Positions 1 to 64,000 of a DNA stretch of 64,000 nucleotides are shown here, one piece after another (the stretch's first letter is position 1; the number at the start of each line of letters is the position of its first letter). Source of the DNA: Arboricoccus pini (lineage in GTDB: Bacteria; Pseudomonadota; Alphaproteobacteria; Geminicoccales; Geminicoccaceae); NCBI RefSeq assembly GCF_900187945.1, contig NZ_FYEH01000003.1, positions 186,001 through 250,000 on the forward strand, in the 5' to 3' direction. The notes below the pieces were generated by a model. That model was not told the DNA's origin. It saw only the letters and a list, made by a program, of their open reading frames with translations, and ran no database searches. The position numbers were made by a program, and so were the translations under genes.

Positions 1-1317
1 TCACGGCGAAATGCAGCTGACGCCGCGCCCATAGACGCCGACACCTTCGCGCGACTTATCGGCGGCCTTGAGCCTTTCGAGAAGTCTCCGCGTGTCGCCG
101 CTGCGGTATCTGGGGGAGCCGACAGTCTTTGCCTTGCTGTCCTCCTCGCCGAATGGGTCAAATCTCAAGACGGCTCCTTGATGGCCTTCCACGTCGATCA
201 CCGCCTAAGGCCTGAATCGACCGGGGAAGCCGCCCAGGTAGCGGATACGCTAAAGCGACTTGAGATAGATTGCGAAATCCTCACTTGGGATGAAGCGCGC
301 CTAGGTGGCAATCTGCAGGAGCGGGCTCGCGAAGCACGCTACCGACTCCTCGAAGCTGCTTGCCTGCAGCATGGCTTCATGCATTTGGCCCTGGGCCATC
401 AGGCGAACGATCAGTGCGAGACGGTACGGATGCGCGCCGCTCGCGGCAGGTATTTCGTCGGCCTTAGCGGCATGGCCGATCTTCGCGAAACTCGGGAGAT
501 TCGAGTTATTCGCCCGCTGTTGTCATTGCCGAGAGCACGAATCGAAGCGACACTTCGACGACGCGATTTGGGTTGGCTTGAAGATCCGAGTAATCGATCC
601 CCTCGCTTCGAGCGTAATCGCCTGCGGAATCTAAGCGATCAGGCTTTCACAGGCGAATGGCCTGCGGACTCCCAGGCCGCCCAGCAACGTCGAAGGCTGG
701 AATCCGATTCGGCATATCTTTTGGCGCATCATACGCAGTTCCGCCCGGAAGGCTGGGCCATCCTCGACTGGCCAGCCTTTGAGGCAGCGGAAACGATCAT
801 CGGCCGCTACGCCGTCGGCACGGTGCTGCGCGCGATTGGCGGTAAGATCTATCTTCCGCCCCATGCCGCCTTGGACCGGTTCATGAGCTCGATATCGCAA
901 AGGGGCAGTGCCTCGCTGCACGGCACCTTGGCCCGAGTACGGGGCGACAAGATCATAATCTGGCGTGAATGGTCTCGCATACCGACGTCTCCGCTGCGGC
1001 TAGAGCCGGCGTCGCAGCAACTCTGGGACGGCCGTTTTCTCCTCTGTCTTGATGACGGTCACCTCCCCTGCTCCATTCTGCCTCTGGGAGCTATGCTCGC
1101 AACCAAAGGAGCGGAAGCCCTGCGAGCTGCCATGCGTCGCCGTGGTATCGCCGCATCCATCGCCAACAGCCTACCGGTCGTGATGCGAGAGAATGGTCTA
1201 TGGGGTACGCCAACTCTTGCGTGTGCTGTAGACGGCCGTCCCATGGGCGGGCTAGCCTGTTTATGGCGTCCTCGTGTGCCGCTAACTAGCGGGCCACATC
1301 ACTCGCCCTTGTTGTAG
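1..1317 (+). CDS. tilS: tRNA(Ile)-lysidine synthase, 5' end outside window
   Basis: TilS uses ATP to attach lysine to C34 of the CAU-anticodon tRNA-Ile so that it reads AUA; it acts in the cytoplasm and is usually essential. The frame is open from base 1 and carries the PP-loop SGGADS at about codons 35-40, followed by FHVDHRLR and LGHQANDQCET, all hallmarks of the family. In relatives the PP-loop lies about 25-35 residues from the start, so only a few N-terminal residues should be missing. The C-terminal half (from about codon 240) is weakly conserved, as usual. The gene ends about 100 bases before ftsH, a pairing frequent in proteobacteria. Confidence 0.93.
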   Translation, partial: SRRNAADAAPIDADTFARLIGGLEPFEKSPRVAAAVSGGADSLCLAVLLAEWVKSQDGSLMAFHVDHRLRPESTGEAAQVADTLKRLEIDCEILTWDEARLGGNLQERAREARYRLLEAACLQHGFMHLALGHQANDQCETVRMRAARGRYFVGLSGMADLRETREIRVIRPLLSLPRARIEATLRRRDLGWLEDPSNRSPRFERNRLRNLSDQAFTGEWPADSQAAQQRRRLESDSAYLLAHHTQFRPEGWAILDWPAFEAAETIIGRYAVGTVLRAIGGKIYLPPHAALDRFMSSISQRGSASLHGTLARVRGDKIIIWREWSRIPTSPLRLEPASQQLWDGRFLLCLDDGHLPCSILPLGAMLATKGAEALRAAMRRRGIAASIANSLPVVMRENGLWGTPTLACAVDGRPMGGLACLWRPRVPLTSGPHHSPLL

Positions 1318-1415
1318 GATCGGCGATCAGTTCTTATTTAAGCTGACATGTGACGAATGGTTGGACAGTTTCGTGGGGCCATCTCTGGTGAGAAGCGATC
1401 ACGGCGGGCAGGACG

Positions 1416-3362
1416 GTGAATAACTTTAGTAAGAATTTGGCCCTATGGGTGATCATCGGCCTGCTGCTGATCGCTCTGTTCAATCTGTTCCAAAGCCCAT
1501 CCTCGCGCGGGCCGCAGAGCAATATCCCATTCTCCGATTTCCTCGCGCACATCGAGGCCAATCGAGTAAGCGATGTCCAGATCCAAGGCAACTCGATTAC
1601 CGGGAAGCTCCAGGACGGCAGGACGTTCTCGACCTATGCGCCGGACGATCCCGGCTTGGTGGATCGCCTGACGGCGAGCGGCGCCCGTATTACGGCGGTG
1701 CCTGTAGATGACAACATGCCCTCGTTGTTAGGTGTGCTGGTCTCCTGGTTCCCGATGCTGCTTCTGATCGGTGTCTGGATCTTCTTCATGCGCCAGATGC
1801 AGTCGGGCGGCGGGAAAGCCATGGGATTTGGCAAATCCCGCGCCAGACTGCTGACCGAGAAGCATGGTCGCGTGACCTTCTCCGATGTCGCCGGCATCGA
1901 CGAGGCAAAGGAAGAGCTTCAGGAAATCGTCGAATTCTTGAAGAACCCTCAGAAATTCCAGCAGGTGGGCGGTCGTATCCCGAAGGGCTGTCTGTTGGTT
2001 GGACCTCCGGGTACCGGTAAAACCCTGCTGGCGCGTGCCATCGCCGGCGAGGCCAACGTACCGTTCTTCACGATCTCAGGTTCCGATTTCGTCGAAATGT
2101 TCGTCGGCGTCGGCGCGTCGCGCGTCCGCGACATGTTCGAGCAGGCCAAGAAGCACGCCCCCTGCATCGTCTTCATCGACGAGATTGATGCTGTCGGTCG
2201 TCATCGCGGCGCAGGCCTTGGCGGCGGTAATGATGAACGCGAGCAGACACTCAACCAGCTGCTGGTTGAGATGGATGGCTTTGAGGCCAACGAAGGCGTC
2301 ATCCTGATCGCAGCCACTAACCGTCCGGACGTCCTTGATCCCGCACTACTTCGACCGGGTCGTTTCGATCGTCAGGTTGTGGTGCCCAATCCCGACGTCC
2401 TCGGACGCGAAAAGATTTTGAACGTCCACGTCAAGAAGATTCGGGTCGGTCCCGATGTGGATACCAAGATCATAGCCCGCGGCACACCGGGGTTCTCGGG
2501 GGCGGATCTCGCTAACATTGTCAACGAGGCCGCGTTGATGGCGGCTCGTGCAGGCAAGCGTGTCGTCACCATGGTCGATTTCGAGTCGGCCAAGGATAAG
2601 GTGATGATGGGAGCGGAACGACGGTCGATGGTCATGACCGAGGAAGAGAAGCGCCTGACCGCCTACCATGAGTCGGGCCACGCTATTCTTGCCTGGGTCA
2701 TGCCATCATCCGATCCGATCCATAAGGCCACCATCATCCCGCGTGGCCGGGCCCTGGGGCTGGTGCAGCAATTACCTGAGCGCGATCGACTGTCCCTGAC
2801 GCGAGAGTGGCTAACCAGCCGCATCGCCGTGGCGATGGCTGGACGTATGGCCGAGGAGCTGATTTTCGGTCGCGAACGCGTGACCAATGGTGCAGCCTCG
2901 GACATTCAGCAGGCGACGAAGATTGCGCGTCACATGGTCACACAATGGGGGATGAGCGACTCGCTCGGACCCGTTGGCTATGACGAAAACACCCAGGAAG
3001 TGTTTCTCGGCCATTCCGTGACCCAGTCGAAAAATGTCTCAGAATCGACGGCGCAGCAGATTGATATGGAAATCCGCCGTCTCATCAGCGAGGGGCTGGA
3101 GAAGGCAAGACAGGTTCTGACCGAACGTCTTGATACTCTGCATACAATGGCGTCAGCGCTTCTTGAGCATGAGACGCTTTCAGGTGACGATATCGGCGCA
3201 CTTATGCGCGGCGAGCCCTTGCCCGAAATAAAGAAGCAGCATTTCGATGTCGCTCGGCCAGGCTCGGGCTCAAGCGGAAAGCGAGGCTCGGTGCCGACGA
3301 CCAGGCCTGTCGAAGGCGGCGATCCTGGTGGAGTCGAGCCGACGCCTCAACCGGGAACCTAA
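1416..3362 (+). CDS. ftsH: ATP-dependent zinc metalloprotease FtsH
   Basis: Membrane-anchored AAA+ protease that extracts and degrades misfolded membrane proteins and short-lived regulators. The 648-residue product has two N-terminal membrane helices (about 8-26 and 104-124) around a periplasmic domain, Walker A GPPGTGKT near residue 196, Walker B IVFIDEID, the second region of homology [19 protein letters not shown], and the zinc site HESGH near residue 420 (HEAGH is the commoner form). The C-terminal tail after about residue 610 is low-complexity. The start is GTG at 1416, preceded by GGCAGGAC; no ATG fits. Length is normal for the family. A strong terminator follows, so prs is probably a separate transcription unit. 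Confidence 0.98.
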
Positions 3363-3368
3363 AAGATC

Positions 3369-3400
3369 GAAAGGGCGCCTTGATGGGGCGCCCTTTCTAC
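3369..3400 (+). terminator. intrinsic terminator after ftsH
   Basis: An 11-bp perfect stem, GAAAGGGCGCC (3369-3379) with GGCGCCCTTTC (3387-3397), encloses a 7-base loop and ends in a short T-containing tail. It begins 7 bases past the ftsH stop codon. Confidence 0.8.
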
Positions 3401-3530
3401 TTTCCCCGCCAACCAGCGAGAGCAAAGCACGCGTGGCGGAGTAGCAGGTTCACCGCGGCATTTACGGGGGACTTGGCGTTTGCTAAGAGCGCGTCGCTTC
3501 CTGCAGTGCCTTTCGCTTGGACGTCAGTCG

Positions 3531-4463
3531 ATGAAATTGCTTGCCGGCAACAGCAACCGGCCCTTAGCCGAGGCTATCGCCGCGTCGTTGCGGTGCGAGC
3601 TGACCAAAGCCACCGTCCACCGATTCGCGGATATGGAAGTCTTTGTCGAGATCCATGAAAACGTCCGCGGCGAGGACGTCTTCATCATCCAGTCGACATC
3701 CTATCCCGCTAACGACAATCTCATGGAATTGCTGGTGATGATCGACGCGCTGAAGCGCGCGTCGGCGCGCAGGATCACCGCCGTCATGCCCTATTTTGGA
3801 TATGCGCGGCAGGATCGGAAATCGGCGGCGCGCACACCGATATCGGCCAAGCTCGTTGCGAACCTGCTGACGGAGGCGGGCGCCCATCGCGTCTTGACGA
3901 TGGAGTTGCATGCCGGCCAGATCCAGGGGTTTTTCGATATCCCACTCGACAATCTGTTCTCGACGCCACTGATGGTTCCGGACATTCTCGAGAAGACGGG
4001 AACCGAGAATCTCACGGTCGTCTCACCAGATGTAGGTGGCGTCACGCGGGCGCGCGGCTTTGCAAAGAAACTTGACGTGGGCCTTGCGATCATAGACAAG
4101 CGCCGCGAGCGCGCTGGCGTATCAGAGGTGATGCACGTCATCGGTGACGTCAAAGGCCAACGATGCGTCTTGATCGACGACATCATCGATAGCGGCGGTA
4201 CGCTCTGCAACGCGGCACGTGCCCTGCTCGATAATGGCGCGATCTCTGTGGAAGCCTATGTGACCCACGGTGTCCTCTCAGGGGGTGCCGTGGCTAAAGT
4301 TGCTTCCAGCGCGTTGGATCGGCTGGTGATCACCGACTCAATTCGACCGACAGAGGCGGTCCGGGTTACGGAAAAAATTCGCGTGCTTTCGATGGCTCGT
4401 CTCATGGGTGAGGCCATCAGCAGAATAAGCAGCGAGAGTTCGGTCTCCAGTTTGTTCGACTGA
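3531..4463 (+). CDS. prs: Ribose-phosphate pyrophosphokinase (PRPP synthase)
   Basis: Transfers pyrophosphate from ATP to ribose 5-phosphate, giving PRPP for purine, pyrimidine, NAD, histidine and tryptophan synthesis. The 310-residue product starts MKLLAGNSN and carries the flexible-loop [10 protein letters not shown] motif and the PRPP-binding signature [12 protein letters not shown]. The frame stays open upstream to a TTG at 3480, but the ATG at 3531 gives the usual family length and N-terminus. It heads prs-rplY-pth-ychF on one strand, a common alphaproteobacterial order. Confidence 0.97.
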
Positions 4464-4548
4464 AGTAGTTTAATTAGTGAAACCGTCTGTCCGGGAGGGT
4501 GCCAGTGAGCTGGCGGACCGCAAACCGGAGGGGCAAGGAGTTGCTTGA

Positions 4549-5208
4549 ATGTCCGCATCCGTTACGCTCAACGCCCAGTCTCGCACTGCCACAGGCAAAG
4601 GGCCAGCTCGCCAGCTTCGCCGAGCCGGCAAGGTGCCCGCCATCATCTATGGCGGTGGCGCAGCCCCTGAAATGATTGCGATCGATTTCAAGGAAATTAA
4701 GCACCAGCTTGATATCAACGCCCGCTTCTTCAGCACAATATTCGAGCTCGACGTCAACGGTTCAAAGGCGAGTGTGCTTGCTCGCGAAGCGCAGCTTCAT
4801 CCGGTAACCGATGTACCCTTGCACGTCGATTTCATCCGCGCGGAAAAAGGGGCAAAGGTGGACGTTCCGGTCGCTGTCCACTTTGTCAACGAAGATAAGT
4901 CGAAGGGTCTAAGGAACGGTGGCGTTCTGAATATCGTGCGCCACGAGGTGCAGCTCACCTGCCCGGCTGATGCAATCCCGGAACACTTGGTGGTTGACCT
5001 TGAAGGCTACGACATCGGCGACTCGATTCATATCAGCGCCGTGGCTCTCCCGGCAGGGGTAGAACTCGCGATCCACGACCTCGATTTCACCGTTGCCTCG
5101 GTCGTACCGCCAACTGTGCCTACGGCACAGGACGAAGAAGAAGTCGCCGCCGTTGCCGAGGCACAGTCGAGCGAAGCCGCTTCCGAGACGTCAGACGACA
5201 ACGGCTGA
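4549..5208 (+). CDS. rplY: 50S ribosomal protein L25 / Ctc family
   Basis: Binds 5S rRNA in the large subunit central protuberance. The 219-residue form is the long CTC/TL5 type: an N-terminal L25 5S-binding domain (about 1-95, with the conserved GKVPAIIYG) plus a C-terminal beta domain, ending in an acidic alanine/glutamate-rich tail. The site AAGGAG lies 8 bases before the ATG. It sits 18 bases before pth, so the two are probably co-transcribed. Confidence 0.96.
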   Translation: MSASVTLNAQSRTATGKGPARQLRRAGKVPAIIYGGGAAPEMIAIDFKEIKHQLDINARFFSTIFELDVNGSKASVLAREAQLHPVTDVPLHVDFIRAEKGAKVDVPVAVHFVNEDKSKGLRNGGVLNIVRHEVQLTCPADAIPEHLVVDLEGYDIGDSIHISAVALPAGVELAIHDLDFTVASVVPPTVPTAQDEEEVAAVAEAQSSEAASETSDDNG

Positions 5209-5226
5209 CTTCGCTGATCAGGCGCG

Positions 5227-5838
5227 ATGAGACTGTTTGTCGGCCTTGGCAATCCCGGCGCGCAATATGCCGGGAATCGCCATAACATCGGTTTCATGGC
5301 GCTCGATAGACTGGCCGAAAAGCTGGGCGGGAGATGGCGCAGCAAATACCAGGGCCGGTATGCGGACATCGCCATCGGCGGCGAGCGCGTGCTGCTTCTC
5401 GAGCCGCTTACGTTCATGAATGAGTCTGGTCGTTCTGTCGCCGCCGCCTATCATTTCCACAAACTCCATGCTGCCGACGTCATCGTGTTTCACGACGAGC
5501 TGGATCTGGCACCGGGCAAGTTGCGCGTGAAGGAGGGTGGCGGGACCGCGGGCCATAATGGCCTTCGCAGCATCGAAGCCTGCATCGGCACACGAGCCTT
5601 CAAACGGGTACGCCTGGGAATAGGCCATCCCGGCCACAAAGATCGCGTGCTTGGCCATGTTCTCGGAGACTTCAGTAAGGTCGAACGCACTTGGCTAGAT
5701 CCATTTCTTGATGCCTTGGTCAACGCCTCCCCTTTGCTTGCACAAGGACAAGACGCAGCCTTCATGAGCAAGGTGGCGCTTGCGACCCAGCCGCCAAAGA
5801 AGATTATAACAGATAAGCCAGCAGACTCGGGCAGCTAA
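5227..5838 (+). CDS. pth: Peptidyl-tRNA hydrolase
   Basis: Cleaves the ester bond of peptidyl-tRNAs that drop off ribosomes, recycling the tRNA. Visible signatures are GLGNPGAQYAGNRHNIGF at the N-terminus (substrate-binding Asn and catalytic His), FMNESG, the catalytic Asp in FHDELDL and GGGTAGHNGLRS. At 203 residues it has normal length. The stop lies one base before the ychF start region, so translation is probably coupled. Confidence 0.97.
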   Translation: MRLFVGLGNPGAQYAGNRHNIGFMALDRLAEKLGGRWRSKYQGRYADIAIGGERVLLLEPLTFMNESGRSVAAAYHFHKLHAADVIVFHDELDLAPGKLRVKEGGGTAGHNGLRSIEACIGTRAFKRVRLGIGHPGHKDRVLGHVLGDFSKVERTWLDPFLDALVNASPLLAQGQDAAFMSKVALATQPPKKIITDKPADSGS

Positions 5839-5839
5839 A

Positions 5840-6937
5840 ATGGGATTTACCTGCGGTATCGTTGGCCTGCCCAATGTTGGCAAGTCGACGCTTTTCAATG
5901 CCTTGACGGAAACGGTGGCCGCAGCGGCCGCGAATTATCCGTTTTGCACGATCGAACCTAACACGGGTCGTGTCCCCGTCCCGGATAAGCGCCTGGATAT
6001 CGTCGCCGGCCTGGCGAAGTCCGCAAAGACCATTCCGACTCAGATCGAAATCCGAGACATTGCCGGGTTGGTCCGCGGTGCTTCGAAAGGCGAAGGTCTT
6101 GGCAATCAGTTTCTGGCTGCCATTCGCGAGACGGACGCCATTCTCCATGTGCTCCGATGCTTTGAGAATGACGATATCACTCACGTCGAGGGAAACGTCG
6201 ATCCCTTACGCGATGCCGAGTTGATCGAAACCGAGCTGCTACTGGCGGACATCGAGAGCTTGGCGCGGCAACGCGATGGCTTGGCGAAGCGGGCGAAGGC
6301 ACAGGACAAAGAGGCGAAAGCGAGGCTTGACCTGCTCGACCGTGTTCTTCCGCAGATGGAAGATGGCACCTCGGCGCGCCGTCTCGCTCTGTCGTCGGAC
6401 GAGTGTGCACTCCTATCGGGCCTGCATCTTTTGACCGCCAAGCCGGTCCTTTATGTCTGCAATGTAGATGAAGACGCCGCAGCGTCCGGCAACATCTGGA
6501 CCGAACGCGTGGCGGCGATGGCGGCCAACGAGGGATCAAGGCACGTCGTTATCTCAGCCGAAATCGAGGCCCAGTTGGCGCAATTGGGCAAGGGCGAGCG
6601 TGATGAATTTCTGCAGACGCTGGACCTTGATGAGCCGGGACTGAACCGTGTCATTCGCGAAGGCTACTCGCTGTTGGGACTGCTGACCTTTATCACGGTC
6701 GGACCGAAGGAAGCGCGAGCTTGGACGGTCGAACAAGGCGCTACAGCTCCAGAGGCTGCCGGCGTCATCCACACGGACTTTCAAAAGGGCTTCATTGCTG
6801 CCGAGATTGTCGCCTATGACGATTTCGTCAGGCTGGGTGGCGAACAGGGCGCCAAGGAAGCCGGCAGGATGCGGCTTGAAGGTCGTGATTACGTCATGAA
6901 AGACGGCGACATCTGCCATTTTCGCTTTAACGTTTAA
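5840..6937 (+). CDS. ychF: Redox-regulated ribosome-binding ATPase YchF/EngD
   Basis: Obg-family P-loop ATPase that binds ribosomes and is linked to translation and oxidative stress control. The 365-residue product has the P-loop GLPNVGKST, switch IEIRDIAGLV, the NxxE-type base-recognition motif NVDE (associated with ATP rather than GTP preference in this family) and a C-terminal TGS domain (about 280-365). Its 3' end overlaps the opposing M20 peptidase gene by 11 bases. Confidence 0.97.
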   Translation: MGFTCGIVGLPNVGKSTLFNALTETVAAAAANYPFCTIEPNTGRVPVPDKRLDIVAGLAKSAKTIPTQIEIRDIAGLVRGASKGEGLGNQFLAAIRETDAILHVLRCFENDDITHVEGNVDPLRDAELIETELLLADIESLARQRDGLAKRAKAQDKEAKARLDLLDRVLPQMEDGTSARRLALSSDECALLSGLHLLTAKPVLYVCNVDEDAAASGNIWTERVAAMAANEGSRHVVISAEIEAQLAQLGKGERDEFLQTLDLDEPGLNRVIREGYSLLGLLTFITVGPKEARAWTVEQGATAPEAAGVIHTDFQKGFIAAEIVAYDDFVRLGGEQGAKEAGRMRLEGRDYVMKDGDICHFRFNV

Positions 6938-8339
6938 TAGCATCGACGCTTGTTGCTGCTAGCGCGGCCAGGAATGCAGCGTGTGCCTCGATGCCACGAC
7001 GATAGCAGACCAATTCGAATTTCTCGTTTGGCCCGTGCACCTTGTCATCGTCGAGCCCGAATCCGAGCAACAGGCTTTCGAGACCTAGCAGCGACTTCAT
7101 CGCGCCGACCACGGGGATCGATCCGCCACAACCTATCAGCACCGGCTTCTGGTCGAACACCCGGCTCAGGGCTTGCCGTGCGAGTTGAAGGAAAGCTGAT
7201 TCGGTGGCGACGCGAATGGCGGGAGAAGCTCCCATTTCCTTCAGATCCAGCCGGCAGCCTGATGGCAGCTTCTCAGTAAAATACGCCCGCACAGCCGAGA
7301 CTATCTTCTCTGGCTCTTGCCCCGGGACGAGCCTGAATGACATTTTTGCCGATGCATGCGACGGAATGACCGTTTTGGCGCCTTCGGCGGTATAACCACC
7401 CCATATTCCGTTAACGTCACAGGTCGGCCTCGACCATACCCGCTCGAGAAGGGTTCGCCCTGCTTCGCCGCTGGACTCTGTCAAACCGGCCTCTGCCAGA
7501 AATCCTTGCTCATCGACCGCGATGCCGGCCCAGCCCGCCAACTCTTCGGCCGATGGCTCGACGACGTCGTCGTAGAATCCCGGAATAGCAACGCGCCCGT
7601 TGGCGTCGTGGAGGCCGGCCAGGAGCCGGGCCAAAACGTTGATTGGGTTGGGGACAGCGCCGCCATAGATTCCCGAATGAAGATCTTGACGTGGGCCCCA
7701 GATCGTCACTTCGAAATAGGCTAGCCCACGCAGCATATAAGTGATGGCTGGCTTATCGACGGCAAGCATGCCGGTATCGGATATGACGCAGACATCAGCG
7801 CGCAACTCATCAGCATGTTCGGCCAAAAAAGCACTAAGATTGGAACTGCCGCTTTCCTCCTCGCCCTCGAGAAGAATGGTGATTCGCGCCGGATAATCCC
7901 CATGGACCGCACGCCATGCTGCCATCGCCTGGATGAAGGTCATGACCTGCCCCTTATCGTCGACAGCACCGCGGGCAACTACACGCGGACCGTGAGTCCC
8001 TTCGACGAGGGTCGGCTCGAATGGTGGGGTTTGCCAAAGCTCCAGCGGATCGGCCGGCTGGACGTCGTAGTGGCCATAATAGAGCAGATGCGGCACGTCC
8101 GCTCGCTTGCTACCGGCATGTGCAACCACGATAGGATGCCCGGGCGTCTCGCGCAGACCGGCTTCAAATCCCAATGTACCGAGATAATCTTTCAGCCAAC
8201 TAGCGGCGCGCCGCGTATCGGCATGGTGAGCGGGATCCGTGCCCACACTTGGAATGGCCAGCAATTCGAGGAGACGCTGAGTGCTGGCATCAAAATCCTG
8301 GCCGATGCGCTCCAGCACCGGCTCAAGGGACTCTTTCAT
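6927..8339 (-). CDS. M20 family metallopeptidase (dipeptidase-like)
   Basis: Likely cytosolic zinc di- or aminoacylpeptidase of the M20 family (CNDP/DapE-related); the substrate cannot be told from sequence. Metal and catalytic motifs are seen in order: YYGHYDVQP near residue 90, GEEESGS near residue 160, VISDTGM near 190 and the C-terminal HGPNE. The dimerisation (lid) domain occupies about 200-320. The frame opens with TTG then ATG; the ATG at 8339 is chosen because AAGGGG lies about 8 bases upstream. There is no signal peptide. It overlaps ychF tail to tail. Confidence 0.9.
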   Translation of the reverse strand: MKESLEPVLERIGQDFDASTQRLLELLAIPSVGTDPAHHADTRRAASWLKDYLGTLGFEAGLRETPGHPIVVAHAGSKRADVPHLLYYGHYDVQPADPLELWQTPPFEPTLVEGTHGPRVVARGAVDDKGQVMTFIQAMAAWRAVHGDYPARITILLEGEEESGSSNLSAFLAEHADELRADVCVISDTGMLAVDKPAITYMLRGLAYFEVTIWGPRQDLHSGIYGGAVPNPINVLARLLAGLHDANGRVAIPGFYDDVVEPSAEELAGWAGIAVDEQGFLAEAGLTESSGEAGRTLLERVWSRPTCDVNGIWGGYTAEGAKTVIPSHASAKMSFRLVPGQEPEKIVSAVRAYFTEKLPSGCRLDLKEMGASPAIRVATESAFLQLARQALSRVFDQKPVLIGCGGSIPVVGAMKSLLGLESLLLGFGLDDDKVHGPNEKFELVCYRRGIEAHAAFLAALAATSVDAIKR

Positions 8340-8395
8340 CAACGCTTCCCCTTACATATAAATTAACAATACGAGCAATCGTTGGCCACGTGGAA

Positions 8396-9163
8396 TTATC
8401 GTGCGTCCATTACGACCGCCGGAGAATCTATAGCTGGATCATAGTCGCAAAGATCTTGAATGAGGCAACGCCCGCATTCCGGCCGTCGGGCCTTGCAGAC
8501 GTAACGACCGTGCAGGATGAGCCAATGATGGGCGTGCTGAAGATAACGCTCGGGGATCACGCGGAGCAAACCCTCTTCAACCTCGCGCACCGTTCGTCCC
8601 GGTGAGAGGCCCGTACGATTGCTCACCCGGAAAATATGCGTATCGACAGCAAGTGTAGGATGACCGAAGGCAATATTGAGGACAACGTTAGCCGTTTTGC
8701 GGCCTACGCCTGGCAGGGCCTCGAGCGCCTCTCGGCTTTGCGGAACAATTCCATTATGCTCTCTAACGAGCAGGCGTGAGAGCTCCGCCAATGCCTTGGC
8801 TTTAGTGCGGTATAGACCGATCGACTTGATATGTTCGCGGATGCCTTCCTCGCCGAGCGAAGCCATCGCCGCTGGCGATGGCGCGGCCTGGAACAGAGCC
8901 GGAGTTGCCTTGTTGACGCTGGCATCCGTCGCTTGCGCCGAAAGAACGACAGCTACCAACAAGGTGAACGGGTCGGTATAAACAAGTTCCGATTTGGGCT
9001 CGGCGCAAGCGCCCTGGAACCGCGAAAATATGAGGTTGATTCTCTCAGGATCGCGTCGAAGTGGTTTTCGTCCAGCCTTCCTGCGGGAAGGTGATTGTCG
9101 CAAATGTGGAGCGTTCACCAGCACCTCGGCGTTCTCAAGCGATGGACGATTGGGATTGGACAT
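8396..9163 (-). CDS. nth: Endonuclease III (DNA glycosylase/AP lyase)
   Basis: Base-excision repair enzyme that removes oxidised pyrimidines and nicks the abasic site. It shows the helix-hairpin-helix LPGVGRKTANVV with the catalytic lysine, VDTHIFRV with the catalytic aspartate, and the 4Fe-4S ligands in the spacing C-x6-C-x2-C-x5-C. At 255 residues it has a basic N-terminal extension of about 40 residues compared with the E. coli enzyme, common in relatives. The ATG at 9163-9161 overlaps the start codon of the divergent DUF2244 gene. In-frame GTG codons about 14 residues in are possible alternative starts. Confidence 0.95.
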   Translation of the reverse strand: MSNPNRPSLENAEVLVNAPHLRQSPSRRKAGRKPLRRDPERINLIFSRFQGACAEPKSELVYTDPFTLLVAVVLSAQATDASVNKATPALFQAAPSPAAMASLGEEGIREHIKSIGLYRTKAKALAELSRLLVREHNGIVPQSREALEALPGVGRKTANVVLNIAFGHPTLAVDTHIFRVSNRTGLSPGRTVREVEEGLLRVIPERYLQHAHHWLILHGRYVCKARRPECGRCLIQDLCDYDPAIDSPAVVMDAR

Positions 9164-9641
9164 GAAGGCTCAGGATCTCCACCGCCCCACCGTCAGTTTC
9201 AGCGCTTATCCCAACCCGCCATTGCCGCGCCAAGCAAGCCTTGTCGTCATGGCTTGCGCATGTGCAATCGGTATCGTTGGCGGTGTCCTCATGGCCGCGG
9301 CGGGTGCGTGGCCAGTTTCGCCTTTCTTCGGGATCGACACGCTGGGGCTCTGCATAGCCTTTATAATCATTCGGCGAAGGGCAAAACGACAAGAAACGAT
9401 CTCCATTCAGGGATCAACGATTTCCGTCAGTCGGGCAGGCTCCAACACGCCGCCATGGACCGCCGACGCTAGGAACCTTCAGGTTGCCCTCGACATGGGC
9501 CAGGACGGGATGATCAGGAAACTCGTGCTCCTCGCTCAGGGCAGCTCGATCGAAATCGGCAGCTTCCTGACAGCAGACGAAAAGCAGGGGCTGGCTACGG
9601 CACTTCGATCCGCGCTTCCGACACCGGTCAGTCGTCGCTGA
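9162..9641 (+). CDS. DUF2244 domain membrane protein
   Basis: A 159-residue protein with two closely spaced membrane helices near the N-terminus (about 25-45 and 52-66), a basic RRRAKRQE stretch and a soluble C-terminal beta-rich part, the layout of DUF2244 proteins, whose function is unknown. The ATG at 9162 is chosen because the domain begins right after it; the frame is open further upstream only as an overlap with nth. Its start codon is shared in the sequence CATG with nth. Its end overlaps dapB by 14 bases. Confidence 0.78.
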   Translation: MKAQDLHRPTVSFSAYPNPPLPRQASLVVMACACAIGIVGGVLMAAAGAWPVSPFFGIDTLGLCIAFIIIRRRAKRQETISIQGSTISVSRAGSNTPPWTADARNLQVALDMGQDGMIRKLVLLAQGSSIEIGSFLTADEKQGLATALRSALPTPVSRR

Positions 9642-10434
9642 ATCCCAGCACGTCACGCATCGTGTAGAAGCCAGCTGAGCGATCGATGAGCCAACGCGCG
9701 GCTCGAATGGCACCCTTGGCGTAAATTCTCCGATCACTCGCCAGATGACTGAGAACCAGCCGCTCGCCATCGCCGGCAAAATAGACGCTGTGATCTCCCA
9801 CGACATCACCACCGCGCAATGCCGCGAAGCCGATCGCACCAGCGATGCGGGCACCCGTATGACCGTCGCGCGCGCGCACGCTTGATGTCTGAAGATCGAC
9901 GCCTCTTCCTTTAGCTGCGGCATCACCTAACAAGAGCGCCGTGCCCGAGGGAGCGTCGACTTTACGGCGATGATGCATTTCGACGATCTCGATGTCGAAA
10001 TCGTCATCGAGCACCGCCGCCACGCGCTGAACTAGTTCAGCCAGCAATATCACGCCGACGCTTGTATTTGCCGCCAGCACGATCGCCGTTCTCTCGGCTT
10101 CCTGGCGGATAGCAACTTCCTCGTGGGCCGGAATACCTGTCGTCCCGATGACAAGCGGCTTGCCTCGGGCCGCTGCGATCGTCGCATGCTCCAGCGAAGC
10201 TCCTGGCGTCGAGAAATCGACGACGACATCGTTCTGAGCAAAGATGATCTCAGGATCGACGCTTAACGTCACTCCAACGGGAGCACGGCCTATAGCCACG
10301 CCAGCATCCTGGCCGGCAAGATTGCTTCCCTTTCGCACCAGACCGCCACCGAGCTGAAGGCGCTCATCATCGAGCACTTCGGCCAGTAGCAGACGGCCCA
10401 TCCGACCACCGCACCCGATGATGCCAACCCGCAT
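9628..10434 (-). CDS. dapB: 4-Hydroxy-tetrahydrodipicolinate reductase
   Basis: Reduces the dihydrodipicolinate precursor with NAD(P)H in the lysine and meso-diaminopimelate pathway. The N-terminal nucleotide-binding motif GIIGCGGRMGR, the VDFSTP segment, the catalytic EMHHRRKVDAPSGTA region and VGDHSVYFAGDGERL are all present. The frame is open to 10551, but the ATG at 10434 gives the usual 268 residues and follows TAGGGA. The 97-base gap to the divergent nicotinamidase gene should contain both promoters. Confidence 0.97.
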   Translation of the reverse strand: MRVGIIGCGGRMGRLLLAEVLDDERLQLGGGLVRKGSNLAGQDAGVAIGRAPVGVTLSVDPEIIFAQNDVVVDFSTPGASLEHATIAAARGKPLVIGTTGIPAHEEVAIRQEAERTAIVLAANTSVGVILLAELVQRVAAVLDDDFDIEIVEMHHRRKVDAPSGTALLLGDAAAKGRGVDLQTSSVRARDGHTGARIAGAIGFAALRGGDVVGDHSVYFAGDGERLVLSHLASDRRIYAKGAIRAARWLIDRSAGFYTMRDVLGFSDD

Positions 10435-10531
10435 AGCAATCGTCCCTACCAGGAGTATGTAATAGGTCTTACCTTGTCGCTCCCTAACAGCGGGGCGGGC
10501 GAAGGCAAAGGGCCGCCCTAGAGGTGACATG

Positions 10532-11290
10532 ATGGCGAACAGCGAAATCACGCATCAGATGCAAGCCGCGCTGCCGGTTCAGGCGGTCACCTACAAGATC
10601 GACAGCAACGACGTCGGCCTTGTCATCGTGGATGAGGTAAACGGATTTTGCACCGTCGGCGCCGGCAATCTGGCCCCTCGCGTCGCAGACGAACGCATCG
10701 CTGCAATGATCGAGCGAACCAGCCGGTTAGCACGTCAATTTCGCGGGGACGATAAACCTGTCCTAGCCTTCCTCGACACTCATGAGGCCGGAAAGCCAGA
10801 GCCCCCTTACCCGCCTCATTGCGAACGAGGGACCGGCGAGGAATTGCTTGTGGACGAACTCGCCTGGCTGGAAGAGGACCCTGACGTCACGTTGATCCGC
10901 AAAGATTGCATCAACGGGTTTGTGGGGGCGATGGAGATGGCTTGCGGCAAGGGGCTGCACGGCGCGACACACAACAAGGTCGTCGACTGGGTGAACGTCC
11001 ATCGATTGAAGTCGGTCATCGTCGTCGGGATCTGCACAGATATCTGCGTTATGGATTTCGTTCTCACGATGCTGTCGGCACGAAATCACAACTGTTTCCC
11101 GACTCTCACTGATGTCGTTGCATTCGAGCCGGCCTGTGCGACCTACGATCTCTCGTCGGAAACGGCAAAATTTCTGGGACTTCCGCCCACGTCGGCCCAT
11201 CCACGTGAGCCAACCCATCACATGGCGCTCTACTTCATGGCTGCACGTGGGGCCATTATCGCTGCTGAACTCGACGGGCTGCCCCAATAA
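10532..11290 (+). CDS. Nicotinamidase-like cysteine hydrolase (plant NIC1 type)
   Basis: Predicted to deamidate nicotinamide to nicotinate for NAD salvage. The isochorismatase-fold features are visible: Asp in VDEVNGFC, a metal-site DTHEAGKPEPPYPPHC segment, Lys in RKDC, and the nucleophilic Cys in GICTDICVMDF. Several blocks (FCTVGAGNLAPR, TLIRKDCINGFVG, LTMLSARNH) resemble plant NIC1 more than bacterial PncA, from memory of those sequences. Two ATGs lie three bases apart; 10532 has the better spacing (7 bases) from GAGG. A cognate pncB is not in the window. Confidence 0.82.
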   Translation: MANSEITHQMQAALPVQAVTYKIDSNDVGLVIVDEVNGFCTVGAGNLAPRVADERIAAMIERTSRLARQFRGDDKPVLAFLDTHEAGKPEPPYPPHCERGTGEELLVDELAWLEEDPDVTLIRKDCINGFVGAMEMACGKGLHGATHNKVVDWVNVHRLKSVIVVGICTDICVMDFVLTMLSARNHNCFPTLTDVVAFEPACATYDLSSETAKFLGLPPTSAHPREPTHHMALYFMAARGAIIAAELDGLPQ

Positions 11291-11317
11291 GGTTCATTGG
11301 GCTAGCCCGTACTTATC

Positions 11318-13249
11318 TCAGAACGTTCGACGCTCAGTGATGAGCTCCTCCACGACGGCCGGTTCGGCCAGCGTGGTCACGTCGCCAAGATTGTCGAACT
11401 CGTTGGCGGCGATCTTGCGGAGGATACGCCTCATGATCTTGCCTGACCGAGTTTTCGGGAGGCTCGGTGCCCATTGGATGATATCAGGCGTCGCGATTGG
11501 GCCGATCTCTCTGCGGACCCAGGCGACAAGCTCTTTGCGCAAAGCCTCGGCGGGCTCAATACCCTTCTGCAAGGTCACGTAGCAGAAGATGCCCTGCCCT
11601 TTGAGGTCGTGCGGAAAACCTACAACCGCTGCCTCTGATACCGCCTCATGCGCCACGAGGGCACTTTCGATCTCAGCGGTACCCAATCGATGACCGGAGA
11701 CATTGATCACGTCGTCGACACGACCAGTGATCCAGTAATAGCCATCCTCGTCACGTCGGGCGCCATCGCCCGTGAAATAAGCGCCTTTGAACGTCGAGAA
11801 ATAAGTCTGGACAAACCTCTCATGGTCACCGAACACGGTACGCATCTGTCCGGGCCAGCTGTCGCGAATGATCAAATTGCCTTCGGTCACACCCGCAAGC
11901 TCGCGCCCTTCTCCGTCTACGATCGCCGGATCGACACCAAAAAACGGCAATGTCGCGGATCCCGGTTTAAGATCGGTCGCTCCCGGCAACGGTGTGATCA
12001 AGATCCCGCCCGTCTCCGTTTGCCACCACGTGTCAACGATGGGACACCGCTCGTCACCGACTACGCGGTAATACCAACGCCATGCCTCCGGATTGATAGG
12101 CTCGCCCACGCTGCCAAGAAGGCGCAAGGATTGACGGCTCGTTCGCCTTACAGGATCGTCACCCTGCTGCATTAGGGCGCGAATTGCTGTCGGGGCCGTG
12201 TAGAAGATCGATACTTTGTGCTTGTCGATCACTTCCCAGAAGCGCGATATCGTCGGGTAGCTCGGGATGCCCTCGAACATAAGGGTCGTCGCCCCGTTCG
12301 CCAGTGGCCCGTAGACGATGTAGCTGTGGCCGGTCACCCACCCCACATCCGCCGTACACCAGTAGATATCCCCGTCCTGATAGTCGAAGACATAGCGATG
12401 TGTCATGGACGCATAAAGGAGATAACCTCCCGACGTGTGGAGAACGCCTTTCGGCTTACCGGTCGACCCCGAGGTGTAGAGGATGAAAAGTGGCTGCTCA
12501 GCGTTGAAAGCCACCGGCTCGCAGAAAGGCGAAGCCTCCGCCATCAGATCGGTAGCGTCGAAATCGCGGCCTGAGACCATCTCCACGGCCGTTCCCGCGT
12601 GATTGAAGACGAGAAGGCGGGGCTGCTGGGTCGTACGTTTCAGCGCGGCATCGGCATTGGCCTTCAGGGGCACATGTTTGCCGCCCCGCACCCCGGCGTC
12701 TGCCGTGATGACCAGCTTGGCACCGGAATCATCGATTCGGTCAGCCAAGCTGTCAGGCGAGAAGCCTCCAAAGACAACCGAATGCATCGCCCCGATGCGG
12801 GCGCATGCGAGCATCGCATAGGCCGCCTCTGGGATCATCGGCAGATAGATCGTAACGCAATCGCCGGCCTTGATGCCCTGGTCCTTCAAGACGTTTGCAA
12901 GGCGGCAGACCTTTTCGTGAAGCTCGCGATAGGTGATCTTGCGATCGACGCCGGGATCATCACTCTCCCAGATGATCGCAACCTGGTCGGCACGATCCTT
13001 GAGGTGCCTGTCAACGCAGTTCACGGAGACGTTAAGCTCACCGTCCTCGAACCACTTGATGCTGACCGGATCGACGAAGGACACATTCTTGATCCGGGTT
13101 GGGAGCTTGTCCCATTTCAGGGTCTTGGCCTGCTCTCGCCAAAACGTGTCTGAATCCTCAAGGGATTGCCTGTACAACCGCTGATAGTCGGCAAGATTAC
13201 AAAGGCTATCACGGCTCCAGGCCGTCGGCACTTTGTAGACTTCCCCCAT
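11318..13249 (-). CDS. acs: Acetyl-CoA synthetase (AMP-forming)
   Basis: Activates acetate to acetyl-CoA via acetyl-AMP. Adenylate-forming motifs are present: [39 protein letters not shown], and the C-terminal [11 protein letters not shown] whose lysine is the acetylation switch in this family. The chosen ATG at 13249 (MGEVYKV) is preceded by AAGGAG at 6-base spacing; in-frame ATGs at 13255 and further out lack this. The 643-residue length is typical. The leader holds a GC-rich hairpin (13279-13295) and, beyond it, DnaA-box-like sequences. Confidence 0.97.
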
Positions 13250-13379
13250 GACCATCTCCTTCGGCGCGCCCTGCATGTCGGCGGCTCGACCGCCGTTTTG
13301 CTTATCATCAAGCTACTTCTTCAAACCGTCGGCGCAAAGAGGGGCCTAGCCAGCACTGATCCCGTACTGACACACAGGC

Positions 13380-13441
13380 TTATCCACATTGATGGCGGAA
13401 AAACACAATTATCCACGCGTTGATCAACACGCTGTGAATAG
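13380..13441. promoter_or_regulatory. Cluster of DnaA-box-like 9-mers between acs and tesA
   Basis: TTATCCACA at 13380-13388 is the perfect consensus box; TTATCCACG at 13409-13417 differs at the last base; TGTGAATAG at 13433-13441 is an inverted box, CTATTCACA, 8 of 9 to TTATNCACA. A perfect palindrome GTTGATCAAC lies at 13420-13429. The 279-base gap is otherwise free of genes. It could be a DnaA-responsive control region for acs or part of a replication origin; neither is proven. Confidence 0.5.
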
Positions 13442-13528
13442 AATTCCAAGCCTGGGGTAAGACCGCCATCGCCGAGACCCTAGGGCCAAGCGATCCGGGG
13501 TCGAAGGTGCATTAAGGCAAATCCGACG

Positions 13529-14233
13529 TCAATGACTCTCGCCGGCAACACCTGTTGCATTCAACCATGACGTTATAAACGGCAAGATATTTTCTGTGAT
13601 ATGAGCCACCCCTTTGGCATTGGGGTGGATGCGGTCCGCCTGCATCAAATCCGGATCGGTGATGACCCTATCGAGGAGAAATGGATAAAGAGGAATCTCG
13701 AATTGATCAGCTAGCCGTCGGAAGACGGCCCTGAACGATTCGGTGTAAGAAATGCCGAGATTGGGCGGGGCGACGATCCCGAGAAGCGCGACTTTGGCGC
13801 CGACCGACTGGGCGTGCTTGATGATCTCCGCCAGATTCCGCTCGAGCTGGTCGACGGGCAACGCACGTAATCCGTCATTACCCCCCAACTCCACGATAAG
13901 GTGACTGGGCTTGTCCGCCATCACCCAATCCACGCGCGCCAGCCCGCCTGCCGATGTGTCACCCGAGACACCCGCGTCCTCAATCGCGCAGTCAAAGCCG
14001 CGCCTCTTCAAAGCCTGATCGAGCATCGAGGGCAACGCCTCGGCGGCCGCCACGCCATAACCCGCGGTCAGAGAATCGCCAAGAATAGCGATTTTGCACT
14101 CCTGGCCCGCCAGGGCTTTTTTTAAGCTTCCCCTGGTTCCGTCGGGCGTAAGCCATAAGAATCCCACGAGTAGCAGTAGGCGCCAGCTCAAGCGCCAGCC
14201 GTGTCCGTCCCCAAAGCTGGCCGTGATTCGCAT
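13529..14233 (-). CDS. tesA: SGNH esterase / acyl-CoA thioesterase I family (TesA-like)
   Basis: Periplasmic GDSL-type lipase acting on arylesters and acyl thioesters. The 234-residue product has an N-terminal hydrophobic signal segment (about 16-28), then block [10 protein letters not shown] with the catalytic Ser, the block III GGND, and the terminal catalytic D-x-x-H in DRIHPN. The ATG at 14233 is preferred; the frame is open further upstream only as the shadow of the opposing ATPase gene. Its start codon overlaps that of the divergent ABC gene, and tesA next to an FtsX-type exporter matches the E. coli tesA-ybbAP layout. Confidence 0.9.
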
Positions 14234-14936
14234 GATCCACCTTCGCGATGTGAGGTTGAGCCTCAACAGCACTGCTGGCGCCGTATCCATTCTCAACGGC
14301 GTCAAACTCGATGTGGGACGCGCCACGTCGCTCAGCATTGTTGGACCTTCGGGTTCGGGAAAGTCCAGCCTCCTCGCCCTGATCGGTGGCATCGAACGTC
14401 CGACCAGTGGCACTGTCCAGGTGGCTGGCCACGATCTGGGGACGATGAGCGAAGACGAACTGGCGCTCTTCCGTCGTCGCCACGTGGGTATTCTTTTCCA
14501 GTCCTTCCATCTCATTCCAACGATGACGGCGCTGGAGAATGTGGCCCTGCCAAGCGAACTCGCGGGTAGAGCCAACGCGACGCGTGCCGCGGCAGGACTT
14601 TTGGGAGAGATAGGCTTGGAACAGCGGCTTCATCACTACCCCTCGCAGCTCTCCGGTGGCGAGCAACAGCGGGTGGCGCTGGCCAGGGCATTGATCAACG
14701 AACCGGACCTCATCCTGGCCGACGAGCCCACGGGCAATCTCGATGCCGCTACCGGTCGGGAGATCGTCGACCTGATGTTCGCATCGCAAGCGCGTCTTGG
14801 GATGACATTGGTCATGATCACGCACGACGAGCGGCTTGCGGCGCATTGTCATCGCCGTCTGAGAATGGCGGATGGCATACTTAACGAGGATAACATCCAG
14901 ACGGAAAGCGATCGCAATCCCGTGACCGAGGCATAG
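14232..14936 (+). CDS. ybbA: ABC transporter ATP-binding protein (YbbA/LolD type)
   Basis: ATPase of a MacB/LolCDE-like mechanotransmission transporter. The 234-residue protein has Walker [10 protein letters not shown] near residue 40, the Q-loop, signature LSGGEQQR, Walker B LILADEP and the H-loop ITHDE. It starts at an ATG overlapping the tesA start in CATG; a longer in-frame start would run 138 bases into tesA and adds nothing conserved. The stop abuts the ATG of the permease gene, so the two are expected to be translated together. Confidence 0.93.
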
Positions 14937-17453
14937 ATGACGAGCGCGGATTGGCGACTGGCACTAGCGTTAGCACGACGTGAATTGCGTGGCGCCGGGT
15001 CGAGTCTCCTTTTCTTTTGGGCAAGCCTCACGCTCGGCGTGGCGGCCATAGCCGCCGTCGGCCTCGTGAATGGTTCCGTAACCAGTTCCATCGCCCGCGA
15101 TGCTCGAGTTCTCCTTGGCGGCGATATCGAGATTGAAAACCCGTCGCAGCCTTTAGAACCGTCGGCATTCAATTTGATCCGACCGCAATCGAGCGAGGTC
15201 AGCCTCGTGGTGCGGGTGAGTTCCACTGCCGAAGCGGCGGGTCGTCGCGCGCCGGTCGCTATCCAGGCAGTGGACGGCGCCTACCCGCTCCTGGGCAGCG
15301 TGGCCCTGTCCCCCGACATGCCTCTACAACAGGCGATCGCCGACGATGGAGCGGTGGCCGAGACCGCTTTTGCAGCGCGACTAGGACTGGAACCGGGCCA
15401 ACGTTTCACGATCGGAGCCAAGACCTTCACGCTGCGCGCTATCATTCAGCACCAGCCGGATGGACTCGGGGGCTTGATCAATATCGGCCCCCGGGTTGTT
15501 CTGACCACGATCGGCCTTACGCAAACCGGCATCGTCCAGCCGGGCGCCATGATCTCCTATGATTATCGCCTGGTGGTAGCGCCCGGTCAGTCGATTACTC
15601 AGATTAGCGCGGACCTCAAAAAACGCTATCCCGATGCGTCTTGGCGGCTCAGGACAAGTCTCGATGTGCAACCTGGGCTGGCACGCTTTACCGATCAATT
15701 CGCCACCTATCTGACCCTGGCCGGCCTGACCATTCTTCTGGTCGGAGGCATCGGCATCGGCTTGACGGTGCAAAGCTATCTAGCCCTACGTATGAGACAC
15801 ATTGCGATCCTCCACTGCCTCGGCGGCAGTTCGGCTCAGATCGGCCTTGCTTATGCGATGCAGGTCTTTTTTCTAGGAACGGCCGGCACGCTCGGCGGCC
15901 TGCTCGTCGGGCTAGTGGTGCCGGCGGCGCTCTTATTCATGCTACAAGATGCTCTGCCGATCGGCTTTTCCTATAGCCTCTCTCTTCCGCCTCTCCTGAT
16001 CGCTGGCTCCGCCGGCCTGTTGACCACGGCGCTCTTCGGATTCGCGCCTGTGGCCGGTGCGTTGCAGGCTACGCCAGCCTCGCTCTTTCGCGATGGCGCC
16101 GATGCGGCGGGATCGGCTCCGACTGTGGCAGCAAGAACGGGTATCTGCATCTCGGCAATGATGCTTGGGCTTTTGATTATCTTTAGCGTGCCGCGCCCGC
16201 TTATGGCGTCGCTTTTCATTGTCGCTATCATCGTCACAACCCTACTTTTGACGATCCTGGCCAGATTGCTCGTTTCGCTCTTGTCGAATGCGAGTGGATG
16301 GGGCCCGATTTCCTTCAGGATTGCGGTTCGGACACTTACGCGCAAAGGCAGCCACACCGTTGGCATAACCATCGCTCTAGGAGCCGGGCTCGCCGTTCTA
16401 ACAGCCATCCTCTTGACGGAACGAGCGCTCGAGGCTGCGATTGACAATGCCGTTCCAAAGCGCGCACCCAGCAGCGTCTACATAGATATCCAGCCGGATC
16501 AACTTGCTAGATTTACCGCGATCATCGAGGCAACTCCCGGCGCGTCGATCATACAGGCAGCGCCGCAACTCCGCGCCCGAATTGTCCGGTTTAATGGCAG
16601 GACCGCCGAGGAAGCCGGCATTGCCGAAAACGTCCGTTGGACATTGCAGCGCGACCGAGGCGTTACCTACAGTTCGACCCAGCCGCCGGATGCCGATCTC
16701 GTTGAGGGGACGTGGTGGCCTCCTGACTATGACGGACCGCCTCTCGTTTCGATGGGTGTTGAGTACGCGCGGGGCTTTGGGCTCAAGCTTGGCGACACAA
16801 TCGGCCTCAACATTCTGGGACGGGTCGTCGAAGCAAAGATCGTCAATCTCCGCAAGGATATCGACTTTACCAGCGGACGGCTCGAGTTCCTCTTTATCAT
16901 GAGCCCTGGGTTCATTTCGGCCGCACCCCATACGATCGTCGCCACGGTGGACGCACCAAAGGATACCGAACCGAAGCTGATGGCAGCGGTGGCCGAGGCC
17001 TTGCCGAACGTCACACCCATCTCGGTCGCTGCGATGGTTCGACAGGCCAAGGACGTTCTCGACAAGCTCGCCGCCGGCGTGATCGTCATCGCTGGCGTGA
17101 CAATTGCCTCGAGCCTCGTCGTCCTGGCAGCAGCCATAGGCTCCACTCATCGAAGGCAGCGCTATCAGGCAGTCCTCCTAAAGATATTGGGTGCACGCCG
17201 CATAGAGATCATCAGCGTCATGGCATTCGAATATTTTGTTTTGGGCGTGGTAACAATGATTTCCGGTGTTCTCTTGGGTACGATGGGTTCGCTCATCCTC
17301 GTTACCATTGTGCTGCGCGTGACCTGGAGCTTCGACGTCGGCGCCATCGCGACCGTCTGCGCTCTGGCCCTCATCCTCGTAATGGCCGTCGGGCTCGCGT
17401 CGACCGCCCGCTTGCTGCAGCAAAGCGCCGCCGATGCATTGAGAACACTCTGA
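14937..17453 (+). CDS. ybbP: FtsX-like permease, YbbP family
   Basis: An 838-residue inner-membrane partner of the preceding ATPase. The sequence shows an N-terminal helix (about 22-45), a large extracytoplasmic domain, a three-to-four-helix FtsX block (about 265-400), further helices to about 500, a second extracytoplasmic domain and a terminal FtsX block (about 710-835): the duplicated ten-helix topology of the YbbP/predicted-lysophospholipase-transport group. Substrate is unknown. ATG follows the ATPase stop directly. About 120 AT-rich bases come after it. Confidence 0.9.
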   Translation: MTSADWRLALALARRELRGAGSSLLFFWASLTLGVAAIAAVGLVNGSVTSSIARDARVLLGGDIEIENPSQPLEPSAFNLIRPQSSEVSLVVRVSSTAEAAGRRAPVAIQAVDGAYPLLGSVALSPDMPLQQAIADDGAVAETAFAARLGLEPGQRFTIGAKTFTLRAIIQHQPDGLGGLINIGPRVVLTTIGLTQTGIVQPGAMISYDYRLVVAPGQSITQISADLKKRYPDASWRLRTSLDVQPGLARFTDQFATYLTLAGLTILLVGGIGIGLTVQSYLALRMRHIAILHCLGGSSAQIGLAYAMQVFFLGTAGTLGGLLVGLVVPAALLFMLQDALPIGFSYSLSLPPLLIAGSAGLLTTALFGFAPVAGALQATPASLFRDGADAAGSAPTVAARTGICISAMMLGLLIIFSVPRPLMASLFIVAIIVTTLLLTILARLLVSLLSNASGWGPISFRIAVRTLTRKGSHTVGITIALGAGLAVLTAILLTERALEAAIDNAVPKRAPSSVYIDIQPDQLARFTAIIEATPGASIIQAAPQLRARIVRFNGRTAEEAGIAENVRWTLQRDRGVTYSSTQPPDADLVEGTWWPPDYDGPPLVSMGVEYARGFGLKLGDTIGLNILGRVVEAKIVNLRKDIDFTSGRLEFLFIMSPGFISAAPHTIVATVDAPKDTEPKLMAAVAEALPNVTPISVAAMVRQAKDVLDKLAAGVIVIAGVTIASSLVVLAAAIGSTHRRQRYQAVLLKILGARRIEIISVMAFEYFVLGVVTMISGVLLGTMGSLILVTIVLRVTWSFDVGAIATVCALALILVMAVGLASTARLLQQSAADALRTL

Positions 17454-17576
17454 AATAAAATAGAGACTTCACTAATATTGGTGAATAAATATTAGCATAT
17501 TGGCGTTGGGCCACGTGGAAAATCATGCGAACGTAAAGCTCGCCATATTCTAACCCCTCATGAGATATGCTCGCGC

Positions 17577-17606
17577 TTGCGGAGAGCGGAGCGCTGCCCA
17601 TATTAT
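17577..17606 (+). promoter_or_regulatory. Possible sigma-70-type promoter for BI-1-like gene
   Basis: TTGCGG (17577-17582) and TATTAT (17601-17606) are separated by 18 bases and lie 55 bases before the start codon of the downstream gene. The -10 matches 5 of 6, the -35 only the TTG core. Confidence 0.35.
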
Positions 17607-17660
17607 GGTTCGAGTATAGGGCCGCGGACATACGCTGCCCTCAACAAGGGATGGAAACGG

Positions 17661-18386
17661 ATGGCGTATCGCACCGATCCCCGGCTTGCTTCGGCCAACG
17701 TCGCCGTCGATCGGATCGACGAGGGCCTGCGCAGCTTCATGCTGGGCGTTTACAATTATATGGGCCTGGGGTTGGCCATCACAGGAATAGTAGCGCTCAT
17801 CGTAGCGTCGACGCCTGCGATCTATGTGCCAATCTTCACCTCGCCCCTCAAATGGGTCGTCATGCTGGCGCCGCTGGGATTTGTCTTTTTCCTAGGTGCG
17901 CGTGTCAACTCTATGAGCAAAAGCGCGACGCAGATGACGTTCTGGCTGTTCTGCGCCGTTATGGGCCTGTCGCTGTCGAGCATCTTCCTCGTCTTCACCG
18001 GCGAAAGCATTGCTCGCGTCTTCTTCATCACTGCAGCCACCTTTGGAGCGGTCAGCCTCTATGGCTATACGACCAAGGCGGATCTCGCGAAGATGGGTTC
18101 GTTTTTGATGATGGGCCTGATCGGCATCGTCATCGCCACGATCGTGAACATTTTCGTAGGTAGCTCAGCGCTGCAGTTCGCCGTCAGCGTCATCGGCGTC
18201 ATTGTCTTCACCGGCTTGACCGCCTGGGACACGCAACGCCTCAAGGAAGAGTATCTGAGCGTTGGTGCTATTGGGGATGCTGCCGCAAAGATGGCGGTCA
18301 TGGGAGCTCTTAGCCTCTACCTCAACTTCATCAATCTCTTTATGATGATGTTGCAACTTCTAGGTGTTGCCCGCGGCCAAGACTAA
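17661..18386 (+). CDS. Bax inhibitor-1/YccA family membrane protein
   Basis: A 241-residue polytopic protein with about seven hydrophobic helices and the family pattern, including FTGLTAWDTQRLKEEY in the last third and a C-terminal helix ending near LLGVARG. BI-1/YccA proteins are linked to FtsH modulation and ion leak; the exact role here is unknown. The ATG at 17661 follows an AAGGGA site; an upstream in-frame ATG at 17577 region adds a non-conserved stretch. A strong terminator follows. Confidence 0.9.
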   Translation: MAYRTDPRLASANVAVDRIDEGLRSFMLGVYNYMGLGLAITGIVALIVASTPAIYVPIFTSPLKWVVMLAPLGFVFFLGARVNSMSKSATQMTFWLFCAVMGLSLSSIFLVFTGESIARVFFITAATFGAVSLYGYTTKADLAKMGSFLMMGLIGIVIATIVNIFVGSSALQFAVSVIGVIVFTGLTAWDTQRLKEEYLSVGAIGDAAAKMAVMGALSLYLNFINLFMMMLQLLGVARGQD

Positions 18387-18410
18387 GTCGACCTTATTGC
18401 CGGCGGCATC

Positions 18411-18440
18411 GGGCCTGTCGAAAGACGGGCCCTTTTGTTT
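18411..18440 (+). terminator. intrinsic terminator after BI-1-like gene
   Basis: GGGCCTGTC (18411-18419) pairs with GACGGGCCC (18424-18432) through a GAAA tetraloop, with one G-U pair, and is followed by TTTTGTTT. Confidence 0.88.
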
Positions 18441-18935
18441 AGAGCTGCGGGACGATACGCCCTTATGTCTCTGGCTCGTGTCGCTGGTATGTCAGGGTTC
18501 TTCCTCCGGCTACCGGGCGTCACGGCATTTCCGCTAGCGAGCCCCTCCTTCGAAGCGCCTGATTGCGTGCACGCCAAGCTTGGAACTAATAGCGGCGCTC
18601 CAAATTAAGCCCCATAACGATCACCAGCTAGACCGCCTCTAGGCTATCCAGACCGGGGACAAACTTCATCACGGCAGACGATTGGAGCGGTCTCTTGGTG
18701 CCTAGGCTTAACTGCAATGCATCTGAATGAGATATTACGCGCCATCTGCCACTTGTAGATGCGCTAGGTGCTGACTGCGTCGGGATGAGGCGATCGCCAC
18801 ACGATATCGAAAGGACGATCCGCTTAGGGGACGAAAGCCTGAAACCGGTTCAAGCTATTCCTCGGCTTGATCCGCAATGTCGTTGCGTGCGCGAGTCCCG
18901 CCGATGGCCTTGCAAGAGAAGCTCTTGGCAGAAAT
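18441..18935. other. Gene-free stretch between two terminators
   Basis: About 495 bases with no frame that shows conserved features on either strand and no RNA gene recognised. It is bounded by the terminators of the BI-1-like gene and of rpmB, so it need not be transcribed. It may be a decayed gene, but no alignment to a family could be made by eye. Confidence 0.5.
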
Positions 18936-18966
18936 AAAGAAGCGCGCCTCGGAGGCGCGCTTCTTT
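18936..18966 (-). terminator. intrinsic terminator after rpmB (bidirectional hairpin)
   Basis: A 14-bp perfect stem, AAAGAAGCGCGCCT (18936-18949) with AGGCGCGCTTCTTT (18953-18966), and a 3-base loop lie 25 bases past the rpmB stop. On the minus strand the stem runs into CTTCTTTATTTC. Confidence 0.87.
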
Positions 18967-18991
18967 ACACTTTTAACCGGTCAAAAACCGA

Positions 18992-19279
18992 TCAGGCCTT
19001 GGCGTGAACCTCAGCGATACGACGCTTCACGCGGACCAGCTCGGGCGAGAGGTCTGCTTCGGGAGCGGCAAGCAGAAACCCGTCGATACCGCCCTGCTTC
19101 TCGATCGTCCGCAGCGTGCTGGTCGCGATCCTCAGACGAAAGCTCTGCTTGAGGGCCTCGCTAAACAGACGACGGCTTTGGATATTCGGCAGAAAACGCC
19201 GTCTCGTCTTATTGTTCGCGTGACTGACATTGTTGCCGGTCAGAACACCTTTGCCAGTGAGGGCACAGCGGCGCGCCAT
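18992..19279 (-). CDS. rpmB: 50S ribosomal protein L28
   Basis: Small basic large-subunit protein of 95 residues. It begins MARRCALTGKG, with the typical NNVSHANNKTRRRF block and no extra CXXC pair, so it is the zinc-free form. The frame runs open to 19408, but the ATG at 19279 matches the universal L28 N-terminus. It is monocistronic, with its own terminator on one side and deoA ending 93 bases upstream. Confidence 0.96.
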   Translation of the reverse strand: MARRCALTGKGVLTGNNVSHANNKTRRRFLPNIQSRRLFSEALKQSFRLRIATSTLRTIEKQGGIDGFLLAAPEADLSPELVRVKRRIAEVHAKA

Positions 19280-19371
19280 TGGATCGTTCCCGAAATAAGA
19301 GACAACAGCAAGCTTCGCAGCCTGCTTAGAGCCACGTTGGGAGCGTCTTCTATCGGCCCTGGCTTCATCGG

Positions 19372-20706
19372 TCAATCGCTTAGAGCCGCATGAGACGATC
19401 CCCACCAAAGACGCGGCAACCCATGAGGCGGCTGTTCACCGATTACGATAGCCATCCCTACCTGAAGGCGCACATGAGCGGCTTGTTCGTGACTCCTCGC
19501 ATGTACGAGGCATAATGGCTGGCCGACTTCAATTCGTTCACCGACGCCCACGAGCTCGCTTAACCCTACGCAAGGGTCGATTCCGGCCTCAGGGCGGCTT
19601 CGACCGCCGCCCAATGCGACGATTATCTCGCCTAGCCGGCGCACATCGATCTCGGCAACCCAGCCCGGCCGTTGCGCTATGACAGGAAGGACGACGGGTG
19701 CTTTCGGCAAGATATCGCGATAGCGTTCGACGAGGTCAGACGGGCCGCCTTGCGCTGCGGTCATACGCGCGAAAACTTCAAGGGCCCGTCCGTCCGCGAG
19801 CCGTTCATCCACGAGCGCCAGCGCATCGTTCAGAGTCGCCGCCAGCCCCCCAAGAACAAGAAGCTCTGCCGACAGGCCGCGCACAGCGGCCAGCAATCGA
19901 GCTTCGCCGGGTTGGTTTGTCAGAAGCCGGATGACCTCGATGATCTCCAGAGCGTTGCCGGCGGTGCGGCCCAGACACTGATTCATATCCGTCAGGATCG
20001 ACTTGCAGGCAAGTCCGGCACCCTGGGCCACGAATTCGATCGAGTGGGCCAGATCGATCGCCTGCTCCAGAGAGGGCAGAAACGCGCCATTGCCCACCTT
20101 CACGTCCATCAGCAATGCGTCTGCGCCGGCAGCCAGCTTTTTGGCCAGGATCGATGCGGTGATCAAAGGCAAGCTGTCGACCGTCGCGGTAACATCCCTG
20201 ATTGCATAGAGCCGACGGTCGGCGGGTGCTAGATCCTGGCTTGCGCCCACGATCGCACAACCGACCTCGCGGACGACCATCTGCAAATCTGCTGCATCCA
20301 GACGCGTATCGAAGCCTGGTATGCTCTCGAGCTTATCAAGTGTGCCACCGGTATGCCCGAGACCGCGCCCAGAAATCATCGGCACGAAACCGCCGCATGC
20401 CGCTACGATGGGCGCAAGCGCCAAGCTCACCTTGTCGCCAAGACCGCCCGTGGAATGCTTATCAAGAACAGGGCCTGGCATGTCATCCCAGCGGAGAACG
20501 ATGCCGGTATCTCGCATCGCAAGGGTCAAGGCTATGGTTTCACGCTTCGTCATGCCATGGATGCGAATGGCCATGGCAAGGGCCCCCACCTGAGCGTCGA
20601 CCAAGCTGCCATTAGCGATATCATTGACGAGCGCTCTCACCGCCAGGTCATCAAGTTGCTCGCCGTCCCGCTTCGCGGCGAGAAGTTCCTGTGGCGATAG
20701 CTTCAT
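19372..20706 (-). CDS. deoA: Thymidine phosphorylase
   Basis: Phosphorolyses thymidine and deoxyuridine to the base and deoxyribose 1-phosphate. The 444-residue protein has the family signature around SGRGLGHTGGTLDKLESIPGF (near residue 115), the KHSTGGLGDK phosphate site and the MDVKVGNGAF block. The ATG at 20706 overlaps the stop of the DeoC-like gene by four bases (ATGA), showing translational coupling as the last gene of the nucleoside operon; a longer frame to 20886 overlaps that gene out of frame and is rejected. Confidence 0.95.
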   Translation of the reverse strand: MKLSPQELLAAKRDGEQLDDLAVRALVNDIANGSLVDAQVGALAMAIRIHGMTKRETIALTLAMRDTGIVLRWDDMPGPVLDKHSTGGLGDKVSLALAPIVAACGGFVPMISGRGLGHTGGTLDKLESIPGFDTRLDAADLQMVVREVGCAIVGASQDLAPADRRLYAIRDVTATVDSLPLITASILAKKLAAGADALLMDVKVGNGAFLPSLEQAIDLAHSIEFVAQGAGLACKSILTDMNQCLGRTAGNALEIIEVIRLLTNQPGEARLLAAVRGLSAELLVLGGLAATLNDALALVDERLADGRALEVFARMTAAQGGPSDLVERYRDILPKAPVVLPVIAQRPGWVAEIDVRRLGEIIVALGGGRSRPEAGIDPCVGLSELVGVGERIEVGQPLCLVHARSHEQAAHVRLQVGMAIVIGEQPPHGLPRLWWGSSHAALSD

Positions 20707-21443
20707 TGCTGGAATCGCGTCACGAAGTGCCTTTCCTCCACTCGAATATTCGCGGGCCTGAGCCATTCCGGCCCAAGAATCGCTTGAGCGAGACTCGCTA
20801 GCGGCGCCAGCGCCGACTTTCCTTGCGATAATTTGAAGCCGACCTTTCCCTCGGCCTCCATGGCTACGGACAGCAGGACTGCGCACAGGTCTAGATCAAG
20901 TGGACCCGATGCCGATGGCATCGTGACGCCGAGAAAGTCGACCCCAGCCATGATGGCGGTACGGGCGATCGCCGTCGCCATGCTCGGATCAACGGAGCCT
21001 CCAGGCGTAAGGATGCGCAGCGCGACGCCTGGCCCTGCCGTGGTCCGGCAAGCTTCGATCAGATCGCCGACCAGCCCGACGTCGCCATCTTCCACTGCGC
21101 TGAGAGGAACCAGGAACTCGACGGCCCCGGCACCATCGCCAGCGCAAGCTCCTGCTTCTGCGGCAATCGCCGCGATATCGTCACCTTGCGCTTCGTTCAG
21201 CCTGACGATCATGACTGGAGTCGCATCCTGCATGGCGCGGCGAACCACCTCGACCATCTTCGCGTCAACGCAAACGCCGGGCCCATTGGCGGCACGAACC
21301 TCGCGCGCTGCCAAGAGGACTTCGTTTTGCGCCATGCCACGCGCATCGAGTTCAACGAAGCACGAACATTGATCGCGCAACGCTTCAGGTAATGGTGCGG
21401 TCATCGCGGTGCCGACAAGAGTTTGCAAATCAAGCGGTGGCAC
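20703..21443 (-). CDS. DeoC-like aldolase-fold protein lacking the Schiff-base lysine
   Basis: A 246-residue TIM-barrel protein in the position expected for deoxyribose-phosphate aldolase. By eye-alignment to E. coli DeoC: the K201 segment is kept (KVGFK, here about K204), but the Schiff-base K167 in DFIKTSTG is replaced in DFLGVTMP (about G172), D102 in EVDVV is Glu (AVEFL, about E109), and K137 is Arg. The overall order of blocks agrees with DeoC. The start is GTG at 21443, backed by GGAG 7 bases upstream and overlapping the previous gene by 14 bases; an internal ATG at 21404 lacks a site. It may be a different aldolase-fold enzyme, or inactive. Confidence 0.65.
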   Translation of the reverse strand: MPPLDLQTLVGTAMTAPLPEALRDQCSCFVELDARGMAQNEVLLAAREVRAANGPGVCVDAKMVEVVRRAMQDATPVMIVRLNEAQGDDIAAIAAEAGACAGDGAGAVEFLVPLSAVEDGDVGLVGDLIEACRTTAGPGVALRILTPGGSVDPSMATAIARTAIMAGVDFLGVTMPSASGPLDLDLCAVLLSVAMEAEGKVGFKLSQGKSALAPLASLAQAILGPEWLRPANIRVEERHFVTRFQQ

Positions 21444-22644
21444 GAACGATCTCCGGCAGAGCTATCTTCAGGAAGGAAGCAAGTGCAGCCTTGGCACGAG
21501 ATGCCTGACTCAAGGTCTGCTCATGGGACAACGGCGATGCACTAAGGCCGGCAGCGAAATTCGTAACGATAGAGAGGGCGACGACCTTCATGCCGGCATG
21601 TCGACCGCTGATCGCCTCCGGTACGGTCGACATGCCGACCAGATCGGCTCCCATAAGGCGCAGTGCACGAATCTCGGCTGGGGTCTCGAAGACGGGCCCG
21701 AGCATTGAAGCGTAAATACCCTCGGTGAGTTGCACGCCCCTATCTCTGGCCAAGGTCAAAAGCCGGCGTCGACAGGCCGGGTCGTAAAGATCCGTGAGAT
21801 CGAGAAACGAAGGACTCCCATTTGCATCACGTACCCCCATCATCGGATTAGTGCCCATCATGTTAATATGATCACTGATGAGAACGAGCGATCCGGGGCC
21901 GATTTCGGGCCTAAGCGAACCCGCCGCATTGGTCAGCATGAGCGTCTTGCAGCCGATCGCCGCCAACGTATCTAGCGGATCGTTGAAGCTCTTGGCCGAA
22001 TGGCCCTCGTAGAGATGCATGCGGCCACGCATGACGGCGACAGGCACGTCGCAAAGTCTGCCAAGCATGAGTTGCCCGGCATGGCCCGCAACACTGGGCG
22101 CCGGGAAGCCGTCAAGCTCGGCGTAGGAAAAGACGATAGCATCCTCCAACGCCTCGACTGCCTCGCCCATCCCGGAGCCGAGAACAAGGGCAATTTCGGG
22201 AGCTTGAAATCCAGCCCGAGAGCGGATGAGCGTCGCGGCGTTCGATATGCCTGGTGCTGTGACGGGGCGCAGGGCGAAGGCTCGGGGCAGAAGTTCGCCT
22301 AACGTCATCCTCAGGATTGCGGCGTCGGCGCCGGTCATGTGGACAAGGACGCCGGCGTCGGCGAATTCTGCAAGACGCTGTCGACAGCCGCCGCACGGTA
22401 CACAAGGTTCTTGACCACTGCCGGCGACGGCGACCTCGCGAATTCGTCGCTCCCCCGCCGCAATCATGGCGGCGATGGCACCAGCTTCGGCACAGGTGCC
22501 GAGCGGGTAGGCAGCGTTTTCCGTATTGGCGGCCACATAGATCCGTCCACTCTCGCCCCGCAGAGCCGCCCCGACGTGGAAGCCCGAATAAGGCGCGTAG
22601 GCTTGACGCCTGGCGGCGCAGGCGGCCTCCAAAAGGTCGTTCAT
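21430..22644 (-). CDS. Cytidine deaminase :: purine nucleoside phosphorylase fusion
   Basis: One uninterrupted 404-residue frame holds two enzymes. Residues 1 to about 128 are a homotetrameric-type cytidine deaminase: zinc ligands C51, C84 and C87, the catalytic Glu in CAEAG (E53) and the PCGGCRQ motif. From about residue 133 to the end is a trimeric-type purine nucleoside phosphorylase: LVLGSGMG, RMHLYEGH, LTNAAGSL, GPVFETPAE, VGMSTVPE and IVTNFAAG. The product would deaminate cytidine and deoxycytidine and phosphorolyse purine nucleosides. It lies 3 bases after the permease gene. Confidence 0.9.
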   Translation of the reverse strand: MNDLLEAACAARRQAYAPYSGFHVGAALRGESGRIYVAANTENAAYPLGTCAEAGAIAAMIAAGERRIREVAVAGSGQEPCVPCGGCRQRLAEFADAGVLVHMTGADAAILRMTLGELLPRAFALRPVTAPGISNAATLIRSRAGFQAPEIALVLGSGMGEAVEALEDAIVFSYAELDGFPAPSVAGHAGQLMLGRLCDVPVAVMRGRMHLYEGHSAKSFNDPLDTLAAIGCKTLMLTNAAGSLRPEIGPGSLVLISDHINMMGTNPMMGVRDANGSPSFLDLTDLYDPACRRRLLTLARDRGVQLTEGIYASMLGPVFETPAEIRALRLMGADLVGMSTVPEAISGRHAGMKVVALSIVTNFAAGLSASPLSHEQTLSQASRAKAALASFLKIALPEIVRATA

Positions 22645-22647
22645 CGC

Positions 22648-23619
22648 TTAGCGCTCCTTCACATAGGGCTTTCCCACGGCTCTGGGCGCCACGGCTCGGC
22701 CGACGAACCCGGCAAGCAGGATGATGGTGAGAACATAAGGCAAAGCCTGGACCAATTGAGTGGGGACGCTGCCTATGCCCGGCAAGCTAACACCCTGCAG
22801 CCTCGCCTGGAGGGCATCCGTAAAGGCGAAGAGTAGGCAGGCCAGGACAGCCGGAACAGGACGCCATTTGCCAAAGATGAGGGCAGCGAGGGCTAGATAT
22901 CCCTTCCCCGCCGTCATGTCGCGCGTGAAGCCCTCACTTTGCGCGATGGATAGATAGGCGCCGGCAATGCCGCAAAGAAGGCCTGTCATCAGGAGGGCCC
23001 GATAGCGCAGGGAGGCTACCGAGATCCCAGCGGTATCGACGGCGGCCGGGTTTTCGCCGACAGCACGCAGCCTCAGCCCAAATCGGGTACAATATAGAAC
23101 CCATACAGCCAGCGGGATCGTCAGGACAGCTATGTAGGTCAGCAGATTTTGGCCGCTAATGATGTCGGTATAGACAAGGCCAACGATCGGAATATCCCGC
23201 ACCCCCGCGGCGAAAGGGAGTTCGATCGGCATAAACCGTCCCCGCCCCGGAGGCAGAGAAATACGCCCTGCCTGTCCGAACCAGGCCTCAGCCAAGGTGG
23301 GGCCTAGGCCTGCCACGGTGATGTTGATAGCCATGCCCGAGACGACCTGATCGCCACGATGAGTAATCGTTGCGTAGCCGTGCACCAGCGCAAGCATCAT
23401 GGAAGTGACAATAGCGCCGGCAAGACCCAGCAAATGGGACCCGGATATCGCCGTCAACGCGGCTGCGGCAAATGCGGCCGCCAACATTTTGCCTTCGAGG
23501 CCTATATCCACGACCCCGCTGCGCTCGGCGAAAAGTCCGGCCAGAGCCGCCAACACCAAGGGCGTTGCCAGCCGGATCGTGCTGGCGGCGAGAAAGACGC
23601 TCTGGTCGAAATAGTCCAT
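22648..23619 (-). CDS. Nucleoside ABC transporter permease (YufQ/NupC-type)
   Basis: A 323-residue inner-membrane permease of the BMP-family ABC importer, with about eight to nine hydrophobic helices and the coupling-type segment FAERSGVVDIGLEGKML near the N-terminus and RAVGENPAAVDTAGI in the middle, both typical of branched-chain/nucleoside-type permeases. It is the second of the two permeases and starts 2 bases after the first ends. Confidence 0.93.
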   Translation of the reverse strand: MDYFDQSVFLAASTIRLATPLVLAALAGLFAERSGVVDIGLEGKMLAAAFAAAALTAISGSHLLGLAGAIVTSMMLALVHGYATITHRGDQVVSGMAINITVAGLGPTLAEAWFGQAGRISLPPGRGRFMPIELPFAAGVRDIPIVGLVYTDIISGQNLLTYIAVLTIPLAVWVLYCTRFGLRLRAVGENPAAVDTAGISVASLRYRALLMTGLLCGIAGAYLSIAQSEGFTRDMTAGKGYLALAALIFGKWRPVPAVLACLLFAFTDALQARLQGVSLPGIGSVPTQLVQALPYVLTIILLAGFVGRAVAPRAVGKPYVKER

Positions 23620-23621
23620 GC

Positions 23622-24728
23622 TCAGGGCTGAGATCGCTGTGGACGCATCAGGCGTGCCTGGAGCAACGGTCCAAACAGGTGCTCGAGACCGCCAGCGAAG
23701 AGAATGACAAGCCCCTGTACAACGACGACGATGTCGCGACTAACCCTGGGCATGTCGAAAGCGAGCTCGGATCCGCCCTGATAGAGCGCGCCGAAGAGAA
23801 TAGCTGCAAGGATGATGCCGATCGGATGATTTCGCCCCATCAGTGCGACGGCGATGCCCACATAGCCGTAACCAGCGACGAAACCCAGAATGACGCGATG
23901 CTGGGCACCCAACACCTCGTTAACTGCCATAAGACCGGCCAAAGCACCTGAGAGGATCATCGCGATGATAACGATCCGGCCAACATTGATGCCGGCATAG
24001 ACGGCGGCGTCGCGATTATGACCCACGACCCGGATCTCATAGCCGAGCTTGGTCTTCCAGATCAGCAACCAGAAAAGAATGCAGCACAAAAGGGCTAACA
24101 GGATCGACGCGTTGAGCGGCGACCTGCCGAGATCTACGCCGAACGGCCCGAGCCATGTCCATAACTGCGGCAGCCAGAACGCATGGGGAAAAACGATCGT
24201 CTCCGGACTTTGCTGCCCCGGACGGATAAGAACATTGACCAAGAGATATGCCATGAGCGAGGCAGCGACGAAGTTCAAAAGGATCGTCGTAACGACGACG
24301 TGACTACCGCGCCGAGCCTGCAGCCAGCCAGGAACGAGGCCCCAGATCCCGCCAACCAAGGCAGCTGAGAAAATCGCGGCCGGAATGGCAAGGAAACGCG
24401 GAAGGAAACCAGCAAACGTGCCGACGATCGCTATGCCCAGGCCGCCCAAGTAGGCCTGCCCCTCCCCCCCGATATTGAAAAGTCCGGCGTGAAAGGCCAG
24501 GGCGACGGCTAACCCGACAAAGATGAAGTTCGTGGCATAAAACAGGGTATATCCCCAGGCTTCGCCGTAGCCGAAGGCCCCATAGATCATAAGCCAAGCT
24601 GCCCGCAGCGGATTTTCACCGATCAGCAGCACGATCAGGCCAGAGACAAGAAAAGCGGCCGCGAGATTAATGAGCGGGATGAGCCCGATATCGATCCAAA
24701 ACGACAGGCCACGCCGAGCGGCAGCCAT
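23622..24728 (-). CDS. Nucleoside ABC transporter permease (YufP-type)
   Basis: Larger permease (368 residues) of the same importer, about nine to ten helices, with FNIGGEGQAYLGGLG and RVVGHNRDAAVYAGIN, the family's conserved loops. The frame begins with a GTG at 24737, but the ATG at 24728 has AGGAG at 8-base spacing and is preferred. It sits 15 bases downstream of the ATPase gene. Confidence 0.93.
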   Translation of the reverse strand: MAAARRGLSFWIDIGLIPLINLAAAFLVSGLIVLLIGENPLRAAWLMIYGAFGYGEAWGYTLFYATNFIFVGLAVALAFHAGLFNIGGEGQAYLGGLGIAIVGTFAGFLPRFLAIPAAIFSAALVGGIWGLVPGWLQARRGSHVVVTTILLNFVAASLMAYLLVNVLIRPGQQSPETIVFPHAFWLPQLWTWLGPFGVDLGRSPLNASILLALLCCILFWLLIWKTKLGYEIRVVGHNRDAAVYAGINVGRIVIIAMILSGALAGLMAVNEVLGAQHRVILGFVAGYGYVGIAVALMGRNHPIGIILAAILFGALYQGGSELAFDMPRVSRDIVVVVQGLVILFAGGLEHLFGPLLQARLMRPQRSQP

Positions 24729-24743
24729 CCTCGACACTCCTCT

Positions 24744-26255
24744 TCAGTCCGCCGCTACAGCGTCGCCATCCGCCATCATCATGCCGATCGCGCGCTCGTC
24801 AGCCATTGCAGTCGGCATGCGGCCGCTGATCCTTCCATCGGCCATGACGAGGATACGGTCGGCAAGCGACATGATCTCCTCGAGCTCGACCGAGACGATC
24901 AGGACAGCCATTCCCTGATCGCGCAGTTCAACAATACGTCGATGAATGAGTTCAATCGCTCCGACATCAACGCCACGCGTCGGCTGGCCGATGAGGAGAA
25001 GCACCGGGCCGTGCTCGATCTCGCGTGCCATGACTAGTTTTTGCTGATTGCCGCCTGAAAATGAGGTGGCGTTGAGAAAGACGTCGTGTGGACGGATGTC
25101 ATAGCGACTGAACCAGTCCCTCGTCCGCGACAAAATGGTCCGGATGGACAGAAAGAAACCGCCATAATCTCGTCGCCGGTGATAACCCAAAATAGCATTC
25201 TCGTAGGCCTTCATGCCGCGCACGAGACCGTTGCGAAGCCTATCCTCGGGAACGTGGGCCACACCCTGCTCGCGGATAGAACGCCAACAGGTCATTTTAC
25301 CGCGTATGGCGATCGATCCTCTGGTTGGTGATCGCATGCCTCCCAAGACCTCAAGGAGTTCACTCTGGCCGTTGCCCGACACGCCAGCTACGCCAACGAT
25401 CTCACCGGCATGGACGGAAAATGACAAATCCTTGAGCCGCGCCACACCGCGCTCGTCCTTTAGATCTAAGGCCTCCACCCGAAGGACCTCAGGGCCCGGG
25501 CGCGCAGGTCCTTTCGCCACTTGGAACAGAACGGCGCGACCGACCATGAGCTCAGCCAGTTGCTCCCGCGAGGTTGCCCTGGTCTCCAGGTGAGCCACCA
25601 TTTGGCCGCGCCGCATGACGCTGACACGGTCTGTAACCCGCATGATCTCGCCCAACTTGTGCGTGATCAGAATCACGCTTCGACCTTGCATTTTCAAGTT
25701 TCGCAGAATGCTGAAGAGGTGATCTGCCTCTTGTGGCGTTAGGACACCCGTCGGCTCATCGAGGATGAGGGTGCGCGCCCCCCTATAAAGGGCCTTTAGG
25801 ATCTCGACACGTTGCTGCAGACCTACAGCCAGTTCGCCGACGACAGCATCGAGATCCACCTCAAGGCCGTAGTCACGCTCAATCCTGGCAATCTCACGGC
25901 GAGCCGCAGTCATCCCCCTCTTGAGGGTGACGCCACCTTCTGAACCCAGCAGCATGTTCTCAAGAACCGTCAACGGTTCGACCAACATGAAATGCTGATG
26001 GACCATACCTATGCCGGCCGCGATCGCATGACGCGGCTGGCTGATCTCAACCTCGCTGCCGTCCACCAGCATAGCGCCGGAATCAGCCTTCAGGTAGCCA
26101 TAGAGAATGTTCATCAGCGTCGACTTGCCGGCGCCATTTTCGCCGACAATGCCGTGAATCGTGCCGGACTCGATGCGAATGTCGACGCGGTCATTGGCGA
26201 CATTGCCGCCAAAGCGTTTCGAGATCGCGCGTAGTTCAATGGCGGCGGCTTGCAT
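24744..26255 (-). CDS. Nucleoside ABC transporter, tandem ATP-binding protein
   Basis: A 503-residue protein with two ABC cassettes, as in RbsA and YufO. Cassette 1 has Walker A GENGAGKST near residue 38 and a Walker B LILDEPT; cassette 2 (from about 255) has the degenerate P-loop GVSGNGQSE, the signature FSGGNQQK and no normal Walker A lysine, which is the rule in this family. Energises import together with the two permeases. Confidence 0.94.
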   Translation of the reverse strand: MQAAAIELRAISKRFGGNVANDRVDIRIESGTIHGIVGENGAGKSTLMNILYGYLKADSGAMLVDGSEVEISQPRHAIAAGIGMVHQHFMLVEPLTVLENMLLGSEGGVTLKRGMTAARREIARIERDYGLEVDLDAVVGELAVGLQQRVEILKALYRGARTLILDEPTGVLTPQEADHLFSILRNLKMQGRSVILITHKLGEIMRVTDRVSVMRRGQMVAHLETRATSREQLAELMVGRAVLFQVAKGPARPGPEVLRVEALDLKDERGVARLKDLSFSVHAGEIVGVAGVSGNGQSELLEVLGGMRSPTRGSIAIRGKMTCWRSIREQGVAHVPEDRLRNGLVRGMKAYENAILGYHRRRDYGGFFLSIRTILSRTRDWFSRYDIRPHDVFLNATSFSGGNQQKLVMAREIEHGPVLLLIGQPTRGVDVGAIELIHRRIVELRDQGMAVLIVSVELEEIMSLADRILVMADGRISGRMPTAMADERAIGMMMADGDAVAAD

Positions 26256-26265
26256 CAGCCTGCGC

Positions 26266-27252
26266 CTAATTCGGCTGATATCCCTTTACGACGATTTTTC
26301 CGGCAATGATTTCCGCCTTCGCGGCTTCGAGCTTCTGTCGCATGTCCGTCGTCAGGATGGAGGCATTATGATCGTCGACCGCATAACCTACCCCATCCTC
26401 TCTGAGGCCGAGCACACGGGTTCCCGGCTTCCAACCATCGCCTTGGGCTTCCTTGAACGCTTCATAAACGGCGACGTCGACACGCTTGACCATCGAGGTC
26501 AGGACATGCCCCGGATAGAGGCCATTCTGATTGCTGTCGACGCCGATGCCAAGTTTGCCACGATCGGCGGCGGCTTGCAGGACACCTCTGCCCGTAGCAC
26601 CCGCCGCATGATAAACGACATCGGCGCCGCGATCGAACTGGCTGATAGCAAGCTCGTTGCCTTTGGCGGGATCACTCCAGGCGGCTGCCGTATCCCCGGC
26701 ATAATTCACCAGAACCTTGTCATCCGGCTTCACATAGTGAACGCCTTCTTCATAGCCCACCTGAAAGTTGCGAATCAGTGGGATGTCCATACCACCGACG
26801 AAGCCGGTGGTCCCCGTCTTGCTGGCTAACGCGGCAGCCATGCCGACCAGGAATGAGCCCTCCTGCTCCTTAAAGACAATCGATTCGACGTTCGGCTTGT
26901 CGACGACGGCATCAATGATCACGAACTTGGTGTCTGGATACTGGTCTGCCAGCGTCTCAAGTGGGGTCGCGAAGGAAAACCCGGCCATGACCACGATATT
27001 CGCGCCGCGCCTAGCCATTCTCGACAAGGCCTGCTCGCGTTGGCTCTCATTGGTGATCTCGAACTCGAGATAGCTAATACCTGTATCCTGCTTGAACTTC
27101 TCAGCACCATGGTAGGCCGCCTCGTTGAAGCTCGCGTCGAACTTGCCGCCCATGTCAAAGATCAGCGCCGGCTGAAAATCGGCCGCGCGAACCACGGTTG
27201 CGGTGCTGAGCAAAGTCATCGCGACGATGGCAGCGCCAATCGACTTGAGCAT
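26266..27252 (-). CDS. BMP family nucleoside-binding protein
   Basis: Substrate-binding protein of the importer, related to PnrA/BmpA. It has a signal peptide (about 1-23, ending VVRA before ADFQP) and no lipobox, so it should be free in the periplasm. The binding segments DMGGKFDASFNEAAY and GIGVDSNQNG are characteristic of the family. The internal ATG at 27252 has AGGGA at better spacing than the ATGs upstream. It heads the transport genes and lies 72 bases after the LysR gene. Confidence 0.92.
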   Translation of the reverse strand: MLKSIGAAIVAMTLLSTATVVRAADFQPALIFDMGGKFDASFNEAAYHGAEKFKQDTGISYLEFEITNESQREQALSRMARRGANIVVMAGFSFATPLETLADQYPDTKFVIIDAVVDKPNVESIVFKEQEGSFLVGMAAALASKTGTTGFVGGMDIPLIRNFQVGYEEGVHYVKPDDKVLVNYAGDTAAAWSDPAKGNELAISQFDRGADVVYHAAGATGRGVLQAAADRGKLGIGVDSNQNGLYPGHVLTSMVKRVDVAVYEAFKEAQGDGWKPGTRVLGLREDGVGYAVDDHNASILTTDMRQKLEAAKAEIIAGKIVVKGYQPN

Positions 27253-27324
27253 AGGCATTTCCCTGAGTGGCTGGGGCACTGTCGGTCGACGCTAGAGACA
27301 GAGCCGAGAAATGCAACTGCCTGC

Positions 27325-28251
27325 TCAGATCGCCGTGATGTTCCTGGATATTGTCGCCTGCTCCTCGAGCCAGGAAATGAAGAGACGGACCCGTGGCTGC
27401 CTGGAAGCGCCTTCGGGTGTCACAGCATAATAGGCGTATTCCGCGGGCCGCTGGATTGGAAATGGCCGCACCAGGCGACCCGAGGCCAGATCGTCGGCCA
27501 CGAGTGCGCTTCGCCCCAAGGCAATGCCGGCGCCTCGCGCAGCGGCATCGATCATCATCGTGGCGTCCGTGAAGCCAGGTCCACGTGTTGCGTCGAAGTC
27601 CTGAATATCGTTGCCCTGCAGCCATGCTCGCCACGTGAGGCTGGGCTCATCTCCACTAAGTGTCCGATCATGTAGCAGGACATGATGTCGAAGGTCATCG
27701 AGACGCCTTAGTGGCTTTTGCGCATTCATGAGCGCCGGCGCGCAGACAGGAAACACCTCCTCGGTAAGAAGAAGGCGCGTTTCAAGGCCTGGGTAGATGC
27801 CGCGCCCATATCGAATCCCGATATCGACGTCCTCGCGACTGAACTCGACGTTGCGGATCTCCGCCTTGAGCGTGAGCTCAATATCCGGATAGCCCGCGAT
27901 GAAGTGTGCGATTCGCGGAACAAGCCACCGTGCCGCAAACGATGGGATGACCGACACGATCAATGGGCCGGCTATGCTCGCCCCCTGCAGATCCGTCACT
28001 GCTCTCGCCAGATGTGCAAACGCCTTCTCAAGCTCTGGCATCGCAGCGCGCGCGCTCTCGGTCAGAACAAGTCCACGCGGCATTCGTTCGAAAAGCTCGA
28101 CGCTAAGAGCCGCCTCCAGTTGCTTGACCTGCTGACTGATCGCCGCTGGCGTTACGCCAAGTTCGTCGCCCGCCTTGACAAAGCTCGTGTATCGCGCCGC
28201 CGCGAGAAAGGCGCGCAAACTGTTTAGCGGGGGCAGTCTGTTCAGCGTCAC
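27325..28251 (-). CDS. LysR-family transcriptional regulator (GcvA-like)
   Basis: A 308-residue regulator with the N-terminal winged helix-turn-helix (about 7-65, including SFVKAGDELGVTPAAISQQVKQLE) and a periplasmic-binding-like effector domain. The N-terminus PPLNSLRAFLAAAR is of the GcvA type. The start is GTG. It is transcribed in the same direction as, and just ahead of, the nucleoside operon, so it is a natural candidate regulator, although LysR proteins are more often divergent from their targets. The effector is unknown. Confidence 0.9.
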   Translation of the reverse strand: MTLNRLPPLNSLRAFLAAARYTSFVKAGDELGVTPAAISQQVKQLEAALSVELFERMPRGLVLTESARAAMPELEKAFAHLARAVTDLQGASIAGPLIVSVIPSFAARWLVPRIAHFIAGYPDIELTLKAEIRNVEFSREDVDIGIRYGRGIYPGLETRLLLTEEVFPVCAPALMNAQKPLRRLDDLRHHVLLHDRTLSGDEPSLTWRAWLQGNDIQDFDATRGPGFTDATMMIDAAARGAGIALGRSALVADDLASGRLVRPFPIQRPAEYAYYAVTPEGASRQPRVRLFISWLEEQATISRNITAI

Positions 28252-28352
28252 AGTGGCAGGCTAAGCAAAACTGAGCCAGCGGGCAAGAACTTCTCGCTTG
28301 TTAGCTAGACCTGCTTGGCCTGAATTTGGGATCCCGAAGAAGGGAGCGCCAA

Positions 28353-28580
28353 TTGGCTATCACCGATCCGCCAGCATATGACTTCAACGTTCGATGCAGG
28401 TTGCCGCCGAGGCCTGCGCAAAATCGGCTGGGCCGGATGCTTTGCGCAGTTGAGGAAATGCTCGAAAGACGTCGCGGACGTCGCGCACTCCGTCGCATGA
28501 CCGAGCATGAGCTGCGCGACATCGGCCTTAGTCCGAGTGCCGCTTATCGCGAGGCCCTCAAATATCCCTGGCAGTCGTAA
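28353..28580 (+). CDS. DUF1127 (YjiS-like) small protein
   Basis: A 75-residue basic protein whose C-terminal half carries the DUF1127 pattern RRALRRMTEHELRDIGLSPSAAYREA. Such proteins are short, arginine-rich and have been linked to RNA binding and phosphate or carbon control in alphaproteobacteria. The start is TTG at 28353, which has AGGGAG at 6-base spacing; the frame runs open to an earlier TTG without a site. Confidence 0.8.
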   Translation: MAITDPPAYDFNVRCRLPPRPAQNRLGRMLCAVEEMLERRRGRRALRRMTEHELRDIGLSPSAAYREALKYPWQS

Positions 28581-28583
28581 AGT

Positions 28584-29546
28584 TCATGCCCGCGGCGCGG
28601 CCGCTCTCGCAAGACGATCCTTGAGCGCCGCGCCTAGGCCTTCGGATGGGAGCGGCATGACCGCGATGCGGCGCACGCCGCTTTCGTCCAAACGCCTGAG
28701 CATCGCATAAAGGTTGCTAGCCGCTTCTACCGTGTCACCGCTCGGGCTGAGATTGAGCGTGACCTGGCCGCCGACGGGCACCATAGGACCGAACGCAAGC
28801 AGAGCCTCTTCCGGCTCTACCGACGTGGCATTCAGGCGCAAGGCAGCTCTCGGGGCATAATGACTGGCCAGTTGCCCGGGCGAGCGTGGCCTCGGGTCGT
28901 CTGAACCCATCGCAAGCTCGCCCGCGACTGTCACAATCCTTTCGCGCGCCAAACCGCCCTCGCGCAGCACCCTAATTACGTTGCTCTGGGTAAGGTCGAG
29001 TACTGTACTCTCAATGCCGACCGGACATGGTCCGCCATCAAGAACGAGATCCACCTTTCCCGCTAGATCCGCCGCGACATGGGCGGCTATGGTCGGACTG
29101 ACCCGCCCCGACGGATTAGCGCTCGGCCCGGCGATCGGCCCTCCGACGGCCGCAAGAAGATCTCGAGCAACGGGGTGAGCGGGCACCCTGATTGCCACAG
29201 TTTCCAGTCCTGCGGTTGCCAGAGGAGACAGTCGACTGCCTGCCCGTAGCGACAACACGAGGGTGAGCGGTCCGGGCCAAAAAGCGGATGCCAACCGCCT
29301 AGCGCGACCATCGAAGACGGCCCATTGCTCTGCGTCCTCGACTTTTGCCAGATGAATGATGAGAGGATTATGGGCGGGCCGTCCCTTGGCGGCATAGGCG
29401 GCGGCTACGGCTCTGTCGCTCGTCGCAAGACACCCCAGTCCGTAGACAGTCTCGGTCGGAAAGGCGACTAAACCGCCCTCCTGCAAAATGCCGGCCGCCT
29501 CGTCAATCGCGGTTGCCGAGGGGAGTTGAATGATGGTCACGGGCAA
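28584..29546 (-). CDS. tsaC: Threonylcarbamoyl-AMP synthase, Sua5 type
   Basis: Makes threonylcarbamoyl-AMP for the t6A37 modification of ANN-decoding tRNAs. The YrdC domain (about 10-195) shows GGLVAFPTETVYGLG, KGRPAHNPL, WPGPLTLVL and GPSANPSG; the Sua5 C-terminal domain follows a linker with SPGQLASHYAP. The 320-residue form is therefore Sua5-like rather than short TsaC. Either the TTG at 29546 or the GTG at 29540 could be the start. It ends 4 bases from the DUF1127 stop, convergently. Confidence 0.93.
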   Translation of the reverse strand: MPVTIIQLPSATAIDEAAGILQEGGLVAFPTETVYGLGCLATSDRAVAAAYAAKGRPAHNPLIIHLAKVEDAEQWAVFDGRARRLASAFWPGPLTLVLSLRAGSRLSPLATAGLETVAIRVPAHPVARDLLAAVGGPIAGPSANPSGRVSPTIAAHVAADLAGKVDLVLDGGPCPVGIESTVLDLTQSNVIRVLREGGLARERIVTVAGELAMGSDDPRPRSPGQLASHYAPRAALRLNATSVEPEEALLAFGPMVPVGGQVTLNLSPSGDTVEAASNLYAMLRRLDESGVRRIAVMPLPSEGLGAALKDRLARAAAPRA

Positions 29547-29623
29547 CGGGCCTTGGCTAGCTCAGGGGTGCGGCATCGTGCGAGCACGCAAGGTCGGTCG
29601 CTCAAGCTCCGGCATGGCATGGA

Positions 29624-30904
29624 TTACCTGCGCTGACGAAGCGCCTTGGCGCCAATATCACGACGGTAAAACCCGTCCGGCCAATCGACAAGCGCCACGG
29701 CTCGATAGGCGCGATCATGCGCCTCCTGAAGATCTCGCCCACGAGCCGTAACATCGAGAACGCGACCACCATTCGCGCGCCACATACCATCCTGTATTTC
29801 GGTCGCCGCGTGGTAGATGAACACACCTTCGGCGGAGGAAGCCATATCGAGGCCGTCAATGACTGTCCCGCGGCTGAAGCTTCCGGGATAGCCTCGTGCT
29901 GCAAGCACGACCGTCATTGCGTGATCGTCGCTCCATCGTGGAGTCACCTCGTGCAGGCGACCATCACATGCCGCAAGGAGTATGGCGGCCAAATCGCTCT
30001 CCAAGCGCGGCAATACGACCTGGCATTCAGGATCGCCAAAGCGCACATTGTACTCGATCAATTGGGGACCATCGCTTGTGAGCATAAGGCCGGCGTAGAG
30101 GAAGCCACGAAATGGAGCTCCTTCAGCCGCCATCCCTTTCAAGGTCGGCTCCACGATCTTGCGCATCACTTGCTCGCTCAGCGCATCGTCCATGTTGGCA
30201 GCCGGCGAAAAAGCGCCCATGCCGCCTGTATTCGGTCCCTCGTCGCGATCGAAGGCCCTCTTATGATCCTGGGCGGTGCCAAAAAGCAACGCGGTACCGC
30301 CATCACAAAGGGCAAAGAGGCTGGCTTCCTCGCCATGCATGAAAGCTTCGATGACGATTTCCTTTCCTGCCGCGCCAAAGGCGCCCGCAAAGGCGCTATC
30401 CACCGCCGCCAGCGCCTCGTCTCGAGTAGCCGCGATCACGACACCTTTTCCAGCCGCCAAGCCGTCGGCCTTGATCACCACGGGCAATGCATGGTCAGCC
30501 AGATAGGCACGGGCTTCATCAGCCTCTCCGAAACTGAAAGTGCGGAACGCGGCTGTAGGGATAGCGTGGCGGATGCAAAAGGCCTTGGTGAAAGCTTTGG
30601 AACCCTCGAGGCGTGCCGCCGCTGCGGTTGGGCCGAACGCCCTGATCCCGACAAGCTCGAGGGCGTCGACAAGGCCCGCCACGAGAGGCGCCTCTGGTCC
30701 AACCACCACGAAATCGACATTCTCAGCCTCGGCCAGAGCCACTTGGCCACTAATATCATCGGCTGATACGCGGGCTCGCCGGGCGATCTTGGCGATGCCG
30801 GCATTGCCCGGGGCGCAGATAACCTCGGAAACCAGGGGCGACTGGGCCAAGCACGCGCAAAGTGCATGTTCGCGCCCGCCCGAACCAACCACCAAAATCT
30901 TCAT
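29624..30904 (-). CDS. purD: Phosphoribosylamine-glycine ligase
   Basis: Second step of purine synthesis: joins glycine to phosphoribosylamine with ATP. The N-terminus MKILVVGSGGREHALC, the HAIPTAAF and ATP-grasp segments, and the signature RFGDPECQVVLPRL are present. The ATG at 30904 has GAGGAG at about 7-base spacing, so the 426-residue form is chosen over the longer frame. Purine enzymes are not clustered with it here. Confidence 0.97.
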   Translation of the reverse strand: MKILVVGSGGREHALCACLAQSPLVSEVICAPGNAGIAKIARRARVSADDISGQVALAEAENVDFVVVGPEAPLVAGLVDALELVGIRAFGPTAAAARLEGSKAFTKAFCIRHAIPTAAFRTFSFGEADEARAYLADHALPVVIKADGLAAGKGVVIAATRDEALAAVDSAFAGAFGAAGKEIVIEAFMHGEEASLFALCDGGTALLFGTAQDHKRAFDRDEGPNTGGMGAFSPAANMDDALSEQVMRKIVEPTLKGMAAEGAPFRGFLYAGLMLTSDGPQLIEYNVRFGDPECQVVLPRLESDLAAILLAACDGRLHEVTPRWSDDHAMTVVLAARGYPGSFSRGTVIDGLDMASSAEGVFIYHAATEIQDGMWRANGGRVLDVTARGRDLQEAHDRAYRAVALVDWPDGFYRRDIGAKALRQRR

Positions 30905-31038
30905 GACAATCTCCTCGATCGACGCCAATCGATCACGTCTAGGTCTTCTTCAGAAGGCGGCAATGCACCGATCGATGTCTGCCGCGCAAGTCCACCGCTT
31001 GCGGCAACCCCCTAACCTCGTCATTTAGAAGACCGAGG

Positions 31039-31050
31039 GCAAAGCTTTGC
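31039..31050. promoter_or_regulatory. 12-base palindrome ahead of argC
   Basis: GCAAAGCTTTGC is a perfect palindrome ending 15 bases before the argC start codon. It could be an operator or simply chance; no factor is assigned. Confidence 0.25.
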
Positions 31051-31065
31051 GAAAGATTCTGCCAT

Positions 31066-32112
31066 ATGTTGCTTGAGAGGGCGCGCATCGCGATTTTCGG
31101 AGCCAGCGGCTACACCGGCGCGGAACTACTCCGTCTGCTGGCCGATCACCCACGTGCCGAGATCCGAGCCCTCACAGCGGAGCGCCAAGCGGGCAAGTCG
31201 ATCGGCGAGGTCTTTCCACACTTGGCAACCTATGCCTTGCCGGATCTGGTCAAGATCGCGGACGTTGATCTATCCGCTATTGATGTCGTCTTTTGCTGCC
31301 TGCCCCACGCGACGACTCAGGAGATCATCAAGGACCTGCCGAGAGGTCCGAAAGTCGTCGATCTTTCCGCCGACTTTAGATTGCGTGATCCGGCACTATA
31401 CGAGCGCTATTATGGCCATGCGCATCATGCGCTCGAAGCCCAGGCAGACGCAGTCTACGGCCTAAGCGAACATTATCGTCAAGCGATCGAGCAGACTTGG
31501 CTGGTGGCCAATCCAGGCTGCTACACGACGGCATCCGAACTGCCGTTGATCCCCCTGCTCAAATCCAACGCAATCAACCCCGATGCGATCATCATCGATG
31601 CGAAATCCGGGGTCAGCGGCGCCGGTCGCGATGCAAAGGTTGGAAGTCTCTTCACAGAAGTCAGCGAAGGCATCCATCCCTATGGCGTTGCAACCCACAG
31701 GCACGGTCCCGAGATCGAGCAGTGCCTAACCGATTTTGCTGGACGATCGATCGAGGTCATTTTCACACCGCACCTTGTGCCGATGAGCCGTGGTATTCTC
31801 GCAACGATCTATGTCCGCAACGCGCCGAATTTTGATGCGGAAGCCATACATGCTCGTCTGGCCGAGGCGTATGCCGACGAAGCTTTCGTCAACGTCATGC
31901 CATTCAAGTCGCTGCCGGCGACCCGTCATGTCCGAGGCAGCAATCTTTGCCTCATCGGCGTTCACCCGAGCCGGGTGGCGGGCCAGACGATCATCGTCTC
32001 GGCGATTGACAATCTGGTGAAGGGTGCGGCGGGCCAGGCCATTCAAAACATGAATATCCAAAACGGTTTTGCGGAACATCTGGGCCTGACGCAGCAGCCG
32101 CTATTCCCGTGA
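31066..32112 (+). CDS. argC: N-acetyl-gamma-glutamyl-phosphate reductase
   Basis: Third step of arginine synthesis, NADPH-dependent. The dinucleotide motif FGASGYTGAELLRLL, the catalytic Cys in NPGCYTT near residue 155 and the conserved His region GVATHRHGPEIEQ are visible. The long (348-residue) form is typical. In many alphaproteobacteria argC follows rplM-rpsI, which is not the case here. Immediately after its stop begins the remnant of a threonine dehydratase gene in the same orientation. Confidence 0.97.
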   Translation: MLLERARIAIFGASGYTGAELLRLLADHPRAEIRALTAERQAGKSIGEVFPHLATYALPDLVKIADVDLSAIDVVFCCLPHATTQEIIKDLPRGPKVVDLSADFRLRDPALYERYYGHAHHALEAQADAVYGLSEHYRQAIEQTWLVANPGCYTTASELPLIPLLKSNAINPDAIIIDAKSGVSGAGRDAKVGSLFTEVSEGIHPYGVATHRHGPEIEQCLTDFAGRSIEVIFTPHLVPMSRGILATIYVRNAPNFDAEAIHARLAEAYADEAFVNVMPFKSLPATRHVRGSNLCLIGVHPSRVAGQTIIVSAIDNLVKGAAGQAIQNMNIQNGFAEHLGLTQQPLFP

Positions 32113-33198
32113 GCCCTTGCGCCGATCAAACGGGCAGCCGCCATAGAGGCGGCAAGGGCAAGGCTTAAGGGTCACATCGTCCAGACTACCCGTCAATCGC
32201 TCGGTCACCCTCTCTCCACCAGTACAGGGGACCAGACTCGGCGCAGACCGTAAAACCTGCAATACACCGCCTCCTTTAAGGAACGGCGTACTCCAAAATC
32301 GGCTGGCATTGCTCGATGCGGGCAAGCGGCGTCGTGGCGATATCGACCGCCAATCGTGCGCAAAGAGTAGGGCGCCATTGCCGACCGCTACAGGTGTCGG
32401 CGACCGTCATCATGCCAAGGCCAACGCCATTAACGAAAATCGGGAATACCAATCGCCTCGGTACGACAGTTCTCCTGGTTCAGCGCCGACGCCGATATCG
32501 TCGCGGGCCTAGGTGCGGGCGCGCTCGAAATGCGGACAACGATGCCCTCGACGCCATTCTCGTTCCAGTAGGCGGCGGCTTGTTGGCCGGCATGCCCGTG
32601 GCTCTCAAGGCCCGCCGACCTGATATTCAAACATTGGAATCGAGGCTGATCTTTATCCCTCGGTCCGGCACCTGCTTGACGCCACCCCTCCTTGCGCCGG
32701 CGCGCCCTACGATCGCCAAGGGGACCGCGGTCAAAACCCTGGGCACGTTGACAATGAAAAGATCATTCGCGATCTGGTCAATGACATCATCACGGTGCTG
32801 GAGGCGGACATCGAGGCGGCGGTCCTGCAATTCTCGAGATCGAGAAGACAGTCGTCGAAGCGCAGCTGGCCTCACGGCGGTCACCGCCGACCCGGGATGT
32901 TTTAAAGGTCGCCGGCCTGGACTCGTCGTGTCCGGCGGCAATATCGACAGCAGACTTCTCTCCATCTTGATTCTGCGAGGCGTGGGACGCAGCAAAAGGC
33001 TGACGCGGCTGCGCATCGTCGCGCCCGGCACCGTGGCGCGGATCTGTGACGCCGTCCCCGAACTCGCGCTAACATCGTCGAGATGTGCCATCAACGCGCT
33101 TTCGTGCAGCGCAGCTCCAAGGTGGCGGAAGTCGAGATGAGACCGTCGAGAACCGCAATGCGCGGCACGCAGAAGAAGTTATCCAAGCCTCGCCCTAA
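32112..33198 (+). pseudogene. ilvA: Decayed threonine dehydratase (IlvA/TdcB-like, with ACT domain)
   Basis: Translation in the three forward frames gives, in the right order, nearly all the blocks of a PLP-dependent threonine ammonia-lyase: RAAAIEAARARLKGHIVQTT (32134 on), NLQYTASFKER with the PLP lysine (near 32250), RASGVVAISTANRAQ and TVIMPRPTPLTKI, ADIVAG then ALEM, DNDALDAILVPVGGGLLAGMP, EADLYPSVRH, IIRDLVNDIITV, LEIEKTVVEA, TADPGCFKGRRPGLVVSGGNID, and the ACT-like ANIVEMCHQRAF and VENRNARHAEEVI. The frame changes several times along the way, and the PLP glycine loop is shortened. A 274-codon open frame (32316-33140) passes in and out of alignment and is not a functional protein. Confidence 0.88.
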
Positions 33199-33331
33199 CC
33201 GGATTCGAGTTACGTTCGCTAAATTGACGGGACCAATGATCAAGGTATTTATTCCTTGAAATGGCAGAATTATAGGCCTATAAGGGGCGATGAGCTTCGT
33301 GGGAGGCTCTGGGTTCGCCTCGAGGTCGATT

Positions 33332-33976
33332 GTGAATCTTCTTCTCATTCACGAGGGTGCGGGCGAAGCTCTGGCTCTCGAACAGGCGTTTTCATATCGA
33401 GCTGATATTCGCACCGCTGCGACGATCCAGGCTGCGTTGTCACTTATCGAGAACGAACATTGGCATCCCGATCTCGTGGTCGCGGACACTGCCGTCCGGG
33501 ATCTGGGCGATTCCCTCCTTGTGGTGCGATTTCGCCAACTCTTGGACGCCACGCCGCTCATTATCGGCGTGAACGGTTCGCTGCCATTGGTTGAAGCCCG
33601 CCTTTGGTCCGGCAATGGGGTGCATGCGAAACGGAACTCAACAGGTTCGCCGCGCATCTCACTGGAGACAATCTTCGAAGAACAGCAGGCGTTGGCCCAG
33701 TCGATTTCGAACCAGCGGATGCACCTTGGGGCGGAAATCGAGCGCGCCGCCGCGAGGGCGGCGGACGCGGCCGTTACGCGGGGTATAGAACAACTTGTGA
33801 CGCGCCTGGGCGTTGAAGACGCCGAGGGACTTCGCTTGGCAATCCGTTTCGCCCGGGCATGGGAAGCTGCAAAAGGCAAATTCTTCTCGGCCCTGACAAC
33901 CGGCATCGCCTCCGCATTTCTCCTCGCTCTGGGTGCCGGGATTATCTCGATGCTTCGGCATACCGAGACGAAGTAA
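33332..33976 (+). CDS. Degenerate receiver-like protein with C-terminal membrane anchor
   Basis: A 214-residue protein, not recognised as a named family. Residues 1 to about 110 read like a response-regulator fold (NLLLIHEG at strand 1, HPDLVVADTAVRD at strand 3 with an Asp where phosphorylation occurs, then IIGVNG), but the acidic pair after strand 1 is absent. Residues 125-160 are alanine- and glutamate-rich and probably helical; a single membrane helix (about 190-208) ends the protein. The GTG at 33332 has GAGG at 6-base spacing, better than the ATG at 33290. Confidence 0.55.
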   Translation: MNLLLIHEGAGEALALEQAFSYRADIRTAATIQAALSLIENEHWHPDLVVADTAVRDLGDSLLVVRFRQLLDATPLIIGVNGSLPLVEARLWSGNGVHAKRNSTGSPRISLETIFEEQQALAQSISNQRMHLGAEIERAAARAADAAVTRGIEQLVTRLGVEDAEGLRLAIRFARAWEAAKGKFFSALTTGIASAFLLALGAGIISMLRHTETK

Positions 33977-34011
33977 TTCAGACCAGGACAAGCCCGGCAT
34001 GGGAATGTCGG

Positions 34012-34653
34012 TTAGCGGGCGAATGCCTCTTTCAAGAAGGAAAGGCCAGCCTCGCTCGCCGGGTCATTGATCATGTGCCCCAGTCCTGGAAGGGAAAGGG
34101 TCTTCGGTTCTACGCCCAGCATGCGCAGGCTTTCTATGGCATGCTCGTGCGCCGAAAACGGAATGATTTCATCGTCCTCTCCTTGGACGAGTAAAATAGG
34201 TGTGTTCGGCATGGGTCGCCGCACGGGACCGGCCAGCAACGCCCCGGAATAGCCGACGATAGCAGCGAGTGGTCGGTCCCATGCAAGGCCGACCTGCATC
34301 GCCATCATCATGCCTTGCGAGAACCCGACGATCGCAACATCGTCGGATGTCAGCCCCGCGCCATCCATCCCCGCCCGGATGAATTCGGCGAGTTGCACCG
34401 CCGCCACATCTGCAGCGGCCGCCATGACTGCCGTGCGACGATCCATCAGGCTGAACCATTGCCGGCCAAACGGAGACATATCGCAGGGATCCGGCGCATC
34501 GGGCGCCAGAAACATCGAGTGAGGCAGCCCTTGTCGCCACTTATAGCCTAATTCGATCATATCGCGGCCATCGGCTCCCAGCCCGTGGAGCAGAATGACG
34601 AGTTGTCGCGGGGGGCAGCCGCTGAGGGGCGGAAGTCTTTCGCTCGTCAACAA
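34012..34653 (-). CDS. Alpha/beta hydrolase, phospholipase/carboxylesterase family
   Basis: A 213-residue cytosolic esterase of the YpfH/Est group. The oxyanion segment LLHGLGADGRDM, the nucleophile GFSQGMMM (Ser near 113), the Asp in QGEDDEIIPF and the His in GLGHMIND form a complete triad. The start is TTG at 34653, strongly supported by AGGAGG 7 bases upstream. Natural substrate is unknown. Confidence 0.85.
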   Translation of the reverse strand: MLTSERLPPLSGCPPRQLVILLHGLGADGRDMIELGYKWRQGLPHSMFLAPDAPDPCDMSPFGRQWFSLMDRRTAVMAAAADVAAVQLAEFIRAGMDGAGLTSDDVAIVGFSQGMMMAMQVGLAWDRPLAAIVGYSGALLAGPVRRPMPNTPILLVQGEDDEIIPFSAHEHAIESLRMLGVEPKTLSLPGLGHMINDPASEAGLSFLKEAFAR

Positions 34654-34800
34654 GGCTTGGCCTCCTGCTGCGGTTGAAGAATCTCAGCTCTGTGTGCCTG
34701 CAACGGACTTGCACCTATGAAGGGCAGCGATCATGATCCTGCTTGTGCGATCACCCACTCGACTGCGTCGCACGGCCTCCGAATGGTTCTCGAGGAAAGC

Positions 34801-35712
34801 GTGCTCAAAGGCCAGGACTTCATCCCGCTGATCGAAGGCGGCCAGCAGCCCTTTGTAACCCGCTTTGCGCCGAGCCCGACAGGGCTCTTGCATATCGGCC
34901 ATGCCTACGCCGCTCTCTTCGCCTTCGAGACGGCGCGGCTGTCGCATGGCCGCTTTCACGTTCGTATCGAAGATATCGATCAGCAGCGTTGCCGCGAGGA
35001 GTTCGATCGAGCAACGCTGGAAGATATCCTCTGGCTAGGTCTGAAGTGGGATGGCGAAGTCGTTAGGCAGTCGAAGCGTCTGAACGTTTACTGCGCCGCT
35101 CTGGAGGCACTCAAGCAGGAGGACGTTCTCTACCCATGTTTTTGCTCAAGGCGGCAGATTCGTGTCGAGATCGAAGACGCAGCTCGCGCACCGCACGGTC
35201 CCAGCGGGGAGCCCGTCTACCCTGGTACATGTCGCAATCTTGATCGCGAGGAGGCGCTCTACCGGATCGCCCGTGGAGAGCCCTATTGTTGGCGACTAGA
35301 TGTCGCCAAGGCGGTACGAAGAACCGGGCCCTTGCACTGGCTCGATATGCGGGCTCAGTGGATCGAAGCGACACCGGAACTTCTGGGAGACGTAGTGCTC
35401 AGCCGCAAGGACATCCCGACCAGCTACCATCTCGCGGTCGTCGTTGACGACGCTATGCAGGGCGTCAACCTGGTGACACGAGGCGAGGACCTCTTCCACG
35501 CGACCCACGTCCACCGACTGCTGCAAGCACTGCTCGGCCTTACGCCACCCGCTTACTACCATCACAATCTAGTGGCAGATAGCACCGGCCAACGCTTGGC
35601 CAAGCGCAACCGGGCGGTGACACTCAGGCATCTCCGCGACAGCCATCGCACACCGGATGACATCTGGCGCATGATCGGTCTTCAGGGACCGATGCAGGCC
35701 CTTTCCGCCTGA
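34801..35712 (+). CDS. gluQ: Glutamyl-Q tRNA(Asp) synthetase
   Basis: Truncated class I synthetase homologue that attaches glutamate to queuosine at position 34 of tRNA-Asp. It has the HIGH-type FAPSPTGLLHIGHAYAAL, the zinc site C-x-C then Y-x3-C (CFC ... YPGTC), LVADSTGQRLAKRN in place of KMSKS, and no anticodon-binding domain, as the family requires. The frame opens at 34717; the GTG at 34801 follows GAGGAAAGC and gives a usual N-terminus, but the start is uncertain. Confidence 0.9.
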   Translation: MLKGQDFIPLIEGGQQPFVTRFAPSPTGLLHIGHAYAALFAFETARLSHGRFHVRIEDIDQQRCREEFDRATLEDILWLGLKWDGEVVRQSKRLNVYCAALEALKQEDVLYPCFCSRRQIRVEIEDAARAPHGPSGEPVYPGTCRNLDREEALYRIARGEPYCWRLDVAKAVRRTGPLHWLDMRAQWIEATPELLGDVVLSRKDIPTSYHLAVVVDDAMQGVNLVTRGEDLFHATHVHRLLQALLGLTPPAYYHHNLVADSTGQRLAKRNRAVTLRHLRDSHRTPDDIWRMIGLQGPMQALSA

Positions 35713-36253
35713 TCTCCGCGATAGACCCGTTCATTATGTGCGCAAGCCTAGCTTTGGCCGGACGTTGACCGTGATAATAAGCGGTGGGCGAAGATGGCTT
35801 CGGTAAGAGTGCTTGCTCGATAGATTGTCGACATCCCGCCACGCCATTTGAAGTGCCGCGGTCATTCTCGGTCAGCGCATCAGCGGTGCCGTTGGCATGC
35901 CGAACGACGCTTCCCTTGCATCAATCGATACATCATCGCTTTGAGAAAGCCTCACCCTCCAAGCGTTCCGTTGAGCGCACGGAAGCAAGTCGCCCCAGAC
36001 GCTAGCTGGTCCTGTCGCTTCATCGTCTGTCCTATGGCCACGCTCGCTACCGCGCGAACAACGCACCCCTAAGTGGCTCGATATCGCCGGGCTTTCAAAG
36101 CCCCGAGTAGACCGATCCCGGGATCATTCCAGGCTCGCCTCGCGATGACGAGGTTTAGACCTTCTAAAGTCACAGCTTGGCTTGGACGGACTTTGATGTT
36201 AGCCCGCTTCTTATTGTTTGCGATCCTCTGCCACATTACGGAAAATTAAGCTC
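35713..36253. other. Gene-free stretch between gluQ and uppP
   Basis: About 540 bases with no frame showing recognisable motifs and no RNA gene seen. A short GC-rich inverted repeat (GGGCT-TTCAA-AGCCC near 36091-36105) lacks a T tract. It should contain the uppP promoter near its right end, which is AT-richer. Confidence 0.5.
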
Positions 36254-37081
36254 ATGGATGTTACTCTCGTACTCAAGGCAGTCGTCTTGGGCATCATTGA
36301 AGGTGCGACTGAATTCCTTCCCGTGTCTTCTACGGGCCATTTAATCCTTGCATCATACTTTCTCGATTTTCAGGGGCAGGTTGCAACCGTCTTTAAGATC
36401 GTCATCCAATTGGGCTCCATTCTCGCGATATGCGTCCTCTATTTCGGTAAACTATGGCGAATGCTGATTGACCTGCCGACCCGGCGGGAGGCTCAGATGT
36501 TCGTGCTCTCGATCATCGTGGCTTTCATTCCAGCAGCCGTGCTCGGCTTCGCGCTCGAGCATTTCATCACTTCGGTGCTGTTCTCGCCTTGGGTGGTCGC
36601 CGTGGCTCTCATCGTCGGCGGCATCCTGATCCTGCTCATTGAGCGCCGGACCTCGCCGCATCGCTATCCTTCCGTCGATCACATCCCTCTGGGGACGGCG
36701 CTGGCGATCGGCTTTTGCCAAACGATCGCAATGATTCCTGGTGTGTCGAGATCAGGTGCGACCATCCTCGGATCCGTGCTGCTCGGCGTGGAACGGCGGG
36801 CAGCGGCGGAATTCTCATTCTTCCTGGCTATCCCAACGATGCTGGGCGCTACTGTACTCGAGATGTACAAGAATAGAGCACTCTTCCAAGCCGACGATCT
36901 CATGATAATCGGCATCGGTTTTATCGTCGCCTTCATTGTCGCCTTGATCGTTGTGCGGGCCTTTGTTCGTTACTTGCAGAACCACACCTTCTCCATATTT
37001 GGCTGGTATCGAATCGCAGTGGGCATCGTCATGCTGATCGTGCTGTTCATCTACGGTACGAACGGCTTTGCGAACGCCTAA
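36254..37081 (+). CDS. uppP: Undecaprenyl-diphosphatase
   Basis: Recycles the C55 lipid carrier of peptidoglycan and polysaccharide synthesis by removing a phosphate; overexpression gives bacitracin resistance. The 275-residue polytopic membrane protein has the two signature loops EGATEFLPVSSTGHL (near 20) and PGVSRSGATIL (near 165). The ATG at 36254 is chosen over an earlier in-frame start that adds a non-conserved stretch. Confidence 0.96.
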   Translation: MDVTLVLKAVVLGIIEGATEFLPVSSTGHLILASYFLDFQGQVATVFKIVIQLGSILAICVLYFGKLWRMLIDLPTRREAQMFVLSIIVAFIPAAVLGFALEHFITSVLFSPWVVAVALIVGGILILLIERRTSPHRYPSVDHIPLGTALAIGFCQTIAMIPGVSRSGATILGSVLLGVERRAAAEFSFFLAIPTMLGATVLEMYKNRALFQADDLMIIGIGFIVAFIVALIVVRAFVRYLQNHTFSIFGWYRIAVGIVMLIVLFIYGTNGFANA

Positions 37082-37125
37082 AGCGTCTTCGACCTGCGGC
37101 CCAGCTTGGCAGAGCAGATTCGGCA

Positions 37126-38178
37126 ATGAACATACTGGTGACGGGCGGATGCGGTTTTATCGGCAATGCACTCGTCCGCCTTCTCGTTGCCGACGGACAC
37201 TTGGTCGGCAATGTCGACAAGCTGACCTACGCCGCCAGTCCTGCAGCGCTCCTCGATCTTGACGATCATCCCCGGTATCGATTCTGGCAAACTGATATCA
37301 GCGATCGCCATGCCCTCGGCAGGATTCTTGAAGAGTTGCGCCCCGAGGCAATCTTCCATCTCGCAGCTGAGAGCCACGTGGACCGCTCGATCGAGGGACC
37401 CAGGCCGTTTGTGGAAACAAATGTTCTGGGCACGTATACTCTTCTGGAGACGGTCCGGACGCATCTCTCCACGCTGAATGAGTTACAGCAGCCAAAATTC
37501 CGATTAATTCATATCTCCACGGATGAGGTCTTCGGCTCAATACCTGAAGGTGAGTATGCCGAAGAGACAAGGCGGTACGATCCGAGTTCGCCCTATGCGG
37601 CGACAAAGGCCGCTGCCGATCATCTCGTCCGCGCATGGTCACGCACGTACGGCCTACCGACGATCGTCTGCAACTGCAGCAACAATTACGGCCCGTGGCA
37701 ATTTCCCGAAAAGCTCATGCCCTTGATGATTATCAAGGCATTGAAAGGCCAAGAACTTCCGATCTTTGGCGATGGACTCCAAGTCAGGGACTGGATCCAT
37801 GTAGACGACCATGTGGCGGCCCTCCTCGCCATAATGCGACAAGGTGAACCTGGCGCCAGCTATAATATCAGCGCCAAAGACGAATGCACCAATATCGCAC
37901 TGGTAAGCGCCATCTGTGATCGCCTGGATGCAATCGCTGGTCCTCTAAGCTCCGGACTTCCCCGTCTGGAACTCGTACGCCATGTTGCGGACCGCCCCGG
38001 ACATGACCGGCGTTACGGCCTCTCTGCCGAACGGCTGAGACAAGACCTCGGCTGGCAGCCCACTCGGCGGCTCAAGTCCAGCCTCGACGACATCATCGAC
38101 TGGTACCTGGAGCACGAAACTTGGTGGCAACCCTTGATGAAGCGACCCGACCCTATCAGTCGAAAGGGCGCCCGATGA
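37126..38178 (+). CDS. rfbB: dTDP-glucose 4,6-dehydratase
   Basis: Extended short-chain dehydrogenase that turns dTDP-glucose into dTDP-4-keto-6-deoxyglucose for deoxysugars of surface polysaccharide. Motifs: GGCGFIG, HLAAESHVDRSI, the active-site STDEVFGS, YAATKAAADH (Tyr-x3-Lys) and NNYGPWQFPEKLMP. The 350-residue length is normal. The usual partners rfbA, rfbC and rfbD are not adjacent; the gene stands alone 45 bases after uppP, with which it may be co-transcribed. Confidence 0.95.
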   Translation: MNILVTGGCGFIGNALVRLLVADGHLVGNVDKLTYAASPAALLDLDDHPRYRFWQTDISDRHALGRILEELRPEAIFHLAAESHVDRSIEGPRPFVETNVLGTYTLLETVRTHLSTLNELQQPKFRLIHISTDEVFGSIPEGEYAEETRRYDPSSPYAATKAAADHLVRAWSRTYGLPTIVCNCSNNYGPWQFPEKLMPLMIIKALKGQELPIFGDGLQVRDWIHVDDHVAALLAIMRQGEPGASYNISAKDECTNIALVSAICDRLDAIAGPLSSGLPRLELVRHVADRPGHDRRYGLSAERLRQDLGWQPTRRLKSSLDDIIDWYLEHETWWQPLMKRPDPISRKGAR

Positions 38179-38260
38179 TCCTGTGGCTGCCGGGAAATCT
38201 ATAGCGCCTCGCTTCAGAACGGTCAGACCGCGCATGGAAGCAACAGACTGGCCGCACGAA

Positions 38261-38348
38261 TGGCGGAGGGAGCGGGATTTGAACCCGCGAGGAGTTGCCC
38301 CCAACACGCTTTCCAGGCGTGCGCCTTAAACCACTCGGCCATCCCTCC
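38261..38348 (-). tRNA. tRNA-Ser (GGA)
   Basis: Read on the minus strand it starts GGAGGGATGGCCGAGTGG, has the anticodon stem CACGC/GCGTG around loop CTGGAAA (anticodon GGA), a long class II variable arm, the T-loop GGTTCAAATCC and an acceptor stem ending in an encoded CCA. All stems pair. Confidence 0.96.
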
Positions 38349-38453
38349 GCAGGGCTACGCGTTCATCACGCGCCACGAGCGCGCGGACCATAGTCAGCCG
38401 ACGAGCCTGACGCAACAGGCTGAGACCTCAGATGCGTCAAACCCCGGGTGACC

Positions 38454-39221
38454 TCATGGCCCGGCGGCCGCATCGTCGACCAACCCGCAGTCGGACAAGA
38501 TCGACCGCATGTGCGCCGGGACCGGCGCCATCGCCGTAATCGGCGGTCTCTTCTCGTAGAGCGGCACGCTGATTGACCTGCTATGCAGCATCAATGGCAA
38601 CACATCCTGAGGCTGGCAGTCGCGCCCATAAACCGGGTCGCCCAGAATGGGACAGCCCAGTGCCTCCAGGTGTACCCTCAATTGATGAGTGCGCCCCGTA
38701 TGAGGATGCAACTCCAGCCACGTCAGCCCATTGCTCTCGCCTCGAACCTGATAGTCCGTTACGGCACGCTGCCCATCCGGGTCCACCTTCATCCACCACC
38801 CCCTTGCCGCCGTCGAACGCTTGGCAAGTGCCAGTTCGATCCTGCCAGAGGGCTTGGGCGGCACGCCGATGGTGACAGCCCAATATGTCTTGCCGATCCG
38901 ACCGGCCGCGAACTGTCGACCGAGTTTCGCCAGTGCACGGCGATGCCGACCCAAGATGAGACAGCCGCTCGTATCACGATCGAGCCTGTGCGCCAGTGCC
39001 GGGGGCTGAGGGAGGCCGAAGGAGAGCGCCTCAAAGGAGGCCTCAAGATTGGGACCACCTTTGGGGCCAGCGTGAACCGGCAGACCCGCCGGCTTGTCGA
39101 TAATGAGCATGAGCGCGTCTCGGAAGAGAACGCGTTGGAGAATGGCAGCGGCGCTAAGACCGGGCGTCCCTTTGACCGATTGCCGGTTAAAACCAGCGGA
39201 CCGTTCGCGTTCTTGAACCAT
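38454..39221 (-). CDS. RluA-family RNA pseudouridine synthase
   Basis: Converts uridine to pseudouridine in rRNA or tRNA. The catalytic motif HRLDRDTSG and the HTGRTHQLRVHLEALGCPILGDPVYG block identify the RluA family. There is no N-terminal S4 domain, so the 255-residue form resembles RluA/TruC more than RluC/D; the target site is not clear. The ATG at 39221 is chosen over one at 39263. Confidence 0.9.
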   Translation of the reverse strand: MVQERERSAGFNRQSVKGTPGLSAAAILQRVLFRDALMLIIDKPAGLPVHAGPKGGPNLEASFEALSFGLPQPPALAHRLDRDTSGCLILGRHRRALAKLGRQFAAGRIGKTYWAVTIGVPPKPSGRIELALAKRSTAARGWWMKVDPDGQRAVTDYQVRGESNGLTWLELHPHTGRTHQLRVHLEALGCPILGDPVYGRDCQPQDVLPLMLHSRSISVPLYEKRPPITAMAPVPAHMRSILSDCGLVDDAAAGP

Positions 39222-39397
39222 ACCTTCAACTCTTCCCGAACAAGCGTCGCCACATGACAACAAGCGGTAGCAGGCCAGGCCCCATGCGCGCCGGAGCGGC
39301 CGGGATACGATCTAGCCATGTTCAGCTGGTGACCGGCACGCTAGATCCTGCCATCAGACAGAGCATGTCGCCAGATGACGATCCGAAGGAGAAGATA

Positions 39398-39853
39398 GTG
39401 GACGTGAGCGGCGAATATCGCATTCAAGCCCCAAGGGGCCAGGTATGGGCAGCGCTCAACGACCCCAATATCCTCAAGCAAGCTATTCCTGGATGCGAAT
39501 CGTTCGAGAGAACAGGCGAAAACGAATTGGAGGCGAAGGTCAAAGCCCGAATAGGCCCGATCAATGCCAGGTTCGCCGGGAAGATCACGTTGAGTGACCT
39601 CAATCCGCCCGAGAGCTATCGGATCGGTGGCGAGGGCAAGGGCGGTGTTGCCGGATTTGCCAAGGGAGGCGCGAACGTGACGCTCTCCGAGGACGGCGAC
39701 GGAACAATACTGCGCTATACGGCCAGCGCGGATATTGGCGGCAAGCTCGCCCAGATCGGCTCACGCTTCGTCAAAGGCTCAGCAAAGAAAATAGCCGATG
39801 ATTTTTTTGGCCGTTTTGCCAAGATTGTTTGCGAACAGCAGAACGCCGGCTGA
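39398..39853 (+). CDS. coxG: CoxG-like SRPBCC-fold protein
   Basis: A 151-residue protein of the carbon monoxide dehydrogenase subunit G family, with GEYRIQAPRGQVWAALNDPNILKQAIPGC at its N-terminus (split here over the known block) and the glycine-rich GEGKGGVAGFAKGGA. CoxG anchors or helps mature molybdenum hydroxylases at the membrane in CO oxidisers. The start is GTG at 39398 with AAGGAG at 6-base spacing, much better than the in-frame ATG at 39254. The structural coxMSL genes are not in the window. Confidence 0.87.
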   Translation: MDVSGEYRIQAPRGQVWAALNDPNILKQAIPGCESFERTGENELEAKVKARIGPINARFAGKITLSDLNPPESYRIGGEGKGGVAGFAKGGANVTLSEDGDGTILRYTASADIGGKLAQIGSRFVKGSAKKIADDFFGRFAKIVCEQQNAG

Positions 39854-40252
39854 TATCGGTGCACAGGCGCTTCATTGGCCTGTCTGGTGATTATCTGCAG
39901 CCGACGGCGGCATCTGGAAATGAGCCAACACGAGCGACCCGATGACGGCGAGCCGCATGCTGGAAATTAGCGACGTCGAGCCGCGAACGCTGATGGCCGA
40001 GTTTTGACGCGCAAGCCAGACACCTGAGGCTACGCCGCCACAAACGATCGGGGCGATCGATTAAGGGATGGCCAGGCGCAAACTTGCAAAGCTTTGCCGG
40101 CCAGGACAACTACCGGCCCCAGTGTAGAAAGGAGATCGTCGGTCCGCCTCCTTATTTCGTGGGACCATCCTTTTCCATACGGGTGCTTCACCAAAACGCG
40201 CTTCGCTCTCTATGATGAGCGCAACGCTCTCTTTGACAATCGAGGTTCTGCC
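39854..40252. other. Gene-free stretch between coxG and SBF transporter
   Basis: About 400 bases in which no conserved frame or RNA gene is seen on either strand. It separates coxG from the transporter and XdhC genes and so probably contains a promoter, though none stands out. Confidence 0.45.
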
Positions 40253-41266
40253 ATGAGGCGCCTCCTGACCCGCCTACCGATCGACCCCTACCTCCTCGGA
40301 CTGCTGGCGACAGTGGGCGCGGCATTCCTTTTTCCGGCGCGCGATCGGGGAGCGGAGGTTGCCGACGTGGTGACCTATGCCGCCATTGTTCTGCTCTTCT
40401 TCCTGTATGGCGCCCGGCTTTCCCCTACGAACGTTGTTCAAGGAATCAGCCACTGGCGGCTCCAGGGTTTTGTTCTTCTGCTGAGCTTCGTGTTGTTCCC
40501 AGTCTTGGGCCTGATACTGACGCTGGCTCTCCGCAACGTGGTCGATGGCACCCTCTTGATGGGCCTGATGTTTGTCTGCGTCCTACCTTCGACCGTGCAG
40601 TCGTCGATCGCCTTCACGTCGATTGCCCGAGGCAACGTTGCAGCGGCCCTCTGTAGCGCCTCCGTGTCAAACCTGCTTGGAGTCGTGCTCACGCCGCTCC
40701 TGGTCGGTCTTCTGATGAACGCGCATGGAGCCGCTCTATCGCTTGATTCGCTGAAGGACATAGCGCTGCAACTCGTAGCGCCATTCGCTGCTGGCCAACT
40801 CCTGCGGCCCTGGATCAATTCTTGGCTGTCGCGCCATCGGGGTATCCTTGGCTATGTCGACCGCGGCTCCATCCTGCTGGTTGTCTATGGCGCATTCAGC
40901 CACGGTGTCGTGAGCGGAGTCTGGCAGCAGGTCGGACTCGAGGATTTGGGGGTGATCATCCTTTTGGACTCTCTCCTCCTCGCGATCGTCCTGTCCGCCA
41001 GCGCCTATCTCAGCCGGCGATTCGGGTTTGAGAAGGAGGACGAGATCGCCATCGTCTTCTGCGGCTCGAAGAAGAGCATGGCCAGCGGCATTCCCATGGC
41101 AAACATCCTCTTCCAGGGCATGCCCGTCGGGCTGATCGTTCTTCCCCTCATGCTCTTCCATCAGCTTCAACTCTTTGCTTGCGCGGCCATCGCCCGTCGC
41201 TATGCCAGCCGGCGGCCGACCGAGGAAACACCAGTCGCCCCGGCCCAGGCCAGTCTGCGCGCATGA
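40253..41266 (+). CDS. Bile acid:sodium symporter (SBF/SLC10A7-like) family transporter
   Basis: A 337-residue membrane protein with about nine to ten helices. The family marks FCGSKKSMASGIPMANILF and LLFFLYGARLS place it in the SBF-like group with YfeH and SLC10A7, whose substrates are not established for bacteria. The ATG at 40253 has GAGG at 7-base spacing; the frame is open further left but not conserved. It sits between coxG and the xdhC genes. Confidence 0.85.
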   Translation: MRRLLTRLPIDPYLLGLLATVGAAFLFPARDRGAEVADVVTYAAIVLLFFLYGARLSPTNVVQGISHWRLQGFVLLLSFVLFPVLGLILTLALRNVVDGTLLMGLMFVCVLPSTVQSSIAFTSIARGNVAAALCSASVSNLLGVVLTPLLVGLLMNAHGAALSLDSLKDIALQLVAPFAAGQLLRPWINSWLSRHRGILGYVDRGSILLVVYGAFSHGVVSGVWQQVGLEDLGVIILLDSLLLAIVLSASAYLSRRFGFEKEDEIAIVFCGSKKSMASGIPMANILFQGMPVGLIVLPLMLFHQLQLFACAAIARRYASRRPTEETPVAPAQASLRA

Positions 41267-41472
41267 GGGACGGATCTCCGCCAATTCCACGCCGGGCCTG
41301 GCCAGCCGGTCCCGTTGGGTCTCCATGACCTCCCTGCTCTCGTCGATCCAGGCATCGATCGATCTCCTGCTAGCTGGCGACTATGTCCCAGAACGGTCGC
41401 TGGCCACGACGCCGTTCCCGGCGCTTAAGCTCGGACGCCCCGTCTTTCAGCAATTGGATCAAAGGCACCAAG

Positions 41473-41790
41473 ATGGACGATGATCGGCTTCTCGACACGG
41501 CTGCCACCTGGAAAGCCAATGGTCGCAAAGTTGCCATCGCGACGGTGATCGAAACCTGGGGCAGCTCACCAAGGCGACCTGGCAGTCATCTGATCATCGA
41601 TGATGCCGGCAATATGGTCGGTTCCGTATCGGGTGGCTGTATTGAGGGTGCTGTTGTCCGTGAGGCGCTCGACATCATGGAGGGAGCGCCATCCAAGCTT
41701 CTTGAATTTGGCGTGTCGGACGAGCAGGCTTGGGAGGTAGGCCTTGCCTGTGGTGGGCGGGTTCGCGTTTTCGTCGAGGCGGTCACGTGA
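41473..41790 (+). CDS. XdhC/CoxI-family protein, N-terminal domain only
   Basis: A 105-residue protein matching the XdhC N-terminal domain: TVIETWGSSPRRPGSHLIID then GSVSGGCIEGAVV and LACGGRVRVFVE. XdhC binds molybdenum cofactor, protects its sulfido form and hands it to the apo-hydroxylase. The domain is split from its Rossmann half, which is encoded by the next gene overlapping by four bases (GTGA). Confidence 0.88.
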   Translation: MDDDRLLDTAATWKANGRKVAIATVIETWGSSPRRPGSHLIIDDAGNMVGSVSGGCIEGAVVREALDIMEGAPSKLLEFGVSDEQAWEVGLACGGRVRVFVEAVT

Positions 41791-42485
41791 AGCTCGATCT
41801 CCTACAGCATCTCAACATCGTCCGCGCCTCGGGAGACCGTTGCTGCCTGGTCCGGTATGTCGACCGTGATGAAGCGATCCTCGTCACCGACGATTTGGCG
41901 AAAGTGCCTGCAGCCATTCGGCCGTCAGTCGAAAAAGCTTATCGCGAGGATCGCTCTGTAAGCGTGCAAAGCGAGGAGGGGGCCGTCTTTGTCCAGGTCT
42001 TCAACCCGCCCTTGCGGCTGATAATCGTCGGCGCGGTGCATATCGCACAGTTTTTGGCACCCATGGCACAACTCTGCGGATATCATGTGACCGTTGTCGA
42101 CCCGCGGGGTGCCTTTGCCACGCCGGAGCGATTTCCGGAGATCGCCCTTGAGGTGGAATGGCCGGACGAAGCCCTGGCTGAACTGAAACTCAACCGGCGA
42201 ACGGCCGTCGTGGCTCTTACGCATGATCCAAAGCTAGACGACCCGGCCCTCGATCAAGCCTTGCGGTCTGACGCTTTCTACATCGCGGCGCTGGGCAGCC
42301 GGAAGAACCATGCCGCGCGCTGCGAACGACTGCGCGCCGAGGGCCACGATGACGTGACCTTGAAGCGAATTCACGGCCCGGCGGGTCTCGATATCGGCGC
42401 CGTCAGTCCACCGGAAATTGCCGTTGCGATCCTCTCGCAGATCACTCAGTGCTTGCGTCAGCCGCACCTACGCTTCACTCCCTGA
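41787..42485 (+). CDS. XdhC/CoxI-family protein, Rossmann-domain half
   Basis: A 232-residue partner of the preceding gene. After a short N-terminal region (about 1-90) comes the XdhC C-terminal Rossmann-like domain: LIIVGAVHIAQFLAPMA, VTVVDPRGAFATPERFP, VALTHDPKLDDPAL, IAALGSRKNHAAR and the end block HGPAGLDIGAVSPPEIAVAILS. The start is GTG, sharing bases with the stop of the preceding gene, so the halves are probably made in equal amounts. Confidence 0.9.
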   Translation: MKLDLLQHLNIVRASGDRCCLVRYVDRDEAILVTDDLAKVPAAIRPSVEKAYREDRSVSVQSEEGAVFVQVFNPPLRLIIVGAVHIAQFLAPMAQLCGYHVTVVDPRGAFATPERFPEIALEVEWPDEALAELKLNRRTAVVALTHDPKLDDPALDQALRSDAFYIAALGSRKNHAARCERLRAEGHDDVTLKRIHGPAGLDIGAVSPPEIAVAILSQITQCLRQPHLRFTP

Positions 42486-42535
42486 TGGCAGTGCATATCC
42501 ATTCTTCGCCCACCTACGTCTCTCGGGAGTAGAAG

Positions 42536-44167
42536 TTGCGCTTCGGACCGCTAGCTATCGAAGACGCGGAGAATGCCATTTTGGCGCATGCGCTCGTTGC
42601 CGGCGCTACGCGCTTCAAGAAAGGCCAGAGGCTCGGGGTCGAGGATTTGCGGTCGATCGCCGACGCCGGCATCAGAACCGTTATCGCGGCCACGCTCGAG
42701 CCCGGTGATCTGGCTGAGGACGTGGCAGCCGAGCGGCTCGTTCAGAAAATCGGGGGCAGCGGAACTGCATGGCACCCCGCGACAACCGGACGCGCAAACC
42801 TGTTTTCGACAACCCGTGGCCTCCTCGTCCTCGATGAGGATCGCATCAACGCGCTGAATGCGATCGACGAGGCGATCACACTAGCGACGCTGCCGCCGTT
42901 CTCCCTGGTGCCGGACGAAACAATGCTGGCAACGATCAAGATCATCCCTTTTGCCGTACCTAAGGCGGCCATTGAGACAGCTCTCGCATTGCTACGGCGT
43001 CCCCTTTGCCGCATCGCCTCCTTTGTCCCCAAAAGGGCTTGGCTGATCCAGACGGTATTGCCCGGCACATCGACCAAGATGCTGGACAAGACGGTACGAA
43101 TCACGAACGAACGACTCGTGGCCGTGAACGCTACACTAGTGGGTGAAAGCCGTTGCGCCCATGAGGAAGTCGCCTTGATATCGGCCATCAAGGCGGCACA
43201 AGGAATAGGCTTTGACCTTCTGCTGATAGCTGGCGCCTCCGCCACTACGGACCGGCACGACGTTCTGCCGGCTTCCATATGCGCGGTCGGCGGCAGCATT
43301 GAGCGGTTCGGCATGCCCGTCGACCCCGGCAATCTCCTGGTGCTTGGTCAACTGGACAGCCATCCGGTAATTGGACTGCCAGGCTGTGCGAGGTCGCCCA
43401 AACTTAATGGGTTCGACTGGATTCTCGAGCGAGTGGCCGCAGACCTGCCTGTTTCGGCCCAGGATTTTACCCGCATGGGCGTGGGAGGCCTTTTGATGGA
43501 GATTCCGTCGCGGCCGCAGCCGCGTGACAGCATGCCCTCAGAATCATCGGCTCCGCCACGATCCGATATCGCCGCGGTTGTGCTGGCCGCCGGTAGGTCA
43601 ACACGCATGGGCGGCCCCAACAAGCTATTGGCGACAGTAAATGGCGTGCCCATGGTACGTCATGCGGTTCAGGCCGCTCTGGCCAGTCCGGCCGACGAGG
43701 TGCTCGTTGTCACCGGGCATGACGAACAGGCTGTCCGCGACGCCCTGCTCGACCTCAGACCGGGCTTTGTTCACAATTCACACTATCGGTCGGGTCTAAG
43801 CACCTCCCTTCAGGCGGCAATCAACGCACTCTCGGCCGATATCGAGGCGATCATCGTCATGCTCGGCGACATGCCGTTAGTGACGGAAAGCTTGCTGGAA
43901 AGGCTGATCGCTGCCTTCGATGTTAAGGCTGGCCACACGATCGTCGTGCCGACATATGCTGGCCAACGTGGGAATCCTATCCTCTTAGGACGTCGACATT
44001 TTAACGAGATTCTTACAATCTCCGGCGATGTTGGCGCGCGTAACCTTATCGCCGCGCATCCTGAGGCCGTGATCGAACTGCCGACTGAGGATAACGGCAC
44101 CTTGCTCGACATAGACACGCCCGAAGCACTGGATGAACTCATCGGCCGCTTGCGAGTTTCGGCGTGA
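42536..44167 (+). CDS. Molybdopterin-binding :: MobA-like nucleotidyltransferase fusion
   Basis: A 543-residue two-domain protein. Residues 1 to about 335 are MoeA/MoaB-like: KKGQRLGVEDL, LIAGASATTDRHDVLP and PVDPGNLLVLGQLDSHPVIGLPGCARSPKLNG (read as successive blocks). Residues from about 345 are a MobA/MocA-like transferase: VVLAAGRSTRMGGPNKLL, VIVMLGDMPLV and GQRGNPILLG. It probably adds a nucleotide to molybdenum cofactor for a dinucleotide-type hydroxylase. The start is TTG, backed by GGGAG at 6 bases. This architecture is known in Mo-hydroxylase accessory clusters. Confidence 0.9.
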   Translation: MRFGPLAIEDAENAILAHALVAGATRFKKGQRLGVEDLRSIADAGIRTVIAATLEPGDLAEDVAAERLVQKIGGSGTAWHPATTGRANLFSTTRGLLVLDEDRINALNAIDEAITLATLPPFSLVPDETMLATIKIIPFAVPKAAIETALALLRRPLCRIASFVPKRAWLIQTVLPGTSTKMLDKTVRITNERLVAVNATLVGESRCAHEEVALISAIKAAQGIGFDLLLIAGASATTDRHDVLPASICAVGGSIERFGMPVDPGNLLVLGQLDSHPVIGLPGCARSPKLNGFDWILERVAADLPVSAQDFTRMGVGGLLMEIPSRPQPRDSMPSESSAPPRSDIAAVVLAAGRSTRMGGPNKLLATVNGVPMVRHAVQAALASPADEVLVVTGHDEQAVRDALLDLRPGFVHNSHYRSGLSTSLQAAINALSADIEAIIVMLGDMPLVTESLLERLIAAFDVKAGHTIVVPTYAGQRGNPILLGRRHFNEILTISGDVGARNLIAAHPEAVIELPTEDNGTLLDIDTPEALDELIGRLRVSA

Positions 44168-45372
44168 GTTCAACCCTCAAGAAGGCCTTTCCCATCTTTG
44201 CCAGTAGAACGGAGCGCTTTCACTATCTCGATAGCGCGGCTACCGGTCAGATCTGTGCGGCGGCAGCGGCGGCGCTATTGGGCTACGAGACGACAGCCCG
44301 TGCCAACGTCAAACGGGGCGTCTATCCGCTGGCAGATGCCGCAAGTAATGCCTTCGACGCGGCCAGGGCCAGCATTGCACGTTATATCGGCATCGACGAC
44401 GCAAACGAGGTTATCTTCACGAGCGGCACGACGATGGGTCTCAATCTCCTGGCCCATTGCCTGACAGCGGAATTAGCGCCTGGCGATGAAATTCTGCTGA
44501 GTGAACTCGAGCACCACAGCAATATCGTTCCCTGGCAGATAGCAGCTGCCAGACGCAGCCTGATTGTCAGGGCGATCCCGGTCAAGAAAGACGGCACGCT
44601 TGAACTCGCCGCGATCGAAGGACTCCTGAGCGCACGCACGCGGATCATCGCCGTAGCGCATACATCGAACGTCACGGGCGCCATTAGCGATACGAGCCGT
44701 ATTGCGGAGGCGGCTCGGGCGGCCGGCGCTTACTTTGTACTGGACGGTGCACAGGCACTGCCACACGGACCTGTCGACCTGAAGCGACTGGGTTGTGACG
44801 CTTTCGCGGCTTCCGGTCATAAGATGTTCAGCGCCACTGGCGCTGGCATTGTCTGGATGAACAAGGAACTAGCGCATCGATTACCGCCCTTCCTGAGCGG
44901 CGGCGAAATGATCCGAACGGTCTCGCTCAAAGGCTCAACTTATGCGCCGCCGCCACACCGCTTCGAGGCAGGGACGCCGCCCATTGGCGCCTGCCTCGCT
45001 ATGGGAGCTGCAGCCGAGTGGTTGGCCAGCCTCGACTGGACGGCTATTGAGAGCGAAGAACGGCGGCTCACCCGTCGCCTGCTGGACGGATTGTCGGCAA
45101 CGGCGCACACGACTGTCCTCGGTCCAGCCGGATTTTGCCACCGCCGTGGCATAATCTCCTTCGACGTGGATGGCGTCCACCCGCATGATCTATGTCAGTT
45201 CCTCGGAGATCGCGGGATCGCCCTTCGTGGTGGGCACCATTGTGCCCAGCCGCTGATGGAACGCTTCAATCTCGCGGCTACAACACGCGCCAGCCTCGCG
45301 CTCTACAATGACGACGCCGATATTGATGCCTTGCTTGAGGGCCTCGAATCGGCCGTGCGTCTACTGCGTTAG
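44164..45372 (+). CDS. SufS-like cysteine desulfurase (aminotransferase class V)
   Basis: A 402-residue PLP enzyme of the group II desulfurases. Seen: HYLDSAATGQ, FTSGTTMGLN, the ELEHHSNIVPW block, the PLP lysine in ASGHKMFSATG (about 220) and the sulfur-carrying cysteine in RGGHHCAQPL (about C360). It should release sulfane sulfur from cysteine. Its GTG start overlaps the previous stop by four bases. The context suggests sulfuration of molybdenum cofactor rather than general Fe-S assembly, since no sufBCD genes are nearby. Confidence 0.88.
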   Translation: MSSTLKKAFPIFASRTERFHYLDSAATGQICAAAAAALLGYETTARANVKRGVYPLADAASNAFDAARASIARYIGIDDANEVIFTSGTTMGLNLLAHCLTAELAPGDEILLSELEHHSNIVPWQIAAARRSLIVRAIPVKKDGTLELAAIEGLLSARTRIIAVAHTSNVTGAISDTSRIAEAARAAGAYFVLDGAQALPHGPVDLKRLGCDAFAASGHKMFSATGAGIVWMNKELAHRLPPFLSGGEMIRTVSLKGSTYAPPPHRFEAGTPPIGACLAMGAAAEWLASLDWTAIESEERRLTRRLLDGLSATAHTTVLGPAGFCHRRGIISFDVDGVHPHDLCQFLGDRGIALRGGHHCAQPLMERFNLAATTRASLALYNDDADIDALLEGLESAVRLLR

Positions 45373-45383
45373 GACTCGCTTCC

Positions 45384-45830
45384 ATGACCGGAATGGCAAG
45401 CAACTCACTCTATAATCAAGCGATTATCGAGGAGGCTAAGGCCGCCGTCGGCAGCGGCACGATCGAGACACCTCATGTCAGCGTCCGCTGCGACAACCCC
45501 CTCTGCGGCGACCGTATTACCCTGGAAGCCTTGGGAAATAATGGCCATCTCGCCGAGGTGGCGCATCGGACACGCGGATGCCTTCTTACACGCGCCGCAG
45601 CCAGCATTGCCGCGCGTCATGCGCGAAATCTGGACACGGCCGGCATAGAGGCTGCCTTGCAGCAGCTCGATGAACTCCTCAGCGGCAACAAACCCCTAAA
45701 GGAAGTCTGGCCGGAACTGGCGATCTTTCGGCCAGTGGCCTCAGTGCGCAGCCGTCAGGACTGCGTAAGACTACCGTTGCAGGCACTTTCCCTGGCACTC
45801 GCGAAGCTAGGCAAAACTTCGAACCCATGA
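45384..45830 (+). CDS. SufU/IscU-like sulfur-transfer or Fe-S scaffold protein
   Basis: A 148-residue protein with the three cysteines of the IscU/SufU fold in order: NPLCGDRI (with the neighbouring Asp), TRGCLLTRAAAS and SRQDCVRLPLQAL. It starts 11 bases after the desulfurase gene, so it is the likely sulfur acceptor. It may be a transfer protein, as B. subtilis SufU is for SufS, rather than a scaffold. Confidence 0.85.
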   Translation: MTGMASNSLYNQAIIEEAKAAVGSGTIETPHVSVRCDNPLCGDRITLEALGNNGHLAEVAHRTRGCLLTRAAASIAARHARNLDTAGIEAALQQLDELLSGNKPLKEVWPELAIFRPVASVRSRQDCVRLPLQALSLALAKLGKTSNP

Positions 45831-45890
45831 AGGCACCTTGGGCGATCTTTCGTGTTGCAGTGCGGTGATTGATAAGCGAGGGAGCCGCTC

Positions 45891-46325
45891 ATGCCGCCTG
45901 AAATCGAAATCGACAAAGTTTGCTACATCATCGTCAAGGCCCGGGAACTCGACGTTAAGGACGTGGTGGTGGATGAGGACAGCGGCTCCGATCCTATGGA
46001 CGACGATGAAATCGACGTTCTCGAGGATCACGGTGACGATCCGACCGAAGAGGAACTAACCACCTTCATTGACGACCTGAATGTCGACGAACAGCTCGAT
46101 CTGGTGGCTTTGACATGGGTCGGTCGTGGAGACTTCACCGTAGACGAATGGGACGAGGCACGCGAGACGGCGACCGACCGCCAAAGCAGCAAGACGTCGC
46201 GCTACCTTTTGGGCATTCCCATTTTGGGTGATTATTTGGCCGAGGGCTTGGGTGCCTTTGGATTATCCTGTGTGGGAGACGGTCTTGAAGCCGTCGGCCC
46301 TGGCGATGTCGCAGACGAGCCTTGA
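45891..46325 (+). CDS. DUF3775 domain protein
   Basis: A 144-residue very acidic protein with the DUF3775 pattern: IDKVCYIIVKARELDVKDVV, then a DDDEIDVLEDH stretch, TFIDDLNVDEQLDLVALTWVGRGD and a C-terminal SRYLLGIPILGDYLAEGL. Function unknown; found widely in alphaproteobacteria. Its last 94 bases overlap the 3' end of the opposing rarA gene. Confidence 0.85.
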   Translation: MPPEIEIDKVCYIIVKARELDVKDVVVDEDSGSDPMDDDEIDVLEDHGDDPTEEELTTFIDDLNVDEQLDLVALTWVGRGDFTVDEWDEARETATDRQSSKTSRYLLGIPILGDYLAEGLGAFGLSCVGDGLEAVGPGDVADEP

Positions 46326-47671
46326 GCCGCTGCATCGGCTTCGCGATCCATGCGCAACTTAGCCAGCCGTTCATGCCGCTCTGCATAGGCGGCCTCCTTA
46401 CCTTCGCGCGTCGGGACGTAGAAGGACTGCCTGCCTAGAGCCTCTGGAAAATAGTTCTGGCCCGAAAAGCGCTCTGGAGCGTCATGATCATAGACGTATC
46501 CTTCCCCATAGCCCTGCTGCCGCATCAATTTGGTGGGTGCATTCGTAATATGCAGCGGGGGCATGAGCGAGCCATTGTCACGAGCAGCCGCCATTGCTGC
46601 CTTATATGCAAGATAGACGGCATTGGATTTCGGCGCCAAAGCCAACTCCACCACCGTTTGCGCAAGCATCAACTCGCCCTCGGGACTGCCCAACCTCTCA
46701 AAGGCTTCGGCAGCAGCCATCGCCCTTGACAGCGCGTCGGGCTCCGCCAAGCCGATGTCTTCCGCAGCCATGCGAACCAGGCGGCGAGCTATGTAGCGTG
46801 GATCCTCACCGCCGGCGATCATTCGGCAGAACCAATAGAGGGAAGCGTCCGGATCCGACCCACGTACCGACTTGTGAAGCGCGCTAATGAGATTGTAGTG
46901 CGCCTCCTGTTGCTTGTCGTAGACTGGCAGGCGTCGTTGCAGCAGGTGACCGAGACCTTCGGAATCGAGAAGCGGCTCACTTGGCAGGTCGGCCAGCGTT
47001 TCAATCATGTTGAGCAAATAACGCCCATCGCCGTCCGCCAGTTCGGTCAAACGGCTGCGCGCTATGTCATCGATCGGGAGCTTCCGGTCTAAAGCCGCTT
47101 CTGCGCGGTCGATAAGGATATCCATCGCCGCGTCATCCAAACGCTGCAGCACTACGACATGGCAGCGAGAAATCACGGCTGGATTAAGTGCAAAAGACGG
47201 ATTTTCTGTCGTAGCGCCGATCAGTGTGACCGTGCCGTCTTCGACTTCGTGCAGGAGACCATCCTGCTGCGCGCGGTTGAAGCGGTGAATTTCATCGATA
47301 AAGAGGACGGGGCGGCGACCTCTTGGCCGCAGCCGACGCGCTTCATCAAATGCTTTGCGGAGATCGGCGACGCCGGACATCACCGCTGATAGGGCGATCA
47401 TCGGCTCGCCGATGCGCTGGGCAATCAGGCGGGCCAACGTCGTCTTGCCACAGCCTGGCGGCCCCCAAAGAATCAGCGACGACAGCCTGCCCCGCTCGAG
47501 CATACGGCCAAGAGGCGCCTCGACGCCCAACGCCGCATCCTGACCTACAACGTCCTCAATTCGGCGCGGTCTCAGCCGATCGGCAAGCGGTCTGCCCTCG
47601 ACAGAGGCCTCCGGCAGACGACATGGTACCTCACCAGTCCTCACCCCGGCAGCGCCGAACAGGTCGTTCAT
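46232..47671 (-). CDS. rarA: Replication-associated recombination protein A (AAA ATPase)
   Basis: Clamp-loader-like ATPase acting at stalled replication forks (MgsA/RarA, WRNIP1 homologue). Walker A WGPPGCGKTT (near 70), Walker B VLFIDEIHRFN, sensor GATTENPSF and the C-terminal oligomerisation part (HKSVRGSDPDASLYWFCRM, APTKLMRQQGYG) are present. The last 40 residues are a proline/serine-rich tail that overlaps the opposing DUF3775 gene. Start ATG overlaps the degP stop by four bases. Confidence 0.95.
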   Translation of the reverse strand: MNDLFGAAGVRTGEVPCRLPEASVEGRPLADRLRPRRIEDVVGQDAALGVEAPLGRMLERGRLSSLILWGPPGCGKTTLARLIAQRIGEPMIALSAVMSGVADLRKAFDEARRLRPRGRRPVLFIDEIHRFNRAQQDGLLHEVEDGTVTLIGATTENPSFALNPAVISRCHVVVLQRLDDAAMDILIDRAEAALDRKLPIDDIARSRLTELADGDGRYLLNMIETLADLPSEPLLDSEGLGHLLQRRLPVYDKQQEAHYNLISALHKSVRGSDPDASLYWFCRMIAGGEDPRYIARRLVRMAAEDIGLAEPDALSRAMAAAEAFERLGSPEGELMLAQTVVELALAPKSNAVYLAYKAAMAAARDNGSLMPPLHITNAPTKLMRQQGYGEGYVYDHDAPERFSGQNYFPEALGRQSFYVPTREGKEAAYAERHERLAKLRMDREADAAAQGSSATSPGPTASRPSPTQDNPKAPKPSAK

Positions 47672-49197
47672 GCGCGATTTTCTTCTACAGCCTGAACAGC
47701 AATCGTACCTCGCTCACCATCTCGCCGGATGTCGATCACCCAATCTTTCACCGGCGTCCTGGTTATCCGCTGCAAGTCCTCCACACTCCGCACGTCCTGG
47801 CCGTTGATTGTCTCGATAACATCGCCCCGGCGAAGTTCAAGCTGCGTTGCCGGGCTCCTTGGCGCTATACCCAGGACGACCACGCCTCGCCCGAACATGT
47901 CGAACCCCTGTTCCTCGTTGAAGGCAGGCGACATGTTGGCCACTTGCATGCCCCCCAGTGGAGTGTCGTCGGCGAGCTTGGCAAGGTCGGCCGGCGGTTC
48001 TGCGCTAGCCGGAAGGATCGCTACGGTGGCGCCGCTTTGGGCGCCTCCCCGAATTACGGTAAGCCGGGCAGCCGATCCCGCTGCCTTGAGAGCAAGGCGA
48101 AAGTCGAGCCCTAGTGGATCATCGACTTCGACGCCGTCAATGGCGGTCACGACGTCATCGGGCTTCAGCCCTGCTTTGTCCGCCGGGCTCCCAGGATAGA
48201 TTCTCGCCAGCAGCACGCCCTCTGGCCGATCCAAGCCATAAGAACGGTATTTGTCTGGGTCGATATCCTGCATATCTGCGCCCAGCCAGGGACGGCTGAC
48301 GGCGAGGCCACTCGTCAAGGTCTGTTCACGAATTCGAACGAGATTGGAGGGAATGGCGAAGCCGATCCCGATTGAGCCGCCCCCACGAGTGAATATCGCC
48401 GTGTTGATGCCAATGAGACGGCCATCCATCGTCACCAGTGCACCGCCGGAATTGCCAGGATTAATTGCCGCGTCGGTTTGAATGAACGAGCTGTTTCGGT
48501 CCAACGTCGGCGCACTGCGACCGATGGCAGAGACGATGCCACTCGTGACCGTCTGGCCAATGCCGAAGGGATTGCCAATGGCCAAAACGAGATCGCCAAC
48601 CTCCAACTGATCCGAATCACCTAGTTCGATGACCGGTAACGACTCGGCACCTGCATCAATCTTGAGAAAAGCGAGATCCGACCCCTGATCCGACGTCAAT
48701 ACGCGGGCGGGAAAGACTCGTCGGTCTGCAAGTACGACCTGAATATCGTCTGCGCCGTCGATAACGTGGTGATTGGTGACGATCACGCCGTCCGAACGGA
48801 CAATCACGCCCGAACCGAGCGATGTTTCGGTACGTGGCTGAGGCCGACTGGGAGCAACACCGAACTGCTTAAAAAAATATTGGAAAAGAGGATCGTTGGA
48901 GAGTGGCCCGCTCTCCAACGCTGTTCGCCTCGTCGTTACACTGACGACCGCCGGTGCGACCTTCCGCACGATCGGCGCGAAGGAAAGCATGATCTCACTG
49001 CGAGCATTTGGCACAGCTCGAGCGGCTGCAAGATCAGCAGAAGCTCCCGAGTTACCAGTCCCCGCGCACCCAACCAGGTGGAGGATCGACGTCAAACTAA
49101 CGAACAGGAAGAATCGCGAAAAAAGCGCCGACCAGCGACGCTCTTTCCTGAAGAGATCAGGACACTCAAAATTCACGCGGGATATTACCCGGTGCAT
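47668..49197 (-). CDS. DegP/HtrA-type periplasmic serine protease, probable lipoprotein
   Basis: A 509-residue Do-family protease with a trypsin-like domain (His in VTNHHVI, Asp in SDLAFLK, Ser in NPGNSGGAL) and two PDZ domains (about 290-380 and 410-500). The N-terminus has a hydrophobic stretch (about 29-42) ending in a lipobox LVGC at residues 41-44, so it is likely lipid-anchored, unlike soluble DegP. It begins 2 bases after the rplQ stop and overlaps rarA by four bases, placing it at the end of the ribosomal operon. Confidence 0.88.
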   Translation of the reverse strand: MHRVISRVNFECPDLFRKERRWSALFSRFFLFVSLTSILHLVGCAGTGNSGASADLAAARAVPNARSEIMLSFAPIVRKVAPAVVSVTTRRTALESGPLSNDPLFQYFFKQFGVAPSRPQPRTETSLGSGVIVRSDGVIVTNHHVIDGADDIQVVLADRRVFPARVLTSDQGSDLAFLKIDAGAESLPVIELGDSDQLEVGDLVLAIGNPFGIGQTVTSGIVSAIGRSAPTLDRNSSFIQTDAAINPGNSGGALVTMDGRLIGINTAIFTRGGGSIGIGFAIPSNLVRIREQTLTSGLAVSRPWLGADMQDIDPDKYRSYGLDRPEGVLLARIYPGSPADKAGLKPDDVVTAIDGVEVDDPLGLDFRLALKAAGSAARLTVIRGGAQSGATVAILPASAEPPADLAKLADDTPLGGMQVANMSPAFNEEQGFDMFGRGVVVLGIAPRSPATQLELRRGDVIETINGQDVRSVEDLQRITRTPVKDWVIDIRRDGERGTIAVQAVEENRA

Positions 49198-49199
49198 GA

Positions 49200-49625
49200 T
49201 CAGGCGGCTGCAGCCTCGCTCTCACCGACAACAACGACCGGCCCTGAATCCTTGCCTTTGGCATCAACGTCTCGGTCGACGAACTCGATGACAGCTAGAG
49301 GAGCATTATCCCCATAGCGAAACCCCGCCTTCATGATTCTCAGATAGCCACCTGGGCGCTCTTTATAGCGGGGTGCAAGCACGTCCAGGATCTTCGATGC
49401 CGTGGCCTCATCACCGGTCCTTGCGATCAGCAGCCGACGCGAGTGCAAATCGCCGGCCTTTCCCGTCGTGATGAGCTTTTCCACCACGGGACGAAGTTCT
49501 TTGGCCTTCGGCAATGTCGTGACAATTTGCTCATGCTTGACCAACGAGCTCGCAAGGTTGGCCAGCATCGACTTGCGATGCTCCCAGGTGCGTCCGAACT
49601 TCCTGCCGCGATTGCCGTGGCGCAT
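49200..49625 (-). CDS. rplQ: 50S ribosomal protein L17
   Basis: Large-subunit protein at the exit-tunnel rim, 141 residues. [20 protein letters not shown] is the universal N-terminus (given here as the opening block), so the ATG at 49625 is chosen over an upstream in-frame start. The C-terminal 20 residues beyond the core are alanine/valine-rich, a common alphaproteobacterial extension. Last ribosomal gene of the block. Confidence 0.97.
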
Positions 49626-49745
49626 CGCCTTCTTCCCTACTCTCGCCCACTTAGTGGCGGGCGCATCCATTCATGCTACAAGGACGACGCAGGTTTCAAC
49701 CCCCGACTTCGTCCGTTCAAGCGCGGCTTCGGCCGCATACCTAGA

Positions 49746-50762
49746 TCAGAACGGCTCTTCAACCTTGCGAGCCAGTTCCTCAATATTCTCGGGCGGCCAC
49801 CCCGTCACTTCCATCCCGAGATGCAGGCCCATCTGCGTCAAGACCTCCTTGATCTCATTCAAGGATTTCCGGCCAAAATTGGGCGTACGCAACATTTCGC
49901 CCTCTGTCTTCTGCACGAGATCGCCAATATAGACGATATTATCGTTCTTCAGACAGTTCGCAGAACGCACCGACAGCTCGAGTTCGTCAACCTTACGGAG
50001 CAGATTAGGATTGAACGGCAGTTCGGGTCGACGTTCCGCAGCGGTGGCGAGATGTGGCTCCTCGAAATTGATGAAGAGTTGCAGCTGGTCTTGAAGAATG
50101 CGCGCGGCATAGGCCAGCGCGTCTTCCGGCGTTACGGAGCCATCGGTTTCGATTTGCATGGTCAACCGATCATAGTCGGTCTGCTGACCCACACGCGCAT
50201 TGTCGACCTTATAGGCCACCTTGCGCACCGGGCTATAAATAGCATCGATGGCAATCAGCCCGATCGGCGCATCCTCGGCCTTATTCAACGCTGCAGGGAC
50301 ATACCCCTTGCCGGTATTGATCGTCAGTTCCATGGCGAGCTTGCCGCCTTGATCGACGTGGCAGATCACCTGGTCGGGATCCATGATCTCAATGTCATGT
50401 CCAACCTCGATCATTCCGGCCGTGACGATCATCGGACCATCCGCACGCAAAGAAGCCCTTTTGGGACCTTCGCTATGCAACCGGAGGCCAAGCGCCTTCA
50501 AGTTTAAGACGATATCCGTCATGTCCTCGCGGACACCCGGAATCGTCGAGAACTCGTGCAGCACGCCTTCGACTTGAATGGCAGAAATCGCCGAGCCCTG
50601 CAGCGACGAGAGCAGAATCCGCCGCAAGGCATTGCCCAGCGTAATACCAAAGCCCCGCTCCAATGGCTCGACCACGATAGTGGCCTCGCGATCGGGCTTA
50701 CGCCCGTGCTGGACAACGGGCTTTTGCGGCTTGATGAGGTCCTGCCAGTTCCTTTGGATCAC
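49746..50762 (-). CDS. rpoA: DNA-directed RNA polymerase subunit alpha
   Basis: The alpha subunit seeds polymerase assembly (NTD) and contacts activators and UP elements (CTD). The NTD shows [23 protein letters not shown], the CTD the helix-hairpin-helix [22 protein letters not shown] and [13 protein letters not shown]. The chosen start is a GTG (MIQRNWQ) at 50762, with GAGG 8 bases upstream; the frame also opens at a GTG at 50771 whose site is too close. 338 residues, as usual. About 120 bases separate it from rplQ. Confidence 0.97.
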
Positions 50763-50936
50763 GGGGACCACCTCGCTTCTCTTGATCTAACGCTTCAACT
50801 AGCAAGCTGACGACATCAAAAGTGCCTTCAACCTGCAAACCGCCGATAGCCGAGCTCGCAATCTCCAAATCGGATCGCGCGAACTCGGCCGGAAATCTAA
50901 AGGCTACGTCGGTTCGGACGCGCCTTGCAGCATCAA

Positions 50937-51329
50937 TTAAACGCGCCGCCGCTTACGCGGACGGCAGCCATTGTGCGGAATAGGCGTCACATCGCGGATC
51001 GAGGTGACAGCGAAGCCCACCGACTGCAAAGCACGAAGGGCCGACTCTCGACCCGAACCGGGACCACGCACCTGGATCTCCAGCGTACGCATTCCGTGAT
51101 CCATCGCCTTACGGCCAGCGGATTCAGCAGCAATCTGCGCAGCGAAGGGCGTCGATTTCCGCGAGCCCTTGAAGCCCTGAGACCCTGCACTCGACCAGGC
51201 GATCACGTTGCCCTGCGCATCTGCAATCGTGATCATCGTATTGTTGAAGGAAGCGCTCACGTGAGCGATCCCCGAACTAATGTTCTTGCGCTCACGGCGG
51301 CGCAAACGGGACGAATTATCAGTTGCCAT
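50937..51329 (-). CDS. rpsK: 30S ribosomal protein S11
   Basis: Platform protein of the small subunit (130 residues), with [25 protein letters not shown] and the basic C-terminus [12 protein letters not shown]. It starts 4 bases after rpsM ends. The 174-base gap to rpoA is longer than usual within the alpha operon and could carry an internal promoter, though none was recognised. Confidence 0.97.
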
Positions 51330-51333
51330 GGTC

Positions 51334-51714
51334 TTACTTCTTCGTCGCCTTCTTCTTGCCCGCTATCGCGCGCGCCGGACCCTTACGGGTACGAGCGTTG
51401 GTGTGCGTCCGCTGACCGCGGACCGGGAGACCACGGCGGTGACGCAGGCCTCGATAACAGCCCAAATCCATGAGTCGCTTGATGTTCATCGCCGTCTCGC
51501 GACGGAGATCACCTTCGACCTTGTACTCGCGATCGATGCACTCACGAATGCGAACCACTTCGGCATCGCTGAGCTCATTGACCTTGCGCTCATGCGCAAT
51601 GCCGACCTTGTCCAGGATCTGGCGCGCATGCGTGTTGCCGATCCCGTAGATATAGGTCAGCGCGACCCAAGCCTGCTTTTGGCTTGGAATGTTGACACCG
51701 GCGATACGCGCCAC
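51334..51714 (-). CDS. rpsM: 30S ribosomal protein S13
   Basis: Head protein of the small subunit (126 residues): [49 protein letters not shown] and a lysine-rich tail. About 140 bases separate it from adk, with no rpmJ gene in between. Confidence 0.97.
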
Positions 51715-51857
51715 GTCACACTCTCCTAAGACACGAATATGGGTTTAAAGACGAACACAAGCCTCGACCGTGAGAGAGGCGGGCGCACGGCAGTTCGGGA
51801 CGCAACCTCTGACGGCGCATCCAGGGGCCGCAGGACTATAAGAAGCCGCCCCCCTTG

Positions 51858-52529
51858 TCAATTGCTCTTTGACGAGCTTGTCAGACTTGCGAGGATTTCG
51901 GCGATCTTCGCCCTGACGTCTGCCATGGCTCCCATGCCGTCCACCGAATGAACCAAGCCCCGCGATCGATAGAACGGCAAGAGCGGTGCCGTCTGCGTCT
52001 CGTACGCGTCGAGCCGCGCGCGTACGGTCTCCGCATTGTCATCTTTGCGCCGCACGAATTCAGTACTGCCACAGACGTCGCAGATACCTAAAACTTTCGG
52101 CTGTTTGAAAACGTCGTGATAGCCGGCGCCACATTTAGCGCATGCATAACGCCCGGAGATTCGTTCCACGAGCGCCTTCGCATCAACTTTGAACTCCAGC
52201 ACGGCATCCAGCGGTTTATCGAGTCCCGCCAACATGTCGTCGAGCGCCTCAGCCTGGGCGACGGTACGAGGAAACCCGTCCAAGATGAAACCTCGGGCGC
52301 AATCCGCCTCCTGAACGCGGGCAGCGACAATCGCATTGATGATCGAATCGGAGACGAGTTGGCCCGCGTCCATCACCGCTTTTGCCTGCTTGCCTATGTC
52401 GGTTCCGTTCGCAACCGCTTGGCGCAACATGTCGCCTGTCGAGAGTTGCGGGATGCTATAGTCCGCTGCGATCCACCCGGCCTGGGTGCCTTTACCCGCG
52501 CCGGGGGGGCCCAATAGGACGAGTCTCAT
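51858..52529 (-). CDS. adk: Adenylate kinase with cysteine-type LID
   Basis: Interconverts AMP plus ATP and two ADP. P-loop GPPGAGKGTQ; the AMP-site GFPRTVAQAEAL; and a long-form LID (about 125-165) with two C-x2-C pairs (CAKC and CDVC), the zinc- or metal-binding LID more typical of Gram-positives but also known in some alphaproteobacteria. 223 residues. The ATG overlaps the secY stop by four bases. Confidence 0.96.
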   Translation of the reverse strand: MRLVLLGPPGAGKGTQAGWIAADYSIPQLSTGDMLRQAVANGTDIGKQAKAVMDAGQLVSDSIINAIVAARVQEADCARGFILDGFPRTVAQAEALDDMLAGLDKPLDAVLEFKVDAKALVERISGRYACAKCGAGYHDVFKQPKVLGICDVCGSTEFVRRKDDNAETVRARLDAYETQTAPLLPFYRSRGLVHSVDGMGAMADVRAKIAEILASLTSSSKSN

Positions 52530-53872
52530 CCTCGCTTGCCTCGTAGGCGGGACCGCTTGATCAGTCCCTCATATTGATGAGCCCACAAATGGGCCTGTAT
52601 CTGACCGACCGTATCCATCGTCACCGAGACTACGATGAGAAGCGATGTGCCGCCGAAATAGAAGGGGACCGCATATTCCGACGTCAATATCTCGGGAATC
52701 ACGCAGACGATAGCGAGATAAATTGCACCCACTACCGTCAGACGCGTCAGTACGAAGTCGAGATACTCAGCCGTACGCTGTCCAGGCCGAATGCCGGGGA
52801 TGAAACCGCCATTCTTCTTGAGATTGTCGGCTGTCTCCGCAGGATTAAAGACGATCGATGTGTAGAAAAACGCAAAGAAGACGATCAGCAGAATGTATAT
52901 CGCCATGTGCAGGGGCTTCCCGTAACCCAGCTCCTGCGTGATCGTCATCAGCCAACTTGGCCCGCCGGCCCCAGCCAGGCCACCAATCGTCGTCGGTAGC
53001 AAAAGTAACGAGCTAGCGAAAATCGCAGGGATAACGCCCGAGGTATTGAGTTTGAGAGGCATGTGAGTGCTCTCGCCCCCAACCATGCGATTCCCGCCGA
53101 TCATACGCTTGGGATACTGTACAAGAAGGCGTCGCTGGGCACGCTCGACGAACACGATGAAAGCAATCACCGCAACTGCGAAGACCAGCAGAAAAAGAAT
53201 AAAAAAGGTCGACACAGCACCGGTTCGCCCGAGCTCGAAGAGCGACGCAAGCGCATTCGGTAAGCCTGCGATGATACCGGTAAAAATAATGAGCGAAATA
53301 CCATTGCCGATCCCGCGGGCGGTGATCTGCTCACCAAGCCACATCAGAAACACGGTACCGCCTACAATTGTTACTACCGTGGACGCTCGAAAAAACCAGC
53401 CGGGATCGATCACACCAGAACCGGTGGGTCCCTGCAGCGACTCTAGGCCGACCGCCATACCATAGGCCTGAAACACACCAAGGACGACCGTCAAATAACG
53501 CGTCCACTGGTTGATCTTCTTACGGCCCGACTCACCCTCTTTCTTCAGAGCCTCAAGCGTCGGCGACACAGCGGTCATGAGCTGAAGGATGATCGAAGCT
53601 GAAATATAGGGAAGAATGCCGAGCGCGAAGATCGACATCCGCTGCAAGGCGCCACCCGAGAACATGTTGAACATGCCAAGGATGCCGCCCGATTGCTGGC
53701 TGAAGACGTGCGCCATCACAGCGGGGTCGATCCCAGGCAGTGGGATGTACGTTCCCAAGCGGCAGACAATCAGGCAGCCGAGAGTGAACCAGATCCGCTT
53801 CTTGAGTTCGGTGGCCTTCGCGAAAGCCGCGAAATTCATACTAGAAGCGAGCTGCTCGGCCATGGAGGCCAT
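52526..53872 (-). CDS. secY: Preprotein translocase subunit SecY
   Basis: Pore subunit of the Sec translocon, 448 residues with ten membrane helices. Identified by the plug and TM2 region (QSGGILGMFNMFSGGAL), RMIGGNRMVGGESTHMPLKLN and GGFIPGIRPGQRTAEYL. The ATG at 53872 has AAGGAG at 7-base spacing. Lies between rplO and adk as is standard. Confidence 0.97.
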   Translation of the reverse strand: MASMAEQLASSMNFAAFAKATELKKRIWFTLGCLIVCRLGTYIPLPGIDPAVMAHVFSQQSGGILGMFNMFSGGALQRMSIFALGILPYISASIILQLMTAVSPTLEALKKEGESGRKKINQWTRYLTVVLGVFQAYGMAVGLESLQGPTGSGVIDPGWFFRASTVVTIVGGTVFLMWLGEQITARGIGNGISLIIFTGIIAGLPNALASLFELGRTGAVSTFFILFLLVFAVAVIAFIVFVERAQRRLLVQYPKRMIGGNRMVGGESTHMPLKLNTSGVIPAIFASSLLLLPTTIGGLAGAGGPSWLMTITQELGYGKPLHMAIYILLIVFFAFFYTSIVFNPAETADNLKKNGGFIPGIRPGQRTAEYLDFVLTRLTVVGAIYLAIVCVIPEILTSEYAVPFYFGGTSLLIVVSVTMDTVGQIQAHLWAHQYEGLIKRSRLRGKRG

Positions 53873-53883
53873 GCGGTCTCTCC

Positions 53884-54375
53884 TTAGACGGCTGGCTCTG
53901 CAGCCGTATCGGCGCCGCCTAGAATCACGACCTTGCCGCCCGCCTTCTCAACTGCCTCGACGGCAGCCTTGGACGCACCCACGACCTCGATGGTCAGAGC
54001 GGTCTTCAGTTCACCTCGGGCAAGAAGACGGACGCCGTCCAGCGACCGGCGAAGAACACCAGCTTCAATGAGCCGCACGCTGTCAATCGTGCCGTCGGTC
54101 GCCAGCTTGCCGGCGTCAATCGCCGACTGCAGCCGATCAAGATTGACCGCGACGTAATCTGGGCGGTTGACGTTCTTAAAGCCACGTTTGGGCAGCCGCC
54201 GGTAGATGGGCATCTGACCACCCTCGAAGCTCTGCGGCTTCGGATTGGACTTTCTGGCCTTGGCGCCCTTATGGCCCTTACCCGACGTCTTGCCCAGGCC
54301 GGAGCCGATGCCGCGCCCGAGACGCTTGCGGGCATGCTTCGCCCCCGGATTGTCGCTGAGCTCGTTGAGCCGCAT
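53884..54375 (-). CDS. rplO: 50S ribosomal protein L15
   Basis: Large-subunit assembly protein (163 residues). The N-terminal glycine/arginine-rich tail [22 protein letters not shown] and the core [10 protein letters not shown] are characteristic. It follows rpmD after 115 bases, a gap which holds a terminator-like hairpin. Confidence 0.97.
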
Positions 54376-54389
54376 CGTCCTCGATCCTC

Positions 54390-54437
54390 AATAAAAACAG
54401 CCTAGCGACCGGCTTCTAAAGAAGCTGGTCGCTTAGG
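54390..54437 (-). terminator. Terminator-like hairpin inside the spc operon, rpmD/rplO gap
   Basis: GCGACCGGCTTC (54405-54416) and GAAGCTGGTCGC (54421-54432) are inverted around a 4-base loop, extended by CCTA and TAGG arms with a bulge. On the minus strand, the sense strand of the operon, the stem has one A-C mismatch and is followed by CTGTTTTTATTG. It lies after rpmD and ends about 14 bases before the rplO start codon. Confidence 0.55.
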
Positions 54438-54490
54438 GCAATATCGACTTGTTTAACCAGGGCCTTGCCACGGCGCGACCCTCCCGAGAG

Positions 54491-54682
54491 TCAGGCCTCT
54501 TCGACCTTAACGAGATGCTGCACGCGTGTGATCCGACCGCGATTCTCGGGCGTGTCCACGATGACCTTCGTCCGACGCAGCTTGTTGAGCCCCAGCGAAA
54601 TCAGCGTATCGCGCTGGTAATCGGGGCGACCGATTGGGCTGCCGGTCTGCGTGACCCTAAGGCTTTTCCGTTCGACCGCCAT
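54491..54682 (-). CDS. rpmD: 50S ribosomal protein L30
   Basis: Small large-subunit protein, 63 residues, with SLRVTQTGSPIGRPDYQRDTL (given as the core block) and LNKLRRTKVI. The ATG at 54682 (MAVERKSLRV) is chosen over one seven codons upstream, which would lie inside rpsE. Confidence 0.95.
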   Translation of the reverse strand: MAVERKSLRVTQTGSPIGRPDYQRDTLISLGLNKLRRTKVIVDTPENRGRITRVQHLVKVEEA

Positions 54683-54683
54683 A

Positions 54684-55247
54684 TCACGCTCCAACCTCAA
54701 CAAATCCGGCGCCCTCAGTCGTCTCGCGACGGCCGATGATATCGCTCACCTTTTTGCCTCTCTTGGCGGCAATCGAACGCGGCGAATTAACATTGGCCAG
54801 GGCGGCAAAAGTTGCCTTGATCATGTTGTGCGGATTGGCTGAACCCATGGATTTGGCGACAACGTCTCCAATCCCAAGCGCTTCGAACACCGCGCGCATC
54901 GGGCCGCCGGCAATGATACCCGTGCCCGGAGGGGCAGCGCGCAACAAAACCCGGCCGGAACCGAAATGACCTTGAACGTCGTGGTGTAGCGTACGGCCCT
55001 GGCGCAGCGGCACTCTTACCATGCCACGCTTGGCCTGTTCGGTAGCCTTGCGCACCGCCTCGGGTACTTCTCGTGCCTTGCCGCTACCGTAACCTACGCG
55101 ACCCTTGCCATCACCGATGACAACCAGCGCCGAGAAGCCGAAACGCCGGCCGCCCTTGACGACTTTAGCAACGCGATTAACGGCGACGAGTTTGTCGACG
55201 AGCTCGCTGTCCTGGCGGTCTTCGTTACCGCGGGGTGGACGTGCCAT
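54684..55247 (-). CDS. rpsE: 30S ribosomal protein S5
   Basis: Decoding-fidelity protein (187 residues): [39 protein letters not shown] and the [13 protein letters not shown] block. Its stop lies one base from the rpmD start codon. Confidence 0.97.
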
Positions 55248-55264
55248 TCGATGTCCCTCGTCTC

Positions 55265-55627
55265 TTAGAACGACAGGCCGGCTTCCCTGGCACCATCTGC
55301 CAAGGCTTGCACACGACCATGATACTTATAACCGCCGCGATCGAAGACGACGGCTTCGACACCCACCGCCTTGGCGCGCTCCGCAAGGAGTTGTCCAACG
55401 CGCTTGGCTGCCTCCTTATCGGCGCCCAATTTGGACTCGGTCCGAAGGTCCTTGTCCAGCGACGATGCTGCCGCGAGCGTACGGCCCGCAACGTCGTCAA
55501 TGATCTGACCGTAGATATGGCGACCCGACCGGAAAACCGAAAGACGCGGCCGACCACCACTCTTCAACTGCAGAGCGAAGCGCGTACGCGTCTTCCGCCG
55601 TGCAAAGCGAACAGATGGCTTTAACAT
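55265..55627 (-). CDS. rplR: 50S ribosomal protein L18
   Basis: 5S rRNA-binding protein, 120 residues, with [18 protein letters not shown] and the C-terminal [21 protein letters not shown]. Standard position between rplF and rpsE. Confidence 0.97.
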
Positions 55628-55629
55628 GG

Positions 55630-56166
55630 CTACTTCTTCTTGCCTTCCTTACGGAGGATCTTCTCCCCCGCATATTTGATGCCTTTGCCCTTATAGGGTT
55701 CGGGACGGCGGAACCGCCGAATCTCGGCCGCGAGCTGTCCGACCTTCTGACGATCAGCGCCGCTGATCGCAATCGCCGTCGGTGTCTCACAGACAACCTT
55801 CAGATCGTCGGGGATGGCAATCTTGATGTCGTGACTGTACCCAAGCTGCAGATTGAGCAGCTTACCGTCCATAGCGGCACGAAATCCGACGCCAGTGATC
55901 TCGAGCTTTTCCGTAAAGCCATCCGAGACACCTTTGACAAGGTTCGCGACCAGTGTGCGGGACATGCCCCACATCGCGCGATCCCGCTTCTCGTCCTTGC
56001 TACGCGGCTCAACAGCTATCTTGCCGTCGGCATGCGTAATCAGGATCTCAGGCGGCAAGGCTACTTTGAGCGCACCCTGCTTGCCCTTGGCTGTCACAAC
56101 CTGGCCCTGGACGGCGATATCGACGCCGGATGGCACCGCTACCGCATGTTTTCCGATACGCGACAT
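55630..56166 (-). CDS. rplF: 50S ribosomal protein L6
   Basis: Two-domain large-subunit protein of 178 residues, [15 protein letters not shown] at the N-terminus and [14 protein letters not shown] near the C-terminus. Two bases separate its stop from the rplR start. Confidence 0.97.
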
Positions 56167-56168
56167 GA

Positions 56169-56567
56169 TCAGAACACCGTGCAGAGGATTTCGCCACCGA
56201 CCCTCGCTTCGCGTGCTTCGTTATCCGAAAGCACGCCTCGCGGCGTCGACAGAATGGCGATACCGAGCCCGTTATAGACCGTGGGGAGCTCGCGCACACC
56301 GGCATATATGCGCCGGCCAGGCTTCGACACCCGCTTGAGTTCCTTAATAACAGGCTCGCCGTTCTGGTACTTGAGCTCGATCGAGATCTCGCTCTTCCCA
56401 GGATCAAGCTCGCTCACATTGTAGCCTCGGATGTAGCCCTCGCGCTGAAGCACTTCGAGGACATTCTTCCGAAGGTTAGACGCCGGAGACCGCACCGAGC
56501 CGAGCTGTGCCCGCTGGCCGTTGCGGATCCGGGTGAGCATGTCGCCGAGCGGGTCGCTCAGTGCCAT
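56169..56567 (-). CDS. rpsH: 30S ribosomal protein S8
   Basis: 16S-binding platform protein, 132 residues: [29 protein letters not shown] and the C-terminal signature [18 protein letters not shown]. In many bacteria S8 binds the spc mRNA as a repressor. Confidence 0.97.
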
Positions 56568-56583
56568 CTTTCTCTCCCAATCC

Positions 56584-56889
56584 TTACCAGCTCGACTTCA
56601 CGCAACCGGGAATCTGACCATTGCTAGCCAGTTCACGGAGCGCAATGCGCGAGAGACCGAACTTACGATAATAAGCACGCGGACGACCAGTCAGCGCACA
56701 ACGATTACGAATGCGCACCTTGGACCCATTTCGAGGCAAGGTCGCGAGCTTGAGTGTCGCCTCGAAGCGCTCCTCAGGATCGACTTCCTTGCTCATAATG
56801 AGCTTCTTGAGCTCGCTCCGCCTCGCCTTGAAGCGCTGCACCAGATCGCGACGGTGCTCATTCTTCTCAACTGAGCTTTTCTTGGCCAT
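56584..56889 (-). CDS. rpsN: 30S ribosomal protein S14, zinc-free form
   Basis: 101-residue S14 with [21 protein letters not shown] and no CXXC zinc pairs, the long C-minus type. Confidence 0.97.
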
Positions 56890-56894
56890 AGCGC

Positions 56895-57434
56895 TTACTT
56901 CCTGAAGGGCAAAGCGAAGCCTTCGAGAAGCGCCTTGGCTTCCTCGTTGCTCCGGGCGGTCGTGCAGATAACGATGTCCATGCCGCGGGTCTCGTCGATC
57001 TCATCGAAATTGATTTCCGGAAAGATCAACTGCTCCTTGATGCCCATGGCATAATTACCACGACCATCGAAGCTCTTGTCCGACACACCCCGAAAATCAC
57101 GAACTCGGGGCAAAGCAATGTTCACCAGCCGATCGAGAAATTCGTACATACGCTCCCGACGCAGCGTGACCTTGCAGCCGATCGGCTGCCCTTCGCGCAA
57201 CTTGAAATTCGCGACCGACCGCTTGGCTCGGCAAACAACCGGCTTCTGCCCCGCGATCTTCGTCATATCGCCGACTGCGTTCGTGAGCTTCTTGCTGTCG
57301 TTGACGGCCTCGCCGACGCCCATGTTCAAGACGATCTTGTCGATCTTGGGCACCTGCATCGGGTTCTTGTACCCGAACTTCTCGACGAGTTGTTTGGTGA
57401 CAACCTCGTCGTAATGCTTTTTTAACCTTGCCAT
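56895..57434 (-). CDS. rplE: 50S ribosomal protein L5
   Basis: 5S rRNA-binding protein of 179 residues: [34 protein letters not shown] and [20 protein letters not shown]. Two in-frame ATGs lie six bases apart; 57434 ([12 protein letters not shown]) has the better spacing from AGAGG and matches the family length. Confidence 0.97.
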
Positions 57435-57446
57435 CGTCATCTACCT

Positions 57447-57764
57447 CTAGCGGTCCAGCACTTCGCCGGAGCGCTTGGCGACCCGTACCTTGCGACCGTC
57501 TTCTTGGACCTTGAAGCCGACGCGGGTCGGCTTGCCGTCCTTCGGATCGATATGAGCGACGTTTGAGACGTGGATCGGCGCTTCTCGCGTAATGATCCCG
57601 CCTTCGCCCTGCATCGAGGGCTTCGTATGCCGCTTAATCAGATTGACGCCCTGCACCACGACGCGATCCTCCGAAGGGATCACGCGAAGGACCTCGCCCT
57701 CGGTACGTTCGTACTTGCCACTGATGACGACGACCTTGTCGCCTTTACGAATGCGCGCCGCCAT
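57447..57764 (-). CDS. rplX: 50S ribosomal protein L24
   Basis: Assembly-initiating large-subunit protein, 105 residues, KOW motif near the N-terminus ([21 protein letters not shown]). Start overlaps the rplN stop by one base. Confidence 0.97.
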
Positions 57765-58132
57765 CAGAGAACCTCCGGAGCCAAGCTGATGATCTTCATG
57801 AAGCGGCGCGCGCGCAGTTCGCGCGTAACCGGTCCGAAGATACGCGTGCCGATCGGCTCGCCTGCCTTGTTGATCAATACGGCGGCGTTCTTGTCAAACC
57901 TGATGGAAGTGCCGTCCGCACGGAAAATCTCCTTGGCGGTACGGACGATGACGGCTTGTGCCACGTCGCCTTTTTTTACCTTCCCTCGCGGAATGGCTTC
58001 CTTAATGGCGACGACGATCACATCGCCGACCGATCCCCATTTGCGGTGCGAGCCGCCCAGGACGCGGATACAGGAAACGCGACGCGCGCCTGAATTATCT
58101 GCGACCTCGAGGTCAGTTTCGGGCATGATCAT
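57764..58132 (-). CDS. rplN: 50S ribosomal protein L14
   Basis: 122-residue interface protein with [16 protein letters not shown] and [24 protein letters not shown] as its ending. Starts [11 protein letters not shown]. Confidence 0.97.
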
Positions 58133-58144
58133 GGGTGATGCTCC

Positions 58145-58414
58145 TTAACCCTGGACCGGCGCCTGGGCGGCGTCGACGGGGCTGTTGTCGGTCACCACCT
58201 GCCAGCGCTTGCGCGCCGAGAGTGGGCGACATTCTTCAATGCGGACGAAGTCGCCGATCTTGAACTGGTTGTTCTCGTCGTGCGCCATGTAACGCTTCGA
58301 ATGGCGAATAAACTTCTTATAGATCGGGTGCTGGACCCGACGCTCGACACGGACGATGACGGTTTTCTCCGCCTTGTCGCTGACGACCGTGCCCTGCAAG
58401 ACGCGCTTCGGCAT
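58145..58414 (-). CDS. rpsQ: 30S ribosomal protein S17
   Basis: 89-residue OB-fold 16S-binding protein: [38 protein letters not shown] short proline/alanine tail follows the core. Confidence 0.97.
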
Positions 58415-58421
58415 CGCTCAA

Positions 58422-58634
58422 TTAACTCCTGGCACCGGCAGCGTCGGCCCGGGTCTGCTCACCCAGGACCGTCATGATCCGTGCAATATCACGACGTACC
58501 TCGCGAACACGCTTGGTGTTCTCGAGCTGACCCGTGGCCTTCTGAAAGCGTAGATTGAACGCTTCCTTCTTCAGCTGAACGAGTTGATCGTTGAGCTGTG
58601 CACCCGTCTGCCCGCGGAAATCGTTGGCACTCAT
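58422..58634 (-). CDS. rpmC: 50S ribosomal protein L29
   Basis: 70-residue helical protein near the tunnel exit, with [20 protein letters not shown]. Overlaps the rplP stop by four bases (ATGA). Confidence 0.96.
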
Positions 58635-59056
58635 GCTGCGACATCCTCCTGCAGGCGGGCGATAAATTTGGTCCTGATCGGCAATTTGGCGGCACCGAGC
58701 TTGATCGCCTCAGCTGCCAAGTCATGCGGCACGCCGTCGATCTCGAAAAGTACGCGCCCTGGTTTGACACTGGCCACCCAGAGTTCGACAGAGCCCTTGC
58801 CCTTGCCCATGCGGACCTCGGCGGGCTTTTTCGACACCGGCTTGTCGGGGAATACCCGAATCCAAACGCGACCTGCGCGCTTGAGATGGCGGGTGATCGC
58901 TCGCCGACAGGCCTCGATCTGGCGCGCGGTAATACGTTCCGGCTCGAGGGCTTTCATGCCATAGGCTCCGAAGTTCAGATCGGAGCCTCCCTTCGCAAGC
59001 CCATGGATACGACCTTTGAAGGCCTTCCTGAACTTGGTTCGCTTTGGCTGCATCAT
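58631..59056 (-). CDS. rplP: 50S ribosomal protein L16
   Basis: 141-residue protein near the A-site t[48 protein letters not shown]. Methyl/hydroxyl-modified arginine region is conserved. Confidence 0.97.
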
Positions 59057-59074
59057 GTCAGTCTACTCCGGCCA

Positions 59075-59755
59075 TCAGGCCGCGCGTGCCGGCGTCTCGC
59101 CAGCGCGCTTGTCAAAAGCCATCGGGTCGTGATCCAGGATCTCGCCCTTAAACACCCAGACCTTGATTCCGCATGTGCCGTAGGGCGTATGCGCCGTCTC
59201 CGTCCCATAATCGATATTCGCCCGCAAAGTATGCAAGGGAACACGACCCTCTCGATACCACTCGCTGCGGGCGATTTCCGCGCCACCGAGTCGACCGGCG
59301 CAGGCGACCCGGATGCCCTGAGCGCCCAGACGCATGGCTGACTGCACCGCGCGCTTCATCGCACGCCGAAACGTGACGCGTTTTTGCAGCTGCTGAGCAA
59401 TATTCTCAGCTACCAACTTCGCATCGATCTCGGGCTTACGAACCTCGACGATGTTCAGGTGAATTTCACCCGAGCAAAGCTTGGAAACATCGCGGCGGAG
59501 ATTATCGATCTCCTGCCCCTTCTTGCCGATGACGACACCGGGACGCGCGGTATGGATCGAGACGCGCGCTTTCTTTGCCTGGCGCTCGATCACGATCCGA
59601 CTGATGCCGGCCTGACCGAGACGCTTTTGCAGATAGCGCCGAATGGCCATGTCTTCAGCCAACAACTTGGCGTAATTGCGATCATCGTACCACCGGGAGT
59701 CCCAGGTACGATTGATCCCGACCCGAAGGCCGATCGGATTGACCTTTTGACCCAT
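59075..59755 (-). CDS. rpsC: 30S ribosomal protein S3
   Basis: 226-residue mRNA-entry protein: [24 protein letters not shown] domain with [14 protein letters not shown] and the C-terminal [26 protein letters not shown]. Start overlaps the rplV stop by one base. Confidence 0.97.
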
Positions 59756-60141
59756 CAGGCGGCTTCCCTCTCGTCACGCTCGCGGACGACGATGCGCAGC
59801 CGCGAAAAGAACTTTTCGATGGTCCCGGACCGGCCGCGGGCTCGCGCATGGAAGCGGCGCATCAGCACCTGCTTTCCAACACTGGCCTCAACCACCACGA
59901 GGCGGTCGACGTCGAGATTGTGATTGTTCTCGGCGTTCGCGATCGCCGATTCCAACACTTTCTTTACGTCCTGCGAAATGCGCTTGCGCGAAAATTGCAG
60001 CGCGGTAACGGCCTTCCCCGCTTCCATCCCGCTGATCATGTCCGCAACCAGGCCAAGCTTGCGCGGGCTGACCCGCATCAGCGTGCCCACGGCTAGGGCC
60101 TCGTTGTCGGCCTGGCGACGCTCACTCTTTGGCTTGCTCAT
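59755..60141 (-). CDS. rplV: 50S ribosomal protein L22
   Basis: 128-residue exit-tunnel protein: [39 protein letters not shown] and a basic beta hairpin ([14 protein letters not shown]), the site of macrolide-resistance changes in other bacteria. Confidence 0.97.
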
Positions 60142-60144
60142 CGC

Positions 60145-60423
60145 CTACTTCCTCTTGGCCTTCTTGTCGGCCCCATGACCAAAATAGGTGCGGGTGGGCG
60201 AGAACTCGCCGAGCTTGTGCCCGACCATGTTCTCCGTAACGTAGACCGGCACAAACTTCTTGCCGTTATAAACGGCAAACGTAAGACCCACGAAATCGGG
60301 CATGACCGTCGAGCGCCGCGACCATGTTTTGATGATGTCATTGCGCCCGGAACCACGGACCTTTTCGACCTTGTCGAAAAGATAACCGTCAACGAATGGG
60401 CCCTTCCAGACTGAACGCGGCAT
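60145..60423 (-). CDS. rpsS: 30S ribosomal protein S19
   Basis: 92-residue head protein: [46 protein letters not shown] (core), [11 protein letters not shown]. Confidence 0.97.
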
Positions 60424-60425
60424 GG

Positions 60426-61271
60426 TCAGCTACCCCGCTTCTTGGCTTGATGGCGGCTGCGCACGATCATCGTGTCCGTCCGTTTGTTGTTCCTCGTCTT
60501 TCGACCCTTGGTCGGCTTGCCCCACGGCGTCACCGGATGACGGCCGCCAGACGTCCTGCCCTCGCCACCGCCATGCGGATGGTCGACGGGATTCATCGTC
60601 ACACCACGATTATGTGGACGGCGACCCTGCCAGCGAGACCGCCCAGCCTTGCCGGAGTTCTCGTTCTGGTGGTCGGCGTTGGAGACTGCACCGATCGAAG
60701 CCATGCAGGTCGCGTGGATCAGGCGGATCTCGCCGGAGCCCAGACGAATCTGGGCGTAATCCCCATCCCGCCCGACAAGCTGGGCGAAGGTGCCGGCAGA
60801 GCGGGCGATCTGCCCGCCCTTGCCTGGCTTGAGCTCGACATTGTGGACCACAGTGCCGACGGGGATCGCCCGCAATGGCGCTGCGTTACCCGGCTTCACG
60901 TCGACCTTCTCATCAGCCACGACCTTGTCGCCGACGGCCAGGCGCTGTGGCGCTAGAATATAGGCAACGTCGTTATCGCCGTAATTGATAAGTGCGATGA
61001 AAGCCGTCCGGTTGGGGTCGTATTCGAGCCGCTCGACCGTACCGACGACACCGAACTTGCCACGACGCTTAAAGTCGATGACCCGATAAGTCCGCTTGTG
61101 ACCGCCGCCACGGAATCGCACCGTGGTGCGCCCCTGATTATTGCGGCCGCCCGACTTGGTCAGACCCTCGGTCAAGGTCTTGACCGGCTTTCCCTTATAG
61201 AGATCGCTCTTGTCGACCAAGACGAGCTCACGCCGGGATGGGCTCGTAGGATTGAAATTCTTCAACGCCAT
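60426..61271 (-). CDS. rplB: 50S ribosomal protein L2
   Basis: 281-residue peptidyl-transferase-adjacent protein. [21 protein letters not shown] and the signature [23 protein letters not shown] are visible. Longest ribosomal protein gene of the S10 part, 4 bases after rplW. Confidence 0.98.
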
Positions 61272-61275
61272 CGGA

Positions 61276-61569
61276 TCAGACCCCCGTCGTCACGTCGATA
61301 CGCGAGCCTTCGGCCAGCGTGACGATCGCCTTCTTGACGTCGGACCGCACGCCCACACGACCCTTGAAGCGCTTTGTCTTGCCCTTCACGTTGAGCGTAT
61401 TGACGCCAGTGACCTTAACGCCGAACACCGCCTCGACGGCCGCCTTGATCTCAGGCTTGGTCGCGTTCTTGCGCACCTTAAAGACAACCTGATTATGCTC
61501 AGAGAGCATGGTCGCCTTTTCCGTGATGACCGGTGCCAGCACCGTGTCGTAATGACGTGCTTCGCTCAT
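61276..61569 (-). CDS. rplW: 50S ribosomal protein L23
   Basis: 97-residue tunnel-exit protein, docking site for trigger factor and [39 protein letters not shown]. Overlaps the rplD stop by four bases. Confidence 0.97.
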
Positions 61570-62189
61570 GCGAGCCTCTCTTCGAGACGGCGAACCGCCT
61601 CGGCCGTCAGCACCAGCTTATCGCGGCGCAGGATGTCGTAGACGTTGGCACCGGCCACCGGCAGAAGGTCCACCAACGGCAAATTGCGCGACGCCAGCGC
61701 GAAATTGGTCTCTAGCTCATCGCCGCCGTCGACGAAAAGCACATCACCAAATCCCTGCTTGCCCAACTGCTCCGCCAGGAGCTTGGTCTTGGCCGCGTCG
61801 ATCTTCAACGAATCGAGAATTACGAGCTTGCCTTCTTTGGCCTTGCTCGAAAGCGCGCACCGCAAACCTAACGCTCGGACCTTCTTCGGGAGGTCGGTCG
61901 CGTGGTCGCGGAGGACCGGACCAAATACGACGCCACCACCGCGAAACACGTTTACGCGCCGCGAACCGTGACGGGCGCGACCGGTGCCCTTCTGTTTGTA
62001 AAGCTTTGCGCCGGTACGGGCGATCTCCGCCCGGCTCTTCACTTTATGCGTGCCGGCGCGCCGCTTGGCCAACTGCCAGAGAACAACGCGCTGCAGGATG
62101 TCCGCCCGGACCTCGACGCCGAAGACCGCATCGTTCAGTTCGACGGACCCTACTTCGCTGCCGGCTAGGTTCTTAATACTTGCCTGCAT
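61566..62189 (-). CDS. rplD: 50S ribosomal protein L4
   Basis: 207-residue protein, 23S-binding and, in some bacteria, autoregulator of the S10 operon. [27 protein letters not shown] is the tunnel loop. The ATG at 62189 (MQASIKNL) is chosen over an in-frame start inside rplC because GAGG lies 9 bases upstream. Confidence 0.97.
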
Positions 62190-62193
62190 GGGA

Positions 62194-62913
62194 TCAGACC
62201 TCACCCTCATCGGCCACCACCGCCTCGGCCTCTTGGCCTGCCCGTAAGATCGCTGCCGGATAAGGGGCGCTTTTGGGGAGTGCCTTCTTCACGGCGTCGG
62301 TCACGCGCAGGTAGGTGCCCTTGGCCCCGGGCACGGCGCCCTTGACCAGAATCACGCCACGCTGAGGATCAACGCCGAACACCTCCAGGTTCTGCACGGT
62401 CGCCCGATGGGCGCCCATGTGGCCGGCCATCTTCTTGCCTTTGAAGACGCGACCCGGATCTTGGCGATTGCCGGTCGAACCATGGCTTCGATGCGAGATC
62501 GACACACCATGGCTGGCGCGCAGGCCGCCAAAATTGTGGCGCTTCATGACGCCGGCAAAGCCTTTACCGATCGTGACACCAGCCACGTCGACATATTGAC
62601 CAGCCACAAAATGACCTACGTGGATCTCGGCGCCTACCTCAAGGAGTGCATCGCCAGACACACGAAATTCCTGGACGTTCCGCTTGGGCTCGACCTTCGC
62701 CTTAGCGAAGTGCCCGCGCTCACCCTGACTCACGTTCTTGGCCTTGGCGCGACCGACGCCAAGCTGGACGGCCTCATAGCCGTCATTCTCGACCGTCCGA
62801 ACAGCAACGACCTGGCATTCCTCAACTTTCAGGACGGTAACCGGAATATGGCTTCCATCGTCACCGAACAGCCGCGTCATACCGACTTTTTGAGCGATCA
62901 AACCTGTACGCAT
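62194..62913 (-). CDS. rplC: 50S ribosomal protein L3
   Basis: 239-residue assembly initiator: [36 protein letters not shown] (glutamine-methylated region in E. coli) and [15 protein letters not shown]-terminal 25-residue Ala/Glu-rich extension beyond the E. coli form. Confidence 0.97.
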
Positions 62914-62923
62914 CGTTCCCGCC

Positions 62924-63232
62924 TCAGAGCTTGATCTCGACGTCGACGCCCGCTGCGAGGTCGAGCTTCATAAGCGCGTCGACCGTCTGCGGCGTCGGGT
63001 CGACGATGTCGAGCAGGCGCTTGTGAGTCCGAATCTCGAATTGCTCACGGCTTTTCTTGTCAACATGGGGCGACCGATTAACCGTGAACTTCTCGATCCG
63101 ATTAGGGAGCGGGATCGGGCCGCGCACCCGAGCTCCCGTGCGCTTCGCCGTACCCACGATCTCACGCACGGACTGGTCCAGCACACGATGATCGAACGCC
63201 TTGAGGCGAATGCGAATGTTTTGCGTATCCAT
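62924..63232 (-). CDS. rpsJ: 30S ribosomal protein S10
   Basis: 102-residue head protein and NusB partner in antitermination: [40 protein letters not shown]. The ATG at 63232 ([10 protein letters not shown]) is the family start; an in-frame start six codons upstream is not conserved. First gene of the S10 group proper. Confidence 0.97.
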
Positions 63233-63460
63233 GGTCGTTCGACCGCTCATCCCAATAGTTTACCGCCCCGACCGCTCGGGTCAGGGTGTGGCGAGGGTTT
63301 CGGGCTCGCCACCCATAACTTCGGGAGCGGGCCCGAAGGACCGCTCCGCTGCTCATCATCTTGCGATGGGGAGGCGCCTTTTAGCCAAGCTGGGCAAAAA
63401 GGTAAAGCCCCTTTTCACAAGCCGCCCATCGCCGAGGCGATGGCTTCGCCAAAGAGCATG

Positions 63461-63491
63461 CAGTGCCGCAGGAAAAAAAACCGCGGCACTG
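63461..63491 (-). other. Hairpin with A8/T8 loop just after tuf
   Basis: CAGTGCCGC (63461-63469) pairs perfectly with GCGGCACTG (63483-63491); inside are AGG, eight A and CC. On the minus strand it begins 10 bases after the tuf stop but is not followed by a T tract, so it may be a processing or stability element, or a weak terminator, within the 270-base tuf-rpsJ gap. The rest of that gap shows no gene. Confidence 0.45.
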
Positions 63492-63501
63492 TCGATCTAT
63501 C

Positions 63502-64000
63502 TCAAGCGATGACGGATGCGACGACGCCGGCACCGACGGTACGGCCACCCTCGCGGATGGCAAACCGCAGGCCCTGCTCCATCGCAATCGGTGCGATCAG
63601 TTCGACTTCCATCGTGATATTGTCCCCAGGCATCACCATCTCGGTGCCCTCGGGTAGCTTGATCGAGCCCGTCACGTCCGTCGTCCGGAAATAGAACTGC
63701 GGACGATAGTTCGAGAAGAACGGCGTGTGACGACCACCCTCTTCCTTGTTCAGGATATACGTCTCGGCCATGAACTTCGTGTGCGGCGTGATCGAGCCCG
63801 GCTTGCAGAGAACCTGACCGCGCTCAACGTCATCTCGCTTCGTGCCGCGCAGCAGGATGCCGACATTGTCGCCAGCCTCGCCACGGTCCAGAAGCTTGCG
63901 GAACATCTCCACACCCGTGCACGTCGTCTTCTGCGTCGCCCGGATACCGACGATCTCGACTTCGTCGCCCACCTTGATGATGCCACGCTCAACACGACCC
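63502..64000 (-). CDS. tuf: Elongation factor Tu, C-terminal part (5' end outside window)
   Basis: Delivers aminoacyl-tRNA to the ribosome. The frame is open to the window edge and contains domain 2 ([48 protein letters not shown]) and domain 3 ([44 protein letters not shown]). The G domain lies beyond position 64000. About 165 codons are present. Confidence 0.98.

Follow-up and report, generated by a model that had tools for sequence, protein, structure and literature searches.

Cytidine deaminase of the homotetrameric type (T-CDA; TIGR01354, 1jtk) and trimer-type purine nucleoside phosphorylase of the PunA/XapA group (PNP; NF006054 and TIGR01697; XapA structures 1yqq and 3odg) are the closest described relatives of the two halves of a single gene, cdd-punA, found in the window (the whole 64,000-nucleotide stretch of DNA that was analyzed). 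XapA itself is a hexamer. In tetrameric Cdd, three subunits build the active center, and Phe126 in CDA_F14 (Phe125 in Bacillus subtilis) is supplied by another subunit (PMC9897663). In calf PNP, Phe159 is supplied by the neighboring subunit, and the PNP trimer is reported to be necessary for stability and activity (PMC9916683). Azospirillum, Paroceanicella, and Sinorhizobium have the same two enzymes encoded by adjoining genes in the same order in a BMP operon, but there a stop lies between cdd and punA and two proteins are made. RibD, of which the genome of the window has one, likewise joins a deaminase-superfamily domain to another enzyme, in that case a reductase; its two reactions are consecutive, whereas those of the Cdd-PNP fusion are not.

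Fused gene and its active-site residues

The window gene differs from T-CDA in that a PNP is fused to the C end of its Cdd and from PunA/XapA in that its PNP carries a Cdd at the N end (Table 1). The frame is uninterrupted from ATG to stop, including across the junction at 22240-22262. Pfam places dCMP_cyt_deam_1 at residues 3-102 and PNP_UDP_1 at residues 151-395, each above its cutoff. Among the NCBIfam models, tetrameric Cdd (TIGR01354) scores 127.9 bits against a curated cutoff of 113.65, and the second half of the protein is recognized by the PNP families NF006054 (333 versus a cutoff of 218) and TIGR01697 (287.8 versus 197.1). However, the PNP of the fusion falls below the cutoffs of the equivalogs for XapA (TIGR01699; 268.7 versus 370.9), PUNP (300.9 versus 302.6), and PNPH (249.3 versus 293.35).

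Table 1. Coordinates of the fused gene, its parts, and the adjoining operon genes in the window
Feature	Position	Strand	Remarks
Fused gene cdd-punA	21430..22644	-	404 aa plus stop; open frame, Pfam, NCBIfam
Cdd domain, residues 1-124	22273..22644	-	C51, E53, C84, C87, F123
Joint, residues 125-146	22207..22272	-	Low-confidence residues 125-133, then first helix of PNP
PNP domain, residues 147-404 (start approximate)	21433..22206	-	S157, H188, R208, H210, Y212, E213, F280, E320, M338, N362, H374
ABC permease (BPD_transp_2)	22648..23619	-	Frame ends 3 bases ahead of the fusion start codon
ABC permease (BPD_transp_2)	23622..24737	-	
ABC transporter ATP-binding protein	24744..26255	-	
BMP/PnrA-like substrate-binding protein	26266..27279	-	
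DeoA thymidine phosphorylase	19372..20706	-	Start taken as ATG at 20706; mechanical frame from 20886
Degenerate DeoC-like protein at the deoC place of the operon	20703..21443	-	Intact 246-codon frame; Schiff-base lysine missing

A sequence search of the PDB found relatives of both families, with the PNP half closest to the XapA/PNP family. In the predicted structure, for which the 27 fused proteins served as input (mean pLDDT of 83.4, pTM of 0.65), both folds are formed. The pLDDT is below 50 at residues 125-133 in the joint and, inside PNP, at residues 211-213 and 273-276, and residues 136-144 form the first helix of PNP. XapA and PNPs were the best matches in a fold search of the PDB; the best 50 were all PNP-family chains, XapA first, and no Cdd chain was among these 50. 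The first-pass annotation gave the two domains a linker of only a few residues (about 128-133), which was too short an estimate: 31 residues lie between F123, the last Cdd core residue, and the LGSG motif of PNP.

Conservation was assessed in an alignment of 27 proteins, one from each of the 28 fused loci except L054, in which a contig end cuts the gene. The 26 other aligned proteins are 45 to 57% identical to that of the window, and 62 columns are invariant. The Cdd zinc ligands and catalytic Glu (C51, E53, C84, and C87, in the C-A-E and P-C-x-x-C motifs) are kept in 27/27, as is the Phe at F123, which lines up with position 125 in 1jtk, the B. subtilis Cdd. The score class, the zinc ligands, the catalytic Glu, and this subunit-bridging Phe are thus all shared with T-CDA. 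Residues 54-55, in contrast, are AG in the window and RT in 1jtk, and place 54 is occupied by A in 20, R in 5, and T in 2 of the fused proteins.

Residues of the PNP half were matched to calf PNP numbers by motif, a correspondence that we presume to hold. The active-site list of calf PNP comprises Ser33, His64, Arg84, His86, Tyr88, Glu89, Glu201, Met219, Asn243, and His257, together with Tyr192, Phe200, Thr242, Ala117, and Glu259 (PMC9916683). S157, H188, R208, H210, Y212, E213, E320, M338, N362, and H374 are kept in 27/27 fused proteins, and F280, at the place matched to calf Phe159, is equally invariant. Both Glu residues of FETPAE are invariant; the first is E320, the counterpart of Glu201, and E324, at the place of the calf interface residue Glu205, is kept in 27/27. 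Other places vary. In the window, the places of Tyr192 (Y in 21, L in 5, and F in 1 of the 27 proteins), Phe200 (F in 23, Y in 4), Thr242 (T in 24, V in 3), and Ala117 (A in 16) are occupied by Tyr, Phe, Thr, and Ala, respectively, and that of Glu259 (E in 20) by Gln. Variation at the first four of these pocket positions suggests that the substrate range may differ among members.

The proteins with Leu at the Tyr192 place are those of one genus, g6 (L005, L006, L007, L012, and L015), where the residue perhaps marks a shift in substrate range.

When the genome of the window was searched with the sequence of the fusion (E up to 0.001), the fusion was the only match. The three PF00383 matches are the fusion, a TadA-like protein (107.1 bits, below the TadA cutoff of 150), and RibD, among which no further cytidine deaminase was recognized. 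Besides the fusion, PF01048 matches an MTA/SAH nucleosidase and one protein on contig C14 (51.2 bits). Invariant active-site residues, combined with the lack of a second relative in the genome, argue that both halves work. One could suppose instead that one domain is a passenger, with Cdd, for example, serving only as an oligomerization or stability module, but the invariance of its zinc ligands and catalytic Glu and the fact that no other cytidine deaminase was recognized among the three PF00383 matches make this very improbable. The frame, the Pfam and NCBIfam calls, and the 27/27 conservation bear out the original proposal of a single-gene Cdd-PNP fusion in which each half has a complete set of active-site motifs. 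We consider it likely, at a probability of roughly 85%, that the protein is an operon-born bifunctional salvage enzyme with both halves active; both activities, like the substrate range, are deduced from the conserved residues.

Distribution of the fusion

The order to which the window belongs was sampled as 31 genomes, all of one family, and the frame runs through the joint in 23 of them, including G025, in which the far end of the gene is lost at a contig edge. In the remainder, one genome (G030) has the gene over three frames, another (G019) has part of Cdd at a contig edge, and 6 gave no match to the fusion query. Among 7 genomes of a second order, the fusion is present in 5 and the query was unmatched in 2. 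The fusion is therefore the usual state in two orders, and it was not met elsewhere in the samples taken. It had initially been regarded as a singular oddity, a view that does not survive its frequency in these two orders or its origin in neighboring operon genes. The first-pass annotation had also considered that the fusion might prove to be common and already described. Common it is, in the two orders; as to description, neither a cdd-PNP fusion nor a bifunctional enzyme of this kind was found in the open-licence PubMed Central literature, although it may be noted elsewhere, and the parts of PMC4177761 that concern the two enzymes name both without such a fusion.

The joint is read through in 28 loci, which belong to 28 different genomes. 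This rules out a frameshift or stop between the domains, confirms the single frame through the junction that the first-pass annotation had singled out, and leaves an assembly or sequencing artifact with a negligible probability, even though errors of this kind, or decay, do happen, as the broken frame in G030 shows. That broken gene (L104, G030:C28:17000-22000) reflects either decay or assembly indel errors.

When 385 genomes were drawn evenly from the class, matches over both domains appeared in 14 of them, among the matches listed, and 8 of these lack a stop at the joint (4 from the family of the window and 4 from the second order); the count covers the matches listed, and a fusion whose match was split into two pieces would escape it. 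An evenly drawn sample of the phylum, 398 genomes searched at E up to 1e-40, yielded 3 matches across both domains, of which only that of the window itself is free of a stop. At least 80% of the query is covered by 12 plasmid records, of which 8 were fetched, all of them unfused (8/8). Five loci came from a further scan of contigs, with unfused pairs at three of them (two from Reyranella and one from an alphaproteobacterium) and PNP alone at the other two.

Several individual matches were inspected. In G137, a match to query 59-390 in an open frame of 467 had looked like a third fusion but was rejected: the stretch contains no Cdd match, and upstream the frame reads through the permease gene out of frame. 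Two matches that start inside Cdd (G189 and G130) were also discarded, as their two domains sit in different frames. The internal stops flagged in the fused matches of G015, G018, and G024 proved to be at the extreme C terminus, which the match overran, and the joint is free of them.

Operon neighbors and probable origin of the fusion

The window follows the order of a BMP-type nucleoside salvage operon, namely, BMP, ATPase, two permeases, cdd, punA, deoC, and deoA, with deoC degenerate. Paroceanicella profunda has BMP, ATPase, permease, permease, separate cdd and punA, deoC, and deoA, followed by deoB, add, and upp. The operon of Azospirillum thermophilum is the same except that three additional genes separate the ATPase from the permeases. 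That of Sinorhizobium meliloti lacks deoC, runs from the ATPase through deoA, and has no adjoining BMP gene listed; in both, cdd and punA are separate. Neighborhoods were examined for 13 of the 23 fused loci in the order of the window, and both permeases adjoin the fusion in 11 of the 13. In G013 (L080) and G023 (L088), no permease, BMP, deoC, or deoA gene was found within about 7 kb on either side, and the only operon-like match near the fusion in G013 is a 25% match to the ATPase. At two fused loci of the second order (L089 and L090), deoA is close behind the fusion and no DeoC match lies between them.

The DeoC-like protein of the window scores 25.4 bits for DeoC against a cutoff of 117.3. 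Its FLKTSTG motif reads FLGVTMP, so that the lysine is absent, and the Asp of the E-I-D-V motif is missing as well; we take these to be the Schiff-base lysine and a catalytic Asp. The operon copy of DeoC in G003 is also degenerate, scoring 79.5 bits and lacking the lysine. Each of the two genomes encodes a full DeoC at another place, at 255 bits for the window (G000:C10:47346-47972) and 158 bits for G003, and the lysine is kept in the other 17 aligned DeoC copies beside punA, at fused and unfused loci. G018 has two DeoC proteins above the cutoff, and its operon copy retains the lysine, which speaks against any simple rule by which the first DeoC copy is free to decay once there is a second.

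Unfused neighbors indicate how the fusion may have arisen. In 17 of 32 measured unfused pairs, cdd and punA overlap by 4 bases when the punA start nearest the cdd stop is chosen, a choice with which the annotated starts of Paroceanicella profunda and Sinorhizobium meliloti agree; in G152, the ATG comes directly after the cdd stop. From the last core Phe of Cdd to the LGSG of PNP, fused proteins have 31 to 42 residues (median, 33; 28 loci), and the two tails of unfused pairs sum to 22 to 37 residues (median, 31; 32 of 35 loci, with L058, L059, and L073 absent because the motif rule or the start search gave nothing). The fused joint is thus about as long as the sum of the separate tails, and loss of the stop between neighbors explains the fusion. 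We infer that complete proteins were joined by stop loss or a small frame change, with little lost or added.

A tree was built from 61 rows (27 fused and 34 unfused), with 4 of the 65 left out: L054 (cut short), L055 and L057 (the broken G030 gene), and L073 (a near copy of L071). The fused rows fall into two groups that require two changes of state. Forcing all of them together costs 2.46 log-likelihood units (p-AU of 0.424), and a single origin is thus not rejected. An unfused pair with a 4-base overlap (G382:C7; L092 and L041) groups inside the clade of the order of the window, with its place there unresolved; a later split or a transfer is possible. Named relatives lie among genomes of the sampled class in this tree, which indicates that the class is Alphaproteobacteria.

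A harmless loss of the stop may have been fixed by drift and become hard to undo once the PNP start and its ribosome-binding site had decayed, a history to which we assign not quite an even chance. It is compatible with a bifunctional enzyme and differs from that reading only on the usefulness of the linkage. The joint of the window (residues 125-146) contains no in-frame ATG, GTG, or TTG, and 9 of the 28 fused loci, the window included, lack a start codon of any kind there. An ATG is left in 2 of the 28, without an SD-like motif, and the operon order is otherwise retained in the 11 of 13 neighborhoods noted above, as judged by both permeases. However, a GTG preceded by an SD-like motif is still found in the joint in 3 of the 28 (L002, L008, and L028), where PNP may also be started separately, and drift alone does not account for why 4-fold and 3-fold subunits tolerate being linked.

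Proposed function and assembly of the fused protein

For the bifunctional salvage enzyme, we propose that nucleosides are taken up by the BMP-type ABC transporter whose genes lie upstream. The Cdd half would convert (deoxy)cytidine to (deoxy)uridine, the deoxy form of which could be cleaved by DeoA, and the PNP half would convert inosine, guanosine, and their deoxy forms to the base and (deoxy)ribose-1-phosphate. Cdd gives uridine or deoxyuridine, DeoA splits the deoxy form, and PNP acts on purine nucleosides; uridine is not known to be a substrate of trimer-type PNP. The two reactions are thus parallel rather than consecutive, which makes a substrate channel unlikely, and channeling was set aside on this chemistry. 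Loss of the stop between two adjoining, often overlapping genes would have created the fusion, and the gain from it would be 1:1 production and physical linkage. With parallel arms served by one transporter, the simplest advantage to propose is a fixed dosage, and the simplest history is neutral fixation.

The puzzle of tetramer versus trimer raised in the first-pass annotation is genuine, in that a tetramer-type Cdd and a trimer-type PNP share one chain. The bridging Phe residues of both are invariant. Each half probably retains its own oligomer, and a large assembly would then be expected. If both oligomers are kept, closed particles require a multiple of 12 chains. The smallest closed form would have 12 chains arranged as three Cdd tetramers and four PNP trimers, with each tetramer-trimer pair linked once. 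A D2 tetramer that sits off center is impossible in a strictly symmetric closed cage, so either the joint breaks the symmetry, a network is formed, or an oligomer has changed. Three arrangements are thus conceivable, namely, particles whose chains number a multiple of 12, a network that stays open, or an altered oligomer. That a D2 tetramer and a C3 trimer, joined by a flexible link of about nine residues, yield a defined large particle or an extended network is a tentative suggestion, for which we put the chances at well under even.

An alternative reading is that the fusion is kept because it forms a scaffold, a multienzyme particle that perhaps also binds DeoA or the transporter and raises the flux of nucleoside breakdown. 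Retention of the fusion over long divergence (45 to 57% identity to the protein of the window), its persistence outside the operon in two genomes (G013 and G023), and the invariance of the subunit-bridging F123 and F280 (27/27) are consistent with such a role. However, neither reaction feeds the other, and the joint, whose sequence varies, has roughly the length of the two ancestral tails, with no sign of a purpose-built interface. In addition, a change of Phe159 alone is described as having little effect in human PNP (PMC9916683), so that conservation of this residue is weak evidence for a trimer. We therefore regard a scaffold as unlikely.

The enzymology of each half is ordinary, and the interest of the bifunctional enzyme lies in how the linked halves assemble. 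It provides a clade-wide natural case of two enzymes of different oligomer symmetry in one chain. Its unfused sister genes, which occur in the same operon elsewhere, offer a comparison and thus a clean test of the effect of fusion on assembly. The protein may also be a ready-made bifunctional biocatalyst for nucleoside chemistry. If the particle does form, it would be a nucleoside-degrading enzyme particle born from one lost stop codon.
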